Source: Xenophilus sp. E41 (GTDB lineage Bacteria; Pseudomonadota; Gammaproteobacteria; Burkholderiales; Burkholderiaceae_C). Taken from it: a stretch of DNA of 64,000 nt. The notes under the pieces are model-generated. The model was not told the origin of the DNA and did no database searches. It was given only the letters and a program-made list of their open reading frames with translations. This document shows, piece after piece, positions 1 through 64,000 of the stretch. The position numbers were made by a program, and so were the translations under genes. Each line of letters opens with the position of its first letter. Position 1 is the first letter of the stretch. The stretch spans positions 62,001-126,000 of the forward strand of contig NZ_QPIB01000041.1 of the NCBI RefSeq assembly GCF_003671765.1. The letters are read 5' to 3'.

Positions 1-272
1 ACCGCCGCCAGCACGGCGCTGCGCACGGCGACGGCGTCGCCCTGCCCGACCGCCGACAGCACGACACGCGTGGCCGCGATGCCCTCCGGTCGGTAGGCGA
101 CGAGCTGCTTGCCCGGCTTGTCGCCGAGGTCGCCCGCCTTGCGCGCGGCGGCGATGAGCGCGGCGATGCGGTCCTTGCCGTCGGCGCCGGTGGCTGGCAC
201 CAGCACGACCAGCGCATCGGCCTTTTCGGTGGCGGCCTGCACGAGGCCGAGGGGCTTGAGTTGAAAGTCCAT
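1..272 (-). CDS. pepA: Leucyl aminopeptidase, N-terminal part (partial gene)
   Basis: The minus strand reads from an ATG at 272 to the window edge, giving about 90 residues that begin MDFQLKPLGL and continue without a stop. This resembles the regulatory N-terminal domain of M17 leucyl aminopeptidases, which are cytosolic hexameric zinc/manganese exopeptidases. The catalytic C-terminal domain lies outside the window, so the call rests on the N-terminal similarity and on the divergent lptF-lptG pair, a common betaproteobacterial arrangement. Only 21 bp separate its start from the lptF start, so the two promoters must overlap each other's coding ends. Confidence 0.75.
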   Translation of the reverse strand, partial: MDFQLKPLGLVQAATEKADALVVLVPATGADGKDRIAALIAAARKAGDLGDKPGKQLVAYRPEGIAATRVVLSAVGQGDAVAVRSAVLAA

Positions 273-293
273 AATCCGCTTTTTTCCGCGACG

Positions 294-1385
294 ATGTTAT
301 TCCATTCCTCTCTACGCAAGGAGCTGTCGCGCAGCTTCGGGGCGACCCTGGTGGTGCTGGTCACGATCGTCATGACGATCATCCTGATCCGCACCCTGGG
401 CCTCGCATCCAAGGGCAGCGTCAACCCATCCGACGTCTTCCTGGTCATGGCTTACACGGTGATCGGCTACATGCCGACCATCCTGAGTCTGAGCCTGTTC
501 ATCGCCATCGTCGGCACCCTCTCGCGCATGTACCGCGACAGCGAGATGGTGATCTGGTTCTCCGCGGGCCGGGGCCTGGCCGACCTGGTGCGGCCGCTCT
601 TCCAGTTCGCCTGGCCGGTGCTCATCCTGATCGGCGCACTGGCCTTCGTCGGCTGGCCCTGGGCCAATTCGCAGACCCAGGGCATGCGCGACCAGTACGA
701 GCGCCGCAGCGACATCGATCGCGTCGCGCCGGGACAGTTCCAGGAGTCGGCCGCGCGCAACCGCGTCTTCTACATCGACAAGGACTCGGCCGACACCACG
801 ACGGCCTCCAACGTCTTCATCTCCTCGCTCGAGCGCAACATGCAGATCGTGACCTCCGCCAAGAGCGGCACGGTCGAACCGATGTACGGCTCGCGCTACC
901 TTGTGCTGCGGCACGGCCAGCGGCTGGAGAGCCCCTTCGACAAGACAGGCCTGAAGATCAGCGAGTTCGACACCTACGGCGCGCGGGTAGGCGGCAGCAG
1001 CGCGCTGCTCGGCGACGGGCCACCGCCGCGGGCCCTGTCCACGTTGCAGTTGCTGGCCGACCGGTCGCCGCCGGCACTTGGCGAGTTCGGCTGGCGCCTC
1101 GGCATGGTGCTGGCCGCCGTCAACTTCGTGCTGCTGGCCCTGGTGGTCTCCGGCGTCAATCCGCGCGTGGGGCGAAGCGGCAACCTGCTGTTCGCGCTGT
1201 TCTGCTTCGTCCTCTACTACAACCTGCTCAACCTGGGGCAGAACTGGGTGGGTGCCGGCCGCTTCAACGTCGGCGCCTTCCTGCTCGCGCTGCATGGCGG
1301 CGTCCTCGTGCTCGTGCTGGCCTGGCTGGCCAAGCGCCACACCCACTGGACGCTGCGCCGCGCTCTGCGTCCTGCTGCCCGCTGA
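294..1385 (+). CDS. lptF: LPS export ABC transporter permease LptF
   Basis: The 363-residue protein has the YjgP/YjgQ permease layout: membrane helices at the N-terminus (about residues 15-110), a long periplasmic beta-jellyroll-like domain (about 120-260) and two or three C-terminal helices. In the family, LptF pairs with LptG and the ATPase LptB to pull lipopolysaccharide from the inner membrane onto the Lpt bridge. I chose the ATG at 294 (MLFHSSLRKEL); an in-frame TTG at 261 would overlap the divergent pepA start. The gene is followed after 3 bp by lptG, so the two are co-transcribed. A CATAAT element at 270-275 could be its -10. Confidence 0.95.
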   Translation: MLFHSSLRKELSRSFGATLVVLVTIVMTIILIRTLGLASKGSVNPSDVFLVMAYTVIGYMPTILSLSLFIAIVGTLSRMYRDSEMVIWFSAGRGLADLVRPLFQFAWPVLILIGALAFVGWPWANSQTQGMRDQYERRSDIDRVAPGQFQESAARNRVFYIDKDSADTTTASNVFISSLERNMQIVTSAKSGTVEPMYGSRYLVLRHGQRLESPFDKTGLKISEFDTYGARVGGSSALLGDGPPPRALSTLQLLADRSPPALGEFGWRLGMVLAAVNFVLLALVVSGVNPRVGRSGNLLFALFCFVLYYNLLNLGQNWVGAGRFNVGAFLLALHGGVLVLVLAWLAKRHTHWTLRRALRPAAR

Positions 1386-1388
1386 ACC

Positions 1389-2498
1389 GTGAAAACGATC
1401 CGCCGTCTCATCTACCTGGAGGTGCTCAAGGCCGTCGGCTTCGTCACCTTCGGCTTCCTGTGCCTGTTCTTCTTCTTCGATTTCGTCGACGAGCTGCAAT
1501 CGGTCGGCAAGGCCAACGCGCTGGGCTACGGCCTGCCGCAGGCGCTGCTGTACGTGACGCTGCTGGTGCCGAGCCACCTCTACGAGCTGCTGCCCATCAC
1601 GGTGCTGATCGGCACCATCTTCGTGATGGCCAACCTGGCCCGCACGTCTGAATACACCATCCTGCGCACGAGCGGCCTCGGGCCCTGGCGCGCGCTGCGC
1701 ACCCTGCTGCTGCTCGGCCTCGCCTTCGTGATGCTGACCTTCGCGATCGGCGACTACATCGCGCCGGCTTCGGACCGCGCCGCCCAGTTGCTCAAGTCCC
1801 GCTACCAGGGCTACCTGGCCACCGCGGGGCTGACCGGCGGCTGGCTGAAGGAGAAGCGCGACGACCACTCCTATGCCGCCAACGTGCTGTCGATCGACAA
1901 GCACGGCGTGCTCAAGCAGCCGCGCATCTTCGAGTTCGACGAGCGTGGTTTTCTCGTCTCGCAGACGAACGCGGAGTCCGCCCGCATCGCCAACGGCGTC
2001 TGGGTGCTGCAGAACGCCGAGAAGCAGGAGTTCGCCACCCGCAAGGCGGACGGCACGGCCAAGGTCGCGACCACGCACCTGCCCCTGCTCGCCTGGCCAT
2101 CTACGCTCACCGCCGACATGGTCTCGGTCGCGCTGCTCAAGCCCGACAAGATGCGGACCATGGACCTGTTCGAGTACACGCGGCACCTGGACGCCAATGG
2201 CCAGCAGTCGCAACGCTACGAGATCGAGTTCTGGCGCAAGGTCTTCTACCCGCTGTCGTGCCTGGTGATGGTCGTGCTGGCCCTGCCCTTCGCCTACCTG
2301 CATTTCCGCCAGAGCGGAATCACCAGCTACGTGTTCGGCGGCGTGATGATCGGCATCAGCTTCTTCCTGCTGAACAACGTGTTCGGCTACATCGGCAACC
2401 TGCGCAACTGGTGGCCCTGGATCACCGCGGCGGCGCCCGGAATGATCTATTCGCTGCTCTCGCTCGGCGCGTTCGGCTGGCTCGTGCTGCGACGTTGA
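1389..2498 (+). CDS. lptG: LPS export ABC transporter permease LptG
   Basis: The 369-residue protein starts at a GTG (MKTIRRLIYLEV) 3 bp after lptF. It has the same architecture: N-terminal helices, a periplasmic domain and C-terminal helices (about residues 285-365). It is the second permease half of the LptB2FG extractor, contacting LptC and LptA on the periplasmic side. Length and placement are standard. The next gene begins 1 bp after its stop, suggesting a transcript that runs from LPS export into the cbiX chelatase gene. Confidence 0.95.
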   Translation: MKTIRRLIYLEVLKAVGFVTFGFLCLFFFFDFVDELQSVGKANALGYGLPQALLYVTLLVPSHLYELLPITVLIGTIFVMANLARTSEYTILRTSGLGPWRALRTLLLLGLAFVMLTFAIGDYIAPASDRAAQLLKSRYQGYLATAGLTGGWLKEKRDDHSYAANVLSIDKHGVLKQPRIFEFDERGFLVSQTNAESARIANGVWVLQNAEKQEFATRKADGTAKVATTHLPLLAWPSTLTADMVSVALLKPDKMRTMDLFEYTRHLDANGQQSQRYEIEFWRKVFYPLSCLVMVVLALPFAYLHFRQSGITSYVFGGVMIGISFFLLNNVFGYIGNLRNWWPWITAAAPGMIYSLLSLGAFGWLVLRR

Positions 2499-2499
2499 C

Positions 2500-2883
2500 A
2501 TGGAGCAAGGCATCGTCCTGTTCGCGCACGGGTCGAGGGACCCGCGCTGGCGCGAGCCCCTCGAGGCCGTGGCGCGTGCCGTGCAGGAGCGCGCGCCGCA
2601 AGCGCTCGTGCGCTGCGCCTATCTCGAACTGGCCGAACCCGACTTCGCCACCGCGGCACGCGAGCTTGCCGACTCGGGCGTGCGGCGCCTGCGTGTCGTA
2701 CCGATGTTCCTGGGCATGGGCAAGCATGCCCGCGAAGACCTGCCAAGGCTCGTGGACGCCGCTCGGCTGAGCCATCCCGGCCTGGACATCGAGGTGTCCG
2801 GCCCCGTGGGTGAAGCGCCCGAGGTCGTCAACCTGCTCGCCGAACTGGCGCTTCGGCCGCTTTCAATTTCAAACAATCTTTAG
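2500..2883 (+). CDS. Sirohydrochlorin chelatase, CbiX/SirB-type, short form
   Basis: The 127-residue protein begins MEQGIVLFAHGSRDP. The FAHGSRD motif with His10 is the conserved catalytic/metal-binding region of the CbiX/SirB family, and the 127-residue length fits the single-domain short chelatases. In this family the enzyme inserts Fe2+ (siroheme) or Co2+ (cobalamin) into sirohydrochlorin. The gene directly follows lptG and precedes cysB, the activator of sulfur assimilation; siroheme is the cofactor of sulfite reductase, so ferrochelation is the likelier role. The metal cannot be decided from sequence. Confidence 0.85.
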   Translation: MEQGIVLFAHGSRDPRWREPLEAVARAVQERAPQALVRCAYLELAEPDFATAARELADSGVRRLRVVPMFLGMGKHAREDLPRLVDAARLSHPGLDIEVSGPVGEAPEVVNLLAELALRPLSISNNL

Positions 2884-2900
2884 ACATTGAAGGCATAATG

Positions 2901-2922
2901 AATTCCTGAATAAGACGGAATT
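2901..2922 (+). promoter_or_regulatory. Inverted repeat and -10-like element upstream of cysB
   Basis: AT-rich sequence before cysB holds a perfect 6-bp inverted repeat, AATTCC-N10-GGAATT, just after a CATAAT hexamer at 2894-2899. LysR-type regulators commonly repress their own promoters from such palindromes, so this may be an autoregulatory site. No convincing -35 was found. Confidence 0.35.
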
Positions 2923-2926
2923 TGTT

Positions 2927-3868
2927 ATGAATCTGCACCAGTTCAAGTTCGTTCAGGAAGCCGTCCGTCGCAACCTGAACCTCACCGAAGCAGCCAAGGC
3001 GCTGCACACCTCGCAGCCGGGCGTGTCCAAGGCCATCATCGAACTGGAGGAGGAACTGGGCGTCGAGATCTTCGCCCGCCACGGCAAGCGCCTGAAGCGC
3101 GTGACCGAGCCCGGCCAGCACGTCATCGCCAGCATCGAACTCATCATGCGCGAGGTGGGCAACCTCAAGCGCATCGGCGAGCAGTTCAGCGCGCAGGACA
3201 GCGGCACCCTCTCCATCGCCACCACCCACACCCAGGCGCGCTATGTGCTGCCGGTGCCCGTGGCGAAGCTGCGCGAGGCCTACCCCAAGGTCAACGTGAG
3301 TCTCCACCAGGGCTCGCCCGACCAGGTGGCGCGCATGGTGCTCGACGAGATCGCCGAGATCGGGATCGCGACCGAATCGCTGGCCGACTACGCGGACCTC
3401 GTCACCCTCCCCTGCTACGAATGGCAGCACGTGCTGGTCCTGCCCAAGGACCATCCGCTGGCCGCCAAGGAGCGCGTGTCGCTCGACGACCTGGCGCACG
3501 AGCCCATCATCACCTACCACCCCTCCTTCACCGGCCGAACGCGCATAGACCACGCCTTCGCGCAGAAGAAGCTGACCCCGCGCATCGCGCTGGAGGCGAT
3601 CGATTCCGACGTCATCAAGACCTACGTGCGCCTGGGCCTGGGCGTTGGCATCGTGGCCGAGATGGCGGTGCGCGACGACTCGAACGCCGACCTGGTCGTG
3701 CGCCCCATGGGCCACCTGTTCGGCCAGAACATCGCACGCGTGGCCTTCAAGCGAAGCGCCTACCTGCGCAACTTCGTCTTCAAGTTCGCCGAGCTGCTGT
3801 CCGACCGGCTCGACCGCAACCTGATCGCCAAGGCCCTTGCCGGCCACGCGAACGACTACGACCTGTGA
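2927..3868 (+). CDS. cysB: LysR-family transcriptional regulator CysB
   Basis: The 313-residue protein starts MNLHQFKFVQEA and carries an N-terminal winged helix-turn-helix (about residues 1-60, core QPGVSKAIIELEEELG). A periplasmic-binding-protein-like effector domain (about 90-300) follows. The sequence fits the CysB/Cbl subfamily, which activates sulfate uptake and reduction genes in response to N-acetylserine and is antagonised by sulfide or thiosulfate. Its position after a sirohydrochlorin chelatase supports a link to sulfite reduction. ATG 2927 is preceded by AT-rich regulatory sequence. Confidence 0.93.
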   Translation: MNLHQFKFVQEAVRRNLNLTEAAKALHTSQPGVSKAIIELEEELGVEIFARHGKRLKRVTEPGQHVIASIELIMREVGNLKRIGEQFSAQDSGTLSIATTHTQARYVLPVPVAKLREAYPKVNVSLHQGSPDQVARMVLDEIAEIGIATESLADYADLVTLPCYEWQHVLVLPKDHPLAAKERVSLDDLAHEPIITYHPSFTGRTRIDHAFAQKKLTPRIALEAIDSDVIKTYVRLGLGVGIVAEMAVRDDSNADLVVRPMGHLFGQNIARVAFKRSAYLRNFVFKFAELLSDRLDRNLIAKALAGHANDYDL

Positions 3869-3893
3869 TCCCTCTCCATTGCCGTTGCGACCC

Positions 3894-5054
3894 ATGACCG
3901 CTCCCCGCACCCCCCTGCCCGGCACCAAGCTGCCCGCCGTCGGCACCACCATCTTCACCGTCATGTCGGCCCTGGCCGCCGAGAAGAACGCCGTGAACCT
4001 CGGCCAGGGCTTCCCTGACTTCGGCTGCGACCCCAAGCTGCTCGACGACGTCACGGCCGCCATGGCCGCCGGCCACAACCAGTACCCGCCGATGCCCGGC
4101 ATCCCGGCGCTGCGCAATGCCATCGCCGGCAAGCTCGAGGCGATGTACGGCCGCCACTACGACCCGGCGACCGAGATCACCGTCACGGCCGGCGCCACGC
4201 AGGCCATCATCACCGCCATCCTTGCCATCGTGCGGCCCGGCGACGAGGTGATCGTGCTGGAGCCCTGCTACGACAGCTACGTGCCCAACATCGACCTCGC
4301 CGGCGGCACCGTGGTGCGCGTTCCGCTGGTGCCCGGCAGCTTTCGGCCCGACTTCGACCGCATCGCCGCCGCCATCACGCCCAAGACCCGCGCCATCCTG
4401 GTCAACACGCCGCACAACCCGAGTGCGACGGTGTGGACGGCGGCCGAGATGCGCCAGCTGGAAGAGCTGCTCGCCCCCACCGACATCTTCGTCATCGCCG
4501 ACGAGGTCTACGAGCACATGGTGTACGACGGCGCACAGCACGAGAGCGTGGCGCGCTTCCCGGGGCTTGCGGCACGCAGCTTCATCGTCAGCAGCTTCGG
4601 CAAGACCTACCACGTCACCGGCTGGAAGGTCGGCTACGTGGCCGCGCCGGCGCCGCTGATGGCCGAGTTCCGCAAGGTGCACCAGTTCAACGTGTTCACC
4701 GTGAACACGCCGATGCAGCACGCCCTGGCCGCCTACATGGCCGACCCGGCGCCCTACCTGCAGCTGCCCGCCTTCTACCAGCGCAAGCGCGACCTCTTCG
4801 CGGCCGGCCTGGCGAAGACCCGCTTCAAGCTGCTGCGCAGCGAGGGCAGCTACTTTCAGTGCGTCGACATCTCCGCGGTGAGCGAGCTGGGCGAGGCCGA
4901 CTTCTGCCAGTGGCTCACCACCGAGATCGGCGTCGCGGCGATCCCGCTGTCGGCCTTCTACGGCGACGGCTTCGACCAGCGGGTCGTGCGCTTCTGCTTC
5001 GCCAAGAAGGACGAAACGCTGCAGACCGCGCTCGATCGCCTGGCACGGCTCTGA
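3894..5054 (+). CDS. Class I/II PLP aminotransferase, methionine aminotransferase type
   Basis: The 386-residue protein has the fold-type I aminotransferase signature: the substrate loop NLGQGFPDF near the N-terminus, NTPHNPSAT, the aspartate motif VIADEVYEHMVY, and SSFGKTYHVTGWKVGY with PLP-binding Lys237. It most resembles the YbdL/kynurenine-type group acting on methionine and aromatic amino acids. An upstream in-frame start at 3837 would overlap cysB, so ATG 3894 was chosen. It follows cysB by 25 bp and may be co-transcribed, which fits a sulfur amino acid role. Substrate preference is inferred. Confidence 0.85.
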   Translation: MTAPRTPLPGTKLPAVGTTIFTVMSALAAEKNAVNLGQGFPDFGCDPKLLDDVTAAMAAGHNQYPPMPGIPALRNAIAGKLEAMYGRHYDPATEITVTAGATQAIITAILAIVRPGDEVIVLEPCYDSYVPNIDLAGGTVVRVPLVPGSFRPDFDRIAAAITPKTRAILVNTPHNPSATVWTAAEMRQLEELLAPTDIFVIADEVYEHMVYDGAQHESVARFPGLAARSFIVSSFGKTYHVTGWKVGYVAAPAPLMAEFRKVHQFNVFTVNTPMQHALAAYMADPAPYLQLPAFYQRKRDLFAAGLAKTRFKLLRSEGSYFQCVDISAVSELGEADFCQWLTTEIGVAAIPLSAFYGDGFDQRVVRFCFAKKDETLQTALDRLARL

Positions 5055-5203
5055 GCCGCGCCCCGGCTGCGCTCCTGCTTCGGCCAGCGGGCGCGCTGAC
5101 ACCGGCGCAGGACCGCCCTGACACGCGAAGTCGTCGCGCACCGGCCGACTGCGCGCAACCGGCAGCACACCATGAAGCCTCTTCGAACTGCTGGAGAAGC
5201 AAA

Positions 5204-5359
5204 ATGTTGTCGACTATCCTCCTGATCGTCCTGATCCTGTTGCTGATCGGCGCCCTGCCGAGCTGGGGCTACAGCAAGAGTTGGGGTTACGGCCCGAGCG
5301 GCGGCCTGGGCCTGGTGGTCATCGTCGTGATCGTGCTGCTCCTCATGGGCCGCATATAA
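5204..5359 (+). CDS. DUF3309 small membrane protein
   Basis: This 51-residue protein starts MLSTILLIVLILLLIGALP, a hydrophobic N-terminal helix. A tyrosine/glycine/serine-rich linker with the repeat WGYSKSWGYG and a second hydrophobic helix ending LLLMGRI complete it. This is the DUF3309 pattern, a family of tiny inner-membrane proteins of unknown function common in proteobacteria. An AGAAGC stretch just upstream may serve as ribosome binding site, and a strong terminator follows at 5377-5401. The gene appears to be a single transcription unit. Confidence 0.8.
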   Translation: MLSTILLIVLILLLIGALPSWGYSKSWGYGPSGGLGLVVIVVIVLLLMGRI

Positions 5360-5376
5360 CGCGAGCCCGTGCCGCC

Positions 5377-5401
5377 AGCCCGCCACCCGGCGGGCTTTTT
5401 T
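5377..5401 (+). terminator. Rho-independent terminator after the DUF3309 gene
   Basis: A perfect 8-bp stem, AGCCCGCC / GGCGGGCT, with a 4-nt loop is followed by a run of six T residues. It lies 17 bp after the stop of the small DUF3309 gene. Confidence 0.88.
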
Positions 5402-5467
5402 CTGCCGGGGCGGAGCCTGCGCCGCTCGACATCGGTTAGGGTTGCCGTCTTCGCCCGCCTTGTTTCG

Positions 5468-5968
5468 ATGAAGTCCGCTCCCCTGCTCTGTCTCGTCTTC
5501 GGCGCCGCGCTTGCCGGCCCTGCCTTCGCCATGTACCGCTGCGAGGCGCCGAACGGCACGATCAGCTTCCAGGACAAGCGCTGCCCCGAGGGCAGCAAGG
5601 AACAGGCGATCGGCGCTCCCGCGCCGCCGCCGCTGGTCAACGGGGCCGACGATGGTCAGCGTGCCCAGCAGATCCAGCGCAACCAGGAAGCCAGCACCCG
5701 GGCGCTGCGCAAGACGCAGCTGGAAAGCGCGCTGTTGCCCGCCGCCCAGTCCGCGCTGGCCTCGCACCGTCAGGCCTGCGAGCAGGAACTGTCGGCCCTG
5801 CGTGCACGACGCGAAGGCACCAGCGGCCGCTTTCCGGGGCAGCAGCAGACCCTGACCGATGCCCTGTCCGACGCCCAGGCCCGCTGCGACCGCCAGGGCC
5901 GCGAGCTGGCCGACCGGCTCGAGACGCTGCGTTCCGAATGCAACGCGCTGCAACGCTCGGCGCGCTGA
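5468..5968 (+). CDS. DUF4124-type secreted protein
   Basis: The 166-residue protein starts MKSAPLLCLVFGAALAG and has a signal peptide probably cleaved after PAFA (about residue 18). It is followed by the MYRCEAPNGTISFQDKRCPEG segment typical of DUF4124, with two cysteines that could form a disulfide. The rest is a charged helical region (about 60-166) likely to form coiled coil. The family is periplasmic and uncharacterised. ATG 5468 is chosen because the signal peptide begins there; an in-frame start at 5369 lies inside the upstream terminator. Confidence 0.7.
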   Translation: MKSAPLLCLVFGAALAGPAFAMYRCEAPNGTISFQDKRCPEGSKEQAIGAPAPPPLVNGADDGQRAQQIQRNQEASTRALRKTQLESALLPAAQSALASHRQACEQELSALRARREGTSGRFPGQQQTLTDALSDAQARCDRQGRELADRLETLRSECNALQRSAR

Positions 5969-5989
5969 GACCTCAGCCGCGCTGCGCGC

Positions 5990-8900
5990 TCAATGCGCGA
6001 TCTGCAGCCAGGCCTTGTCGAGGCGCTTGAGGCTGACCGGCTGCGGCGTGCGCAGCTCCTGCGCGAAGAAGCTCACACGCAACTCTTCCAGCAGCCAGCG
6101 GAATTCCAGCATGCGCTCGTCGGTCGCGCCCTTGCGCTCGGCCACCAGCCGCCAGTAGCGCTGTTCCTGCGGCTTCAGCTCGGCCAGGCGCGAGGCGTCG
6201 CGGGCCGGGTCCGCACGCAGCTTGTCCAGCCGCAGCACGATGGCCTTGAGGTAGCGCGCGAAGTGCTGCAGCTGCGCCCACGGCGTGTCGGCCAGGAAGC
6301 GCTTGCCCACGAGCCGCTGCAGCTGCTCGGCCGCGTCCTTCACCGCGTCGGGCTGCACCTTGGTGTCCTTGATCTTGCGCGCCGCGGCCGCGTATTCCGC
6401 CAGGATCGTCCCGGCCAGGCGCGCCACCTCGTTGGCGATCAGCGTCAGGCGGCCGCGACCTTCATCGACCCGGCGCTGGAAGGCGGCCGCGTCGGCGGGC
6501 AGCGGGTCCTGCAGGAAGGCGCGGTCCAGTGCCACGTCGATGATCTGCGCGCGCAGTTCTTCGAGTGTGCCGAGCGGCAGATAGGCCACCGCCATCTTCT
6601 GCAGCTCGGGGATGTTCTTCTCGAGGTACTTCAGCGCGTCCTTGAGCTGGAGCGCGATCAGCCGGCGCAGGCCGGCGCGGTGCTTGGCCGCTGCGACCTC
6701 CGGCTCGTCGAACACCTCGATCGTGACCGCGTCGCCGCCGTCGATCAGCGCCGGGAAGCCGATCAGCGTCTGCGCGCCGCGCCAGACCTCCATCAGCTCG
6801 GGCAGTTCGCCGAAGGTCCAGGCGGTGTGGCGTTGGGTCGTGGTCCGCGCGGGCGCTTCGGTTGCTGCGTTTTTAATAGCTTCCTGTGCCCGCCCCACGG
6901 GCGCTTCAGGCACTTTTTCCTTCGAAGTTTCGGGCGCCCGGGCACGCAGGCCCGCCAGCGCCTGGAAAGCGCCGCGCGCCTGGGCACCCAGTTCGCCCTT
7001 CAGTGCGCCGAGGTTGCGCCCCATGCCGAGCTGCCGGCCGTGCTCGTCGACCACACGCAGGTTCATGAACAGGTGCGGCGGCAGCATGTCGAGCTTGAAG
7101 TCGGCCCGTTTGACGTCGAGGCTGGTCTCGTCGCGCACCCGCTTCAGCAGCGCGTCGGTCAGCGAACCATGGCCGAAAGCCTCGGGCGCCGACAGCGCCT
7201 CGTTCAGGCGCGCGGCCGATTCGGGGAGCGGCACGAAGCGCGAACGCGGCCGCTGCGGCAGGCTCTTGAGCAGCGCCTGGATCTTGTCCTTGAGCATGCC
7301 CGGCACCAGCCATTCGCAGCGCTCCTCGCTCACCTGGTTGAGCACGAAGAGCGGCACCGTCACCGTGAGCCCGTCCTTCGGGTCACCGGGCTCGTGCAGG
7401 TAGGTCGCGGCGCAGTCCACCCCGCCGAGCTTGACGGTGGGCGGGAAGGCCTGCGTCGTGATGCCGGCGGCCTGGTGGCGCATCAGCTCCTCGCGGCTCA
7501 GGAACAGCAGGCGCGGCTGGGCTTTCGCCGCCTCGCGGTACCACTGCTCGAAGGCCTGGCCGTTGGCCAGCTCGGCCGGCACATGCGCGTCGTAGAAGGC
7601 GTAGATCAGCGCGTCGTCCACCAGCACGTCCTGCCGGCGCGACTTGTGCTCCAGGCCCTCGACCTCGCGCACCAGCTTGCGGTTGGCGGCCAGGAAGGGC
7701 AGCTTGGTCTCCCAGTCGCCGGCCACCAGCGCCTCGCGCAGGAAGATCTCGCGCGCCGCCGGCAGGTCGACCTTCGCGAAGTCCACGCGCCGGCCGCTGT
7801 AGACCACGAGGCCGTAGAGCGTGGCGCGTTCGAAGGCGGCCACGCGCGCGTCCTTCTTCTCCCAGTGCGGGTCGAGCAGCTGCTTCTTCAGCACGTGGCC
7901 GGCGACCTCCTCGATCCATTGCGGCTCGATGTTGGCGATGCCGCGACCGAAGAGGCGCGTGGTCTCGACCAGCTCGGCGCACACGATCCAACGGCCCGGC
8001 CGCTTGCGCAGGTGCGCGCCGGGATGGCGGTGGAACTTGATGCCCCGCGCGCCCAGGTACTCGCCGGAGGACGCCCCCGCCTCCTCGTCCATCTTCCAGC
8101 CGATGTTGCCCAGCAGGCCGGCCAGCATCGACTTGTGGACCGCCTCGTAACCCGCCGGCGCGCTGTTCAGCTTCCACTTGTGCTCGGTCACGACGGTGAG
8201 CAGCTGCGAATGGATGTCGCGCCACTCGCGCACGCGGCGTACGCTGATGAAGTTCTGGCGCAGCAGCTGTTCGTACTGACGGTTGCTGAGCTTGTGGGTG
8301 GGCGTCGCCAGTTCGGGGGCCGGCGCCGGCGCGGCGGCAGCCAGCCGCTGCGCCACGGGCAGCACGGCCGCACTTGCCTTCTTCGGCCCCTGCACCTTCG
8401 CCTGCATCTCGCGCCGCGTCTGCGCCACGGGTGCGCCGCCGCGCGCATCGTGCAACCACTTCCACAGCGTCAGGTAGCCACTGAACTCGCTCTTCTCATC
8501 GTCGAACTTGGCGTGCGCCTGGTCGGCCTGCTGCTGCGCCTCCAGGGGGCGGTCGCGCACGTCCTGCACGCTCATCGCGGCGGCGATCACCAGCACCTCC
8601 TGCAGCGCGCCGCGGCTGCGCGCCTCCAGGATCATGCGGCCCACGCGCGGGTCGAGCGGCAGCTTGGCCAGCTCGGCGCCGATGGGCGTGAGCTCGTTCG
8701 CCTCGTCCACCGCGCCCAGCTCGTTGAGCAGCTGGTAGCCATCGGCGATCGCGCGGCCCGAGGGCGACTCGAGGAAGGGAAAGCGCCCCACGTCGCCCAG
8801 GTGCAGCGACTTCATGCGCAGGATCACGCCCGCCAGCGACGAACGCAGGATCTCCGGGTCGGTGAAGCGCGGCCGGCTGTTGAAGTCCTTCTCGTCGTAC

Positions 8901-9979
8901 AGGCGGATGCAGATGCCGTTCGCCACCCGGCCGCAGCGCCCGGCACGCTGGTTGGCCGCCGCCTGGCTGATGGGCTCGACCATCAGCTGCTCGACCTTGC
9001 TGCGGAAGGCGTAGCGCTTCACGCGCGCCGTGCCGGCGTCGATCACGTAGCGAATGCCCGGCACCGTGAGCGAGGTCTCGGCCACGTTGGTCGCCAGCAC
9101 GATGCGCCGGCCCGTGTGGCCGTCGAAGATCCGGTCCTGCTCGGCCTGCGACAGGCGAGCGAAGAGCGGCAGCACCTCCGCGTTGCGCAGCACCGGGCTG
9201 TGCGCGAGGTGCTTGCGCAGATGGTCGGCCGCCTCGCGGATCTCGCGCTCGCCGGGCAGGAACACGAGGATGTCGCCCCCCACGCCACCCGCCCACAGCT
9301 CGTCGACGCCGTCTGCAATGGCATCGTTGAGATCGAAATCGCGCGATTCCTCGAAGGGCCGCCAGCGCATTTCGACCGGGAAGGTGCGGCCCGATACATA
9401 GATGACGGGCGCCTTCCCTTTCGCGGAAGCGAAGTGCTCGGAGAACCGGTCCGCATCGATCGTGGCGGAGGTCACGATCACCTTGAGGTCGGGCCGGCGC
9501 GGCAAGATCTCCTTGAGGTAGCCCAGCAGGAAATCGATGTTCAACGAGCGCTCGTGCGCCTCGTCGATGATCAGCGTGTCGTAGGCCTTGAGCAGCGGGT
9601 CGGTCTGCGTCTCGGCCAGCAGGATGCCGTCGGTCATCAGCTTGACCGAGGCATCCCGCGACAGGCGGTCCTGGAAGCGGACCTTGTAGCCCACCACCTC
9701 GCCCAGCGGCGTCTTCAGTTCCTCGGCGATGCGCTTGGCGACCGAGCTGGCCGCGATGCGCCGCGGCTGCGTGTGGCCGATCAGCCGGCCGCGTCCTTCG
9801 GGGGCATTGAGCTTGCCGCGGCCGAGGGCGAGCGCGATCTTCGGCAACTGCGTCGTCTTGCCCGAACCTGTCTCGCCGCACACGATCACCACCTGGTGGG
9901 CGGCGATGGCGGCCGCGATCTCGTCGCGCCTGGCGCTGACGGGAAGCGATTCGGGGAACTGGATGTCGAGCGCGGGCAT
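5990..9979 (-). CDS. hrpA: ATP-dependent RNA helicase HrpA
   Basis: The 1329-residue protein is a full-length DEAH-box helicase. It has Walker A GETGSGKT (residues 35-42), the DEAH box at 139-142 (IIDEAHERS), SATIDADRF, the motif VI region QRAGRCGR, a helicase-associated domain, an OB-fold region and the long HrpA-specific C-terminal domain. HrpA acts in the cytosol on RNA and resolves stalled ribosomes in E. coli. Residues about 1018-1040 are encoded by a dispersed repeat (6861-6926) and form an Ala/Glu-rich insertion between conserved blocks. It is transcribed away from argA; a GATAAT on the minus strand at 10034-10039 may be its -10. Confidence 0.96.
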   Translation of the reverse strand: MPALDIQFPESLPVSARRDEIAAAIAAHQVVIVCGETGSGKTTQLPKIALALGRGKLNAPEGRGRLIGHTQPRRIAASSVAKRIAEELKTPLGEVVGYKVRFQDRLSRDASVKLMTDGILLAETQTDPLLKAYDTLIIDEAHERSLNIDFLLGYLKEILPRRPDLKVIVTSATIDADRFSEHFASAKGKAPVIYVSGRTFPVEMRWRPFEESRDFDLNDAIADGVDELWAGGVGGDILVFLPGEREIREAADHLRKHLAHSPVLRNAEVLPLFARLSQAEQDRIFDGHTGRRIVLATNVAETSLTVPGIRYVIDAGTARVKRYAFRSKVEQLMVEPISQAAANQRAGRCGRVANGICIRLYDEKDFNSRPRFTDPEILRSSLAGVILRMKSLHLGDVGRFPFLESPSGRAIADGYQLLNELGAVDEANELTPIGAELAKLPLDPRVGRMILEARSRGALQEVLVIAAAMSVQDVRDRPLEAQQQADQAHAKFDDEKSEFSGYLTLWKWLHDARGGAPVAQTRREMQAKVQGPKKASAAVLPVAQRLAAAAPAPAPELATPTHKLSNRQYEQLLRQNFISVRRVREWRDIHSQLLTVVTEHKWKLNSAPAGYEAVHKSMLAGLLGNIGWKMDEEAGASSGEYLGARGIKFHRHPGAHLRKRPGRWIVCAELVETTRLFGRGIANIEPQWIEEVAGHVLKKQLLDPHWEKKDARVAAFERATLYGLVVYSGRRVDFAKVDLPAAREIFLREALVAGDWETKLPFLAANRKLVREVEGLEHKSRRQDVLVDDALIYAFYDAHVPAELANGQAFEQWYREAAKAQPRLLFLSREELMRHQAAGITTQAFPPTVKLGGVDCAATYLHEPGDPKDGLTVTVPLFVLNQVSEERCEWLVPGMLKDKIQALLKSLPQRPRSRFVPLPESAARLNEALSAPEAFGHGSLTDALLKRVRDETSLDVKRADFKLDMLPPHLFMNLRVVDEHGRQLGMGRNLGALKGELGAQARGAFQALAGLRARAPETSKEKVPEAPVGRAQEAIKNAATEAPARTTTQRHTAWTFGELPELMEVWRGAQTLIGFPALIDGGDAVTIEVFDEPEVAAAKHRAGLRRLIALQLKDALKYLEKNIPELQKMAVAYLPLGTLEELRAQIIDVALDRAFLQDPLPADAAAFQRRVDEGRGRLTLIANEVARLAGTILAEYAAAARKIKDTKVQPDAVKDAAEQLQRLVGKRFLADTPWAQLQHFARYLKAIVLRLDKLRADPARDASRLAELKPQEQRYWRLVAERKGATDERMLEFRWLLEELRVSFFAQELRTPQPVSLKRLDKAWLQIAH
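6861..6926 (+). repeat. Dispersed two-hairpin repeat, copy A, inside hrpA
   Basis: A 17-nt AT-richer unit ending AATAGC is followed by a GC-rich hairpin (GCCCGCCCCACGGGCGC), then CTTCAGGC and a T-run. It aligns without gaps to the intergenic copy at 32461-32526 (30 of 40 positions identical downstream of the 17-nt unit). It lies within the hrpA reading frame, which stays open. Confidence 0.75.
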
Positions 9980-10166
9980 TCGGGGGGAAGGAGTCAGGTG
10001 GGGGCGGCAGGCGCGGCCTCAAGTCGACCGGCGATTATCTTTGGCCCGCCCCGCGTGCCCCGCGCGTCGTGCCCGCGTGCCCCGGCCGGTCCACGCGCCC
10101 CGGGCGCTTCATGGACAATCCGCGCTTCGCACCGCCGTCCAGTCCCTGCCAGCCTCGTCAGCCCTC

Positions 10167-11516
10167 ATGTCCGCCGTCTTCAATTTCACCTTCGTCCCCT
10201 GGTTCCGCTCGGTGGCGCCCTACATCCACACGCACCGGGGCAAGACCTTCGTGGTGGCGGTGGCGGGCGAGGCCATCGCGGCGGGCAAGCTGCCGTCGAT
10301 CGCGCAGGACCTGGCACTGATCCAGTCCATGGGCGTGAAGATCGTGCTGGTGCACGGCTTCCGCCCGCAGGTGAACGAGCAGCTGCGTGCCAAGGGCCAC
10401 GAGGCGAAGTACTCGCACGGCATCCGCATCACCGACGAGGTCGCGCTGGACTGCGCCCAGGAAGCGGCCGGCCAGCTGCGCTACGAGATCGAGGCCGCCT
10501 TCAGCCAGGGCCTGCCCAACACGCCGATGGCGGGCTCGACGGTGCGCATGATCTCCGGCAACTTCATCACTGCGCGCCCGGTGGGCGTGGTCGACGGGGT
10601 GGACTTCCAGCATTCGGGGCTGGTGCGCAAGGTCGACGTGGCGGGCATCCGCCGCACGCTGGACTTCGGCGCCATGGTGCTGATGTCGCCCTTCGGCTTC
10701 TCGCCGACCGGCGAGGCCTTCAACCTGACGATGGAAGAGGTCGCCACCAGCGTGGCCATCTCCATCCAGGCCGACAAGCTGCTCTTCCTGACCGAGATTC
10801 CGGGCATCCCGCTCGACGTCAACCAGCCGGTGAGCGAGGACAACCCCATCGACACCGAACTGCCGCTGGACACCGCCCGCCAGCTGCTGACCACGCTGGC
10901 CCCGGCGCAACGCCCCACCGACACCGCCTTCTACCTGCAGCACTGCGTCAAGGCCTGCGAGGCCGGGGTGGAGCGCAACCACATCCTGCCCTTCGCCGTG
11001 GATGGCGCGCTGCTGCTCGAGATCTACGTCCATGACGGCATCGGCACCATGGTCATCGACGAAAAGCTCGAATCGGTGCGCGAGGCCGAGGTGGACGACA
11101 TCGGCGGCATCCTGCAGCTGATCGAGCCCTTCGAGCGCGACGGCACGCTGGTCAAGCGCAGCCGCACCGAGATCGAGCGCGACATCCACCAGTACACGGT
11201 GGTTGAGCACGACGGCGTGATCTTCGGCTGCGCCGCCCTCTACCCCTACCCCGAGGCCAAGACGGCGGAGATGGCGGCGCTCACCGTGTCGCCGCAGTCG
11301 CAGGGCCAGGGCGACGGCGAGAAGCTGCTCAAGCGCATCGAGCACCGCGCGCGCGCTGCGGGCCTGGACAGCATCTTCGTGCTGACCACCCGCACCATGC
11401 ACTGGTTCATCAAGCGCGGCTTCCAGCAGGTGAACCCCGACTGGCTGCCCGAGGCGCGCAAGAAGAAGTACAACTGGGACCGCAAGAGCCAGGTGCTGGT
11501 CAAGAAGCTGCGCTGA
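10167..11516 (+). CDS. argA: Amino-acid N-acetyltransferase (N-acetylglutamate synthase) ArgA
   Basis: The 449-residue protein has an N-terminal amino acid kinase-like domain (about residues 20-280, with the glycine-rich VLVHGFRPQVNEQL) and a C-terminal GNAT acetyltransferase domain (about 300-449, with SPQSQGQGDGEKLL for acetyl-CoA binding). This two-domain form is the classical ArgA that makes N-acetylglutamate, the first step of arginine synthesis, normally feedback-inhibited by arginine through the kinase-like domain. ATG 10167 (MSAVFNFTFVPWFR) is the family start; the frame is open further upstream but without plausible homology. Confidence 0.95.
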   Translation: MSAVFNFTFVPWFRSVAPYIHTHRGKTFVVAVAGEAIAAGKLPSIAQDLALIQSMGVKIVLVHGFRPQVNEQLRAKGHEAKYSHGIRITDEVALDCAQEAAGQLRYEIEAAFSQGLPNTPMAGSTVRMISGNFITARPVGVVDGVDFQHSGLVRKVDVAGIRRTLDFGAMVLMSPFGFSPTGEAFNLTMEEVATSVAISIQADKLLFLTEIPGIPLDVNQPVSEDNPIDTELPLDTARQLLTTLAPAQRPTDTAFYLQHCVKACEAGVERNHILPFAVDGALLLEIYVHDGIGTMVIDEKLESVREAEVDDIGGILQLIEPFERDGTLVKRSRTEIERDIHQYTVVEHDGVIFGCAALYPYPEAKTAEMAALTVSPQSQGQGDGEKLLKRIEHRARAAGLDSIFVLTTRTMHWFIKRGFQQVNPDWLPEARKKKYNWDRKSQVLVKKLR

Positions 11517-11523
11517 AGGCGCA

Positions 11524-11560
11524 GCCGCCGCCGGCTACGCCATGAAGCCGGTTCGGCGGC
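11524..11560. terminator. Possible bidirectional terminator between argA and the SDR gene
   Basis: An imperfect GC-rich hairpin, GCCGCCG-CCGGC paired with GCCGG-TT-CGGCGGC across an 11-nt loop, sits in the 50-bp space between two convergent genes. There is no long T-tract. Confidence 0.45.
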
Positions 11561-11566
11561 CCGCTT

Positions 11567-12361
11567 TCACATCCGCGGTTGGCCGTTCGACGCCGTGAGG
11601 CCACCGTCCACCGGCACCAGGGCGCCGTTGACGAAGCTGGCATCGTCGCTGGACAGGAAGGCCACGACCGACGCCACCTCGGCGGGATCGGCACCGCGGC
11701 CCAGCGGGATGCGGTCCTTGAAGCGTGCCATGGTCTCCGGATCGTCCTGCATGTCCGCCGTCATGGGCGTGAAGGTCAGGCTGGGGCAGACCGCGTTCAC
11801 GCGCACGCCCTGCCCGCCGTGGTCGAGGGCCAGTGCGCGGGTCAGGTTGACCACCGCGCCCTTCGAGGCGTTGTAGGCCACCAGCCCCCAGTCGCCGCCC
11901 AGGCCCGACACGGACGCCGTGTTGACGATGCAGCCGCGGCTGCGCACCAGGTGCGGCATCGCCGCCTTGGCGCCGTTGAACACGCCGCCGGCATTCACCG
12001 CCAGCGTGCGATGGAAATCCTCGGCCGAGGCCTGGGTGGCATCCCCCTCGGGCGCGATGCCGGCGTTGCTGACCAGCACATGCAGTTCGCCGAAGCGCTC
12101 GATGGTGGCGCGCATCAGTGCTTCGACCTGCGCCAGTTCGGCCACGTCGGTCTGGTGCACCAGCGTGCGTTCGGAAGGCAGCTCGGCCGCCACCTTCTCG
12201 AGCTTGTCGGCGTGGTCGCCGGCCAGGACCACGTGAGCGCCCTCGGCCGAGAAGCGACGGGCCACGGCCTCGCCGATGCCCGATCCGGCACCGGTGACGA
12301 TGACGACGCGGCCGTGGAAGCGGTCACGTCCCTGGAAGGAAGAAAGTTGGAGTGCAGTCAT
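11567..12361 (-). CDS. SDR-family oxidoreductase
   Basis: The 264-residue protein is a classical short-chain dehydrogenase. It has the cofactor motif TGAGSGIG near the N-terminus, NAG in LVSNAGIA, the catalytic Ser in NTASVSGLGG, YNASKGAVV with the Tyr/Lys pair, and a C-terminal VDGGL. It should reduce or oxidise a small alcohol/ketone with NAD(P)H; the substrate cannot be told. It is the last gene of the minus-strand run that starts with the ABC transporter at 20224, but a 95-bp gap separates it from azlD, so it may have its own promoter. Confidence 0.85.
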   Translation of the reverse strand: MTALQLSSFQGRDRFHGRVVIVTGAGSGIGEAVARRFSAEGAHVVLAGDHADKLEKVAAELPSERTLVHQTDVAELAQVEALMRATIERFGELHVLVSNAGIAPEGDATQASAEDFHRTLAVNAGGVFNGAKAAMPHLVRSRGCIVNTASVSGLGGDWGLVAYNASKGAVVNLTRALALDHGGQGVRVNAVCPSLTFTPMTADMQDDPETMARFKDRIPLGRGADPAEVASVVAFLSSDDASFVNGALVPVDGGLTASNGQPRM

Positions 12362-12456
12362 GGGTTCATGAACGCACGCACGAAGGAGGGAGTGCGTCGG
12401 AGAAGCGCGCGTCGGCGCGTCACGAAGGACGTACGCATCCCGCGCCGCTGCGGCGG

Positions 12457-12795
12457 TCAGCCGGCCATGCCCAGGCTGCGCATCAGCAGCAACGCGGCAG
12501 TGCCCACCACCACCGGCCCGGTGACGCCGCGCCGCCAGCAGAACCAGGCGACGGAGACGGCCACGGCCAGCCACCGTGGGTCGTGCCAGCCGCCGCTGGC
12601 CACGGCGCTTGCCGAACCACGCAGCACTTCCGGCACCACGACCGCCATGAGCGCCGCAAGGGGTGCATGCCGCAGACCCGAGGCCAGCCAGCCCGGCAGG
12701 CGTGGCTCCCGCCGCGGCAGCAGGAACACGCCGCGCGTGAGCACGGTCACTCCCGCCAGCGCGAGGATGGCGATCCACAGGTGCGCGTCGGTCAT
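12457..12795 (-). CDS. azlD: AzlD-family branched-chain amino acid transport protein
   Basis: The 112-residue protein has three to four hydrophobic helices and begins MTDAHLWIAILALAGVTVLTR, the AzlD family pattern (about 100-110 residues). AzlD is the small subunit of the AzlCD exporter, which in characterised bacteria exports branched-chain amino acids or their analogues. The gene overlaps the upstream azlC by 4 bp (ATGA), indicating translational coupling and a two-subunit complex. Substrate here is unknown; the nearby amidase and peptide-type ABC genes suggest an amide- or peptide-derived amino acid. Confidence 0.88.
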   Translation of the reverse strand: MTDAHLWIAILALAGVTVLTRGVFLLPRREPRLPGWLASGLRHAPLAALMAVVVPEVLRGSASAVASGGWHDPRWLAVAVSVAWFCWRRGVTGPVVVGTAALLLMRSLGMAG

Positions 12796-13517
12796 GGCGC
12801 GGCGATGCGGGGGCGGCGCCGTTCGGCCCAGTGGCCCGCTGCCATGGCCGCGCCGATGGCCGCGATCACCTGCAGGCCGAAGGGCCAGCCCTGCCCCATC
12901 CAGCCGATGGCGCCGGCCACCGCGGCGACCACCCAGCTCGGCCGGTCCGCGATCATCGGCATCGCCAGGCCCAGCAGGGCCAGCACGCCGACGAAGCGAA
13001 GGTCCCAGTCCGGTGGTATGGCGTCGGCCAGGAAGATGCCGGCCAGCGACGCCACCTGCCAGGCCGCCCAGTTGAACAGCGCCAGGCCCAGGAAGTAGGC
13101 CAGCTGGTCGGGCGAGCGCCGCGGGTAGCGCTGCATGAAGCGCACGTACACCGGGTCGCCCGCCAGGTAGGCCAGCCCCAGCCGCTGCGGCCGGGGCAGC
13201 AGGCCGAAGTAGCGCCGCCAATGGGCGCTGAAGACCACGAAGCGCACGTTGAGCATCAGGGCCGTCAGCACGATCACCCACAGCGGCGCGCCGGCCAGGA
13301 TCATCGGCAGGCAGGCCAGCTGCGAGGCGCTGGCGAAGACCAAGAGCGACATGGCCAGCACCGCGCCCATCGGCAGGCCGCTGCGCGCCATGGCCACGCC
13401 GGTCACCAGGCCCAGGGCCACCGTGCCCAGGGCCGGGCCGGCGATGGCCCGCACGCCCTCGGCGAAGCCGGGGTGCGTGAAGAGCGAGCGCAGCGATCGC
13501 GTGCCGAACAGCGCCAT
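12792..13517 (-). CDS. azlC: AzlC-family ABC-independent permease (amino acid exporter subunit)
   Basis: The 241-residue protein has six or more membrane helices and the AzlC signatures: an early GxAPLGTVALGLVTGVAMARSG-like region, ASQLACLPMILAGAP and LMLNVRFVVFSAHWR. It is the large subunit of the AzlCD inner-membrane amino acid exporter. It starts 28 bp after the upstream amidase stop on the same strand and overlaps azlD, so amidase, azlC and azlD probably form one unit. Confidence 0.9.
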   Translation of the reverse strand: MALFGTRSLRSLFTHPGFAEGVRAIAGPALGTVALGLVTGVAMARSGLPMGAVLAMSLLVFASASQLACLPMILAGAPLWVIVLTALMLNVRFVVFSAHWRRYFGLLPRPQRLGLAYLAGDPVYVRFMQRYPRRSPDQLAYFLGLALFNWAAWQVASLAGIFLADAIPPDWDLRFVGVLALLGLAMPMIADRPSWVVAAVAGAIGWMGQGWPFGLQVIAAIGAAMAAGHWAERRRPRIAAP

Positions 13518-13545
13518 GTCGTGAGGGTCCCGCGCCGCGCGCCGA

Positions 13546-15021
13546 TCAGGCGGCGGTGACGTGCACGCCCGGGCGGCGGCCGTCGTTCCAGCGGCCGCCC
13601 AGGGCGCGCTCGATCTGCGCCGCGAGCTGCAGCAGCAGGCCGTCGTTGGCCTGGCGGGCCTGGGCGTGGATGCCGAAGGGCAGCCCGTTGGCCTGCTGCG
13701 CCATCGGCAGCGAGATGGCCGGAATGCCGCACAGGTTGGACAGCGGCGTGTACGAGAAGAACTTCCAGAGCTTGTCGAACCAGTCCAGCACGTCCGGGTT
13801 GTCGCTGGTCGTCAGGTACTCGGTGGTGCCGATGCGCGGCGTGGGCAGCGCCGTGATCGGCGTGAGGATGATGTCCCAGTCCTCGAAGAAGGCGCCGAAG
13901 GCCCGCGCGGTGCTGTTGAAGACGGCCTGCATCCTGTGGCGCTCGGCGTAGGGCAGGTCCTTGCCGGCCTCCCAGATGCGGATGTTGATCGGCTCGATGA
14001 GGTCCGCCGGCGGGCGCTCCAGCCCGGCCTTGGCCAGGAGGCCGTTGATGACCTGCGCGAAGTTGCTGATGTAGCAGGTGGTCTGCGCACGGAAGGCCTC
14101 ACGCAGGTCGGCCTGCGGCAGCGCCCACTCGACATGGTGGCCCAGGCCCTCGAGGAAGCGCCCCGCCTTCTCCAGCTCGGCCACGATCTCGGGCGTGGCG
14201 CGGTAGTCGCCCCACTCGTGCGACAGCGCGATGCGCAGCCGGCCCGGGTCCTTGCGGATCAGCTCGGTATAGGGCTCGGGCGCCGTCCAATACGGCATGA
14301 ACTCGCCGGGCGCGCCGCCGCGGCAGGCATCGACGAAGGCGGCCGTGTCGCGCACCGTGCGGCTGTGGCAGCCCTGGGCCGACACGTAGCCGGTGATGTC
14401 CGAGAGGTGGGGCCCGATGCTGAACACGCCGCGCGAGGGCTTGAGGCCGATGTTGCCGTTGAAGCCGGCCGGGATACGGATCGAGCCGCCGCCATCGGTC
14501 GCGTGCGACATGGGCACCACGCCCGCCGCCACCATGGCCGAGGTGCCGGCGGAAGAGCCGCAGGTGGTGAAGTCGGTGTTCCAGGGATTGCGCGTGACGT
14601 ACACGGCCGGGTTCTCGGCCGAGCTGCAGACGCCGAACTCGGGCGTGGTGGTGCGGCCCATGAGGTTGAGGCCGGCCTTGCGCATCTGCTTCGTGAGCCA
14701 CGCGTCCTCGGTCGGGCGGTTGCCGCGCATGAAGAGCGAACCCTGCTCCTGCAGGCGGCCCTTGAGCGTGGGGCCCAGGTCCTTCATGAGGAAGGGCACG
14801 CCGGCGAAGGGGCCCTCGGGGTTCAGGCCGTCCTTGAGCGGATCGGCGACCACGTCCTCGAAGACCTCGACCACGGCCGAGAGGGTCGGGTTGGTCTTCG
14901 CGATGCCGGCAGCCGCCTGCTGCGCGAGCTCGGCGGCGGTCAGTTCGCCCTGGCGCACCTTCTCGGCCAGGGCCGTCGCGTCCTGCGCGGCCCATTCGTC
15001 CCAGCTCATTGCCAATGTCAT
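13546..15021 (-). CDS. Amidase (amidase signature family)
   Basis: The 491-residue enzyme carries the complete Ser-cisSer-Lys triad of the amidase signature family. Lys80 is in PFLMKDLGP, the cis-Ser is about 156 in TCGSSAGTSA, and the nucleophile Ser180 is in DGGGSIRIPAG. The family hydrolyses carboxamides, aryl-acyl amides or short amidated peptides to acid plus ammonia or amine. ATG 15021 (MTLAMSWDEW) matches the family start; a second Met four residues later is possible. It sits directly downstream of a peptide-type ABC transporter on the same strand and upstream of azlCD, so it probably processes the imported substrate. No signal peptide is seen, so it is cytosolic. Confidence 0.9.
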   Translation of the reverse strand: MTLAMSWDEWAAQDATALAEKVRQGELTAAELAQQAAAGIAKTNPTLSAVVEVFEDVVADPLKDGLNPEGPFAGVPFLMKDLGPTLKGRLQEQGSLFMRGNRPTEDAWLTKQMRKAGLNLMGRTTTPEFGVCSSAENPAVYVTRNPWNTDFTTCGSSAGTSAMVAAGVVPMSHATDGGGSIRIPAGFNGNIGLKPSRGVFSIGPHLSDITGYVSAQGCHSRTVRDTAAFVDACRGGAPGEFMPYWTAPEPYTELIRKDPGRLRIALSHEWGDYRATPEIVAELEKAGRFLEGLGHHVEWALPQADLREAFRAQTTCYISNFAQVINGLLAKAGLERPPADLIEPINIRIWEAGKDLPYAERHRMQAVFNSTARAFGAFFEDWDIILTPITALPTPRIGTTEYLTTSDNPDVLDWFDKLWKFFSYTPLSNLCGIPAISLPMAQQANGLPFGIHAQARQANDGLLLQLAAQIERALGGRWNDGRRPGVHVTAA

Positions 15022-15088
15022 GTGTCGTCCTTCTGTGTGTGCGGATTCGGTCGAACCGAAAATTCTGCCCGGTCCGGCGCGGCGGTGC

Positions 15089-16759
15089 TCAGGCGGCGAG
15101 GCCCAGCTCGGTGCGCGGCGCGGCGGCCAGCAGCTTGCGGGTGTAGGCATGGCCGGGCGCGCCGAAGACGTCGGCCGTCAAACCCTCTTCCACGATGCGG
15201 CCCTGGTTCATCACGATGACGCGGTCGCACAGTTGCGCCGCCACCCGCAGGTCGTGCGTGATGAACAAAATGCCGAGCCCGAAGTCGCGCTGCACTTCGC
15301 GCAGCAGGTCCAGGATCTGCGCCTGCACCGACACGTCGAGGGCCGACACCGCCTCGTCCGCCACCAGCACCTGCGGCTGGCAGGCCACGGCGCGGGCGAT
15401 GGCCAGGCGCTGGCGCTGCCCGCCCGAGAACTGGTGCGGATAGCGCGACAGCGCGGCACGGGGCAGTCGGATGCGGTCCATGAGCTCCTCGGCCAGCCTG
15501 CGCGCCGCGGGCACGTCCAGGCCGAAGTTGACCGCCCCCTCGATCATCGACGAGCCCACGGTCCGCCGCGGGTTCAGCGAACGGTTCGGGTCCTGGAACA
15601 CCACCTGCACCCGCGAGCGCAACGGCCGCAGGCGCGACTCCGACAGCGAGTGCACCTCGCGGTCGCCCCAGGTGACGGTGCCTTCGCTCGGGTCGATCAG
15701 CCGGATCATGCAGCGCGCGAAGGTGGACTTGCCCGAGCCCGATTCGCCCACCACGCCCACCGTCTCGCCGCGGTGCACGGCAACGCTGGCGTCCTGCAGC
15801 GCGGTATTGGGCCTGGCGCGGCCCAGCCAGTCGCGGCGCACGTAGGTCTTGCCCACGGCGCGGCCGGCCAGCAGCGCGGGGCCGCCGGGCAGCGCGCGCG
15901 GCGGTGGCGGCACCATGCCGGGCACGGCGGCCAGCAGCAGGCGGGTGTAGTCCTCGCGCGGCGCGCGCAGCACCTGCTCGCGCGGGCCCTGCTCCACCAC
16001 CGTGCCGCGGTGCATCACCATCACCTCGTCGGCGATCTCGGCCACCACGCCCATGTCGTGCGTGATGAACAGCACCGCACTGCCCTGCTCCTGCTGCAGC
16101 TCGGCGATGAGCTTGAGGATCTCGGCCTGCGTCGTCACGTCCAGCGCCGTGGTGGGCTCGTCGCAGATCAGCAGGCGCGGCTTGAGGATGATCGCCATCG
16201 CGATCACGATGCGCTGGCGCTGCCCACCCGACAGCTGGTGCGGGTAGCTCGAAAAGATGCGCTGCGGATCGGGCAGGCGCACGCGCTCGAACACCTCCAG
16301 GATGCGCGCCTTGCGCTCGGCCGGCGTCAGCGCCGTGTGGTTGCGCAGCAGCTCGTCGACCTGCTCGCCGCAGCCGAGCACCGGGTTCAGCGCGGTCATC
16401 GGCTCCTGGAAGACCATGCCCATCACCTGGCCGCGCAGCGCGCGCAGGCGTTTCTCGGGCAGGTACTTGCCGTTGCTCAGCAGCGGCTCGCCGGCCAGCA
16501 CGACGTCGCCGGCCGTGATCGTGAGGCCCTTGGCCAGCAGCGCCATCACGGTGGTGGCCAGCACCGACTTGCCGGAGCCGGACTCGCCCACGATGCACAG
16601 CGTGCGGCCGGCCTCGATGCGCACGTCCAGGCGCTCGATGGCATGCGGGCGGTCGGCATCGGCGGGCAGCGCGACCTGCAGGCCGCGCACCTCCAGGACC
16701 GGCGTGGAAGACGCGGACGTGGCTTCGCCGGCGGCGATCTGCGTGGGGTGGGGTTTCAT
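15089..16759 (-). CDS. Fused dipeptide-type ABC transporter ATP-binding protein (DppD-DppF-like)
   Basis: The 556-residue protein contains two complete ABC ATPase domains in tandem. The first has Walker [12 protein letters not shown] and signature [14 protein letters not shown]; the second has Walker [12 protein letters not shown] and signature [14 protein letters not shown]. This is the GsiA/DdpDF-type fusion that energises import of peptides, glutathione, nickel or opine-like solutes. Start ATG 16759 (MKPHPTQ) is preferred because the upstream frame overlaps the permease gene. It is flanked on the same strand by the permease genes and by the amidase. Confidence 0.93.
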
Positions 16760-16772
16760 CGGCAGGGCTCGC

Positions 16773-17645
16773 TCAGGCACGCTTGGAGAACTTGGGGTCG
16801 AGCACATCGCGCAGCCCGTCGCCCAGGAGGTTGATGGCCAGCACGGTGGGCACGAGGAAGAGCGCCGGCCACAGCACATTGCCCGGCGCCTGCGAGAACA
16901 GCACCCGGCCCTCGGCCATGATGTTTCCCCAAGTCGGCACCTCGGCCGGCAGGCCCAGGCCCAGGAAGCTCAGGATGGCCTCGGTCAGCACGGCGGATGC
17001 AGCGATGAAGGTCCCCTGCACGATCAGCGGCGCCAGCGCGTTGGGCAGGATGTCTCGCCACAGGATGACGGCATTGGAGGTGGCCAGCGCGCGGGCCGCT
17101 TCGACGAAGGGTTCGTCGCGCAGGCCGATCACCAGGGCGCGCACCAGGCGCGTCACCCGCGGCACCTCGGGCACGGCGATGGCCAGGATCACCGTCGGCA
17201 GGCTGGCGCCCAGCATGGCCACCAGCGTGATGGCCAGCAGCACGGCCGGGATGGCCATCAGCCCGTCCATCACGCGCATCAGCACCGCATCGGCCGCGCG
17301 GAAGTAGCCGGCCAGCATGCCCAGCGTGCAGCCCAGGGCGATGGCCAGGAAGGCCGTGAGCACGCCCACCAGCAGCGAGGTGCGGGTGCCGTAGAGCACA
17401 CGGCTCCACACGTCGCGGCCCACGCTGTCGCTGCCCATCCAGAAGGTGTGCTGCACCAGCGAGCCATCCGGCAGCGTGACCTGGCCGGCCGTGCCCGCGG
17501 GCACGGTGATGAAGCTGGCATCCATGGCCGAGGGGTCGAAGGTGCCCAGCCAGGGCGCCATCAGGCCCAGCAGCGTGAGCACCAGCAGCACCAGCGTGCC
17601 GCCGCGCACGGCGCCATGGCGCCAGAGTTTTTGGAGGGTGCCCAT
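16773..17645 (-). CDS. ABC transporter permease, DppC type
   Basis: The 290-residue inner-membrane protein has about six helices, an N-terminal cytoplasmic stretch before the first helix and an EAA-type loop (EAARALATSNAVILWRDILPNA), as in DppC/OppC permeases. It pairs with the DppB-type subunit encoded immediately upstream to form the translocation channel. Spacing of 4 bp to the upstream gene and 13 bp to the ATPase gene indicates one operon. Confidence 0.93.
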   Translation of the reverse strand: MGTLQKLWRHGAVRGGTLVLLVLTLLGLMAPWLGTFDPSAMDASFITVPAGTAGQVTLPDGSLVQHTFWMGSDSVGRDVWSRVLYGTRTSLLVGVLTAFLAIALGCTLGMLAGYFRAADAVLMRVMDGLMAIPAVLLAITLVAMLGASLPTVILAIAVPEVPRVTRLVRALVIGLRDEPFVEAARALATSNAVILWRDILPNALAPLIVQGTFIAASAVLTEAILSFLGLGLPAEVPTWGNIMAEGRVLFSQAPGNVLWPALFLVPTVLAINLLGDGLRDVLDPKFSKRA

Positions 17646-17649
17646 GGCT

Positions 17650-18591
<942 letters not shown>

Positions 18592-18604
18592 GGCCGACCT
18601 GCCC

Positions 18605-20224
18605 TCACTGCTTGCGGATGTTCCAGTACACCTGCGCACCGGCGGGCACCAGCCCGCTCACGCCCTTGCGCACGGCCGCCGGCTGGTTGTACTGGCCCAC
18701 CGGCACGTGGGTGACGCTCTGGAAGGCCTGCAGCTGCGCGGCCTCGGCCAGCTTCTTCTTCTCGGCGTCGGTGGTGGCCGCGATGAACTGCTTCTTGATG
18801 GCTTCGAGCTTGGGATCGTCCTGCCAGCCGAACCAGCCCTTGTCGCCGGTGGCGTTCATCATGGCCATGGTCAGCGGGTTGAGGATGTCCGAGGCCGTCC
18901 AGGAGGTCATGAAGATGCTCCAGCCGCCGGCCGCGGGGGCGTCCTTCTTGGCGCGGCGGGCCACCAGGGTCTGCCAGTCCATGTTCTGCAGGTCGACCTT
19001 GAAGCCGGCCTGCTCCAGCTGCTGCTTGGCCACCAGCGGCAGCTTGCCGATGGTGCCGTTGTCGGAGGGGCGCATCAGCACCACGGGTTCGCCCTTGTAG
19101 CCGGCCTCGGCCAGCAGGGCCTTGGCCTTCTGCGGGTTGGCGATGCCGGTGTACTCGCCCGTCTTGTCCGACTCGTACAGCGTGCCGCAGGGGAACATGC
19201 TCTTGCAGTAGCGCGTGAGGCCCGGCGTGCCCACCTGCGTGCGCAGGAAGGCCTCCTGCCCCAGGGCCAGCATGGCGGCGCGGCGGATCTTCTCGTTGTC
19301 GAAGGGCGCATGCAGGAAGTTGAAGCGCAGGATGAACTGGTTGCCCGCCGGCTGGGCATCGACAAGCTCGATGGCCGGGTTGCTGCGCAGCGTGGCGTAC
19401 TGCTCGAAGGCCGGCTGCTCCAGGATGTCGGCCTCGCCGTTGAGCAGCGCATTGAGCTGCGTCTGCGCGTCGCGGATGAAGAGCCATTCCACGCGGTCCA
19501 CGTACACGTTCTTGCCGCCGGCCGTGCCCGAGGGCGCCTCGGCGCGCGGCTTGTACTTGGCGTTCTTCAGGAAGACGGCCTTCTCGCCGGGGCGGAATTC
19601 GTCGGCCTTGAAGATGTAGGGGCCGGAACCGATCGTCTCCTTCACCTGCACGTCGCCGGGCGTGTCGGCCACGCGCTTGGGCATGATGAAGGGCACGTTG
19701 GACGAGGGCTTGCCCAGCGCCTCGGTCACCAGGCCGAAGGGCTCCTTGAGCTGGATGACGAAGGTCTTCGCGTCCGGCGTCTGGTACCTGTCGACGGCCT
19801 TGGCCAGCTGGCCGCCGAAGGTGTCGCGGCTGGCCCAGCGCTTGAGCGAGGCGACCACGTCTTCGCTCGTCACCGGCTTGCCGTCATGAAACTCCAGCCC
19901 ATCGCGCAGCTGGAAGGTCCAGGTCCTGTTGTCCTTGGACGCACTCCACTTGCCCACCATCTGCGGCTGGATCCTGCCCTGGGCGTCGGTGCCGAACAGG
20001 GTGTCATAGATCATGTAGCCGAAGTTGCGCGAGATGTACGCCGTGGTCCAAATCGGGTCCAGCACCGTCATGTTGGTGGTGGGAATGATCTTGAGCGTGC
20101 TGCTCTGCGCCGCGGCGGGCAGCGCGGTGCCGGCCGTCACGGCCAGCATGGCGGCGCAGGCCGCCCACTTCGACAGGGCACGGCGGCTCACGGGGCGGCC
20201 GTCGGAAGGGTTGGAGGTGTGCAT
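18605..20224 (-). CDS. ABC transporter substrate-binding protein, family 5 (peptide/opine type)
   Basis: The 539-residue protein has a twin-arginine-like N-terminus (SRRALSKWA), then a hydrophobic stretch with probable cleavage after PAAAQ (about residue 40). The rest is an SBP_bac_5 domain (for example YMIYDTLFGTDAQGRIQPQMVG, the domain-5 opening motif). It captures the periplasmic ligand for the DppBC-type permease encoded next. It is the first gene of the transporter-amidase-azlCD unit, and 202 bp upstream a divergent MocR-type regulator begins, a likely local controller. Ligand identity is not readable; GsiB- or DppA-like peptide or amide-bearing compounds are the likeliest. Confidence 0.92.
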   Translation of the reverse strand: MHTSNPSDGRPVSRRALSKWAACAAMLAVTAGTALPAAAQSSTLKIIPTTNMTVLDPIWTTAYISRNFGYMIYDTLFGTDAQGRIQPQMVGKWSASKDNRTWTFQLRDGLEFHDGKPVTSEDVVASLKRWASRDTFGGQLAKAVDRYQTPDAKTFVIQLKEPFGLVTEALGKPSSNVPFIMPKRVADTPGDVQVKETIGSGPYIFKADEFRPGEKAVFLKNAKYKPRAEAPSGTAGGKNVYVDRVEWLFIRDAQTQLNALLNGEADILEQPAFEQYATLRSNPAIELVDAQPAGNQFILRFNFLHAPFDNEKIRRAAMLALGQEAFLRTQVGTPGLTRYCKSMFPCGTLYESDKTGEYTGIANPQKAKALLAEAGYKGEPVVLMRPSDNGTIGKLPLVAKQQLEQAGFKVDLQNMDWQTLVARRAKKDAPAAGGWSIFMTSWTASDILNPLTMAMMNATGDKGWFGWQDDPKLEAIKKQFIAATTDAEKKKLAEAAQLQAFQSVTHVPVGQYNQPAAVRKGVSGLVPAGAQVYWNIRKQ

Positions 20225-20426
20225 GAAGGTCCAGAAACAGGCGGTGGGAAGTCAGGAAAGATCCGGCTTGCCGGTGGGGATGGATTGGGACAAAAATCAG
20301 TCCAATTGAATATGTACAGTTGGCGAACGCTGCACTAGAACAGTCCGCGTTCACGATTACAGACAGGTGCATGACGTGCACCCATTCAGTGCCCCGACCA
20401 CCGCGCTCGCCCCATCCGGACCGTCC
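20225..20426. promoter_or_regulatory. Divergent control region between the ABC operon and the MocR-type gene
   Basis: This 202-bp space includes an AT-richer core (about 20281-20345) with ATTGGGAC and GTCCAATT as a near-palindrome around 20284-20308. CCAA-N14-TTGG follows at 20302-20323, and CAGTCC repeats at 20298-20303 and 20341-20346. MocR regulators bind repeats in the intergenic space next to their own gene, so this is the likely operator. No clear -35/-10 pair was found. Confidence 0.4.
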
Positions 20427-21836
20427 ATGATTTCGCTCGACCCCCACTCCGACGTGCCGCTCGTGCGGCAGATCCGCGACGCCCTGGCCCTGCAGATCGA
20501 CCGCGGTTCGCTCGCCGTCGGTGCACGACTGCCCTCGGTGCGCGAGCTGGCGCGCGAATCGGGCGTGAGCACGATGACCGCCACCAACGCCTATCAGCGG
20601 CTGGTGGCCGATGGCTACGTGGAGGCCCGCCCGGCGAGCGGCTACTACGTCGCAGCCCACGGGGATGCCGCCGCCCAGGCTGCGCGCCGCAGGCCCTTCG
20701 TCGGCCGCACCTCGGTCGATTCGCTGTGGCTGATCCGCCGCGTGTACGAGGACGACGCCTCGCTGCTGAATGCCGGCTGCGGCTGGATCCCGCCCGAGTG
20801 GCTGCAGTCGGATGCGGTGCGCCGCGCGCTGTCGGGCCTGGCCCGCAAGCAGGGCCCCGCCCTCGCCCGCTACGGCTCGCCCCATGGCTACCTCCCGCTG
20901 CGCCAGCAGATCGAGGCGCAACTGGCCGCGCGGGCCATCCAGGCGCCGCCGCACCAGGTCGTCCTGACCCACGGCGCCACGCAGGCCCTTGCCCTGGCCG
21001 GCCGCTGCCTGCTGCAGCCCGGCGACGCGGTGCTGGTGGACGACCCGGGTTCCACCAATCTCTTCGAGACGCTGCGCCAGCTGGGCGCGCGCCTGGTCGG
21101 CGTGCCCCGCCTGCAGGACGGCCCCGACCTTACGGCCCTGCAGGCCCTGGCCCAGCGCCATCGGCCCAAGGCCTTCTTCATCCAGACCCAGCTGCACAAC
21201 CCCACCGGCTCGTCCTGCGCGCCGGCCAAGGCCTACCAGCTGCTGCGCCTGGCCGAGCAGCTGGGCTTCGCCATCGTCGAGAACGACGTCATGGCCGGGC
21301 TGGAACCGCCCGGCGCCACCTCGCTCGCCAGCCTGGACCAGCTGCGGCGGGTGATCTACGTGGGCGGCTTCTCCAAGCTGGTCTCACCCAGCCTGCGGGT
21401 GGGCTTCGTCACCGCCAACGAGGAGATGGTGGACAAGCTCATCCACGCCAAGATGGGCGACAGCCTGACCAGCTCGGAGATGAACGAACGGCTGGTGCAT
21501 GCCGTGCTGGCCGAGGGCAAGCACCGCGCCCATGTGGCGCGGCTGGCGCAGCGGCTGGCCGACGCGCAGGCGGCGGTGTGTGCGGGGCTGGCGAAGGCGG
21601 GGCTGGAGGTGTTCGGCCAGCCGGCCGGCGGCCCCTTTCTGTGGGCACGGTTGCCTTCGGAGCGCATCGATACGGTGGCCGTGGCACAGCGGGCCGTGGC
21701 AGCCGGCTTGTTGCTGGCGCCGGGACATCTGTTCCGTCCGACGCCGCAGCCGACGGCATGGATGCGCTTCAATGCGGCGTATGCGGATGATGCGCGGGTG
21801 TATGAATTTCTGGCTCGCGAGGCCAGGGCTGCCTAG
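20427..21836 (+). CDS. MocR/PdxR-type transcriptional regulator (GntR HTH plus aminotransferase domain)
   Basis: From ATG 20427 (MISLDPHSDVPLVRQIRDAL) the protein is 469 residues. It has an N-terminal GntR winged helix (about 1-75, with GARLPSVRELARESGVSTMTATNAYQRLVADG) and a fold-type I aminotransferase-like domain (about 95-469) with NPTGSS and the PLP-lysine region YVGGFSKLVSPSLRVGF. MocR proteins use bound PLP or its aldimine with an amino compound as effector. A GTG at 20367 would add 20 residues and cannot be excluded. Its position divergent from the ABC transporter operon makes that operon the probable target. Confidence 0.9.
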   Translation: MISLDPHSDVPLVRQIRDALALQIDRGSLAVGARLPSVRELARESGVSTMTATNAYQRLVADGYVEARPASGYYVAAHGDAAAQAARRRPFVGRTSVDSLWLIRRVYEDDASLLNAGCGWIPPEWLQSDAVRRALSGLARKQGPALARYGSPHGYLPLRQQIEAQLAARAIQAPPHQVVLTHGATQALALAGRCLLQPGDAVLVDDPGSTNLFETLRQLGARLVGVPRLQDGPDLTALQALAQRHRPKAFFIQTQLHNPTGSSCAPAKAYQLLRLAEQLGFAIVENDVMAGLEPPGATSLASLDQLRRVIYVGGFSKLVSPSLRVGFVTANEEMVDKLIHAKMGDSLTSSEMNERLVHAVLAEGKHRAHVARLAQRLADAQAAVCAGLAKAGLEVFGQPAGGPFLWARLPSERIDTVAVAQRAVAAGLLLAPGHLFRPTPQPTAWMRFNAAYADDARVYEFLAREARAA

Positions 21837-21972
21837 AGGATGCGGGGGCACGCGCTTCACCACCCCTGCCCGCGACTGGCGCCTTGCGCCCCGAACGTTG
21901 TGCATCGAGGCCTATTGCCAACTCTGAAACGGTCGTGCAATTTCGGTGCAGTTCAACCTCGAGCACGCAGCC

Positions 21973-23286
21973 ATGGATTCGATGGGCAGGGAACGCGGAG
22001 AGACGAACGACGACGGCGGGCCAGAGCGGGACGGATGGCTGAACAAGCTGGGACCGGGGCTCATCACGGGCGCCGCCGACGACGACCCGAGCGGCATCGC
22101 AACGTATACGCAGGCAGGCGCGGCCTACGGCTACGGCTTGGGCTGGGTGTTGTTGGTGACCTACCCGCTCATGGTCGGCATCCAGTTGGCCAGCGCCCGT
22201 ATCGGCAGGACGACCGGCAAGGGACTGACATATGCCTTTGCGAAGATGTGGCCACGGCCGGTGGTGGCGCTCATGGTCATGCTGCTGCTCATTGCCAATG
22301 TCGTCAATCTGGGCGCGGATCTCGGTGCCATGGCCGAGGTGTGCCGCATCGCCCTCGGCGGCTCCGCCTCCGCATGGGCCATCGGATTCGGGCTTGTCTC
22401 CTTCCTGTTGCAGGCGTGGATTCCCTACCGGCGCTACGTCAGCGTACTGAAGTGGCTGACCTTGTCCCTGTTTTCGTACGTGGGTGTGGCCTTGGTCGCG
22501 CATGTGGACTGGGGCGCCGCTGCCAAGGGCGTTCTTCTGCCGCACCTCGAGATGAGCGCGGAGTCGGTCAAGATCGTCGTTGCGGTCCTGGGCACGACCA
22601 TCAGCCCCTACCTCTTCTTCTGGCAGGCTTCCCAGGAGGTCGAAGAAATCGAGCGCGTGCGCAAGGACCGGCCGCTGCGCAATGCGCCGGAGCAGGCGCG
22701 CGCGCAATTGCGTCGGCTGCGCCTGGACACCTGGATCGGCATGGGCTTTTCCAATTTCATCGGCTTCTGCATGGTCCTCGCCGCCGCGGCAACGCTGCAT
22801 TCGCACGGCCAGACCGATGTGCAGAGTACGACCCAGGCCGCCGAAGCGCTGAAGCCGATCGCCGGGGATGCTGCCTTTGCCCTGTTCGCAATGGGCATCG
22901 TGGGAACCGGGCTGCTGGCGCTCCCGGTGCTTGCAGGGTCCGCCGCGTATGCGACGGCGGAGTTGATGGGGATCCGGCGCGGCCTGGAGAAGAAGCCCGC
23001 GGCCGCGCCGGCCTTCTACCTCATCCTTGGGGCCGCCATGCTGATCGGCGTCGCGCTGAGCCTTTCCGGCGTCGATCCGATGAAAGCGTTGGTCTGGTCC
23101 GCAGTCATCAACTCCGTGATGGCCGTGCCGATCATGGCCGGGGTCATGCTCGCCGCCACCAACCGGGCCTTGATGGGCAGGTTCGTCCTTCCGAAAAAGT
23201 GGAAGGTGCTGGGCTGGGCTGCAACGGGCGCAATGGCGCTTGCGTGTCTGAGCTGGGGCGCCGCCACCTGGGCGGGCGTTCGCTAG
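21973..23286 (+). CDS. Nramp-related divalent metal transporter, atypical
   Basis: From ATG 21973 (MDSMGRERGE) the protein is 437 residues with about 11 hydrophobic helices in the Nramp/APC arrangement. The first helix carries GPGLITGAADDDPSGIATYTQAG, corresponding to the Nramp DPGN metal-site motif but reading D-P-S-G. Helix six reads TISPYLFFWQ where canonical transporters have the metal-ligand Met in MPHN. So two metal-binding positions differ from Mn/Fe transporters. A GTG at 21946 or ATG at 21982 are alternative starts; no clear ribosome binding site decides. The gene stands alone between convergent and tandem neighbours. Confidence 0.85.
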   Translation: MDSMGRERGETNDDGGPERDGWLNKLGPGLITGAADDDPSGIATYTQAGAAYGYGLGWVLLVTYPLMVGIQLASARIGRTTGKGLTYAFAKMWPRPVVALMVMLLLIANVVNLGADLGAMAEVCRIALGGSASAWAIGFGLVSFLLQAWIPYRRYVSVLKWLTLSLFSYVGVALVAHVDWGAAAKGVLLPHLEMSAESVKIVVAVLGTTISPYLFFWQASQEVEEIERVRKDRPLRNAPEQARAQLRRLRLDTWIGMGFSNFIGFCMVLAAAATLHSHGQTDVQSTTQAAEALKPIAGDAAFALFAMGIVGTGLLALPVLAGSAAYATAELMGIRRGLEKKPAAAPAFYLILGAAMLIGVALSLSGVDPMKALVWSAVINSVMAVPIMAGVMLAATNRALMGRFVLPKKWKVLGWAATGAMALACLSWGAATWAGVR

Positions 23287-23302
23287 GCCTGAGGAGCCGC
23301 GT

Positions 23303-23323
23303 CCCTCCGGTGCCCTTGGGAGG
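23303..23323. terminator. Weak hairpin between convergent Nramp and LysR genes
   Basis: CCCTCC-N9-GGGAGG forms a short stem in the 52-bp space between two converging genes. There is no T-tract, so termination activity is uncertain. Confidence 0.3.
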
Positions 23324-23338
23324 AAGGGCCAGTCGTGT

Positions 23339-24238
23339 TCACGGCTGCGAAGTGTCCTTCCCCCTCAGTTGCTCCCGCACCGAGCCCACCAGCGCCTGCG
23401 CCAGACTCGACGGCGGCATCGCCGCATGCCGCACGGCGAGCACCGGCTGAGCCTGGGCCGCGGCAATGGGCCGCCATCCCAGTCGCTCGTTCTGCCAGGC
23501 CCGCGCCGTCAGGTCGTCCACCAAGGCCACGCCCGCCCCGCTGGCCACCAGCGCGCAGGCGGCCTGGCCCGAGCGCACCTCGATCCGTGAGGCGGGCAAC
23601 TGCCCCGCCTTCTCCGCCGCCTTGCGCATCAACTGCCCTTGCGGCGTGTCCTCGCTGAAGGCGATCAGCGGTTCGCGCAGCAGGTCGGCCATGCGCACGG
23701 TGCGCCGCTGCGCGAAGGCGTGACCGGCGGGAAAGACGCAGCCCATCCACCAACTACCCAGCGTCTGCGCCGTCAGCAGCGGATGCGTCACCGGCAGTGT
23801 GCAGATGGCGAGGTCGGCCTCGTGGTGCACCAGCTGGCCCATCATCTCGCGGGCGCGCAGCGTCTCCATGTAGAGCCGGGCCGCGGGAAAGCGCTGCGAC
23901 AGCGCATGCAAGGCCCGCGGCACCAGTTCCAGGCCGGCGCTGGGACTGCACAGCACGCGCAGGCGCAGGCCGTTGCCGTCCCGCAGGGCCTGTGCGCGGG
24001 TCTCGATGCCGCGCACGCCGCGGTAGACCGACTCGACCTCCTCGTACAGCACCTGCGCCTCGGGCGTGGGCCGCAGCCGGCCCCGGCCGCGCTCGAAGAG
24101 CTTGAGGCCCAGCTGCAGCTCGATGTGCGACAGCATGCGGCTGATGCCGGGCTGCGACACGTGCAGCAGCCGCGCGGCATCGGTGATGGAGCCGGCCAGC
24201 ATCACGGCACGGAAGACTTCGATCTGGCGCAGGTTCAT
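23339..24238 (-). CDS. LysR-family transcriptional regulator
   Basis: The 299-residue protein starts MNLRQIEVFRAVMLAGSITDAARLL, a LysR winged helix (HTH core VSQPGISRMLSHIELQLG). An effector-binding domain (about residues 90-290) follows. It resembles regulators placed beside Bug-type binding protein or catabolic genes. It is divergent from the binding-protein gene at 24362, and the 123-bp space holds a perfect T-N11-A palindrome, so it very probably controls that gene and the downstream oxidoreductase. The inducer is unknown. Confidence 0.92.
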   Translation of the reverse strand: MNLRQIEVFRAVMLAGSITDAARLLHVSQPGISRMLSHIELQLGLKLFERGRGRLRPTPEAQVLYEEVESVYRGVRGIETRAQALRDGNGLRLRVLCSPSAGLELVPRALHALSQRFPAARLYMETLRAREMMGQLVHHEADLAICTLPVTHPLLTAQTLGSWWMGCVFPAGHAFAQRRTVRMADLLREPLIAFSEDTPQGQLMRKAAEKAGQLPASRIEVRSGQAACALVASGAGVALVDDLTARAWQNERLGWRPIAAAQAQPVLAVRHAAMPPSSLAQALVGSVREQLRGKDTSQP

Positions 24239-24259
24239 GGGCGGCGAAGGGGTGGATCT

Positions 24260-24280
24260 TGCATAACGGCATGTTATGCA
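24260..24280. promoter_or_regulatory. LysR-type operator palindrome
   Basis: A perfect interrupted palindrome, TGCATAAC-N5-GTTATGCA, contains the classical LysR T-N11-A signature. It lies 21 bp upstream of the lysR start and 81 bp upstream of the binding-protein start, the usual recognition-site position in a divergent LysR pair. Confidence 0.8.
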
Positions 24281-24361
24281 GATCGCGCGTCTTGGTATTT
24301 CACGGCAAGCGTGCAAGCGGCCATGATCCCGGCCATAGCGAAAGACGGAGACACGCATTCC

Positions 24362-25348
24362 ATGACCCTTCGATTCACCCGCCGGGCTGCGCTCGGCTGG
24401 CTCGCCGCCGCCGGCGCGGGCGCCCTCCCCTTCACCAGCCAGGCGCAGCCCGAATGGCCCACCAAGGCCGTGCGGATCGTCGTGCCCTTCGCGCCCGGCG
24501 GCGGTGCCGACAGCTCGGCACGCGTGCTGGGCGACCTGCTGTCGCCGCTGCTCGGCCAGGCCGTGATCGTCGAGAACAAGCCCGGCGCCGGCAGCGCCAT
24601 CGGCGTGATGGCCGCGGCCCAGGCGCGCGACGGCCACACGCTGCTGATGGCCAGCAACAGCATGGTCATCAACCCCGCGCTCAATCCGCAGATCGGCTAC
24701 GACCCGATCGCCGACTTCGATGCGGTGGGCATGGTGTCCGACCAGCCGCTGGTGCTCGTGGTGCCGGCCAGCTCGCCCATCCGCTCGATGCAGGAGCTGG
24801 TGGCGCAGGCCAAGGCGAGGCCCGGGCAGTTGAGCGCCGGCAACAGCGGCAACGGCACGCTGGCCCACATCGCCTCGGAAATCTTCGCGGGCCAGGTGGG
24901 CGCCGAGATCGTGCCCGTGGCCTACAAGGGCGAAAGCGCGCTGATGCCCGACCTCATCAGCGGCCTGCTGGGCTTCGGCTTCCTCAACCTGCCGAGCGTG
25001 GCGCCGCACATCAAGGCGGGCAAGCTGCGGGCGCTGGCGGTCTCCGCCCCGCAGCCGGTGGCGGACCTGCCGGGCGTGCCGACCGTCAAGGCGCTGGGCT
25101 ATCCGGCACTGGAGGTGCGCGGCTGGGCGGCCCTGCTGGCCCCGCACGGCAGCATTGCGCCGACCGGGCTGGCGCGGCTCGAAGCGGCCCTGGCCAAGGT
25201 GCTGGCGTCGGAGACGGTCAAGTCCAAGTTCGCCATGCTCAATGTGGAGCCCGTGGTGATGGACCGCCAGGCCACCGCGCGCTTCCTGCAGGCCGAGACG
25301 CGCCGCTATGCCGACATCGTGAAGTCGCGCGGCATCAAGGCGGGCTGA
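24362..25348 (+). CDS. Bug-family tripartite tricarboxylate transporter substrate-binding protein
   Basis: The 328-residue protein has a signal peptide with an arginine pair (FTRRAALGWLAAAGAGALPF), probable cleavage near QAQPEW. A Bug/TctC fold follows with the hallmark PTKAVRIVVPFAPGGGADSSAR. Bug proteins bind carboxylates or nicotinate-like ligands in the periplasm and deliver them to TctA/TctB-type carriers. Such orphan binding proteins are very numerous in Comamonadaceae and related groups; here no tctA or tctB is adjacent. It precedes an FAD oxidoreductase gene by 4 bp, so the ligand may be that enzyme's substrate. Confidence 0.92.
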   Translation: MTLRFTRRAALGWLAAAGAGALPFTSQAQPEWPTKAVRIVVPFAPGGGADSSARVLGDLLSPLLGQAVIVENKPGAGSAIGVMAAAQARDGHTLLMASNSMVINPALNPQIGYDPIADFDAVGMVSDQPLVLVVPASSPIRSMQELVAQAKARPGQLSAGNSGNGTLAHIASEIFAGQVGAEIVPVAYKGESALMPDLISGLLGFGFLNLPSVAPHIKAGKLRALAVSAPQPVADLPGVPTVKALGYPALEVRGWAALLAPHGSIAPTGLARLEAALAKVLASETVKSKFAMLNVEPVVMDRQATARFLQAETRRYADIVKSRGIKAG

Positions 25349-25352
25349 GTCG

Positions 25353-26666
25353 ATGACGTCGACGACGAAGCTGGCCGAAGCCCTGCCCGCCATCGAGGCC
25401 GATGTGCTGGTCTGCGGCGGCGGCGTGGCCGGCACGGTGGCGGCCGTGGCGGCCGCTCGCCAGGGCGCCCGCACCGTGCTGATGGAGCGCTACGGCTTCC
25501 TCGGCGGCAACGCCACGGCCGGCGCCGTCGCGCAGTTCAACAGCTGGCAGACGGCCGCCGGGCGGCGTGTGGTGGCCGGCCTGGCGCAGGAGGTGGTGGA
25601 CCGCCTGCGCGACTACGGCGGCGCGGGCGAGCACCACAGCTTCGTCATGTCCACCGGCCACCGGATGGACCGGGTCGAATATGCGCCCGAGCGGCTCAAG
25701 CTGGTGCTGGACGACCTGGTGCGCGAAGCCGGCGTGCAGCCGCTGCTGCATGCCACGCTGCTGGACGTGCAGCGCGAGGGCCGGCGCATTGCCTCTGCAC
25801 GGGTGCTGACCAAGGGTGGCCTGCGCACCTTTCGACCCCAGGTGCTGATCGACAGCTCGGGCGACATGGACGCCATGAAGCACGCCGGCGCCACCTTCCT
25901 CGAACTGGGCGACGGCGAAGCACTGCAGCCCGCGACCATGATGTTCCGCTTCGGCCCCATCGACTTCGCGCGGCTCGACGCCCTGAGCAGCGAAGAGAAG
26001 GAGGCCATCGCCCGCCGCGGCTTCGAGCAGGGGGAGCTGGCCCGCGCAGCGCTGCACCTGGCGCGCGATCCGTTCTCCGACGACGGCTGGTTCAACATCA
26101 GCCGCCTGGGCATCGACGCGACCGACCCGATGGCCCTGGGCCGGGCCGAGATCGAGGGCCGCCGCCAGGCCTGGCGCGCCGCGGCCTTCCTGCAGCGCGA
26201 ACTGCCGGGCTGCGAACGTGGCCGGCTGCTGAACTTCGGCACGCAGGTCGGCATCCGCGAGACGCGGCGCGTGGCCGGCGACCACGTGCTCACGGCCGAG
26301 GAGCTGCTGCGGCCCGAGCCCTTCGCCGATGCGATTGCGGCCGGGGCCTACCCCATCGACATCCACCCTGCCGCGGGCGGTGGGCTGAGCTACCGGTCGC
26401 TGGGCGAGGAGCACGCCTACCGCATCCCGCTGCGCAGCCTGATCCCGCGCGGGCTGGACAACGCCCTGGTGGCCGGCCGCGGCATCTCGGCGACGCACGA
26501 GGCCCTGGCGGCCGTGCGGGTGATGACGATCTGCATGGCGATGGGCCAGGCGGCCGGCACGGCGGCGGCGATGGCCGTGCGCGCGGACGGTGGCGCCGAC
26601 CTGCGCGCCATCGACGTCCAGGCGCTGCGGCGCCAGTTGATGGCCGAGGGCGCCTGCCTGGCCTGA
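25353..26666 (+). CDS. FAD-dependent oxidoreductase (FAD_oxidored family)
   Basis: The 437-residue protein opens with a dinucleotide-binding motif (DVLVCGGGVAGTVAAVAAARQG) and continues LMERYGFLGGNATAGAVAQF, a glycine-rich pattern of the PF12831-type FAD oxidoreductases. A second FAD-contact segment near the C-terminus reads NALVAGRGISATHEAL, followed by RVMTICMAMGQAAGTAAAMA. The family includes secondary-metabolite and catabolic oxidases of unclear substrate. It starts 4 bp after the Bug-family gene, so the two are co-transcribed under the divergent LysR. No signal peptide is evident. Confidence 0.85.
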   Translation: MTSTTKLAEALPAIEADVLVCGGGVAGTVAAVAAARQGARTVLMERYGFLGGNATAGAVAQFNSWQTAAGRRVVAGLAQEVVDRLRDYGGAGEHHSFVMSTGHRMDRVEYAPERLKLVLDDLVREAGVQPLLHATLLDVQREGRRIASARVLTKGGLRTFRPQVLIDSSGDMDAMKHAGATFLELGDGEALQPATMMFRFGPIDFARLDALSSEEKEAIARRGFEQGELARAALHLARDPFSDDGWFNISRLGIDATDPMALGRAEIEGRRQAWRAAAFLQRELPGCERGRLLNFGTQVGIRETRRVAGDHVLTAEELLRPEPFADAIAAGAYPIDIHPAAGGGLSYRSLGEEHAYRIPLRSLIPRGLDNALVAGRGISATHEALAAVRVMTICMAMGQAAGTAAAMAVRADGGADLRAIDVQALRRQLMAEGACLA

Positions 26667-26716
26667 CGCGTCGGGCGGGCTCGGTGCGTCGGATGCGCCC
26701 AGAGACGGGCTGCGCC

Positions 26717-26722
26717 GATAAT
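26717..26722 (+). promoter_or_regulatory. -10-like GATAAT immediately before dapC
   Basis: GATAAT ends 8 nt before the dapC ATG. If used as a sigma-70 -10 box, transcription would begin at or next to the start codon, giving a leaderless or near-leaderless mRNA. No good -35 is visible. Confidence 0.4.
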
Positions 26723-26730
26723 CCGCGCCC

Positions 26731-27939
26731 ATGAATCCCCTGCTCGACAGGCTGCAGCCCTATCCCTTCGAACGGCTGCGGCAGCTCTTTGCCGGCGTCA
26801 CGCCCGACGCCGCGTATTCGCCCATCAGCCTGGGCATCGGCGAACCCAAGCATCCCACACCGCCCTTCATCAAGCAGGCCCTCATCGAGGGGCTGGATTC
26901 GCTGTCCGGCTACCCGGCCACGGCCGGCGACCTGAAGCTGCGCACCGCCTTCACCGACTGGCTCGAGAAGCGCTACGGCCTGGCGCTGGACCCGGCCACG
27001 CAGGTGCTGCCGGTCAACGGTTCGCGCGAGGCGCTGTTCGCGCTCGCACAGACCGTGGTCGACGGCAGCCGCACGCCGCGACCCGTCGTCGTCTCGCCCA
27101 ATCCCTTCTATCAGATCTACGAGGGCTCGGCCCTGCTGGCCGGCGCCGACGTCTGGTATGCGCCCAGCGATCCGGCCCGCAACTTCGCGGTGGACTGGGA
27201 CAGCGTGCCCGCCGAGGTGTGGCAACGCACCCAGCTGGTGTACGTCTGCTCGCCCGGCAACCCGACCGGCGCCGTGATGCCGCTGGAGGAGTGGCGCAAG
27301 CTCTTCGCGCTGTCTGACGAGCACGGCTTCGTCATCGCCTCGGACGAGTGCTACAGCGAGATCTACTTCCGCGACGAGCCGCCCCTGGGGGGGCTGGAGG
27401 CCGCGTCCAGGCTGGGGCGCGACTTCCGCCGGCTGATCGCACTCACGTCGCTGTCCAAGCGCAGCAACGTGCCGGGCCTGCGCAGCGGCTTCGTGGCGGG
27501 CGACGCCGAGATCATCAAGCGCTTCCTGCTCTACCGCACCTACCACGGCAGCGCCATGAGCGGCAGCGTGGCCGCCGCCAGCATCGCGGCCTGGGGCGAC
27601 GAGACGCACGTGGTCGACAACCGCGCGCAGTACCGCGCCAAGTTCGCCGCCGTCACGCCCCTGCTCGCGGACGTGCTCGACGTGCGGCTGCCCGACGCCA
27701 GCTTCTACCTCTGGGCCGGCGTGCCCCCGGGGTGGCGCGGTGACGACGCTGCCTTCGCCCGCGCCCTGTACGCTCAATACAATGTGACGGTGCTGCCGGG
27801 CAGCTACCTCGCCCGCGAGTGGCAGGGCCAGAACCCCGGCCGCGGCCGCGTCCGGATGGCCCTGGTGGCCGACACGGCCGAGTGCACCGAAGCCGCCCAG
27901 CGCATCGTCCGCTTCTGCCAGTCGAACCCCGGCGCGTGA
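26731..27939 (+). CDS. dapC: N-succinyldiaminopimelate aminotransferase DapC
   Basis: The 402-residue protein is a fold-type I PLP enzyme: [18 protein letters not shown] at the N-terminus, [24 protein letters not shown] and the PLP-lysine region [17 protein letters not shown]. It converts N-succinyl-2-amino-6-oxopimelate to N-succinyl-LL-2,6-diaminopimelate with glutamate, a step in lysine and peptidoglycan precursor synthesis. The assignment to DapC rather than another aminotransferase is supported by dapD 31 bp downstream and dapE further on. Confidence 0.93.
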
Positions 27940-27970
27940 AGCTCCTCTTTGTTCCTCCGACCCGTTTGCC

Positions 27971-28804
27971 ATGACACAACAACTGCAACAGACCATCGAC
28001 GCCGCGTGGGAGAACCGCGCCAACCTCTCGCCCGCGCAGGCGCCCAAGGAGGTGGTCGATGCGGTCGAGCACGTGATCGCCGAACTGAACAACGGCCACC
28101 TGCGCGTGGCCACGCGCGAATCGGTCGGCAAGTGGACCGTGCACCAATGGATCAAGAAGGCCGTGCTGCTGTCCTTCCGCCTCAAGGACAACGAGCAGAT
28201 CCAGGCCGGCTCGCTGGGCTTCTACGACAAGGTGCCGACCAAGTTCTCGCACCTGTCGGCCGGCGAGCTCAAGGAATCGGGCGTGCGCATCGTGCCGCCG
28301 GCCGTGGCGCGCCGCGGCAGCTTCATCGCCAAGGGCGCGATCCTGATGCCCAGCTACGTGAACATCGGCGCCTACGTGGGCGAAGGCTCCATGGTCGACA
28401 CCTGGGCCACGGTGGGTTCGTGCGCGCAGGTCGGCGCCAACGTCCACCTGTCGGGCGGCGTGGGCCTGGGCGGCGTGCTCGAACCGCTGCAGGCCAACCC
28501 GACCATCATCGAGGACAATTGCTTCATCGGCGCCCGCTCCGAGGTGGTCGAGGGCGTGATCGTCGAGGAGAACTCGGTGCTCGGCATGGGCGTGTACATC
28601 GGCCAGAGCACGCCGATCTTCAACCGCGACACCGGCGAGATCAGCTACGGCCGCGTGCCCTCGGGCAGCGTGGTCATCAGCGGCAGCCTGCCCAAGAAGA
28701 CCAAGTCGGGCCAGGACTACAGCACCTACGCAGCGATCATCGTGAAGACGGTCGATGCGCAGACGCGCTCGAAGACCAGCCTCAACGACCTGCTGCGCGA
28801 CTGA
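27971..28804 (+). CDS. dapD: Tetrahydrodipicolinate N-succinyltransferase DapD
   Basis: The 277-residue protein has an alpha-helical N-terminal domain and a left-handed beta-helix of hexapeptide repeats (about residues 100-240, for example [22 protein letters not shown]). It succinylates tetrahydrodipicolinate with succinyl-CoA, committing the pathway to the succinylase branch. Length and sequence are typical of the trimeric DapD. It lies between dapC and a pilus-type ATPase gene; a hairpin-rich 159-bp region follows. Confidence 0.97.
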
Positions 28805-28825
28805 AATGCCTGCCCCCCGGCTTTT

Positions 28826-28928
28826 CACGCGCTGCGCGCGTGTAACTCCACCCCCCAAGGGGGAGGCGCGGCCGGCTTGGGGCGGCCCGGCGCTCGGCCG
28901 CCGGCATCAGGCCGCCTTCGGGCGGCCT
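28826..28928. repeat. Hairpin-rich intergenic region between dapD and the pilus ATPase gene
   Basis: Three palindromes follow one another: CACGCGC-TGC-GCGCGTG (28826-28842), a CCCCC/GGGGG stem around 28851-28863, and a perfect 8-bp stem AGGCCGCC-TTCG-GGCGGCCT (28909-28928). The last could act as a terminator or attenuator although it lacks a T-run. Similar C-run/G-run hairpins recur between genes in Comamonadaceae; I have not checked their copy number. Confidence 0.6.
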
Positions 28929-28963
28929 TCTCGCTAGAGACACACCACCACCTGGAGGGCCCG

Positions 28964-30115
28964 ATGGGAACGATGGACCGCATTCTTCGGCTGATGGCCG
29001 AGCGCAAGGCTTCGGACGTGTACCTGTCGGCCCATGCGCCGGCGCAGATCCGCATCAACGGTGCCTGCGTGCCGATCAACTCGCAGATCCTGCCGCCCGA
29101 TGCGCCGCTGGAGCTGCTGCGCGAGGTGGTGGACCCGCTGCGCATCGGCGAGCTGGAGCGCACCGGCGAGCTGAACATGGCCGTGGCCATCGAGGGCGTG
29201 GGCAATTTCCGCATCAGCGCCATGCGCCAGCGCGGCACCTATGCGGTGGTGGTGCGCTACATCGCCAACATCATCCCGGCCTTCGACGAGCTGAACCTGC
29301 CCGAGGTGCTCAAGTCGCTCATCATGGACAAGCGCGGCCTGATCCTGATGGTGGGCGCCACCGGCGCCGGCAAGACGACCACGCTGGCCTCGATGATCGA
29401 CTACCGCAACGAGCACGCCTCGGGCCACATCCTGACGGTGGAAGAGCCGATCGAGTTCACCTACGTGAACAAGATGTCGGTCGTCAACCAGCGCGACGTG
29501 GGCAGCGACACGCAGTCGCTGTCGGTCGCGCTGAAGAACGCCCTGCGCCAGGCGCCCGACGTGATCCAGATCGGCGAGATCCGCGACCGCGAGACGATGA
29601 CCGCCGCCATCGCCTATGCGCAATCGGGCCACCTGTGCCTGGCCACGCTGCACGCCAACAACGCCTACCGCGCGCTCAACCGCATCCTGAGCTTCTACCC
29701 GGTCGAGGTGCGCCCCACCCTGCTGGGCGACCTGGCCGGCGCGCTGCGTGCCGTGGTCGCGCAGCGCCTGCTGCGCACGCCGCGCGGCTCGCGGCTGCCG
29801 GCCGTCGAGGTGATGCTGAACACCGCCCTCGTCGCCGACCTGATCGAGAAGGGCGACTTCTCGGGTGTCAAGGAAGCGATGAACAACTCCATGGCCGAGG
29901 GATCGCAGACCTTCGAGGAAGCCATCGCCAAGCTCATCCTCGACGGCCGCATCAGCCGCGAAGAGGGTCTCGCGCACGCCGATTCGCCCACCAACCTGAT
30001 GTGGCGCCTGCAGAACCACAACGCCGCACCCGCCAGGCCCGACGCCGACCGCCCGCTGATGGACCAGGTCGAGGCGCCCACCTTCACCGAGATCACGCTG
30101 GACGTGCACCACTGA
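28964..30115 (+). CDS. PilT/PilU-family type IV pilus retraction ATPase
   Basis: The 383-residue protein has an N-terminal PAS-like domain ([19 protein letters not shown]) and a RecA-like ATPase core. Walker A is GATGAGKT (residues 131-138), with an Asp box VEEPIEFTY and [12 protein letters not shown] plus the His-box [13 protein letters not shown]. It is closest in kind to PilU, which assists PilT-driven retraction. ATG 28964 is preceded by a strong GGAGG, deciding the start against the longer frame at 28877. It lies between dapD and dapE, with no other pilus gene in the window. Confidence 0.9.
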
Positions 30116-30134
30116 TCCAGCCGCCACGCCCAGC

Positions 30135-31379
30135 ATGTCCCGCACGCTCCAGCTCGCCGAACAACTCATTTCGCGCCCCTCGGTCACGCCGGAGGACGCC
30201 GGCTGCCAGCAGATCCTCGGCGAGCGGCTCGCGAAGCTGGGCTTCTCTCTCGAGACCATCGAGAGCGGGCCGGACAGCTTTCGCGTGACCAACCTCTGGG
30301 CCGTGCGGCGCCCAGCAGCTTCAGAGTCGAATCGGGCTGCAGCGCCCGCCCCGTCTGGGCAGGCAGCTATCGAAAAAATAGCAGATGCCGTGCCGGCGAC
30401 CCGCACGCTGGTCTTCGCCGGCCACACCGACGTGGTGCCCACCGGCCCGCTGGACCAGTGGACCAGCCACCCCTTCACACCCACGCACCGGGACGGCCGC
30501 CTGTATGGACGCGGCGCCTGCGACATGAAGACCTCGCTGGCGGCTTTCGTGGTCGCGATCGAGGAGTTCCTGGCCGCGAACCCTGACCCGGCCATCACGC
30601 TGGCCCTGCTGCTCACCAGCGACGAGGAAGGCCCAGGCGTCGACGGCACGGTCGTCGTCTGCAACGCGCTGGCGGCAAGGGGCGAAGTGCTCGACTGGTG
30701 CATCGTAGGCGAGCCGACCTCGGTCGAGCGCTGCGGCGACATGATCAAGAACGGCCGCCGCGGCACCATGAGCGGCAAGCTCACGGTGCATGGCGTGCAG
30801 GGCCACATCGCCTACCCGCACCTGGCGAAGAACCCGGTGCATGCCTTCGCGCCGGCGCTGGCCGAACTGGTGGCCATCAATGCCGCGGGCGGCTGGGACG
30901 CCGGCAACCAGTACTTCGAGCCCACCAGCTGGCAGATCAGCAACTTCCACGCGGGCACGGGCGCGAGCAACGTCATCCCCGGCAGCGCGGTGATCGACTT
31001 CAACTTCCGCTTCTCGACCGAATCGATCCCCGAATCGCTGCAGGCGCGCGTGAAGGAGGTGCTGGACCGCCACGGCGTCGACCACGACCTCGCATGGACC
31101 GTCGGCGGCCTGCCCTTCCTGACCCCGCCCGGCGCACTGGTGGCGGCCGTGCAGGACGCGATCCGCAGCGAAACCGGCATCGAGACCGAGCTGTCCACCA
31201 GCGGCGGCACGAGCGACGCCCGCTTCATCGCCAAGGTCTGCGCGCAAGTCGTCGAGCTCGGGCCGGTGAACGCCAGCATCCACAAGATCGACGAACACAT
31301 CGAGGTGGACGCGATCGAGACGCTCAAGAACATCTACCGGCGGACGATCGAGGCGCTGGAGGGAACGTTGGGGCGCTGA
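30135..31379 (+). CDS. dapE: Succinyl-diaminopimelate desuccinylase DapE (with repeat-encoded insertion)
   Basis: The 414-residue protein is an M20 metallohydrolase: [11 protein letters not shown] with the first zinc-ligand His, [25 protein letters not shown] with the catalytic Glu, and a C-terminal SGGTSDARF. It hydrolyses N-succinyl-LL-DAP to LL-DAP and succinate. Residues about 63-83 come from a dispersed repeat (30323-30382) and form an Ala/Pro-rich loop between NLWAVRR and TLVFAGHTD, a junction that is short in typical DapE. The catalytic residues remain intact, so activity is expected. Placement with dapC and dapD supports the call. Confidence 0.95.
30323..30382 (-). repeat. Dispersed two-hairpin repeat, copy B, inside dapE
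   Basis: This copy runs in the opposite orientation to copy A. It has a TCGAAT edge, a GC-rich hairpin around 30343-30364, then the 17-nt GCTAT-N7-ATAGC hairpin at 30366-30382. The dapE frame reads through it. It is especially similar to copy C in nadD. Confidence 0.8.
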
Positions 31380-31390
31380 ATGCGGGCATC

Positions 31391-31551
31391 CGTACGCGAA
31401 GGGCGCGAAGGTTTCGCGAAGAACGCGAGATTTTCTTGATGGGCCTGCGCCTCGGCGAATGACCCGGGCGCACCCTGCCTCACCACCCGGCTTTCTTCCT
31501 TTTCAGATACTTTTCGCGTCCTTCGCGGAACCTTCGCGCCCTTCGCGTACG
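31391..31551. repeat. Long inverted repeat built of GCGAAGG-like units, dapE-prmB intergenic
   Basis: The left arm 31391-31428 and right arm 31514-31551 are inverted copies matching at 36 of 38 positions, separated by 85 bp. Each arm is a near-periodic run of GCGAAGG-type heptamers. The whole could fold into a large stem after dapE or represent a small mobile unit; no ORF of note lies between the arms. Confidence 0.8.
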
Positions 31552-31569
31552 GCTGTCCGACTTCCACCC

Positions 31570-32448
31570 ATGCCCACCGTCCTCCACCTGATCGAACAAT
31601 CCGCCGCCCGCCTCGATGCGGCCGGCGTGGGCTATGGCCACGGCACGACGAACGCCTTCGACGAGGCGGCTTGGCTGGTGCTGTGGCGGCTGCGGCTGCC
31701 GCTGGATGACCTGGACGCCGTCGCAGAACGCGAGGTGTCGCCGGGCGCGCAGGCGCAGGTCGAGGCCCTGGTCGACAAACGCATCGCCAGCCGCAAACCG
31801 GCCGCCTACCTCACCAAGGAGGCATGGTTGCAGGGCGTGTCCTTCTACGTCGACGAGCGCGCGATCGTGCCGCGCAGCTTCATCGCCGAACTGATCGCCG
31901 ACGGCAGCATCGACCCGTGGCTCAGCGACTGCACCCAGGCGGTATTGGACCTGTGCACCGGCAACGGCAGCCTGGCCGTGCTCGCCGCCATGGCCTGGCC
32001 GGAGGTGCGGGTCGACGCCGCCGACATCTCGCCGCCCGCGCTGGAAGTCGCGGCGATCAACGTCGCCCGGCACGCGCTCGACGCGCGCATCACGCTGCGC
32101 GAGAGCGACGGTCTGGCCGCCCTGTCCGGCCCGTACGACCTGATCCTGTGCAACCCGCCCTACGTCAATGCGCGGAGCATGGCGGCATTGCCGGCGGAGT
32201 ACCGGGCCGAGCCCGAGCTCGCGCTGGCCGGCGGCGAGGACGGCATGGACTTCGTGCGCCAGCTCTTCGCCGATGCGCCCTCGCGCATGACCGAGGCCGC
32301 CGTGCTGGTGCTGGAGATCGGCAACGAGCGCGACCACTTCGAGGCGGCCTTTGCATCGCTGGAGGTGGTCTGGCTCGAAACCAGCGCCGGCGACGAGCAG
32401 GTGCTGCTGGTCACCCGGCAGGCACTCGCCGGCATGACGCCGCCCTGA
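31570..32448 (+). CDS. prmB: Ribosomal protein L3 N5-glutamine methyltransferase PrmB
   Basis: The 292-residue protein has an N-terminal helical domain and a class I SAM fold (VLDLCTGNGSLAVLAAM), with the catalytic NPPYV motif (ILCNPPYVNARSM) that binds the target glutamine. This combination is specific for PrmB/PrmC enzymes; the N-terminal extension and ASRKPAAYLTKEAWL region fit PrmB, which methylates L3. ATG 31570 (MPTVLHLIEQS) is the likely start; the longer frame reads through the upstream inverted repeat. Confidence 0.92.
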   Translation: MPTVLHLIEQSAARLDAAGVGYGHGTTNAFDEAAWLVLWRLRLPLDDLDAVAEREVSPGAQAQVEALVDKRIASRKPAAYLTKEAWLQGVSFYVDERAIVPRSFIAELIADGSIDPWLSDCTQAVLDLCTGNGSLAVLAAMAWPEVRVDAADISPPALEVAAINVARHALDARITLRESDGLAALSGPYDLILCNPPYVNARSMAALPAEYRAEPELALAGGEDGMDFVRQLFADAPSRMTEAAVLVLEIGNERDHFEAAFASLEVVWLETSAGDEQVLLVTRQALAGMTPP

Positions 32449-32460
32449 GGGCGGCCGAAA

Positions 32461-32526
32461 TGCTATCGAATTCATAGCGGCCAGCACCCGCCGGATGGGC
32501 GCTGCAGCCACTTTTTCCTCGGAATT
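32461..32526 (+). repeat. Dispersed two-hairpin repeat, copy D, intergenic
   Basis: The 17-nt hairpin GCTAT-N7-ATAGC (32462-32478) is followed by a CACCCGCC/GGGCGCT hairpin, TGCAGCC and a T-run. It starts 12 bp after the prmB stop, in the same orientation as copy A, and could act as a terminator. Confidence 0.8.
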
Positions 32527-32576
32527 CCTGCCCTGCGCGCAGGGCCCCGCGGCGCGCCCGAACCCGGCCGCGCCGG

Positions 32577-32582
32577 GATAAT
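32577..32582 (+). promoter_or_regulatory. -10-like GATAAT before the ABC-F gene
   Basis: GATAAT lies 13 nt before the ATG at 32596, spacing that would give a very short 5' leader. No clear -35 is seen. Confidence 0.35.
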
Positions 32583-32595
32583 CGGACCCCAGTCC

Positions 32596-34614
32596 ATGAT
32601 CACTCTCAAGAACGTCATCCTGCGCCGCAGCGCCAAAGTGCTGCTCGACGGCGCGACCGTCACCATCAACCCCGGCGAGAAGGTCGGTCTGGTCGGGCGC
32701 AACGGCGCCGGCAAGTCCACCCTGTTCGCACTGCTCAACGGCGGCCTGCACGAGGACGGCGGCGATTTCTCGATGCCCCGGCAATGGCGCCTGGCCCAGG
32801 TCGCGCAGAACATGCCCGAGACCAGCGAGTCGGCCACCGACTTCGTGGTGGCGGGCGACACGCGCCTGGTCGAACTGCGCGAGCAGCTCGCTGCTGCCGA
32901 AACGGCGCATGCCGCCGACCCGGACGATGCGGACGCCGGCATGGCCCTGGCGCATGCCTACACCGACCTGGCCGATGCTGGAGAGCACGATGCCGTGCCG
33001 CGTGCCCAAGCGCTCATCCTGGGCCTGGGCTTCAAGGTGCACGAGCTGGACCAGCCGGTCGACAGCTTCTCGGGCGGCTGGCGCATGCGCCTGCAGCTGG
33101 CGCGCGCGCTGATGTGCCCGAGCGACCTGCTGCTGCTCGACGAACCCACCAACCACCTGGACCTGGACGCGCTGGTCTGGCTCGAGGCCTGGCTGCAGCG
33201 CTACGCCGGCACCATGATCGTCATCAGCCACGACCGCGAGTTCCTCGACGCCGTGACCGACGTGACGCTGCACATCGAGCATGCCAAGCTCACGCGCTAC
33301 GGCGGCAACTACAGCAAGTTCGAGGACATGCGCGCGCTGCAGCTGGAACAGCAGCAGGCCGCCTTCGCCAAGCAGCAGGAAAAGATCGCCCACCTGCAGA
33401 AGTTCATCGACCGCTTCAAGGCCAAGGCCAGCAAGGCCAAGCAGGCGCAAAGCCGCGTCAAGGCGCTGGAGCGCATGGAGCGCGTGGCGCCGCTGCTGGC
33501 CGAGGCCGACTTCACCTTCGAGTTCAAGGAGCCGGCCAACATCCCCAACCCGATGCTCACCGTGAGCGACGCGAGCTTCGGCTATGTGCAGGAGGATGCG
33601 CCGCCCAAGGTGATCCTCACCCACGTCAACCGCTCGGTGCTCGCGGGCCAGCGCATCGGCATCCTGGGCGCCAACGGCCAGGGCAAGTCGACGCTGGTCA
33701 AGACCATCGCCCGCGAGATGGGCGCGCTGGCCGGCACCGTGACCGAGGGCAAGGGCCTGAACATCGGCTACTTCGCGCAGCAGGAACTCGACGTGCTGCA
33801 CCCCGGCAGCAACCCGCTGGAGCACATGGTGCGCCTGGCGCGCGACCTCGGCCCGCAATCGCGCGAGCGCAGCACCGAACAGGACCTGCGCGGCTTCCTG
33901 GGCAGCTTCAACTTTAGCGGCGACATGGTCAAGCAGCCGGTGGGCACCATGAGCGGCGGCGAGAAGGCCCGGCTGGTGCTGGCCATGATGGTCTGGCAGC
34001 GCCCCAACCTGCTGCTGCTGGACGAGCCGACCAACCACCTGGACCTGGCCACCCGCGAGGCGCTGGCCGTCGCGCTCAACGAGTTCGAGGGCACGCTGAT
34101 GCTGGTCAGCCACGACCGGGCACTGCTGCGCTCGGTGTGCGACGAGTTCTGGCTGGTGGGCCGTGGCGCCGTCAAGGACTTCGACGGCGACCTGGACGAC
34201 TACCAGCGCTACCTGCTCGACGAGGCCAAGCGCCAGCGCGAACTGGCCAAGCAGGCGGCCGAGCCGCCGGCACCCGCACCGGCGCCGGCACCGGCCGCTG
34301 CGGCCCCTGCACCCGCCTCGCCCCGCCAGGCGTCCGACGGCGACGGCCGCGCGCAGCGCCAGCGCAGCGCGCAGGAGCGCCAGCAGCGCGCCGAGCAGAC
34401 CCGCCCCTTGCGCAAGGAGCTGGCGAGCATCGACGCGCGCCTGGCCAGCGCCGGCGCGGAGAAGTCGGCGCTCGAAGCGCGGCTGGCACAGCCGCTGCCC
34501 GCGCCCGAGATCGCCGACGCCGGCCGCAAGCTCAAACTGCTGGGCGACGAGATCGAGGCCCTGGAGGAACGCTGGATGACGCTGTCCGAACAGATCGAGG
34601 CGCTCGCCGCCTGA
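32596..34614 (+). CDS. ABC-F family ATPase (YheS/Uup-like)
   Basis: The 672-residue protein has two ABC domains without membrane segments: Walker A GRNGAGKST with signature FSGGWRMRLQLARAL, then GANGQGKST with signature MSGGEKARLVLAMM. A linker between domains is rich in Lys/Gln (KQQEKIAHLQKFIDRFKAKA). An Ala/Pro-rich tether (about residues 552-580) leads to a C-terminal coiled coil. ABC-F proteins act on ribosomes, clearing stalled or misplaced peptidyl-tRNA; the tether and coiled coil fit the YheS/Uup group. The next gene starts 17 bp later. Confidence 0.93.
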   Translation: MITLKNVILRRSAKVLLDGATVTINPGEKVGLVGRNGAGKSTLFALLNGGLHEDGGDFSMPRQWRLAQVAQNMPETSESATDFVVAGDTRLVELREQLAAAETAHAADPDDADAGMALAHAYTDLADAGEHDAVPRAQALILGLGFKVHELDQPVDSFSGGWRMRLQLARALMCPSDLLLLDEPTNHLDLDALVWLEAWLQRYAGTMIVISHDREFLDAVTDVTLHIEHAKLTRYGGNYSKFEDMRALQLEQQQAAFAKQQEKIAHLQKFIDRFKAKASKAKQAQSRVKALERMERVAPLLAEADFTFEFKEPANIPNPMLTVSDASFGYVQEDAPPKVILTHVNRSVLAGQRIGILGANGQGKSTLVKTIAREMGALAGTVTEGKGLNIGYFAQQELDVLHPGSNPLEHMVRLARDLGPQSRERSTEQDLRGFLGSFNFSGDMVKQPVGTMSGGEKARLVLAMMVWQRPNLLLLDEPTNHLDLATREALAVALNEFEGTLMLVSHDRALLRSVCDEFWLVGRGAVKDFDGDLDDYQRYLLDEAKRQRELAKQAAEPPAPAPAPAPAAAAPAPASPRQASDGDGRAQRQRSAQERQQRAEQTRPLRKELASIDARLASAGAEKSALEARLAQPLPAPEIADAGRKLKLLGDEIEALEERWMTLSEQIEALAA

Positions 34615-34631
34615 AAAGAAGGTGTGACCCC

Positions 34632-35204
34632 ATGCCGTCCGCCACCGAACTCGCCCAGGGCGACCCCGCCCTCCTCGCCGCCATTCGCCGCAGCCGGCGC
34701 CTGCTGGGCCGCAAGGCGCTGATGGCCGCGGCCGCCAGCGCCGTGCCGGTGCCGGGCATCGACTTCGCCGCCGACGCCGCGCTGCTGGCGCGCCTGGTGC
34801 CGCAGATCAGCGCCGAGTTCGGCCTGGCCGCGCCGCAGATTGCGCACCTGTCGCCGCATCAGCGCGAGCGGGTGATGCAGATGGCGGGCAGCCTGGGCAC
34901 GGTGCTGGTCGGCAAGCTCGTCACGCGCGACCTGCTCATGACGCTGGCGCGCCACGCCGGCATGAAGCTGAGCGCCAAGCAGGCCGCCCGCTTCGTGCCG
35001 CTGGCGGGCCAGGTCGTGTCGGCCGCGCTGGGCTACGCGGCGCTGCGCGCCATGGGGGAGCAGCACATCAAGGACTGCGTGCAGGTCGCGCGGGCCGCAC
35101 AACTGGTGCTGCCGGGGCCGGTGGGCGCGAACGGCCGGACCGAGGCGGCTGCCCTGTCTCCGGGCGCCCCTCGGCCCTTCTGGCGCCGGTTGAGCGCGCG
35201 CTGA
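34632..35204 (+). CDS. Hypothetical protein, DUF697/EcsC-like
   Basis: This 190-residue protein is Ala/Leu-rich with two weak hydrophobic stretches (AAAASAVPVPGIDFAADAALL and FVPLAGQVVSAALGYAALRAMG). The pattern of a PVPG-D segment followed by a second small-residue helix and a T/A-G-rich segment recalls the DUF697/EcsC type of membrane-associated domains. I do not recognise a specific family with confidence. It follows the ABC-F gene by 17 bp and may be co-transcribed; the C-terminus is a low-complexity Pro/Arg tail. Confidence 0.55.
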   Translation: MPSATELAQGDPALLAAIRRSRRLLGRKALMAAAASAVPVPGIDFAADAALLARLVPQISAEFGLAAPQIAHLSPHQRERVMQMAGSLGTVLVGKLVTRDLLMTLARHAGMKLSAKQAARFVPLAGQVVSAALGYAALRAMGEQHIKDCVQVARAAQLVLPGPVGANGRTEAAALSPGAPRPFWRRLSAR

Positions 35205-35441
35205 ATGCCGGCTCACCCCGAGGGTGGCGATGCCCGACCCCGCGACGGGGGCAAAACAGTCGGCTGCCACACAGTTTCACGTGATGGAATGAAATCGGTC
35301 TTCAGATTGGCGCGCGTCGCGTGGCATAGTGTGTTTCAGGGGAATGACATCCACATGGCCCGCCGCCGACACGCCGACGTGCCGGCCGGACGGGACAGCA
35401 AAGCGCAGGGCTTCCGCTTCGGAATCCGGGAGAAACGAAGC

Positions 35442-35678
35442 ATGAACAACGCAGAACTTGCAGCGTCGGTGGAACGGCTCATGAATTGGGTCGATTACTA
35501 CCTGCACTGCGAACTCGACGACGAATACCAGCACGACAAGCCGCAGACTGCGCGCATGCAGCTGGAGGCTGCGCTGCGTGAAGAGCTGTTGCGCGCGCAT
35601 GCGCACGGGGTGGTTGCCTCGGTTTCCGCCGGTGCTCGCGAGGCCGGGGCAGGCACACGCGACGACGTGGTCCGCTGA
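35442..35678 (+). CDS. Small hypothetical protein
   Basis: The 78-residue protein starts MNNAELAASVERLMNWVDYYLHCELDDEYQH. A GGGAGAAACGAAG stretch ahead of ATG 35442 is a reasonable ribosome binding site. It is acidic in the first half, with two Tyr and a Cys, then a helix (MQLEAALREELLRAHAHG) and a Gly/Ala tail. I recognise no domain. The 237 bp upstream contain no other gene; a longer in-frame extension to 35205 looks non-coding. Confidence 0.5.
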   Translation: MNNAELAASVERLMNWVDYYLHCELDDEYQHDKPQTARMQLEAALREELLRAHAHGVVASVSAGAREAGAGTRDDVVR

Positions 35679-35704
35679 GCCCGCAGCCGTCGCGCCTTCG
35701 ACGC

Positions 35705-36142
35705 CTAGGCGAACAGCGCGGTGTAGCGCCGCTGCATCTCCTCGGGGGTGACCTTCTCGATCTCGTGGCCGATCAGCCAGCGGTGCCCGAAGGGGTCGCG
35801 CACGGTGCCGGAGCGCTCGCCATAGAAGTGGTTTTCCGGCGCCCGCTCCAGCGTTGCACCCGCGGACACCGCGCGGGCCACCATCGCATCGGCATCGTCG
35901 ACATGCAGGTGCAGCGTCACCGGCGTCGCACCCAGCCCGTCCGGGCTGCGCACGCCCATCTCGGGATACTCCTCCGACAGCATCAGCGTGTGGCCATCCA
36001 GGTCCATCTCGGCATGGCCTACGCGCCCGTCGGGCTCGGTCAGCCGGAACAGCTCGGACGCGCCGAAGGCGCGGGTGTAGAAGTCCATCGCGGCGCGCGC
36101 GTCGCGCACGCACAGGTAGGCATAGAGGGCTTGAACGGCCAT
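35705..36142 (-). CDS. VOC-family (glyoxalase-like) protein
   Basis: The 145-residue protein has the beta-alpha-beta-beta-beta module pattern of vicinal oxygen chelate proteins: YAYLCVRDARAAMDFYTRAFGA at the start, GHTLMLSEEYPE, and VRDPFGHRWLIGHEIEKVTPEE at the end. This is the PhnB/YdeR-like group, which is not a proven enzyme. The start ATG 36142 (MAVQALYAYL) fits; the frame runs further upstream into the tRNA region and is not coding there. Confidence 0.85.
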   Translation of the reverse strand: MAVQALYAYLCVRDARAAMDFYTRAFGASELFRLTEPDGRVGHAEMDLDGHTLMLSEEYPEMGVRSPDGLGATPVTLHLHVDDADAMVARAVSAGATLERAPENHFYGERSGTVRDPFGHRWLIGHEIEKVTPEEMQRRYTALFA

Positions 36143-36293
36143 GCGGGCTCCATCGTTGGGTGTGGAAGGCCCGCATTCTGAGCCGCGGCCTGCCTGCCGT
36201 GTTGCAGGAATTCGACCTGCCTCGGCTCCGCATGGGCACATGGCACGCGTCGCATTGCGATGGGAGCTTCTTCGCTCGAGCGCGGTGGTCCGG

Positions 36294-36335
36294 GCCAAAA
36301 CAAAAGAGCGCGCTCGCCAAAAGCGAGCGCGCTCT
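36294..36335 (-). terminator. Rho-independent terminator of tRNA-Lys
   Basis: A 13-bp stem AGAGCGCGCTCGC / GCGAGCGCGCTCT with a 5-nt loop (36305-36335) is followed on the minus strand by TTTGTTTT. It lies 8 bp beyond the tRNA 3' end. Confidence 0.9.
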
Positions 36336-36342
36336 GCAGGGG

Positions 36343-36418
36343 TGGTAGGACGTGCGTGACTCGAACACGCGACCAACGGATTAAAAGTCCGCTGCTCTAC
36401 CAACTGAGCTAACGTCCC
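36343..36418 (-). tRNA. tRNA-Lys (anticodon UUU)
   Basis: The 76-nt minus-strand sequence folds as a cloverleaf. It has the D arm GCTC/GAGC, an anticodon stem GCGGA/TCCGT around loop CTTTTAA (anticodon TTT), T arm GCGTG/CACGC with loop TTCGAGT, and encoded CCA. The first acceptor pair is a G1-U72 wobble rather than G-C. No other tRNA is adjacent. Confidence 0.96.
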
Positions 36419-36520
36419 CCGGATGTCTGGCGATCGCCCTGGGCGGGCCACCGCGCTTGTCTTGTTTTTCTTTTGATTTCTTCTGCTCTTGCCTATGCGG
36501 CAAAGCCCACGATTATAGCG

Positions 36521-37330
36521 TCAGCTTCCTCGCGCCAGACGGTCGAGCACCCACCCCGCAGCGCACTGGCCGAAGGTGGCCGTGACGCTGACGACGGAGC
36601 CATAGCCATGGCAGTTGAGCGAGCCATCGCCATCGCCATCGCCGTCGATGGCACACGAGGCATCGGGCGGGGCCACGCTCTCGCGGCTGAACACGCCGAC
36701 GACGCCGACCTTGCGGCCGTCCTTGGGCGCGCCATGGTGCTTGCGCAGCCGCTGGCGCAACTGGGCCAGCAAGGGGTCGTGCGTGGCCAGGGCGACGTCG
36801 TCGATCTCGACGCGGTGGGCGAGCCGCTTGCCGCCCGCGGCGCCGACGGTGATGAACTCAGCGGCGCGTTGCGCCCTCGCCCAGGCGGCCATGGCAACCT
36901 TGGCCGCCATCTGGTCGCAGGCATCGATCACCGCGTCGACGGGTCCGGCGGCACGCTCGGCCGACGCGCGCAGGGCATCCCAGTTGCCGGGCTCGACGAA
37001 CTCGTCCAGGGGCAGCACGCGGCAGTCCGGGTTGATGTGCAGCACACGCTCGCGCATGGCCTCGACCTTGGCCTGCCCCACGGTGCTGTCGAGCGCGTGG
37101 ATCTGGCGGTTGATGTTCGACTCGGCGATGTGGTCGAGGTCGATGAGCGTGAGCGCGCCGACGCCGCTGCGGGCCAGCGCCTCGACCGCCCACGAGCCCA
37201 CGCCGCCGATGCCGGCAACGAGGACATGCGCAGCGCGGATGCGCGCCGCGCCGGCCACGCCGTAGAGGCGCTCGAGGCCGCCGAAACGGCGCGCCACGTC
37301 GGCCTGCGGCACCATGGCTGCCTGCGTCAT
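36521..37330 (-). CDS. tcdA: tRNA threonylcarbamoyladenosine dehydratase TcdA
   Basis: The 269-residue protein is a ThiF/E1-like adenylating enzyme: HVLVAGIGGVGSWAVEALARSG (nucleotide-binding), DLDHIAESNINRQIHAL, and the family-specific DACDQMAAKVAM. TcdA cyclises t6A37 to ct6A in tRNAs reading ANN codons, using ATP. Near the C-terminus a short Gly/Asp repeat (DGDGDGDG) comes from a hexanucleotide repeat at about 36624-36650. A Met at residue 6 is an alternative start. It sits 35 bp downstream of cpoB on the same strand. Confidence 0.92.
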   Translation of the reverse strand: MTQAAMVPQADVARRFGGLERLYGVAGAARIRAAHVLVAGIGGVGSWAVEALARSGVGALTLIDLDHIAESNINRQIHALDSTVGQAKVEAMRERVLHINPDCRVLPLDEFVEPGNWDALRASAERAAGPVDAVIDACDQMAAKVAMAAWARAQRAAEFITVGAAGGKRLAHRVEIDDVALATHDPLLAQLRQRLRKHHGAPKDGRKVGVVGVFSRESVAPPDASCAIDGDGDGDGSLNCHGYGSVVSVTATFGQCAAGWVLDRLARGS

Positions 37331-37364
37331 GCGGCGCGCCCCTCGGCTATGGAGCCCGACGCGC

Positions 37365-38126
37365 TCAACGCAGGCGCGAGAGGCGTTCGCGCCCGGCCTG
37401 GGCCGCTTCGGACTGCGGGTAGGCCTTCACGAGGTCCTCGAGGGTGCGACGCGCTGCGCGCGTGTCCTTGAGTTCGATCTGGCAGTTGGCGATCGACAGC
37501 ACGGCTTCGGGCGCCTTCACGTGGTCGGGCGCCATGGAGAGCATCGAGCGGAAGTTCGCGATGGCCTCGGTGTAGTTGCGCGTGGCGTACTGCGCATTGC
37601 CCAGCCAGAACAGCGCCGACGGGTTGTAGCCGCTGCGCGGATAGCGCTTGACGAATTCGGCAAAAGCCGTCTGTGCCTGCGCGAACTGGCCGGCGCGGAA
37701 GACGCCGAGCGCCGCGTCGAAGTCCGCCTTCTCCTTGGGATCGGCGGTGAATTCGCGGCCATCGACCTGCACCTGCGACGGTTCGCTCTGCTTGAGCTTG
37801 GTGTCGAGGTCGGTCTGGCGCTGCTGCATGTCGCTCAGCGTCTTGGCCAGCTGCTCGTTCTGACCCGTCATGCGGGCCATGTCGCCCCGCAGGCTGTCGA
37901 TCTGCTGCTGCAGGTCGACCAGGCTGCGGCGCAGCTGGCCGTTCTCGTCGGACAGGCGCTGCGTCGTGTTCTCCGACTGCGTGCGGATCGCCTCGACGCG
38001 CTGACGCAGGTCGAGGATGGCGCGGCGGGCCTCGTCATCCTCGAACAGCGCCGCGTGCGAACTGGCCGCGCCACACAGCACGAAGGCGGCCAAGGCCGCC
38101 TGTCGCCAGGTTGCCTGGAGTCTCAT
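37365..38126 (-). CDS. cpoB: Tol-Pal system protein CpoB (YbgF)
   Basis: The 253-residue protein has a signal peptide (LAAFVLCGAASSHAALF), a coiled coil of about residues 35-110 (LRQRVEAIRTQSENTTQRL...) and a C-terminal TPR domain (about 130-253). CpoB links PBP1B peptidoglycan synthesis with Tol-driven outer-membrane constriction. ATG 38126 (MRLQATW) overlaps the pal stop by one base, deciding the start. pal and tolB lie upstream on the same strand. Confidence 0.94.
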   Translation of the reverse strand: MRLQATWRQAALAAFVLCGAASSHAALFEDDEARRAILDLRQRVEAIRTQSENTTQRLSDENGQLRRSLVDLQQQIDSLRGDMARMTGQNEQLAKTLSDMQQRQTDLDTKLKQSEPSQVQVDGREFTADPKEKADFDAALGVFRAGQFAQAQTAFAEFVKRYPRSGYNPSALFWLGNAQYATRNYTEAIANFRSMLSMAPDHVKAPEAVLSIANCQIELKDTRAARRTLEDLVKAYPQSEAAQAGRERLSRLR

Positions 38127-38650
38127 CAGCGGTAGACGATCTCGGCGCGACGGTTTTGCGCCCATGCGTCTTCACCCGTGCCTTGCACCGCCGGCTTTTC
38201 CTTGCCGAAGCTCACGGCCTCGATCTGGGCGTCGCTCACACCCAGCAGGGTCAGTGCGCGGCGCACGGCCTCGGAACGCTTCTGGCCGAGTGCCAGGTTA
38301 TATTCGCGACCGCCGCGATCGTCGGTGTGGCCTTCGATCGAGATGCGGCGCGATGGGTTCGCCTTCAGGAAGCGGGCATGGCCGTCGATCAGCGACTGGA
38401 ACTCGGGCTTGATCGTGTAGCTGTCGAAATCGAAGTACACGATGCGTGCAACGCCGACCGGGCCTTCGCGCGTCTGCGCGTTGGGGTCGATGGTGACCGG
38501 TGCGACGCCGCTGGCCGACCCGCCCGTGCCGCCGGCACCTGCGCCTGCGTTGGAGACAGGCGCCTCGTTGAGCTTGGTGCCCGACGAGCAACCCGCGATC
38601 AGCGCGGCGATGGCCAGCGATGCAATCGAAATCGAACTTCTACTCAGCAT
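38126..38650 (-). CDS. pal: Peptidoglycan-associated lipoprotein Pal
   Basis: The 174-residue lipoprotein starts MLSRSSISIASLAIAALIAGCSSG with lipobox IAGC, so Cys21 is the likely lipidated residue. The C-terminal OmpA-like domain has VYFDFDSYTIKPEFQSLID and IEGHTDDRGGREYNLALGQKRSEAVR, which contacts diaminopimelate in peptidoglycan. Pal anchors the outer membrane to the cell wall and is recycled by TolB and TolA. Confidence 0.96.
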   Translation of the reverse strand: MLSRSSISIASLAIAALIAGCSSGTKLNEAPVSNAGAGAGGTGGSASGVAPVTIDPNAQTREGPVGVARIVYFDFDSYTIKPEFQSLIDGHARFLKANPSRRISIEGHTDDRGGREYNLALGQKRSEAVRRALTLLGVSDAQIEAVSFGKEKPAVQGTGEDAWAQNRRAEIVYR

Positions 38651-38677
38651 ATGGAACTCCTCAAATTGATCCGATGA

Positions 38678-40000
38678 TCATTGCTTCTGAAATGGACCCC
38701 AGTCCGGCTCACGAATGTCCCCCGCCTTCCCCGCCAGCCGCGCCTTGATCTTTCCATCGAGGGTGGTGGTCATCAGGGCTTCGCGTCCCTGCAGCTGCGT
38801 TGCATAGACGATCAGCTTGCTGTTGGGAGCGAAACTGGGGCTCTCGTCGGCGGAGGTGTCCGTCAGTGCCGTCACGGTGCCACTGGCCAACTCCATCACA
38901 TGGAGTTTGAACGCGCCACCGACGCGCGAGATGTAGGCCAACCACCGTCCGTCGGGACTCACCGAGGGCGAGATGTTGTAGGAGCCGGAGAATGTCACGC
39001 GGGCCGGCGCACCGCCGCTCGCGCCCATCTTGTAGATCTGCGGCGAGCCGCCGCGATCGCTGGTGAAGTAGATCGTGCTGCCGTCGGCCGAATAGGTGGG
39101 CTCGGTGTCGATGGCGCTGCTTTGCGTGAGGCGACGCGGCTCGCCGCCCGTGGCCGGGATCGAATACAGCTGCGAGCCGCCGTCGCGGCTCAGCGTCACG
39201 GCCAGCGTGTTGCCGTCGGGCGACCAGGCGGGCGCGCTGTTGGACCCCTTGAAGTTGGCCACCAGCCGGCGCTGGCCGTTGGCCACCGAGTGCACGTACA
39301 CCACCGGCTTGCGCGACTCGAAGGACACGTAGGCCAGCTGGCCGCCGTTGGGCGACCACACGGGCGAGATGATCGGCTCGGGACTGGCCAGCGCGGCCTG
39401 CGCGTTCTCGCCGTCGGCGTCGGCCACCCAGAGGGTGTAGCGGCCGCCGGCCTTGGTGATGTAGGCGATGCGGGTCGAGAAGATGCCCTTGTCGCCCGTC
39501 AGCTTTTCGTACACATAGTCGGCGATGCGGTGCGAGGCCAGCCGCAGGTCGGCCTGGGGCACGGTGTAGCTCTGGCCGCCGAGGTCCTGGCCGCGCACCA
39601 CGTCCCACAGGCGGAAGCGCACGTCGTAGCGGCCGTCGGCCAGGCGCGTCACGCTGCCGGCGACCAGCGAGTCGGCCGTGCGCTGGCGCCACACCGACAG
39701 GTCCGGTCGCGAGGTCTCGTCCATGGCCTGGCCGGAGGCATCGACACCGCGGAACTGGCCGCTGCGCTCGAGGTCGGCCTTGACGATCTCGGAGATCTTC
39801 TGGGGCGACGCTTCTTCACCCTTGAAGGGCACCAGCGCGATGGGCAACTGCGTCAGGCCGACGCCCGACACCTCGACGCGGAACTGCGCCAGCGCCGGCA
39901 GTGCGCTCAGGGCGGGAGACAGGGCGATGCCCGCGAGAAGGCTGCGGCGGGCCAGGGAAGAAGCTGTGAAAGGAAATGTCGGCGGCAACGGCTTGTTCAT
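38678..40000 (-). CDS. tolB: Tol-Pal system protein TolB
   Basis: From ATG 40000 ([11 protein letters not shown]) the protein is 440 residues. It has a signal peptide ([21 protein letters not shown]), an N-terminal domain and a six-bladed beta-propeller with repeats such as [16 protein letters not shown] and [15 protein letters not shown]. TolB binds Pal and is the periplasmic hub of the Tol system. It is 27 bp upstream of pal. tolQ, tolR and tolA, usually directly upstream, are absent; a divergent ABC transporter gene begins 170 bp away. Confidence 0.95.
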
Positions 40001-40155
40001 GCAGTTCGGAGAAATTTCCCTGAAGGAAGTTTCCGTCAAGCGGAAAGACGTGAATGGTACACACTGCATTGCACGCTTCGTCACAAACTGTTCGACGTTT
40101 CGATGCAGTCCTACAGCGCGCCGTGGAAGCCCCGGGAGCCGAGCAGGTGCAACCG

Positions 40156-40161
40156 TAGAAT
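40156..40161 (+). promoter_or_regulatory. -10-like TAGAAT before msbA
   Basis: TAGAAT ends 9 nt before the ATG at 40171, again consistent with a very short or absent leader. It lies in the 170-bp divergent space with tolB. Confidence 0.35.
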
Positions 40162-40170
40162 CCGCCGCCT

Positions 40171-41952
40171 ATGCAGCCTTCCCCCGCCGACGCGCCCGCG
40201 CGAGCACCCTTGACGCGCCGGCTCCAGCGGCTCATGGCCTGGTTCGGCGGGTCGCGGCGCTGGTGGGCCATCGGCGTCGGCACCGCGATGGTCGCGGCGC
40301 TGACCGAGCCCCTCATGCCTGCCCTGATGAAGCCGCTGCTCGACCGCGGCTTCACCCAGGGGCAGCTGGCACTGTGGATGGTGCCGGCCTTCATCATCCT
40401 GCTCTTCGCGGTGCGCGGCATGGCGCAGTTCGTGTCGCAATACGCGCTGGCGCGCATCGCCAACGAGGGCATGCAGAGGCTGCGGCGCGTGCTCTTCGAC
40501 CGGCTGCTGGTTGCCGAGCTGGGCCTCTTCTCGCGCCAGTCGGCCAGCGCGCTGTCGAACACCGTGGTGTACGAGGTGCAGACCGGGGGCGTGCTGCTGG
40601 TGCAGGCGCTGCTGGGCCTCTCGCGCGACGGCTTCACTGTGATCGCCCTGCTCTTCTATTTGCTGTACCTGAACTGGAAGCTCACGCTCGTTGTGGCGCT
40701 GTTGGTGCCGGGCACGGCCTGGATCATGAAGGTGCTCTCCAAGCGCCTGTACCGGCTCACGCGCCTGGGCCAGGAGGCGACCGACGAGCTGGCGTATGTC
40801 GTGGAAGAGAACGTGCTGGCCCACCGCATGGTGCGCCTGCACGGCGCGCAGGCCGGGCAGTCGGAGCGCTTCGAACGGCTGAGCCACAGCCTTAACCGGC
40901 TGGCCGTAAAGTCCACCATCGCCTCGGCCGCGATGACGCCGCTCACGCAGCTCTTCGCTGCGGTCGCGCTGTCGATCGTGGTGATGATCGCGCTCTGGCA
41001 GAGCGGCGAGCAGGGCCTGACCGTGGGCGGCTTCGTCGCCTACATCACGGCGATGCTGATGCTCATCGCGCCGATCCGGCGCCTGGCCGACATGGCCAAC
41101 CCGATCACGCGCGGCCTGGCCGCCTTGGAACGCGGCCTGGGCCTGATCGACGACACCGCTTCGGAGACCGAGGGCGCCTTCGAGATCGCGCGCGCCAACG
41201 GCCACATCGAGCTGCGCAACGTGCGCGTGGCCTACCGCGAGGATGCGGCGCCGGCGCTCGACGGCCTGACGCTGATGGTGCGCCCCGGCGAGGTGGTGGC
41301 CCTGGTCGGCCCCTCGGGCTCGGGCAAGACCACGCTGGTCAACCTGCTGCCGCGCTTCGTGCTGCCCGCTTCGGGCCAGGTGCTGCTCGACGGGCAGGAC
41401 GTGGCGGGCTGGAAGCTGTCGACCCTGCGCGCGCAGTTCGCGCTGGTGAGCCAGGACGTGGTGATGCTCAACGACACGCTGGCCGCCAACGTGGCGCTGG
41501 GCCAGGCGATCGACCGCGAGCGCGTGCAGCGCTGCGTCGAGGCCGCGAACCTGGCCATGCACGTCGCGGGACTGCCGCAGGGCATCGACACGGTGCTGGG
41601 CCACAACGCGACGCAGCTGTCGGGCGGCCAGCGCCAGCGCCTGGCCATCGCCCGCGCCCTCTACCGCGATGCGCCGGTGCTGCTGCTGGACGAGGCCACC
41701 TCGGCGCTGGACACCGAATCCGAACGCCTGGTGCAGGAAGCGCTGCAGCGCCTGATGCAGGGACGCACCACGCTGATCGTGGCGCACCGGCTCACGACCA
41801 TCCAGCACGCCGACCGCATCGTCGTGATGGACCATGGCCACATCGTCGAGCAGGGCAGCCATGCGCAGCTGATGGCGGCCGACGGGCTCTATGCGCGGCT
41901 TCAGACGCACACGCCGGTGCCGGCCAGCGAGGCCGAGCCGGCCGACGCCTGA
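40171..41952 (+). CDS. msbA: Lipid A export ATP-binding/permease protein MsbA-type
   Basis: The 593-residue half-transporter has six N-terminal membrane helices (about residues 30-325) and one ABC domain. The ABC domain has Walker A GPSGSGKTT, signature [15 protein letters not shown], and DEATSALDTES. It fits MsbA, which flips lipid A-core across the inner membrane. Lipid A flippase is favoured over a multidrug role by overall similarity, but the substrate is not proven by sequence. It stands alone: a repeat (41961-42021) and then the convergent rng follow. Confidence 0.85.
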   Translation: MQPSPADAPARAPLTRRLQRLMAWFGGSRRWWAIGVGTAMVAALTEPLMPALMKPLLDRGFTQGQLALWMVPAFIILLFAVRGMAQFVSQYALARIANEGMQRLRRVLFDRLLVAELGLFSRQSASALSNTVVYEVQTGGVLLVQALLGLSRDGFTVIALLFYLLYLNWKLTLVVALLVPGTAWIMKVLSKRLYRLTRLGQEATDELAYVVEENVLAHRMVRLHGAQAGQSERFERLSHSLNRLAVKSTIASAAMTPLTQLFAAVALSIVVMIALWQSGEQGLTVGGFVAYITAMLMLIAPIRRLADMANPITRGLAALERGLGLIDDTASETEGAFEIARANGHIELRNVRVAYREDAAPALDGLTLMVRPGEVVALVGPSGSGKTTLVNLLPRFVLPASGQVLLDGQDVAGWKLSTLRAQFALVSQDVVMLNDTLAANVALGQAIDRERVQRCVEAANLAMHVAGLPQGIDTVLGHNATQLSGGQRQRLAIARALYRDAPVLLLDEATSALDTESERLVQEALQRLMQGRTTLIVAHRLTTIQHADRIVVMDHGHIVEQGSHAQLMAADGLYARLQTHTPVPASEAEPADA

Positions 41953-41960
41953 AGAGCGTT

Positions 41961-42021
41961 CTCGAATAAAAAGGCCTGCAGCGCCCGCCGGACGGGCGCC
42001 GCCAGCTATCGTTTCGATAGC
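41961..42021 (-). repeat. Dispersed two-hairpin repeat, copy E, intergenic
   Basis: This copy holds CTCGAATAAAAAGGCCTGCAG, then a GC-rich hairpin GCGCCCG-N5-CGGGCGC, then the 17-nt GCTAT-N7-ATAGC hairpin (42005-42021). It lies in the 82-bp space between two convergent genes (msbA-type and rng), where it could serve as a bidirectional terminator. Confidence 0.8.
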
Positions 42022-42034
42022 AGACCGCCGCGCG

Positions 42035-43579
<1,545 letters not shown>

Positions 43580-43583
43580 GGTG

Positions 43584-44186
43584 TCAGAGTGAAAAACCGA
43601 TCGCCCGCAGCAGCTCGGCTGTCTCGAACATCGGCAATCCCATGATGCCCGAATACGACCCGCTGAGGTGCTCGACGAAGGCCGCCGCTGCCCCCTGGAT
43701 GGCATAGGCACCGGCCTTGCCCATGGGTTCGCCACCGTCCACGTAGCGCGCGATCTGCGCGTCGGTCAGCGGTGCGAAGCGCACCCGCGATGTGCTGAGC
43801 GCCGCATGACGCTGCTCGCCCTGCTGCAACGCCACGGCGGTGAGCACGCGGTGCGTGCTGCCCGACAGCAGGCGCAGCATGCGCGCCGCATCGTCGGCAT
43901 CCGCCGGCTTGCCCAGGATCGTGCGACCCAGGGCCACGGTGGTGTCGGCACACAGCACCGGCGCGTCGGCGAGGCTGCGCCGGCGCAGGCGTGCCACTGC
44001 CGCATCGAGCTTGAGCGCGGTGACCCGCTGCACGTAGGCCGCCGGTGCCTCGTGGGGCATCACGAGCTCCAGCGCCTCGGCGTCCTCGTCGGCATCGGCC
44101 AGCAGCAGCGCATGCTTCACGCCGAGCTGCCCCAGCAGCTGGGCGCGGCGCGGGCTCTGGGAGGCGAGATAAATGAAATCGGGCAT
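43584..44186 (-). CDS. maf: Maf-family nucleotide pyrophosphatase
   Basis: The 200-residue protein has the Maf signature [17 protein letters not shown] at its N-terminus, ADTTVALG and [11 protein letters not shown]. Maf proteins hydrolyse non-canonical or modified NTPs; this form resembles YhdE (dTTP/UTP pyrophosphatase). ATG 44186 ([11 protein letters not shown]) fits the family. It lies 22 bp after rlmH and 4 bp before rng. Confidence 0.93.
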
Positions 44187-44208
44187 GGTGAGGCGGCGCG
44201 CGACGCGC

Positions 44209-44688
44209 TCACTCGCGGTGGTAGGGATGCCCGGCGTTGAGCGACCAGGCGCGGTAGAGCTGCTCGACCAGCAGCACCCTCGCCATGGCATGCGGCAAGG
44301 TGAGGTCGGACAGGCGGATGCGCTCGTGCGCCGCGGCCTTGAAGGCCGGGTCGAGCCCGTCGGGCCCGCCGATGACCAGTGCCACGTCGTCGCCCTCGTC
44401 CTGCCAGGCGGTCAGGCGCGCGGCCAGGGCCTTGGTGGTGAGTGCGGTGCCGCGCTCGTCCAGGGCGACGATGCGGATGTTCCTGCCGGCCCCCTTGGCG
44501 ATCGCCGCCTCGATGCGCTCGCGCTCGGCGGCGTACACGGTCTCAAGGGTCTTGGAGCCCCGCGGCTCGGTCTTGACGGCGCGCAGCTCGAGCTTGAGCT
44601 CGGGCGGGAAGCGCTTGGCGTAGTCGTCCCAGGCCGTCTGCGCCCAGTCGGGCATGCGCTGCCCGACGGCGACGACCAGCAGCTTCAT
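44209..44688 (-). CDS. rlmH: 23S rRNA pseudouridine1915 N3-methyltransferase RlmH
   Basis: The 159-residue protein begins [28 protein letters not shown] and ends [19 protein letters not shown]-like, a SPOUT methyltransferase with the GGPDGL loop for SAM binding ([14 protein letters not shown]). It methylates Psi1915 in helix 69 of 23S rRNA on assembled 70S ribosomes. It overlaps the upstream rsfS stop by 4 bp, the usual rsfS-rlmH coupling. Confidence 0.97.
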
Positions 44689-45275
44689 GCCTTGCGGGCA
44701 GCCGCCTTCTTGGCCGGGGCCTTGCGCGCGGCGGTCTTGCCGGCCGGCGCGGATTTCTTGGCCGCCGGCGTCTTGCGCGGTGCCGACTTCGCGGCCGCGC
44801 CCGCCTTGGCAGCGGGCTTGCGCGCCGCCGGCTTCTTGGCCGCGGCGGTCTTCTTCGCCGGTGCGGCCTTCTCCTTGGGCGGCGGCGCGGCCGGCTTGGG
44901 CGCACCGAACTTCAAGCGCACCGGCTTCTCGCCCCAGATGTCCTCGAGGTGGTAGTACTGGCGGATGGCGGGCTGCATGATGTGCACCACCGCAGCGCCG
45001 CAGTCCACGATGATCCACTCGCCGTTGTCCTCGCCTTCCATGCGCGGCTTGTCGTAGCCCGCCTCCTTCACCGACTCGCGCACGCTGGCGGCCAGCGCCT
45101 TGGTCTGCCGGTTGGAGGTGCCCGAGGCCACGATCACCCGCTCGAACAGGGGCGAGAGATGCTCGGTGTTGAAGACCTGGATGTCCTGCGCCTTGACGTC
45201 TTCGAGCCCATCGACGATGGCTCGCTGGAGTTTCTGGGTGTCTTTCTTGACGGAGGCTTCGGAGGGAGAACTCAT
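44685..45275 (-). CDS. rsfS: Ribosome silencing factor RsfS with a Lys/Ala-rich C-terminal tail
   Basis: Residues about 10-125 form the RsfS/Iojap domain ([51 protein letters not shown]), which binds L14 and blocks subunit joining. The remaining about 70 residues are almost entirely Ala, Lys and Pro in repeats such as [13 protein letters not shown], like histone H1-type tails. Typical RsfS is about 105-120 residues, so the tail nearly doubles the basic region. It lies between nadD (1-bp overlap) and rlmH (4-bp overlap). Confidence 0.94.
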
Positions 45276-45916
45276 CAGGCAGGTCGGTAGAGGTGGTGTT
45301 GGTCAATATAGCGCGCAACCGGCAGGGGAACCAGCGAGGAGATGTCCTCGCCCCGGCCGGCGCGCGCACGGATGTCGGTGGCGCTCGTGTCCACCGGCGT
45401 CACGTGCAGGAACTCGAAGCGTGCGCCGGGCGGCAGCCCCGGCAGCGTTCGAGGGTCGAATCGGCCCGCAGCGCCCGCCAGATCTGCGCGGGCAGCTATC
45501 AAAACAATAGCGATCGAGAGAATCTCCTGCCAGCCGTGCCAGGTGGGCAGCGCGCGTGCCTGGTCGGTGCCCATCATGAGCACGAGCTGCGCATCGGGTC
45601 TTTCGGCCTGCAGTTCGCGCAGGGTGTCGAGGGTGTAGGTCGGCCCGTCGCGCTCGATCTCGCGCGCATCCACCACCGCGCCCGGCACCTCGGCGAAGGC
45701 CAGGCGGGCCATGGCCAGGCGGTCGGCCGCGCTGCTCAGCGTGCGGGCCTTGTGCCAGGCCTGGCCGGTCGGGAAGATGCGCAGCTCGGCCAGCCCGGCC
45801 CGCGTCAGGGCGGCGCGCGCCAGGTCGAGGTGCGTGAGGTGCGGCGGGTCGAAGGCACCGCCGAAGACGCCGATGCGCGGGCGCACCGGCGCCGCCTGGG
45901 ATTGCACTTGCACCAT
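45275..45916 (-). CDS. nadD: Nicotinate-mononucleotide adenylyltransferase NadD (with repeat-encoded insertion)
   Basis: From ATG 45916 ([10 protein letters not shown]) the protein is 213 residues, with the nucleotidyltransferase motif [15 protein letters not shown] and C-terminal [14 protein letters not shown], the ISST-like phosphate motif. It forms deamido-NAD from NaMN and ATP. Residues about 136-155 are encoded by a dispersed repeat (45453-45511) and replace the usual short segment after WHGWQEIL; both conserved motifs are intact. It overlaps hemF and rsfS by one base each. Confidence 0.93.
45453..45511 (-). repeat. Dispersed two-hairpin repeat, copy C, inside nadD
   Basis: It has a GGGTCGAATCGG edge, a GC-rich hairpin GCCCGC-N9-GCGGGC, and the 17-nt GCTAT-N7-ATAGC unit (45495-45511). 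The orientation on the plus strand matches copies B and E. The nadD frame reads through in the other direction from dapE. Confidence 0.8.
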
Positions 45917-46836
45917 CAGACCCAGTCGCGCCGCGGCAGGAAATCGGTGTACAGCCGCGCCTCGGGTGTCCCCGGCTCGGCCTGCTGCCGGTAGGCCCAG
46001 CTGGCCTGGGGCGGCATCGACAGCAGGATCGATTCGGTGCGCCCGCCCGACTGCAGGCCGAAGTGCGTGCCGCGGTCCCACACCAGGTTGAACTCGACGT
46101 AGCGGCCGCGCCGGTAGAGCTGGAAGGCACGCTCGCGCTCACCCCAGGCCATGTGGCGACGGCGTTCCACGATCGGCAGGTAGGCGGGCAGGAAGGCCTC
46201 GCCCACGGCCCGCAGCATGCCGAAGCTGCCCTCGAAGCCGAGTTCGGAAAAATCGTCAAAGAAGATGCCGCCGATGCCGCGCTGCTCGTTGCGGTGCTTG
46301 AGGAAGAAGTATTCGTCGCACCAGGTCTTGAAGCGCGGGTACTTGTCCTCGCCGAAGGGCGCCAGCGCATCGCGGCAGGTGGCGTGGAAGTGCACGGCGT
46401 CTTCCTCGAAGCCGTAATAAGGCGTGAGGTCCATGCCGCCCCCGAACCAGCACACCGGCTCGCCGCCGGCCGGCAACGCGGCCAGCACGCGCACGTTCAT
46501 GTGCACGGTCGGCACGTAGGGATTGCGAGGATGGAAGACCAGCGACACGCCCATCGCCTCGAAGGGTGCGCCGCTCAGCTCGGGCCGGTGCTGCGTGGCC
46601 GACGGCGGCAGCTTCGGGCCGCGCACCTGCGAGAAGCCGCAGCCGGCGCGCTCGAAGAGTTCGCCGCCCTCGAGGATGCAGGTCAGGCCCTCGCCCTGCA
46701 GCGGCTCGTCGGCCGCCTTGCGCCAGGGGTCGCGCACCGCACGGCCGCCATCGGCCGACTCGACCGCGCCGACGATACGTTGCTGCAGGTCGCGCAGCCA
46801 GGCGCCAACCTCCTGCGGCCCGGTCGACACCCCCAC
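45916..46836 (-). CDS. hemF: Oxygen-dependent coproporphyrinogen III oxidase HemF
   Basis: The 306-residue protein contains the HemF landmarks: [63 protein letters not shown] and [23 protein letters not shown]. It decarboxylates two propionates of coproporphyrinogen III with O2, indicating an aerobic lifestyle. Length is standard. It follows purD with no intergenic space and overlaps nadD. Confidence 0.97.
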
Positions 46837-48132
46837 TCAGCCGCCCTGCCCGCGCGGCGCCACGGCGCGGTGGCCGATGTCCTTGCGGTACTGCACGCCA
46901 TCGAAGCGCACCTGGGCCGCCACCTCGTACACGCGCTGCTGCGCGAGCTTGACGCTGTCGGCCAGCACGGTGACACACAGCACGCGGCCGCCGCTGGTGA
47001 CGAGCTGCCCGTCCTTGAGCGCAGTGCCGGCATGGAACACCACCGCGTCGGGCGCCTCGGCCGGGATGTTGGTGATGGCGTCGCCCTTGCGCGGCGACAG
47101 CGGGTAGCCGTGCGCGGCCAGCACCACGCCCAGCGCCACGCGGCGGTCCCACTGCAGATCGACCTGGTCCAGCGTGCCGTCGGTGGCATGCCAGAACACC
47201 TCGAACAGGTCGGACTTGAGCCGCATCATGATCGGCTGCGTCTCGGGGTCGCCCATGCGGCAGTTGAACTCGAGCGTCTTGGGGTGGCCCTGCGCGTCGA
47301 TCATCAGGCCGGCGTACAGGAAGCCGGTGTACGGAATGCCGTCCTTCTCCATGCCGCGGATGGTCGGCAGGATGATCTCGCGCATGGCGCGGGCATGGAC
47401 CTCGGCCGTCACCACCGGCGCCGGCGAGTACGCGCCCATGCCGCCGGTGTTGGGGCCTTCGTCGCCGTCGAGCAGGCGCTTGTGGTCCTGGCTGGTGGCC
47501 AGCGCGGTGACGTTCTTGCCGTCGCACATGACGATGAAGCTGGCTTCCTCGCCCTGCAGGAACTCCTCGATGACGACGCGCGCGCCGCCTTCGTTGTGGG
47601 CGACGCCGAACTTGTTGTCGACCAGCATGAAGTCGACCGCCTCGTGCGCTTCGGCCAGCGTCGTCGCCACCACCACGCCCTTGCCGGCCGCCAGGCCGTC
47701 GGCCTTGACGACGATGGGCGCGCCCTTGGCGTCGATGTACGCATGCGCCGCCGCCGGGTCGGTGAAGGCCTCGTATTCGGCCGTCGGGATCTTGTGGCGC
47801 TTCATGAAGGCCTTGGAAAAGGCCTTGGAGCTCTCGAGCTGCGCCGCCGCCTGCGTGGGGCCGAAGATGCGCAGGCCGTGGGCGCGGAACTCGTCCACCA
47901 CCCCTGCCGCCAGCGGCGCCTCGGGGCCCACCACGGTGAGCGCGATCTTCTCCTTCTGCGCCCATTCGCGCAGGGCGACGGGCTCGCTCAGGTCCACGTT
48001 GATGAAGCGCTTGTCGGTCGCCGTGCCGCCATTGCCCGGCGCCACGTACAGCTTGGACACCCGCTCCGACTGGGCCAGGCGCCAGGCCAGCGCATGCTCG
48101 CGGCCGCCGCCGCCGACTACTAGAACCTTCAT
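46837..48132 (-). CDS. purD: Phosphoribosylamine-glycine ligase PurD
   Basis: The 431-residue ATP-grasp enzyme begins [19 protein letters not shown] and has [17 protein letters not shown] and [11 protein letters not shown], typical of PurD. It joins phosphoribosylamine to glycine in purine synthesis. ATG 48132 overlaps the yebC stop by 4 bp, confirming the start. Confidence 0.97.
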
Positions 48133-48854
48133 TCGGCGATCTCGGCGTTGTGGAAGACCTCCTGGACATCGTCCAGGTCTTCGAGCACGTCCAGCAGCTT
48201 CTGCATCTTTGCGCCGTCCTCGCCGGCCAGCTCGATGCTGTTCTCGGCCCGCATGGTCACCTCGGCCAGCTCGGGCTTCAGGCCGGCGGCCTCGAGCGCG
48301 TTCTTCACGGCCTCGAACTCCGCCGGGCCGGTCAGCACCTCGATGGCGCCGTCCTCGTGGGTGACCACGTCCTCGGCGCCCGCCTCGAGGGCGACTTCCA
48401 TCACCTTGTCCTCGCTGGTGCCGGGCGCCAGGATGATCTGGCCGCAATGCTTGAACTGGAAGGCCACCGAGCCCTCGGTGCCCATGTTGCCGCCGTACTT
48501 GGCGAAGGCGTGGCGCACCTCGGCCACGGTGCGCACGCGGTTGTCGGTCATGGTGTCGACGATGATCGCCGCGCCGCCGATGCCGTAACCCTCGTAACGG
48601 ATTTCCTCGTAGGTGACGCCTTCAAGGTTGCCGGTCGCCTTGTCGATGTTGCGCTTGATGGTGTCGGCCGGCATATTCGCGGCCTTGGCCTTGTCGACCG
48701 CCAGCCGCAGGCGGGGGTTGGCGCTGAGGTCACCGCCGCCCTGGCGGGCCGCCACCATGATCTCGCGGATGACGCGCGTCCAGATCTTGCCGCGCTTCTC
48801 GTCCTGCCGGCCCTTTCTGTGTTGAATGTTCGCCCACTTGCTGTGTCCGGCCAT
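48129..48854 (-). CDS. yebC: YebC/PmpR-family regulator
   Basis: The 241-residue protein starts [25 protein letters not shown], the unmistakable YebC N-terminus, and shows its three-domain layout. Members bind DNA as regulators or assist translation of proline-rich stretches. It is the first gene of the eight-gene operon to rng; its promoter should lie in the 207-bp space divergent from the halogenase-like gene. Confidence 0.95.
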
Positions 48855-49061
48855 GGCAGTCTGCTCGCGTTTCTCTGCTGTCGATGAAGGGGCGTGATTT
48901 TACCCGGATGCAGGCTGTTCAAGCGCCGATGTCCGACGGGCGGCACGCGAGAGCGTCGCGATAATCGCGCGCCACCCGCAACCGTTGCGGCCACGCGCCA
49001 CCGCGCGCCGAAGCGCCAGGGTGCTTGGGCATACTTGGCGCCTTTGCTGCTTCTTCGCACG

Positions 49062-50411
49062 ATGACATCGACCTCCACCACCGAGCCGTCCCCGCCCCAG
49101 ACCTGCGACGTGTTCGTCATCGGCGGCGGCCCGGCCGGCGCGACCATCGCGGCATTGCTCGCGCGCCAGGGGCGCCAGGTCGTACTGGCCGAGAAGGCGC
49201 ATCACCCGCGCTTCCACATCGGCGAGTCGCTGCTGCCGGCCAACGTGGCCCTGTTCGACAAGCTGGGCGTGCGCGAGGAGGTCGAGAAGATCGGCATGGC
49301 CAAGTGGGGCGTCGAGTTCGTCTCGCCCGACCACGAGCACCGCGTGCAGCTCGAGTTCGCCGAGGGTTGGGACAAGTCGCTCACCCATGCCTGGCAGGTG
49401 CGGCGCTCGGATCTGGACGAGATCCTCTTTCGCCGTGCCGCGGCCGACGGCGCCCAGGCCATCGAAGGCTGCCGCGTGCGCGACGTCGCCTTCGACACCG
49501 ATGGCGCCACCGTGCGCGCCACGCTCGACGACGGCGCCGAGCGCAGCTGGCGCGCCCGCTTCGTGGTCGACTGCTCCGGCCGCGACACCTTCCTGGCCAA
49601 CAAGTTCAAGGCCAAGCAGAAGAACCCGCGGCACAACAGTTCGGCCCTGTTCGGCCACTTCCGCAATGCCGAGCGCGGCGAGGGCAAGCTCGAGGGGAAC
49701 ATCACCATCTTCTGGTTCCAGCACGGCTGGTTCTGGTACATCCCGCTGGCCGACGGCACGACCAGCATCGGCGCCGTGTGCTGGCCCTACTACCTCAAGT
49801 CGCGCACCAAGCCGGTCAAGGACTTCTTCGCCGAAACCATCGCCCTGTGTCCCGCGCTGGTCGAGCGCCTGAAGGACGCGGAGCTGGTCGACGACGCGGT
49901 CTACGCCACCGGCAACTACTCCTACACCAGCACGCATTGCAGCGGCGAGCGCTACCTGATGCTGGGCGACGCCTTCACCTTCATCGACCCGGTGTTCTCC
50001 TCGGGCGTGTACCTGGCGATGCACAGCGCCTTCGAGGGCGTGGCCGTGGTCACCGCCACCCTGGACCAGCCCGCCAAGGCCCCGGCCGCCCGCCGGGCCT
50101 TCGAGAAGTACATGCGCTTCGGGCCGCGCGAGTTCTCGTGGTTCATCTTCCGCGTGACCAACCCGACCATGCGCGAGTTCTTCATGTACCCGCAGAATCC
50201 GCTGCGCGTGAAGGAGGCCCTGATGGGCCTGCTGGCCGGCGACATCCACGGCAAGACGCCGCTGTGGATTTCGCTTCGCGCGCTCAAGGGCTTCTACTTC
50301 GTCGCCTGCGCCCTGCATCCGCGCCGCAGCTGGAACGCCTGGCGACGCCGCCGTCGCAACGTCCGCGACCTGGGCGCGCTGGTCGGCGAGAACGTGGTCG
50401 ACGCCAAGTGA
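49062..50411 (+). CDS. Halogenase-like FAD-dependent oxidoreductase of the aryl polyene-type locus
   Basis: The 449-residue protein has an FAD motif (VIGGGPAGATIAALLARQG), GESLLP and the flavin-dependent halogenase motif WFWYIP (W223-x-W225-x-I-P). Lys81 in MAKWGVEF aligns with the lysine that carries the haloamine in halogenases such as PrnA. So both halogenase determinants are present, though many relatives in pigment loci are not proven halogenases. Xanthomonadins are brominated, which fits. It starts the plus-strand set of four genes; the chorismatase GTG overlaps its stop by 4 bp. Confidence 0.88.
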   Translation: MTSTSTTEPSPPQTCDVFVIGGGPAGATIAALLARQGRQVVLAEKAHHPRFHIGESLLPANVALFDKLGVREEVEKIGMAKWGVEFVSPDHEHRVQLEFAEGWDKSLTHAWQVRRSDLDEILFRRAAADGAQAIEGCRVRDVAFDTDGATVRATLDDGAERSWRARFVVDCSGRDTFLANKFKAKQKNPRHNSSALFGHFRNAERGEGKLEGNITIFWFQHGWFWYIPLADGTTSIGAVCWPYYLKSRTKPVKDFFAETIALCPALVERLKDAELVDDAVYATGNYSYTSTHCSGERYLMLGDAFTFIDPVFSSGVYLAMHSAFEGVAVVTATLDQPAKAPAARRAFEKYMRFGPREFSWFIFRVTNPTMREFFMYPQNPLRVKEALMGLLAGDIHGKTPLWISLRALKGFYFVACALHPRRSWNAWRRRRRNVRDLGALVGENVVDAK

Positions 50412-51451
50412 CGGCCGCGCCCTCCTCCCGCCCCGCGGCGCCGCTGCGCGTGCAGCGCCTGCCGCTGGCCCAGATCCTGGCCAGCGCCGGGCATGACCAC
50501 GCACACGCCCCTTTCGCTGCGCTGACCTACGGCGTCGCCGGCCACGAACCCTGGATGACCGGCGTCGCCGCCCATGTGCTGCTCGAGCACGAGCCGCTGG
50601 CCGACGTGTGGCAGGCCGGGCCGGCCGTGCAGTCCGGCACCACCGGGGTGGTGCGCTGGCGCACCGACGGCGACTGGCTGCTCGGCGTGGTCGACCTCAG
50701 CGAGGCCGACGAGGCCGGCGGCCTGGAACCGCTCGCACGGCGCGCCTACGGCAACGTGTTCGACGCGATGCGCCAGACCGGCTGCACCGAGCTGCTGCGC
50801 ATCTGGAACTACCTGCCCCGCATCAACGCCGACGGCGGCGGGCTGGAACGCTACCGCCAGTTCAACGCCGGCCGGCAGCAGGCCTTCCTGGATGCCGGCG
50901 CGGCCGCTTTCGACGGTGCGCCGGCCGCCTGCGCGCTGGGCCTGCGCGACGGTGGCCTGTGCGTGCGCTTCCTGGCCGGCCGCGTGAAAGCGCTGCCGAT
51001 CGAGAACCCGCGGCAGGTCTCGGCCTACCGCTACCCCGACCGCTACGGCCCGCGGGCCCCGACCTTCTCGCGCGCCGCGCTGGCGCCGCTGGGCGACGGC
51101 CAGGTCGCGCTCTTCGTCTCCGGCACCGCCAGCATCGTCGGCCACGAGACGGTGCACGTGGGCGACGTGCAAGCCCAGGTGGCCGAGACGCTGACCAATC
51201 TGCACACCGTGGTCGGCGAAGCCAACGCCCGCACCACCGCGCGCTTCGCGCTGCAGGACACGGAACCGGTCGTCTATGTGCGGCACCCGGCCGATGCGCC
51301 GCGCATCCGCGCGCAGCTGGCGCAGGCGCTGGGCGAAGACTCGCGCTTCATGCGGCAGGCAGTCTTCCTCGAAGCCGACATCTGCCGGGCCGACCTGCTG
51401 GTCGAGATCGAGACGCACGGCACGGCGGCCGGGAGCCTGATCGCGTCATGA
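50408..51451 (+). CDS. XanB2/FkbO-type chorismatase
   Basis: The 347-residue protein starts at GTG 50408, coupled to the upstream stop. It shows the chorismatase signatures: LLRIWNYLPRINADGGGLERYRQFNAGRQQAF, YRYPDRYGPRAPTFSRA and FVSGTASIVGHETVHVGD. The family hydrolyses chorismate: FkbO and XanB2 give dihydroxycyclohexadienoate or 3-/4-hydroxybenzoate. In xanthomonadin loci XanB2 supplies the hydroxybenzoate starter, and the same role is inferred here because an AMP-ligase and an acyl carrier protein are encoded in the locus. Which product forms cannot be decided. Confidence 0.9.
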   Translation: MTAAPSSRPAAPLRVQRLPLAQILASAGHDHAHAPFAALTYGVAGHEPWMTGVAAHVLLEHEPLADVWQAGPAVQSGTTGVVRWRTDGDWLLGVVDLSEADEAGGLEPLARRAYGNVFDAMRQTGCTELLRIWNYLPRINADGGGLERYRQFNAGRQQAFLDAGAAAFDGAPAACALGLRDGGLCVRFLAGRVKALPIENPRQVSAYRYPDRYGPRAPTFSRAALAPLGDGQVALFVSGTASIVGHETVHVGDVQAQVAETLTNLHTVVGEANARTTARFALQDTEPVVYVRHPADAPRIRAQLAQALGEDSRFMRQAVFLEADICRADLLVEIETHGTAAGSLIAS

Positions 51452-52248
51452 CGCGGTCGCTCGGCCTCCTGAAGGCCATCCTCCTCGCGCCAGTGCTGTA
51501 CGTGCTGCTGCTCGGCCTGGGCCTGGCGTCGCTGGCCTGGAACCTGGTCGCCATGGTGCTCTACCCGGTGCTGCCCACGGCGCGCGGCCGCGTGGTCGGC
51601 CGGGCGGGCATCGCCTACGGATACCGCGGCTTCTGGATCATCGCGTCGATGCTGGGCATGATGCGCATCGACGCGCGCTGCCTGGCGCCGCTGCGCGACG
51701 AGTCCGGGCTGGTGATCGTGGCCAACCACCCGACCATGCTCGACGCGCTGCTGCTGGTGGCGCACCTGCCGCGCAGCGCCTGCATCATGAAGGCGTCGCT
51801 GATGAAGAACGTGTTCCTCGGCGCCGGCGCGCGCCTGGCGCGCTACATCCGCAACGACTCGGCGCGCACCATGATCAAGCTGGCCGTCGCCGATCTGCGC
51901 GACGGTGGGCAGCTGGTGATCTTTCCCGAGGGCACGCGCACCGAAGGCGGCCCGCTCAACCCTTTCCGGCCCGGCGTGACGCTGATCGCCAAGATGGCGC
52001 AGGCGCCGATCCAGACCGTGTTCATCGACACCGACTCGCCCTACCTCGGCAAGGGCTGGCCCATCTGGCGCGTGCCGCCGCTGCCGATCGTGTTCAACCT
52101 GCGGCTGGGCGAGCGTTTCGCGCCCTCGCAGGACAGCGACGCGCTGCTGGCGCAACTCGAAAACTACTACCGCCACCATACGGAACCGCGCACAGGGCGT
52201 GCGCCCGCCACCGAATGCCAGAGCTCTCGCGCACCCACCTTGTCCTGA
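51448..52248 (+). CDS. 1-acyl-glycerol-phosphate-type acyltransferase (PlsC-like)
   Basis: The 266-residue protein has an N-terminal membrane helix pair (ILLAPVLYVLLLGLGLASLAW). The LPLAT motif NHPTMLD (HX4D) and the acyl-acceptor motif FPEGTRT follow. Enzymes of this type in aryl polyene loci are thought to attach the polyene to a lipid. It overlaps the chorismatase by 4 bp and the glycosyltransferase by 34 bp, so the four plus-strand genes are one operon. Confidence 0.9.
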   Translation: MTRSLGLLKAILLAPVLYVLLLGLGLASLAWNLVAMVLYPVLPTARGRVVGRAGIAYGYRGFWIIASMLGMMRIDARCLAPLRDESGLVIVANHPTMLDALLLVAHLPRSACIMKASLMKNVFLGAGARLARYIRNDSARTMIKLAVADLRDGGQLVIFPEGTRTEGGPLNPFRPGVTLIAKMAQAPIQTVFIDTDSPYLGKGWPIWRVPPLPIVFNLRLGERFAPSQDSDALLAQLENYYRHHTEPRTGRAPATECQSSRAPTLS

Positions 52249-52991
52249 TCCCCAGCTACAACACCGGCGAGCGCCTGTTCTCCACCGTCGCCGGTGCGCG
52301 AGCGCAGTGGGGCCCGGTGTGGGTGGTGGTGGACGGCAGCACCGACGGCACTGGCGAGCGCCTGGCGGCGCAGGCCGAAGGCGATGCCGGCCTGCGGGTG
52401 TGGTGCCTGCCCGAGAACCAGGGCAAGGGTGCGGCCGTGATGCATGGTCTGCGCACGGCCCTGGCCGAGGGCTACACGCATGCGCTGACGATGGACTCGG
52501 ATGGCCAGCATCCGGCCGACCTGATCTCGGCCTTTATGCAGGCGTCGACGGCACGGCCCGAGACGATGGTCCTGGGCCGCCCGGTGTTCGACGCCAGCGC
52601 GCCGCTGCTGAGGGTGCGCGGGCGCAAGGTGTCCAACGGCTGGACGCAGCTGGAGACGCTCTTCGCGGGCATCGGCGATTCGCTCTACGGTTTTCGCGTG
52701 TACCCGATCGCCGAGCTGCTGGCGGTGATGGAGAAGCAGCCCTGGATGCGCCGCTTCGACTTCGACACCGAGGCCGTGGTTCGGCTGGCCTGGCGCGGGG
52801 TGAAGCCCGTGAACATCGACGCGCCGGTGAAGTACCTGAGCGCGGAGGAAGGCGGCGTGTCGCACTTCCGCTATGGGCGCGACAACGTGCTGCTGACGTG
52901 GATGCACACGCGGCTCATGGTCGAGTTCGTGCTGCGGCTGCCGGGGTTGCTGGTCCGGCGGCTGTTGAAGAAGCCACCGTTCCAGGACTGA
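52215..52991 (+). CDS. Family 2 glycosyltransferase (dolichol-phosphate mannosyltransferase-like)
   Basis: The 258-residue protein has the GT2 opening LVLIPSYNTGERLF, VVVDGSTDGT and the metal-binding DSDGQHP. It is a single soluble GT-A domain with a short hydrophobic C-terminus (VLRLPGLLVRRLLKK). Similar enzymes are encoded in xanthomonadin and aryl polyene loci and are presumed to decorate the lipid carrier or head group. The start ATG 52215 overlaps the acyltransferase; a 441-bp gap follows. Confidence 0.9.
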   Translation: MPELSRTHLVLIPSYNTGERLFSTVAGARAQWGPVWVVVDGSTDGTGERLAAQAEGDAGLRVWCLPENQGKGAAVMHGLRTALAEGYTHALTMDSDGQHPADLISAFMQASTARPETMVLGRPVFDASAPLLRVRGRKVSNGWTQLETLFAGIGDSLYGFRVYPIAELLAVMEKQPWMRRFDFDTEAVVRLAWRGVKPVNIDAPVKYLSAEEGGVSHFRYGRDNVLLTWMHTRLMVEFVLRLPGLLVRRLLKKPPFQD

Positions 52992-53432
52992 TTCGCCTGT
53001 CTTGGGAATCGTCACGTTTGTGACGAGTTTGGCTGGAGCGCACGGCTGGCCTGGGCTGGCGGGCGATTGCGCTTTTTGCTTTTCTGTGGGCTTTGAGGGG
53101 GTTCGGGCGCTGTGGGCCTGAACCCGGACGGCGGCGCCGGTGTGCGTTCTCCGGCTCAGGCTCGCGCTGACCGTCGTGCGGCACGACGGATGTGCTCGCC
53201 TGGCATCGACGCGCCTTGGGCACTGCACGGCGCCGCGAATGGCGCCTGCGCCCGCACACCGGCACCACCGGCCTGGACCGGGCGCGCGATCGGCCGGCAT
53301 GGGGCGGGCGCGCTTGGTTCAGGCAGCTCTGTTCTGCCGCCGACCCTGCCCCATCCGTTTCGCGGCCGCCGCCAGCGCACCAGCCCATCGTGCCGGCCGA
53401 TCAAACACAGCCCAACAACAAGCCGCCAGCCC
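52992..53432. other. Gene-free gap between convergent halves of the locus
   Basis: This 441-bp stretch between the glycosyltransferase and the ketoreductase has no convincing gene; the short frames in it are low-complexity Arg/Ala/Pro. It holds two hairpins, CGTCAC-N4-GTGACG (53010-53025) and a 9-bp-arm palindrome CCGTCGTGC-G-GCACGACGG (53171-53189), plus a T-rich patch near 53075. It could be a terminator region or a deletion scar. Confidence 0.6.
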
Positions 53433-54167
53433 TTACACCATCCCGCCGTTGATCGAAATCACCTGCCCCGTGATGTACGCCGCCTCCGGCCCGGCGAGGA
53501 AGCCAGCCAGCGCCGCGACTTCCTCCGGCGTGCCCGCGCGCTTGACCGGCACCAGCTGCTGGATCAACGCCGGGTCGAACACCGCATCGGCCATGGGCGA
53601 CGCGATGATCCCCGGCGCGATGGCGTTCACCGTCACGCCGCGCGGCGCCACCTCGAGCGACAAGGCCTTGGTCGCGCTGTTGAGCGCCCCCTTGGCAGCG
53701 GCGTAGTTCACCTGGCCCTTGTTGCCGGTGATCGCCGCCACCGACGAGATGTTGATGATGCGGCCCCAGCGCGTGCGCAGCATCGGCAGCAGCAAGGGCT
53801 GCGTCACGCGGAAGAAGCCGTTCAGCGACACGTCGATCACCTTGTGCCACTGCTCGGCGCGCATGCCGGGCATCACCGCGTCGTCGTGCACGCCGGCGTT
53901 GTTCACCAGCACCTGCACCGGGCCTGCTTCGAGGATGCGCGCGCAGGCCTGGGCCGTGCCCTCGTCGCTCGTCAGGTCGAAGACATGGCACTCGGCTTGG
54001 CCGCCCGAAGCGGCAATGCGCGCAGCCAGCGCCTCGATGGCGTCACGCCGGCCGTTGGCGTGCAGCAGCACGGTGGCGCCGTCGCGCGCCAGGCGCTCGG
54101 CGATGGCCGAGCCGAGGGCGCCGCTGGCACCGGTGACGAGGGCGCGTTTGCCTTGGAGTGAGGTCAT
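53433..54167 (-). CDS. 3-oxoacyl-ACP reductase (FabG-like SDR)
   Basis: The 244-residue protein is a FabG-type short-chain dehydrogenase: TGASGALG, VLVNNAGVHDD, NISSVAAITGNKGQVNYAAAKGAL with the catalytic Ser, Tyr and Lys, and VISINGGMV. It should reduce the beta-keto group of the growing polyene chain on the carrier protein with NADPH. It is the last gene of the minus-strand run from the acyl carrier protein. A ketosynthase commonly follows at this position in aryl polyene loci but none is found. Confidence 0.9.
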   Translation of the reverse strand: MTSLQGKRALVTGASGALGSAIAERLARDGATVLLHANGRRDAIEALAARIAASGGQAECHVFDLTSDEGTAQACARILEAGPVQVLVNNAGVHDDAVMPGMRAEQWHKVIDVSLNGFFRVTQPLLLPMLRTRWGRIINISSVAAITGNKGQVNYAAAKGALNSATKALSLEVAPRGVTVNAIAPGIIASPMADAVFDPALIQQLVPVKRAGTPEEVAALAGFLAGPEAAYITGQVISINGGMV

Positions 54168-54187
54168 GGGGGCTGGTCCGGACAGGT

Positions 54188-54649
54188 TCAGGATGCCGCG
54201 GGCAGCGGCGTGTTGAGGACGACCACCGCGCGGCCGTCGGCCACGGGGCGGCCCGCGCCGTCTTCGACGCGGAAGGCATACATCACCTGGTTCACGTCGC
54301 CCGACAGGCGCTCGGCATGCAGGTGCAGCGGGGCCGGCCGGTCGTCGAAGCGGGCGCCGTGCAGCCGCACGTTGCGCGTACTGGCCAGGAAACCGGCCGA
54401 GGGCTCGCTGCCCTCGGCGGCGAGCAGGCCGCCGTGCAGGGCCATCGCCTGGGCGGCGAACTCGATGGCGCAGGCGCTCATCAGGCCGCTGGCGGTGCGC
54501 AGCGGATTGGCCGGGTCGGCATGGCGCGCCGTCGTGCAGTGGATGGACTGGGCGTCCCAGCGTTCGAGCCGGTCGAGCAGGCACATGTCGCCGCTGTGCG
54601 GGATGCGCGCGGCGATGCCGGCGCGCTCGAGGGTCTGGGGAGCGGTCAT
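54188..54649 (-). CDS. Hotdog-fold 3-hydroxyacyl-ACP dehydratase
   Basis: The 153-residue protein has the pattern IPHSGDMCLLDRLERWD near its start, typical of the dehydratase partner in aryl polyene loci (ApeP-like). It ends with RLSGDVNQVMYAFRVEDGAGRPVADGRAVVVLN. It would dehydrate the 3-hydroxyacyl intermediate made by the adjacent ketoreductase. ATG 54649 overlaps the methyltransferase stop by 4 bp. Confidence 0.85.
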   Translation of the reverse strand: MTAPQTLERAGIAARIPHSGDMCLLDRLERWDAQSIHCTTARHADPANPLRTASGLMSACAIEFAAQAMALHGGLLAAEGSEPSAGFLASTRNVRLHGARFDDRPAPLHLHAERLSGDVNQVMYAFRVEDGAGRPVADGRAVVVLNTPLPAAS

Positions 54650-55419
54650 GTCGTCGAATCCTCGATGTCGGCCACCAGCAGCACGTTGGCGAAGGGCGTG
54701 CCTTCGCTCATCGGCATGGGTTGCACGGAAAAACCCAGGCGCTGGAGCAGCGCGATCCATTCGTCCAGGGTGCGGCCCCAGGTCGGCGATACCTTGTGGC
54801 CGCGGATGCGCGTCACCGTGCGGTCGACCCACTGGCTGATGGCGAAGCCACGCTTGCTGGCCGCATCGCCCACCCTCAGCAGCAGGCGGCCGGGCACGGT
54901 TCGTTCAGATGCGCCGCGCAGCAAGGCGTCGCGCAGGCGCAGCAGCACGCCCTCCTGCGCGGCCAGGTCGACGTAATGCAGCACGTCGAGGATCACCACC
55001 ACGTCGCAGGCCGGGAACTCGGCCGTGCACATGTTGCCGCACACGATGGTCGGCAAGGGCCGGATGTGGCCCACGGACTTCTGCGCCCGCGCCACGTCGC
55101 GCGGCATGAGCTCGATGCCGGTGTAGACCGGCGACGGCGGCGTCGCGGCCCAGCCCTGCGGCCAACGCCCGGCGCGTTGCATGCCGGCCATGCTGTGCAG
55201 CAGGTTGGCGAACAGGCTCTGGCCCGAGCCGATGTCGAGCATGCGCGGCCGCCCGGGGCCGATCAGGCCACGCGACACGATGCCGCGGAAGGCCGGGTCG
55301 TAGCCCAGCTTGCCGCGCGCGAAATGCCAGGCGAAATTGCCGCCCTGCTTGTACGGGGCGCTGGCCTGGTCGTGCAGTTCCCGCCAGGCGGCGTCGGGGG
55401 TGAGGATGGCGGTCGTCAT
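54646..55419 (-). CDS. Class I SAM-dependent methyltransferase
   Basis: The 257-residue protein has the glycine-rich motif I MLDIGSGQSLFANLL and motif YTGIELMPRDVARAQ, then VVVILDVLHYVD, consistent with a class I methyltransferase. The target could be the phenol of the aryl head group or a downstream acceptor; the sequence does not say. It is coupled on both sides (4-bp overlaps), so it is a genuine member of the locus. Confidence 0.87.
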   Translation of the reverse strand: MTTAILTPDAAWRELHDQASAPYKQGGNFAWHFARGKLGYDPAFRGIVSRGLIGPGRPRMLDIGSGQSLFANLLHSMAGMQRAGRWPQGWAATPPSPVYTGIELMPRDVARAQKSVGHIRPLPTIVCGNMCTAEFPACDVVVILDVLHYVDLAAQEGVLLRLRDALLRGASERTVPGRLLLRVGDAASKRGFAISQWVDRTVTRIRGHKVSPTWGRTLDEWIALLQRLGFSVQPMPMSEGTPFANVLLVADIEDSTT

Positions 55420-56243
55420 TGGGTTTCTCTCAGCGCCTCGGGCAGCGTCACCGAGCGCAGGCCCTCGGCGCTCAGACGCGCGAGCAGCGGCGGCAGCACT
55501 TCCAGCACCACGGGCCGGCCCGCCGCAGTACGTGCGGCGTTGCCGTCGTGCAGCAGCAGGATGTCGCCGGCCGCCATCCCGCGGGTCAGACGCGCCAGCA
55601 CCTTGGACGCATCGCCCTCGCGCGTGTCGAAGCCGCGGCGCGTCCAGCTCACCAGTGTGAGGCCGAGCCGATGCAGCACCGGCGCGAGAAAGGGGTTGCG
55701 CAAGCCGGCCGGTGCGCGGAAGCAGCGTGGGCGCTGCCCGGTGACCGCCTCCAGCATCTGCTGGGCGCGCTCGATCTCCGTGGCGTAGCCGCGCGGGCCG
55801 AGGAAGGAGAAGTCGTGCCGGTGCCGCGCCGTGTGGTTCTGGATGCTGTGGCCGCGCGCCACGATGTCCCGCGCCAGTTCCGGGTGCGCCTGCACGCGCT
55901 CGGCGATGCAGAAGAAGGTGGCTTTGTGCCCGGCCGCATCGAGCAGGTCGAGCACCGCGGGCGTCACCGCCGGCTCGGGCCCGTCGTCGATGGTCAGGGC
56001 CACCTGGCGACGCGCGACGGCCGCAGCGGGCAGGCGCGTGATGTTTTCGCCCAACCAGTGGCTGCGCGGCGTGAGCCCGATGGCGGTAATTGCCACATGG
56101 TTGAGCACGACCGCCGCGAGCGCCCACGGCCACAGCGACGGCGCAACCACCACCGCCGCCAGCGCCGCCAGGTGCAGCACCGCGCTGGCGCGCACGAAGG
56201 GCGGCAGCCGCCATGGCGCCGGGCGACGGGCGGCGGTGCTCAT
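55416..56243 (-). CDS. Polysaccharide deacetylase (NodB-type) membrane protein
   Basis: The 275-residue protein has an N-terminal hydrophobic segment (about residues 20-50). The NodB domain follows: motif 1 ALTIDDGPEP, motif 2 HSIQNHTARHRHDF, RAPAG and LLLHDGNAA, so the metal and catalytic residues are present. Such enzymes remove acetyl from GlcNAc-type sugars. Its place between the exporter and the methyltransferase suggests a sugar on the polyene lipid may be deacetylated. ATG 56243 overlaps the exporter stop. Confidence 0.87.
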   Translation of the reverse strand: MSTAARRPAPWRLPPFVRASAVLHLAALAAVVVAPSLWPWALAAVVLNHVAITAIGLTPRSHWLGENITRLPAAAVARRQVALTIDDGPEPAVTPAVLDLLDAAGHKATFFCIAERVQAHPELARDIVARGHSIQNHTARHRHDFSFLGPRGYATEIERAQQMLEAVTGQRPRCFRAPAGLRNPFLAPVLHRLGLTLVSWTRRGFDTREGDASKVLARLTRGMAAGDILLLHDGNAARTAAGRPVVLEVLPPLLARLSAEGLRSVTLPEALRETQ

Positions 56244-58651
56244 GCCACCTCCTTCACGGCACTGGTCGATGCCCTGCCCGTGCGGGCGAAGGCGGCCGAA
56301 AGCAGCAGCGCCAGCAAGGCCCCGGGCGCCACCACCTGCCCGATCGCCGACAGCGACGGGATGGCCGAGATGGCGATCAGGGTGAAGGACACCACCGTCG
56401 TGAGGTTGGCCAGCATGAGCGAGGCCAGCGTGTCCTCGTCGGCATGGCCGGTCACCTGCAACTGGTCGAAGAAGAGCGCGTAGTTCGAGCCGACGGCAAC
56501 CACCAGCAGCAACCCGACCAGGTGCAGGATGCTCAAGGCCATGTGCATTGCCGCCATGGCGCCCAGCGTGAGCACCACCGCCACCACCAGCGGCAGGCAG
56601 ACGGCGAAGAGCCGCCGCGCCGAGCGCAGCCAAATACCCAGCAGCACCACCACGGCGAGCGCGCCCAGGGCCACCTGGACGAAGGCGTCGTGCAGGTAGC
56701 GGTCGTAGAGGTCGCCCAACTCCTGGCCGACGTCGGCCACCGTCACCTCGGGCAGGCCTGCCAATGCGGCCACCACCTTCGCATGCTCGAACCTGGGCCC
56801 GGTGTGCAGCGACAGCATCGCTGCCCAGCCGCCGCCGGGCCGCTCGAACAGCAGCGCATTGGTCACCGCATCGAGCGGACCCGCCGCCATGTCCTTCAGG
56901 CCGACCGGCTGGCGCGTGCGCGCCTTCTCGATCTCGGCCACGAAGGGTGCCAGGCGCTGCGCCGACAGCGGCAGGTCGGTCGTGGCTTCGGCCAAACGAG
57001 CGCGCAGCGTGTCGGCATCGGGCAGCGCCTCCAGCCGGCGCGCCTGGGTCTGCTGGCTGGGCAGGAAGCGCGTGACCGTGTCGTAGCCCAGCAGCTCGCC
57101 GCTGTCGACCAGCTTGTCCAAACGCGCGCCCGCGGCCTCGGCGTTGCGCAGCGCAGCCTCGACGGTGTCGCCGTAGGCCACCACCAGCGTCGCGGCTTCG
57201 CTGGCACCGATATCGTTGCGCAGGCTCTCGTCCAGCAGCTGCGCGGAGCGCGGCACCGGGCTCATCGAGCTGAGCTTGGCGCGCCACAGCTCCTGGCCCT
57301 GCCACACGACCAACGCCGCCGCCGCCACACCCAGCGCCATGAGCGGCAGGCGCAAACGGGGCAGCGCGTGGACGATGGCGCCCGCCACCTGCGCCATGTA
57401 GCGGCGCAGGCCCTTTCCGGTGGCGCCGTTGGGCGCCAGCACCGGCAGCACGTAGCGCGTGGCCAGGGCCGCGGCCACCAGGCCCGCGATGGAGAACACG
57501 CCCAGCTGCGCCAGGCCCGGGAAGCCCGAGAAGACCAGCGCCGCGAAGCCGCACACCGAGGTCAGCAGGCCCAGGCGCACCGTGGGCCAGTGCACGTCGC
57601 GCCAGCGCTGCCAGCCGGCCAGCCCGGCGCGTTCGGTCGCGACCTGCCGCGCCTGGATCAGGTAGTAGATCGCGTAGTCGACCGTCTCGCCGATCAGCGT
57701 GCTGCCGAAGCCCATCGTCAGGCCGTGCACGTTGCCGAAGACCAGGCTCACGCTGGCGGTGCCGGCGACCACGCCGGTCGCCACCGGCAGCAGCGCCAGC
57801 GCCAGTGCCCGCAGCGACGCGAAGGCCAGCAGCAGCAGGCCGCTCATGACGATGGCGCCGACGACGGCGAGGTGGATCGCTTCCGACTTGATGCTGTCGC
57901 GGCTCTGCACCGAGAACACCGCCGTGCCGCTCATCAGCAGCCTCGGCGCCTGGGCGCCCTGCCCCTTCGCGCCGGCGGCGGCCTCGGCGAAGGCGCCGTG
58001 CACGCGCGCGATGGCCGCGGCCTGCGCATCGAGGTCGCCGCCGGCCGCGCGGGTGCTGGCCAGAAGCAGCGCGCGCGGCGCCTCGCGCGCGACCCACACG
58101 CCCTCGTCGGTGCGCGGCGCCGTGGGCGGGATCAGCGCCTCGGCGATGCGTGCGGCCTCGCCAGTCGGGTCGCGGTCGAGCAAGGGTTTGAAGGCGTTGC
58201 CCGCAGGCGTGCCCAGCAGCGAGAGCGTGTCGAGGATCGCGTCGCGCAGGCCCTCGGTCGTGAAGCGCGCGGGCGTGACGTCGGGCGACAGCTGGTAGCG
58301 GTGGTCGAAGACCCAGGTGCCGGCGTCCTTCCACTCGGTGGTGTCGCCGTTCTGCACCTGGTCGAACAGGCCGCTGGCGCGCAGCTTGCGGCCCATCTCG
58401 CGCGAGACCTGGGCCCGGTCGGCCGCGTCCTGCCCGCCTTCGATGCCGATGAACAGCGTGCGCGACGCGATGCCGCTTTGCAGCTGCTCGATCAGCATGC
58501 GCTGCTTGGCGTCGGGACTGGCCGGCAGAAAGGCCGAGAGGTCGGCACTGAAGTGCGAACGCGCGATCACGCCGGCGCCCGCCAGCAGCAGGAGCAGCCA
58601 GATGCCCAGCGCCAGCCAGCGATGCCGCGGCCCTGCCGCCGTCACGCTCAT
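56240..58651 (-). CDS. MMPL/RND-family exporter
   Basis: The 803-residue protein has an RND/MMPL arrangement: an N-terminal helix (LALGIWLLLLLAGAGVIA), a large periplasmic loop, a cluster of helices from about 240 to 420, a second loop, and a final cluster from about 650. The linker LHLVGLLLVVAVGSNYALFFDQLQ fits the MMPL exporters of aryl polyene loci, which move the polyene or its lipid to the outer membrane. Its gene overlaps the lolA-like gene by 4 bp. Confidence 0.9.
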   Translation of the reverse strand: MSVTAAGPRHRWLALGIWLLLLLAGAGVIARSHFSADLSAFLPASPDAKQRMLIEQLQSGIASRTLFIGIEGGQDAADRAQVSREMGRKLRASGLFDQVQNGDTTEWKDAGTWVFDHRYQLSPDVTPARFTTEGLRDAILDTLSLLGTPAGNAFKPLLDRDPTGEAARIAEALIPPTAPRTDEGVWVAREAPRALLLASTRAAGGDLDAQAAAIARVHGAFAEAAAGAKGQGAQAPRLLMSGTAVFSVQSRDSIKSEAIHLAVVGAIVMSGLLLLAFASLRALALALLPVATGVVAGTASVSLVFGNVHGLTMGFGSTLIGETVDYAIYYLIQARQVATERAGLAGWQRWRDVHWPTVRLGLLTSVCGFAALVFSGFPGLAQLGVFSIAGLVAAALATRYVLPVLAPNGATGKGLRRYMAQVAGAIVHALPRLRLPLMALGVAAAALVVWQGQELWRAKLSSMSPVPRSAQLLDESLRNDIGASEAATLVVAYGDTVEAALRNAEAAGARLDKLVDSGELLGYDTVTRFLPSQQTQARRLEALPDADTLRARLAEATTDLPLSAQRLAPFVAEIEKARTRQPVGLKDMAAGPLDAVTNALLFERPGGGWAAMLSLHTGPRFEHAKVVAALAGLPEVTVADVGQELGDLYDRYLHDAFVQVALGALAVVVLLGIWLRSARRLFAVCLPLVVAVVLTLGAMAAMHMALSILHLVGLLLVVAVGSNYALFFDQLQVTGHADEDTLASLMLANLTTVVSFTLIAISAIPSLSAIGQVVAPGALLALLLSAAFARTGRASTSAVKEVA

Positions 58652-59244
58652 GGCGCCGCGCGCCCCGGCACGATGGTCATCACGGACCGGTCACCGCCGA
58701 CGAATTCCATCTCGACGCCCTGCAGCTCGCCGGCGCGCCCGCTCAGGCGCAGGCTGCGGATCTGGCGCCCGAGCGCGGGATCGAGGGGCGCGAGGTCGAG
58801 CGTCCAGTCCTTGGCGTCGCCCTTCAGGTCGGTGCGGAAGTAGCGCTGCAGCAGCGTGGAATTGCCGCTGAGCGCGCCGCGCATCGCCTCCACCAGCCCG
58901 GCCAGCTCGGGCATGCTGTCCAGCGTGGTGGTGCGCGTGCGGCCCCCACGCTGCAGCACCAGCGCATTGCCTTCGACCGACATCGACTCGGGCCGCGGGC
59001 TCAGCGTGCGTCGCACCAGCTTGTCGGGCGGCACGAAGCTCAGCGTGCCGCTGGACGCGAGCGGGCCGTCGATGCCGCGCACGTAGCGCTGCTCGGTGAA
59101 GCGCGCCTCGCCGTTCTTCTGCTGGGCCAGCAGGCCCATCAGGTCCTTGACCTCGAAGGCCCAGGCGCCGGTCGCCGGCACCCAGGCCGCCAGGGCCAAC
59201 AGGGCGGCGGCGCACCAGGTTCGTGGGCGGCGGCTACTGCGCAT
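58648..59244 (-). CDS. LolA-like outer-membrane carrier protein
   Basis: The 198-residue protein has a signal peptide (TWCAAALLALAAWVPATGAWA) and a LolA-type beta-barrel half (LMGLLAQQKNGEARFTEQRYVRGIDGPLASSGTLSF). LolA homologues in such loci are thought to carry lipid-like polyene across the periplasm. The start ATG 59244 is placed 11 bp inside the upstream acyltransferase; the larger frame would begin inside it. Confidence 0.85.
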   Translation of the reverse strand: MRSSRRPRTWCAAALLALAAWVPATGAWAFEVKDLMGLLAQQKNGEARFTEQRYVRGIDGPLASSGTLSFVPPDKLVRRTLSPRPESMSVEGNALVLQRGGRTRTTTLDSMPELAGLVEAMRGALSGNSTLLQRYFRTDLKGDAKDWTLDLAPLDPALGRQIRSLRLSGRAGELQGVEMEFVGGDRSVMTIVPGRAAP

Positions 59245-60250
59245 CTTCCTGCCAGAAATCATGGAAATTGAACCAGTTGTGGGGATGGGCACGGCACAGG
59301 GCCTCGAGCCGCTGCACATAGGCTTCGAGGGCGGCGCGAATGCGTTGTTCCCGCTGTGCCGGGTCGGTGATGCGCCCGGAGAAGTCCGCCAGCGGCTCGA
59401 ACACCACCTCGTAGTGTGCGCCGCCGTGGTAGATGCCGGCCATGAACAGCACCTTGCGCCGCAGCAACGCGGCGAGCCGGAAGGGGCCGTCGGTGAAAGG
59501 CGCCTCGCGGCCGAGGAAAGGCAGCAGGACCGTGTCGCCGCGCTGGCCCGCCGCCTCTTCCTGCGGCGTGAGGGTGCGGTCGCCGAGCATGCCCGCCATG
59601 TGCCCGCCGTCGAGCCAGTCGCGCAGCTCGAGCATCGCGCTCGGCCGGCCGAGCGCGATCACCCGCGGCTTGAGCCCAGGCAGGCTGATGGCGTCGAGCA
59701 CCGCGTTGATGCGCCGGGCGTTGTCCGGGAACATGAGCATGGCCAGTTGCAGGTCGAGCTCGCCGGAGCCCAGCTGCCGGCAGGCGCTCAGCGCCTCGAA
59801 ACTGCCCACATGGGCACCGATAAGGAAGGCGCCGCGGCCGGCGCGCAGCTCGTCCTCGATCACCGGCACGCCGGTCACGTCGACATCGAACAGGTCGAGC
59901 CGGCCGCGCAGGAAATAAACGCGGTCCAGCACCGTCGAGGCAAAGCCGTGCAGCAGCCGGTAGCCGTCGCCCCAGCCGGCATGCGGGCCCACGGCCCGCT
60001 CGAGGTAACGCCGGATGTGCCGCCGCTGCGACGGCGAGAACAGCAGGAAATACAGTGTGATCGGATGCAGGATCAGCCGCGCCACCGGCCGGCCCAGGCG
60101 CAGCGCCACCCAGCAGATGAAGCGCAGCGCGGCCATGTTGCTGCGCTCGGGCGCCTGCGCCCAGTCGGCGGGCGCCGCTGCGTTGGCGACCGGCGGCGCC
60201 TCGGGCGGGCGCTTCGCCACCGGTTCCACCTCCTCCCGGACCACGCTCAT
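59234..60250 (-). CDS. LpxL/HtrB-type LPLAT acyltransferase
   Basis: The 338-residue protein has a hydrophobic helix (LRFICWVALRLGRPVARLILHP) and the lauroyl-transferase active-site HX4E in GAHVGSFEAL, with the C-terminal NWFNFHDFW of the family. It should transfer an acyl group, here perhaps the aryl polyene from its ACP to a lipid acceptor. It overlaps the AMP-ligase by 4 bp. The N-terminus is Pro/Ala-rich and may be extended beyond the conserved core. Confidence 0.85.
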   Translation of the reverse strand: MSVVREEVEPVAKRPPEAPPVANAAAPADWAQAPERSNMAALRFICWVALRLGRPVARLILHPITLYFLLFSPSQRRHIRRYLERAVGPHAGWGDGYRLLHGFASTVLDRVYFLRGRLDLFDVDVTGVPVIEDELRAGRGAFLIGAHVGSFEALSACRQLGSGELDLQLAMLMFPDNARRINAVLDAISLPGLKPRVIALGRPSAMLELRDWLDGGHMAGMLGDRTLTPQEEAAGQRGDTVLLPFLGREAPFTDGPFRLAALLRRKVLFMAGIYHGGAHYEVVFEPLADFSGRITDPAQREQRIRAALEAYVQRLEALCRAHPHNWFNFHDFWQEDAQ

Positions 60251-61935
60251 GGGACGGCGGCGCCGGGGGTCCACCGGCCGGTGGCAGCCACGGTGTCGCC
60301 GCAGCGGATGTCGAATCGCACGCCCCGCCCTGCCCCGTCCTCGGGCTGCAGGTCGAAGACCAGCGTGCTGCCCGGCCGCACCGGGGCGAGGAACTTGGCG
60401 GCGGCCAGCACCGGCGCATCGCCCAGGCGCCGGTGCAGCGCCGGCACGCGCCGCATGGCTTCCTGCAGCTCGGCCAGCAGAAGCGCGCCAGGCATCAGCG
60501 GCTGGCCCGGGAAATGGCCCGCGAAACAGGGGTGGTCCTGCGGCACCTCGTGCGTCAGCCGCACCGGCGCGCCTTCGGCGGCCACTTGCGCCAGGGCGAA
60601 CTCGCGCAGCGCACGCACCGTGAGCTTGCCGGTGCCCTCCCGCGGCAGCGACGCCACGTGCACCACACGGCGCGGCACGAAGACCCCCTCGATCCGATCG
60701 CGCAGCGCGGCGACGATGTCGTGCGCCTCGACGCCCGGCGCCACCACGAAGGCGATGGGACGCACCACGCCGTCGGCCACATCGTCGGGCAGCCAGAAGG
60801 CGCCGTCCTGCACGCCGGCGATGCTGTTGAGGTGGTAGTTGAGGTGCCCCAGCGAGCTTCGCCGGCCGGCCACGTGGATCAGGTCGTTGGCCCGGCCGAA
60901 GAGGCGGAAGCGCCGCGGGTCCAGCAGTTCGAGCACGTCGGCCATCGGCGTCGGCTCGGGGATGAAATCGCCTTCGAAGACGAAGCGCTCCACGCCGTCG
61001 TCGCCGGTGCGGGCGTGCACCTCGATGGCGCCGAAGGTCTCCCAGACCTCGCTGCGGGTCGTGCGGCGCACGGCCACCTGGCCCGACTCGGTGCTGCCGT
61101 AGATCTCGAGCAGCACACCCCCGGTGGCCTGCTCGGCCTGCTGCGCGAGCTGCGGCGACAGCGGCGCGGTGGCCGACAGCAGCAGATCGACCGGCGGCAG
61201 AGGCAGGCCCGATTGCAGCAGCGTCTTCAGATGGAACGGCGTGGTGACGAGCGCGCGCGGCCGCGGCACGGACTCGAGCGCCTGCACGATGTCGGCTGGA
61301 TAGAAGGGCCGGCCGCTCTCGAAGGCCGCGCCGCCGTGCAGCGCCAGCAGCAGGGTCGACTCCAGCCCGTAGCTGTGCTGCACCGGCACGGTGGCCACCA
61401 GCGTGAGGCCGCGCAGGGACTCCAGCCCGAGCAGCTCGCACAGGCGCGGCACGGCCGCCTCGACGTCGCCGACCAGGGTGTCCCAGCGCTTGGCATGCGG
61501 CTGCGGCACGCCGGTCGAACCGGAGGTGAGCAGGCTCACCGCATGCCGCCCGCCGTCGAAGCGCGGCACGGCTGGGTCGCCATCGCCCGGCTCGCGCGTG
61601 CACACCACCGGCACATGCGGCAGGCCGGGGGTGTCGAGCGCCGGGTGGTCGGTGAGGATGAAGGGCGTGGCATGCGGCGCGCACACCCGCGCGAGCGTGT
61701 CGGGACGCGCGTCGGGCGGCAGCAGGCTCGCATGGCCGCGCAGCAGCGCCGCCCCCAGGCAGACCGCGAAGGCATAGCGGTCGCCGCACACGTTGACGGC
61801 CGGGCCCTCGGCCGGCAGCACCGCCGCCTGCCGGGCCACGTCGGCCAGGAAGGTGCGGGCACTGACCGGCCGGCCCTCGTGCCAGGCCAGCGGGGCGTCG
61901 AGGTCGCGCTCGCCGAGCAAGGGAAAGGATGTCAT
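60247..61935 (-). CDS. AMP-ligase fused to a hotdog dehydratase domain
   Basis: The 562-residue protein has two modules. Residues 1 to about 445 are an ANL adenylate-forming enzyme: A3 motif LLTSGSTGVPQPHAK, VLLEIYGSTESGQVAVR and GTGKLTVRALREF with the catalytic Lys region. Residues about 458-562 are a FabZ/FabA-like hotdog with HPCFAGHFPGQPLMPG. It would load the hydroxybenzoate starter and also act on 3-hydroxyacyl-ACP. In related E. coli loci these functions are separate genes, so the fusion is unusual but plausible. Confidence 0.9.
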   Translation of the reverse strand: MTSFPLLGERDLDAPLAWHEGRPVSARTFLADVARQAAVLPAEGPAVNVCGDRYAFAVCLGAALLRGHASLLPPDARPDTLARVCAPHATPFILTDHPALDTPGLPHVPVVCTREPGDGDPAVPRFDGGRHAVSLLTSGSTGVPQPHAKRWDTLVGDVEAAVPRLCELLGLESLRGLTLVATVPVQHSYGLESTLLLALHGGAAFESGRPFYPADIVQALESVPRPRALVTTPFHLKTLLQSGLPLPPVDLLLSATAPLSPQLAQQAEQATGGVLLEIYGSTESGQVAVRRTTRSEVWETFGAIEVHARTGDDGVERFVFEGDFIPEPTPMADVLELLDPRRFRLFGRANDLIHVAGRRSSLGHLNYHLNSIAGVQDGAFWLPDDVADGVVRPIAFVVAPGVEAHDIVAALRDRIEGVFVPRRVVHVASLPREGTGKLTVRALREFALAQVAAEGAPVRLTHEVPQDHPCFAGHFPGQPLMPGALLLAELQEAMRRVPALHRRLGDAPVLAAAKFLAPVRPGSTLVFDLQPEDGAGRGVRFDIRCGDTVAATGRWTPGAAVP

Positions 61936-62609
61936 TGCTTGGGAGCTGCCGGCCGCTCGGCCGGCACGTGGTTGTAGAAGGCCCGCACCGCGTCGACCAG
62001 GCGCGTGCGCTCGAATTCGGGGTGCAACCGGTAGCGCAGCAGGTACTCGCCGATGAAGAGCGCGCCGACGCCGATGGGCGTCAGCACGTTCGAGAACAGC
62101 GACCAGGCCGCGAAGGGCAGCGTGGCATACACCACCAGCGACAGCAGCGAGACGGCCGCGAAATACACCGCCCAGACGCGCGTGACGGCGGCCGTGTAGG
62201 CACGGTGCGCCGGCGTCAACGGATGGATACGCTGCGCGAACTGGCCGATGAGCGAAAGCCGGTCGGGCCGCAGCGTGCTGCCGAACCAGCCGCACAGCAG
62301 CGCGTTGATGCCGACATGCTGCAGCACGTACAGGCGGTTCGGGTCGCCCGCCTCGCCGCGCCAGACCAGCACGCAGAACACCGCGGCCGCCAGCAGCACG
62401 GCCACGGCGCCGGCCCGCCCGAAGCGTCCGGCCGCCAGCCCCAGGCCCGACAGCCACAGCGGCCCGAGCAGCACCACCACCGCCCACGGCTGCGCCGCAT
62501 GGAACAGCATCATCCAGTGCGACAGACCTGCATACGCGACCCCTGCGAGCAGCAGGAGCGCCACACGCCAACCCGCCATCTCAGTCGCGCCCGGCGGCGC
62601 GAGGTGCAT
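61932..62609 (-). CDS. COG4648-type integral membrane protein
   Basis: The 225-residue protein has about six hydrophobic helices, including WRVALLLLAGVAYAGLSHW and AVVVLLGPLWLSGLG, and conserved segments LQHVGINALLCGWFGSTLRP and RIHPLTPAHRAYTAAVTRVW. This is the COG4648 family found next to the AMP-ligase in aryl polyene loci; its function is unknown. It overlaps the ligase by 4 bp and starts 17 bp after the acyl carrier protein. A Met at residue 11 (62579) is an alternative start. Confidence 0.82.
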   Translation of the reverse strand: MHLAPPGATEMAGWRVALLLLAGVAYAGLSHWMMLFHAAQPWAVVVLLGPLWLSGLGLAAGRFGRAGAVAVLLAAAVFCVLVWRGEAGDPNRLYVLQHVGINALLCGWFGSTLRPDRLSLIGQFAQRIHPLTPAHRAYTAAVTRVWAVYFAAVSLLSLVVYATLPFAAWSLFSNVLTPIGVGALFIGEYLLRYRLHPEFERTRLVDAVRAFYNHVPAERPAAPKQ

Positions 62610-62625
62610 GGCGACCGGTCATGCC

Positions 62626-62922
62626 TCAGGCCGTGGTGCGGTTCTGTTCGACGTGCGCGGCCAGGCTGCGCAGCGACTCGAAGATCTGCTTGTTGCGCTC
62701 GTCGTCGGAGCGCAGCTGGAAGCCGTAGCGGCGGGAAATCTCCAGCGCCACCTCGAGGATGTCGATGGAGTCCAGGCCCAGGCCGTCGCCGTACAGCGGA
62801 ATGGTCGGGTCGATCGACTCCGGCGTCATTTCGAGGTTCAGCGCGTTCACGAGCACCGCGGCCAGTTCGGCTTCGAGGGGCGATTGGGCGGAAGCGGATG
62901 CAGGGTTGGCGGCAGTTGACAC
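62626..62922 (-). CDS. Acyl carrier protein of the aryl polyene-type locus
   Basis: The 98-residue protein is an acyl carrier protein with GLGLDSIDILEVAL, whose Ser takes the phosphopantetheine arm. A longer N-terminal Ser/Ala extension precedes the helix bundle. It starts at GTG with GGAG 6 nt upstream, a good ribosome binding site. It heads the minus-strand operon. Only one carrier protein is found; related loci often have two. Confidence 0.93.
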   Translation of the reverse strand: MSTAANPASASAQSPLEAELAAVLVNALNLEMTPESIDPTIPLYGDGLGLDSIDILEVALEISRRYGFQLRSDDERNKQIFESLRSLAAHVEQNRTTA

Positions 62923-62966
62923 TCAGGACTCCGGGGTCGTTGAACTATTTCTCGAAAGGAGCCGAA

Positions 62967-62972
62967 ATTATA
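62967..62972 (-). promoter_or_regulatory. -10 box TATAAT of the minus-strand aryl polyene-type operon
   Basis: The minus strand reads a perfect TATAAT 44 bp upstream of the acyl carrier protein GTG. No good -35 lies at 16-18 bp, so the promoter may need an activator. Confidence 0.5.
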
Positions 62973-63021
62973 GGAGGCACCCTTGGATAGACTGCCCGTA
63001 TCCATCCCTCCGGAGCGCCTC

Positions 63022-64000
<979 letters not shown>

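Follow-up and report, generated by a model that had tools for sequence, protein, structure and literature searches.

The window analysed here, a stretch of 64,000 nucleotides of Xenophilus sp. E41 (C11:1077694-1141693 in our contig labels, where C41, C43 and C22 are other contigs of the same genome), contains a locus of 14 genes arranged in two facing operons, which are separated by a 441-bp gap (52992-53432). All other junctions are overlaps or gaps of at most 20 bp, in agreement with the preliminary description of this DNA, which had counted 14 genes with overlapping or short junctions. The coordinates below are those of re-checked gene starts, several of the proteins used as Pfam/NCBIfam queries having started 1-26 codons off.

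49062-50411, + strand: FAD-dependent halogenase-like protein, arcA-like (PF04820, 108 bits)
50408-51451, + strand: XanB2/ArcB-type chorismatase, predicted to form hydroxybenzoate, with a presumed GTG start (PF21168, 133 bits)
51448-52248, + strand: acyltransferase, arcD-like (PF01553)
52215-52991, + strand: GT2 glycosyltransferase, arcE-like (PF00535)
53433-54167, - strand: 3-ketoacyl-ACP reductase of the SDR type, arcH-like (PF13561/PF00106)
54188-54649, - strand: dehydratase-like protein, arcI-like (position and conservation in relatives)
54646-54649, - strand: 4-bp overlap of the methyltransferase and dehydratase genes, the slot discussed below
54646-55419, - strand: SAM methyltransferase, arcM-like (PF08241, barely over the cut-off with a query short of the first 26 residues)
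55416-56243, - strand: polysaccharide deacetylase, arcN-like (PF01522)
56240-58651, - strand: RND/HpnN-like exporter, arcP-like (TIGR03480, 62 bits, far below the cut-off; conserved position)
58648-59262 (start unsure), - strand: LolA-like carrier, LolA_3, arcQ-like (PF19574)
59234-60250, - strand: lipid-A-type acyltransferase, arcR-like (PF03279)
60247-61935, - strand: AMP ligase fused to a FabA-like dehydratase, arcT+arcS-like (PF00501, PF13193, PF07977)
61932-62609, - strand: membrane protein, arcU-like (conserved position)
62626-62922, - strand: acyl carrier protein (ACP), arcV-like (PF00550; NF006617, 130 bits vs a cut-off of 70)

Inspection of the halogenase-like protein revealed GxGxxG, WxWxIP and FxxPxxSxG, which we take to be marks of such a protein. 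The chorismatase, of the FkbO/Hyg5 type, is over the cut-off of PF21168 and, with 239 bits, below that of TIGR04444 (325). The exporter gave no match in the Pfam search, the small dehydratase and the membrane protein gave none in either Pfam or NCBIfam, and all three were named through their synteny with arc loci. Most parts of the gene list in the preliminary description were recovered in this way or by family matches, the exporter weakly and the small dehydratase without a match of its own; the methyltransferase and the deacetylase had been omitted from it. The locus possesses a XanB2-type chorismatase, an AMP ligase, an ACP, a ketoreductase and dehydratases (the small one via synteny only), as expected of the xanthomonadin/arcuflavin type, and on this gene content it looks set to yield a yellow pigment, probably a halogenated one.

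What the cluster does not contain is a ketosynthase (KS) with its chain-length-factor-like partner (CLF), the pair found within clusters of that type. The absence, noticed already from the window, holds in the search of the whole genome, where all 11 PF00109 matches fall outside the window, a single one of them on the same contig (at 700324). A KS in the immediate neighbourhood, which had been named as one of the findings that would refute the observation, is excluded by the same genome-wide search, the roughly 20 kb on either side included. In the 441-bp gap, where ORFs were looked at without family search, no KS remnant was recognised; the ORFs listed there, antisense over the neighbours, were judged spurious. 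An in-cluster KS-CLF pair is, besides, not strictly defining, because Azoarcus, too, has its arc genes in separate places.

The suggestion that a ketosynthase might lie elsewhere is supported, as a KS-CLF-halogenase unit was found on C41, with the KS-CLF pair at about 125298-127312, at least 236 kb from the window cluster, and a second halogenase-like gene beside it. This KS scores 504 bits with NF006618 (curated NCBI cut-off 407), the genome's only match that strong, and has the C-H-K-H residues found likewise in 75 of 75 aligned KSs. It adjoins a half-length CLF-like protein (PF13723, 91 bits), the sole match to that family in the genome, so that the expected pairing exists, though unlinked from the cluster, and the pair would serve the window pathway. 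The lack of a KS in the window had also led to the proposal that the product is a short aryl lipid rather than a polyene, in which case the pathway would need no KS of its own. We reject this as highly improbable and unneeded, because a suitable KS-CLF pair is present in the genome; moreover, such a KS occurs in 14 of 14 members of the genus, and if no chain were built, there would be hardly any substrate for the ketoreductase and the two dehydratases.

A KS remote from the cluster is the normal arrangement for the group. Both the KS and the AMP ligase are present in all 14 available genomes of the genus, always on different contigs, and in 77 of 81 genomes of a Variovorax-like genus (that of G122), in none of which they lie within 25 kb of each other; among 150 genomes sampled in the family, the 30 with the AMP ligase all possess a KS over the NF006618 cut-off. 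The samples of the family, the order, the class and the G122 genus are even draws from larger groups. Only KSs over the cut-off were counted, which is why G210, whose KS is partial, scores as lacking one; second pieces of split AMP-ligase matches (G053, G197, G200) were excluded; and distances, which follow contig numbering, are not obtainable for the fragmented assemblies G094, G090 and G053. Syntenic relatives with the same gene set, which the preliminary description had named as a possible refutation, exist as far as the genes are concerned (in the Variovorax/Xenophilus/Pseudacidovorax group); their polyene product is a putative one, and their KS is not the fatty acid FabF. The remote site is itself recognisable, with AmpG-like and response-regulator genes flanking it in 13 of the 18 loci with a KS at least 66% identical, and in the locus of our strain; four of 13 remote sites are without the second halogenase.

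The place from which the KS-CLF pair is missing can be pointed to. In 20 relative loci (18 distinct, given the repeats L112/L079 and L117/L083) the pair occupies the slot between the methyltransferase and dehydratase genes, with further cluster genes intervening between methyltransferase and KS in L117, L081 and L083. The same slot is without KS in 31 of 31 loci of the split clade (28 distinct genomes; repeats L119/L073, L160/L059 and L149/L067), spanning -13 to 86 bp as measured between BLAST matches rather than annotated genes. It is also without KS in L229 and L233, where gene order differs, and in L116 (G053), where a KS of the in-slot type (KS1) and one of the remote type (KS2) sit together on another contig. 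G079 shows a different kind of split, with a KS in the slot but the ligase part 918 kb off. That a whole clade has this slot vacant where relatives keep KS-CLF looks new: no account of a split or swap in Variovorax was found in the literature, although Figure 2D/Table S2 of PMC3949708 (V. paradoxus S110), a paper available to us in part, may show the unlinked layout.

A vacant slot and a KS-CLF pair elsewhere could both result from a mere shift of the in-operon genes to a new site. The trees speak against it. In-slot KSs are just 51-56% identical to the remote KS, and in the KS tree the split KSs, five extra KSs and those of f63, f230 and f19 form one clade (100/100), in which the remote KS clusters with KSs of xanthomonadin-like loci, whereas 14 same-family in-operon KSs form a separate clade (100/99). 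This tree leaves out 17 of 76 rows (FabF, FabF-like, second APE-type KS, L130, one extreme branch and near-duplicates), and two of its rows, L227 and L115_2, have long branches. Forcing remote and in-slot KSs into a joint clade lowered lnL by 196 and was rejected under the model used (p-AU 8.2e-6), the group tested having been chosen after inspection of a quick tree. The CLF tree (without 5 of 57 rows) makes the identical division on one branch (100/98); one CLF label group shows two changes, because L115_G053, a CLF of the KS2 side, was labelled into it. In the exporter tree, the split clade is nested among same-family loci. Both KS types coexist, moreover, in G005 and G100. Given the identity, the separate clades and the rejected joint clade, relocation is very unlikely; the KS-CLF once resident in the operon would have been lost from the clade, which appears to rely on another KS-CLF(-halogenase) unit acting in trans. 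KS2 could have been acquired either through transfer or by old duplication, and the genus of G090 looks like an independent instance of the split.

The reading we hold with considerable confidence is, therefore, that of a xanthomonadin/arcuflavin-type aryl polyene pathway with genes in at least two places, where a KS-CLF(-halogenase) of the xanthomonadin-like branch has taken over, in trans, from the lost resident KS-CLF. In such a pathway, the chorismatase would provide 3- or 4-hydroxybenzoate, which would be loaded onto the ACP (62626-62922) by the ligase domain of the fusion protein (60247-61935); the C41 pair would elongate the chain with malonyl units, each of them turned into a double bond by the ketoreductase and the two dehydratases; the halogenase(s) and the methyltransferase may tailor the ring; and the acyltransferases, the exporter and the LolA-like carrier could bring the product to the outer membrane.

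The genome has other KS genes, namely FabF, a KS-ACP-PAP2 unit on C43 (its KS being KS3) and a KS-ACP-hydrolase unit on C22, and chain extension could be done or shared by the C43 unit or by the housekeeping FabF. Homologues of KS3 (67-77%) lie beside cluster genes in L147, L063, L155 and L115, the AMP ligase is also present in 9 of the 10 family genomes having KS3 at 60% or more, and a second KS is reported, in the accessible part of PMC8358021, to raise the output of APE loci. On the other hand, such a KS3 is found in just 9 of the 30 AMP-ligase genomes, the genome's only PF13723 match does not adjoin it, and among the matches listed it is under the cut-off of every one of 25 NCBIfam models. 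We consider a role of this kind rather unlikely, and extension by the C41 pair remains our preferred reading.

A published precedent is Azoarcus sp. BH72, where, in the part of PMC3949708 available, the pathway is spread over two unlinked arc loci and insertion in either gives colourless cells, so that both are required for pigment; this strain carries a dar cluster too. The kinds arcA, B, D, E, H, I, M, N, P, Q, R, S, T, U and V are common to its arcuflavin loci and the window, matched via annotation and not sequence, and for arcC, F, G, L, O, W and X no counterpart was seen here. In Azoarcus, the KS arcK and the CLF-like arcJ stand with arcI-arcH in the chorismatase/halogenase locus (PMC3949708), whereas here both arc sets are united and only the KS-CLF(-halogenase) is distant. 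The xanthomonadin-like locus of Lysobacter enzymogenes, as described in the part of PMC3691225 available, has a KS (ORF17) adjoining a half-length CLF-like protein (ORF16), both essential for pigment, in a single contiguous locus, unlike the split layout of our strain. The gene order of L222/L223, whose KS is 62% identical to the remote KS, resembles that description, with which alone it was compared.

A broader possibility is a group-wide change of pigment, in which the chain-length-setting KS-CLF and the halogenase were swapped in trans from a fixed distant site in at least two events (Variovorax/Xenophilus/Pseudacidovorax, and G090); G005 and G100 would then be intermediates having two systems, and the third KS-ACP unit may contribute as well. 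We regard this as tentative, its chances falling a little short of even. If it is true, in-slot and split relatives whose pathway genes are otherwise alike should make products that differ in chain length or in halogenation. Very similar pathways differing in their KS-CLF are natural pairs on which to test whether polyene length is set by KS-CLF alone, and whether an unlinked unit can retune a pathway. Genome mining cluster by cluster, in turn, would score the pathway as incomplete in a common soil/root group, missing its chain-building enzyme.

The APE loci (ApeO-ApeC, ApeR; PMC8358021, seen in part) share with the present system a KS-CLF pair, an ACP, a ketoreductase, dehydratases and an AMP ligase. 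Their type is ruled out here, as the remote KS lies outside the APE-type clade (six APE-type KSs are the outgroup of the KS tree), and no KS gene lies within the window cluster, whereas APE-type loci have theirs inside. Same-family loci labelled APE-type also differ, with the best KS 41-47% identical and the AMP ligase, where matched, 26-29%. Clusters labelled in this way occur in all ten family genomes that have a KS over the cut-off but lack an AMP-ligase match at E<=1e-40; two of these clusters (L134 and L135) lie on contig ends.

The cluster occupies two facing operons, four genes on the plus strand (49062-52991) and ten on the minus strand (53433-62922), in a stretch that corresponds to G000:C11:1077694-1141693, minus strand, of the strain's own genome (5.84 Mb, 47 contigs). 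Its borders are

48129-48854: yebC
from 62983: HerA-like gene, a name kept from the preliminary description, which read it off the sequence alone

Most of the 14 genes were named by family searches and three by synteny alone; the ACP scores 130 bits against NF006617 (cut-off 70), and the AMP ligase makes Xenophilus aerolatus the nearest named relative (95% identity). Matched by gene kind and not by sequence to Table 1 of PMC3949708, the set resembles arcA, B, D, E, H and I plus arcM, N, P, Q, R, S/T, U and V of Azoarcus sp. BH72, with the S/T counterpart fused; by the same listing it differs in lacking arcK (the KS), arcJ (CLF-like), arcC, F, G, L, O, W and X. The fused ligase and dehydratase form a single reading frame (60247-61935), and several relatives with a KS inside the operon, such as those at loci L111 and L120, show two separate matches, apparently separate genes.

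That no ketosynthase lies in the locus, as first described, is borne out by a PF00109 profile search of the whole genome, which gave 11 matches and none in the window. What accounts for the gap is a KS-CLF pair that sits unlinked in the same genome, on contig C41, where one PF00109 match is followed by the genome's sole PF13723 match:

upstream of the unit: AmpG/MFS-like transporter gene
C41:125298-126500: KS, likely GTG start
C41:126497-127312: CLF-like protein, 271 aa, overlapping the KS stop
C41:127323-128960: FAD halogenase-like protein, 545 aa, after the CLF
downstream of the unit: OmpR-type response regulator

At least 236 kb separate this KS from the cluster: the KS lies 125 kb from the C41 start, and the cluster 111 kb from the C11 end. 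The KS scores 504 bits against NF006618 (cut-off 407) and shows the C-H-K-H residues. The motifs WxWxIP and FxxPxxSxG occur in the halogenase-like protein of the window and in that of C41 alike. From co-occurrence, KS family and CLF partner we infer that the C41 KS serves the window cluster. An unlinked pair is ordinary in kind, given the precedent of Azoarcus, for which PMC3949708 reports that both arc loci are required and that ArcB and ArcT are active; in Lysobacter, KS and half-CLF are likewise both required, according to PMC3691225. Less ordinary is the origin of the pair, which comes from a different lineage and stands in for the resident pair clade-wide.

Twenty relative loci (18 distinct) carry a KS, 51-56% identical to that of C41 and followed each time by a CLF match, in the gap that separates the small dehydratase from the methyltransferase or deacetylase; this gap measures 1968-2210 bp in 17 and about 6.2 kb in three. 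In the split clade (Variovorax, Xenophilus and Pseudacidovorax relatives with a remote KS), all 31 loci (28 distinct) showing both genes have -13 to 86 bp between the matches and no KS; the window's own two genes share 4 bp. The remaining operon order is the same in most KS-bearing loci, L117, L081, L083, L156 and L157 being rearranged.

In a careful tree of 59 KSs, those of the split clade (13 rows, 100/99) group with extra KSs of genomes G090, G005, G100, G053 and G989 (100/99), and together these join KSs from genome groups f63, f230 and f19 (100/100), while 14 in-operon KSs of the same family form a separate clade (100/99). Constraining remote and in-operon KSs into one clade, a group chosen after a quick tree, costs 196 log-likelihood units (p-AU 8.2e-6), and the CLF tree shows the same division on one branch (100/98). 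In the exporter tree the split clade (12 rows, 100/100) belongs to a 19-row clade (100/99) with G074, G143, G060/Methylibium, G098, G053 and G094, itself nested inside 27 rows of the same family (100/100). The three trees therefore make the operon local and the KS-CLF pair not.

In the own genus and in that of G122 the separation is the rule. The AMP ligase occurs in 30 of 150 genomes of the family sample, all 30 with a KS over the cut-off, at 25 kb or less in 23, at 918 kb in one (G079) and on different contigs in six (G000, G071, G122, G094, G090, G053). All 14 genomes of the own genus have both genes, always on different contigs. In the genus of G122 (81 genomes), assigned to Variovorax on the agreement of positions in G181 with those of V. 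paradoxus NBRC 15149, 78 have the KS over the cut-off, 80 the ligase and 77 both; these 77 include none linked, with 23 on one contig at 1.3-4.1 Mb and 54 on different contigs. A search of 20 named genomes gave a KS with 73-98% identity to that of C41 in 17, every one of them a Variovorax, Xenophilus or Pseudacidovorax, and one at 52-57% in Methylibium, Aquabacterium and Hylemonella.

The remote unit keeps a fixed site: AmpG-like and response-regulator neighbours are both present in 13 of 18 loci with a KS of at least 66%, and likewise in the own locus, with a halogenase at nine of the 13. The remaining five are those of G005, G100 and G090 plus second copies of the remote KS in G230 and G175. 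These second copies (L138 and L141, respectively) lie at other sites, and no CLF match adjoins the one in L141.

Both KS kinds are held by G005 (L122 and L125) and G100 (L153/L154 and L128). G090, of a different genus, has an empty slot (17 bp) and, on a separate contig (L145, L146), a remote-type KS-CLF-halogenase unit. In the exporter tree it falls with G005, G100a and G069 (99/96), outside the split clade. This suggests that the loss happened a second time, independently, and G090 is apparently an independent repeat of the swap. In G053 (L115:2730-15524) a KS-CLF pair of the in-operon type adjoins the remote-type pair, with the second halogenase, exporter, LolA, ACP and a FabF-like KS (KS3), and it looks like an intermediate with both systems.

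The own genome has a copy of KS3 too:

C43:243844-245070: KS3, FabF-like, with an ACP and a PAP2 protein as neighbours

Homologues (67-77%) adjoin polyene-cluster genes in L147, L063, L155 and L115, and the AMP ligase is present in nine of ten family-sample genomes with a KS3 copy of at least 60%. KS3 may act as a helper, the part that ApeR plays in APE loci (PMC8358021). PAP2 protein, ACP and KS3 stand in a row at C43:242800-245073 (L010:6801-9074), and a further trio of KS (45% identical to KS3), ACP and alpha/beta hydrolase lies at C22:808275-810781 (L011:8276-10782). The best PF00109 match (C45:29660-30409) probably belongs to a type I polyketide synthase, since it falls inside a 2491-codon open frame.
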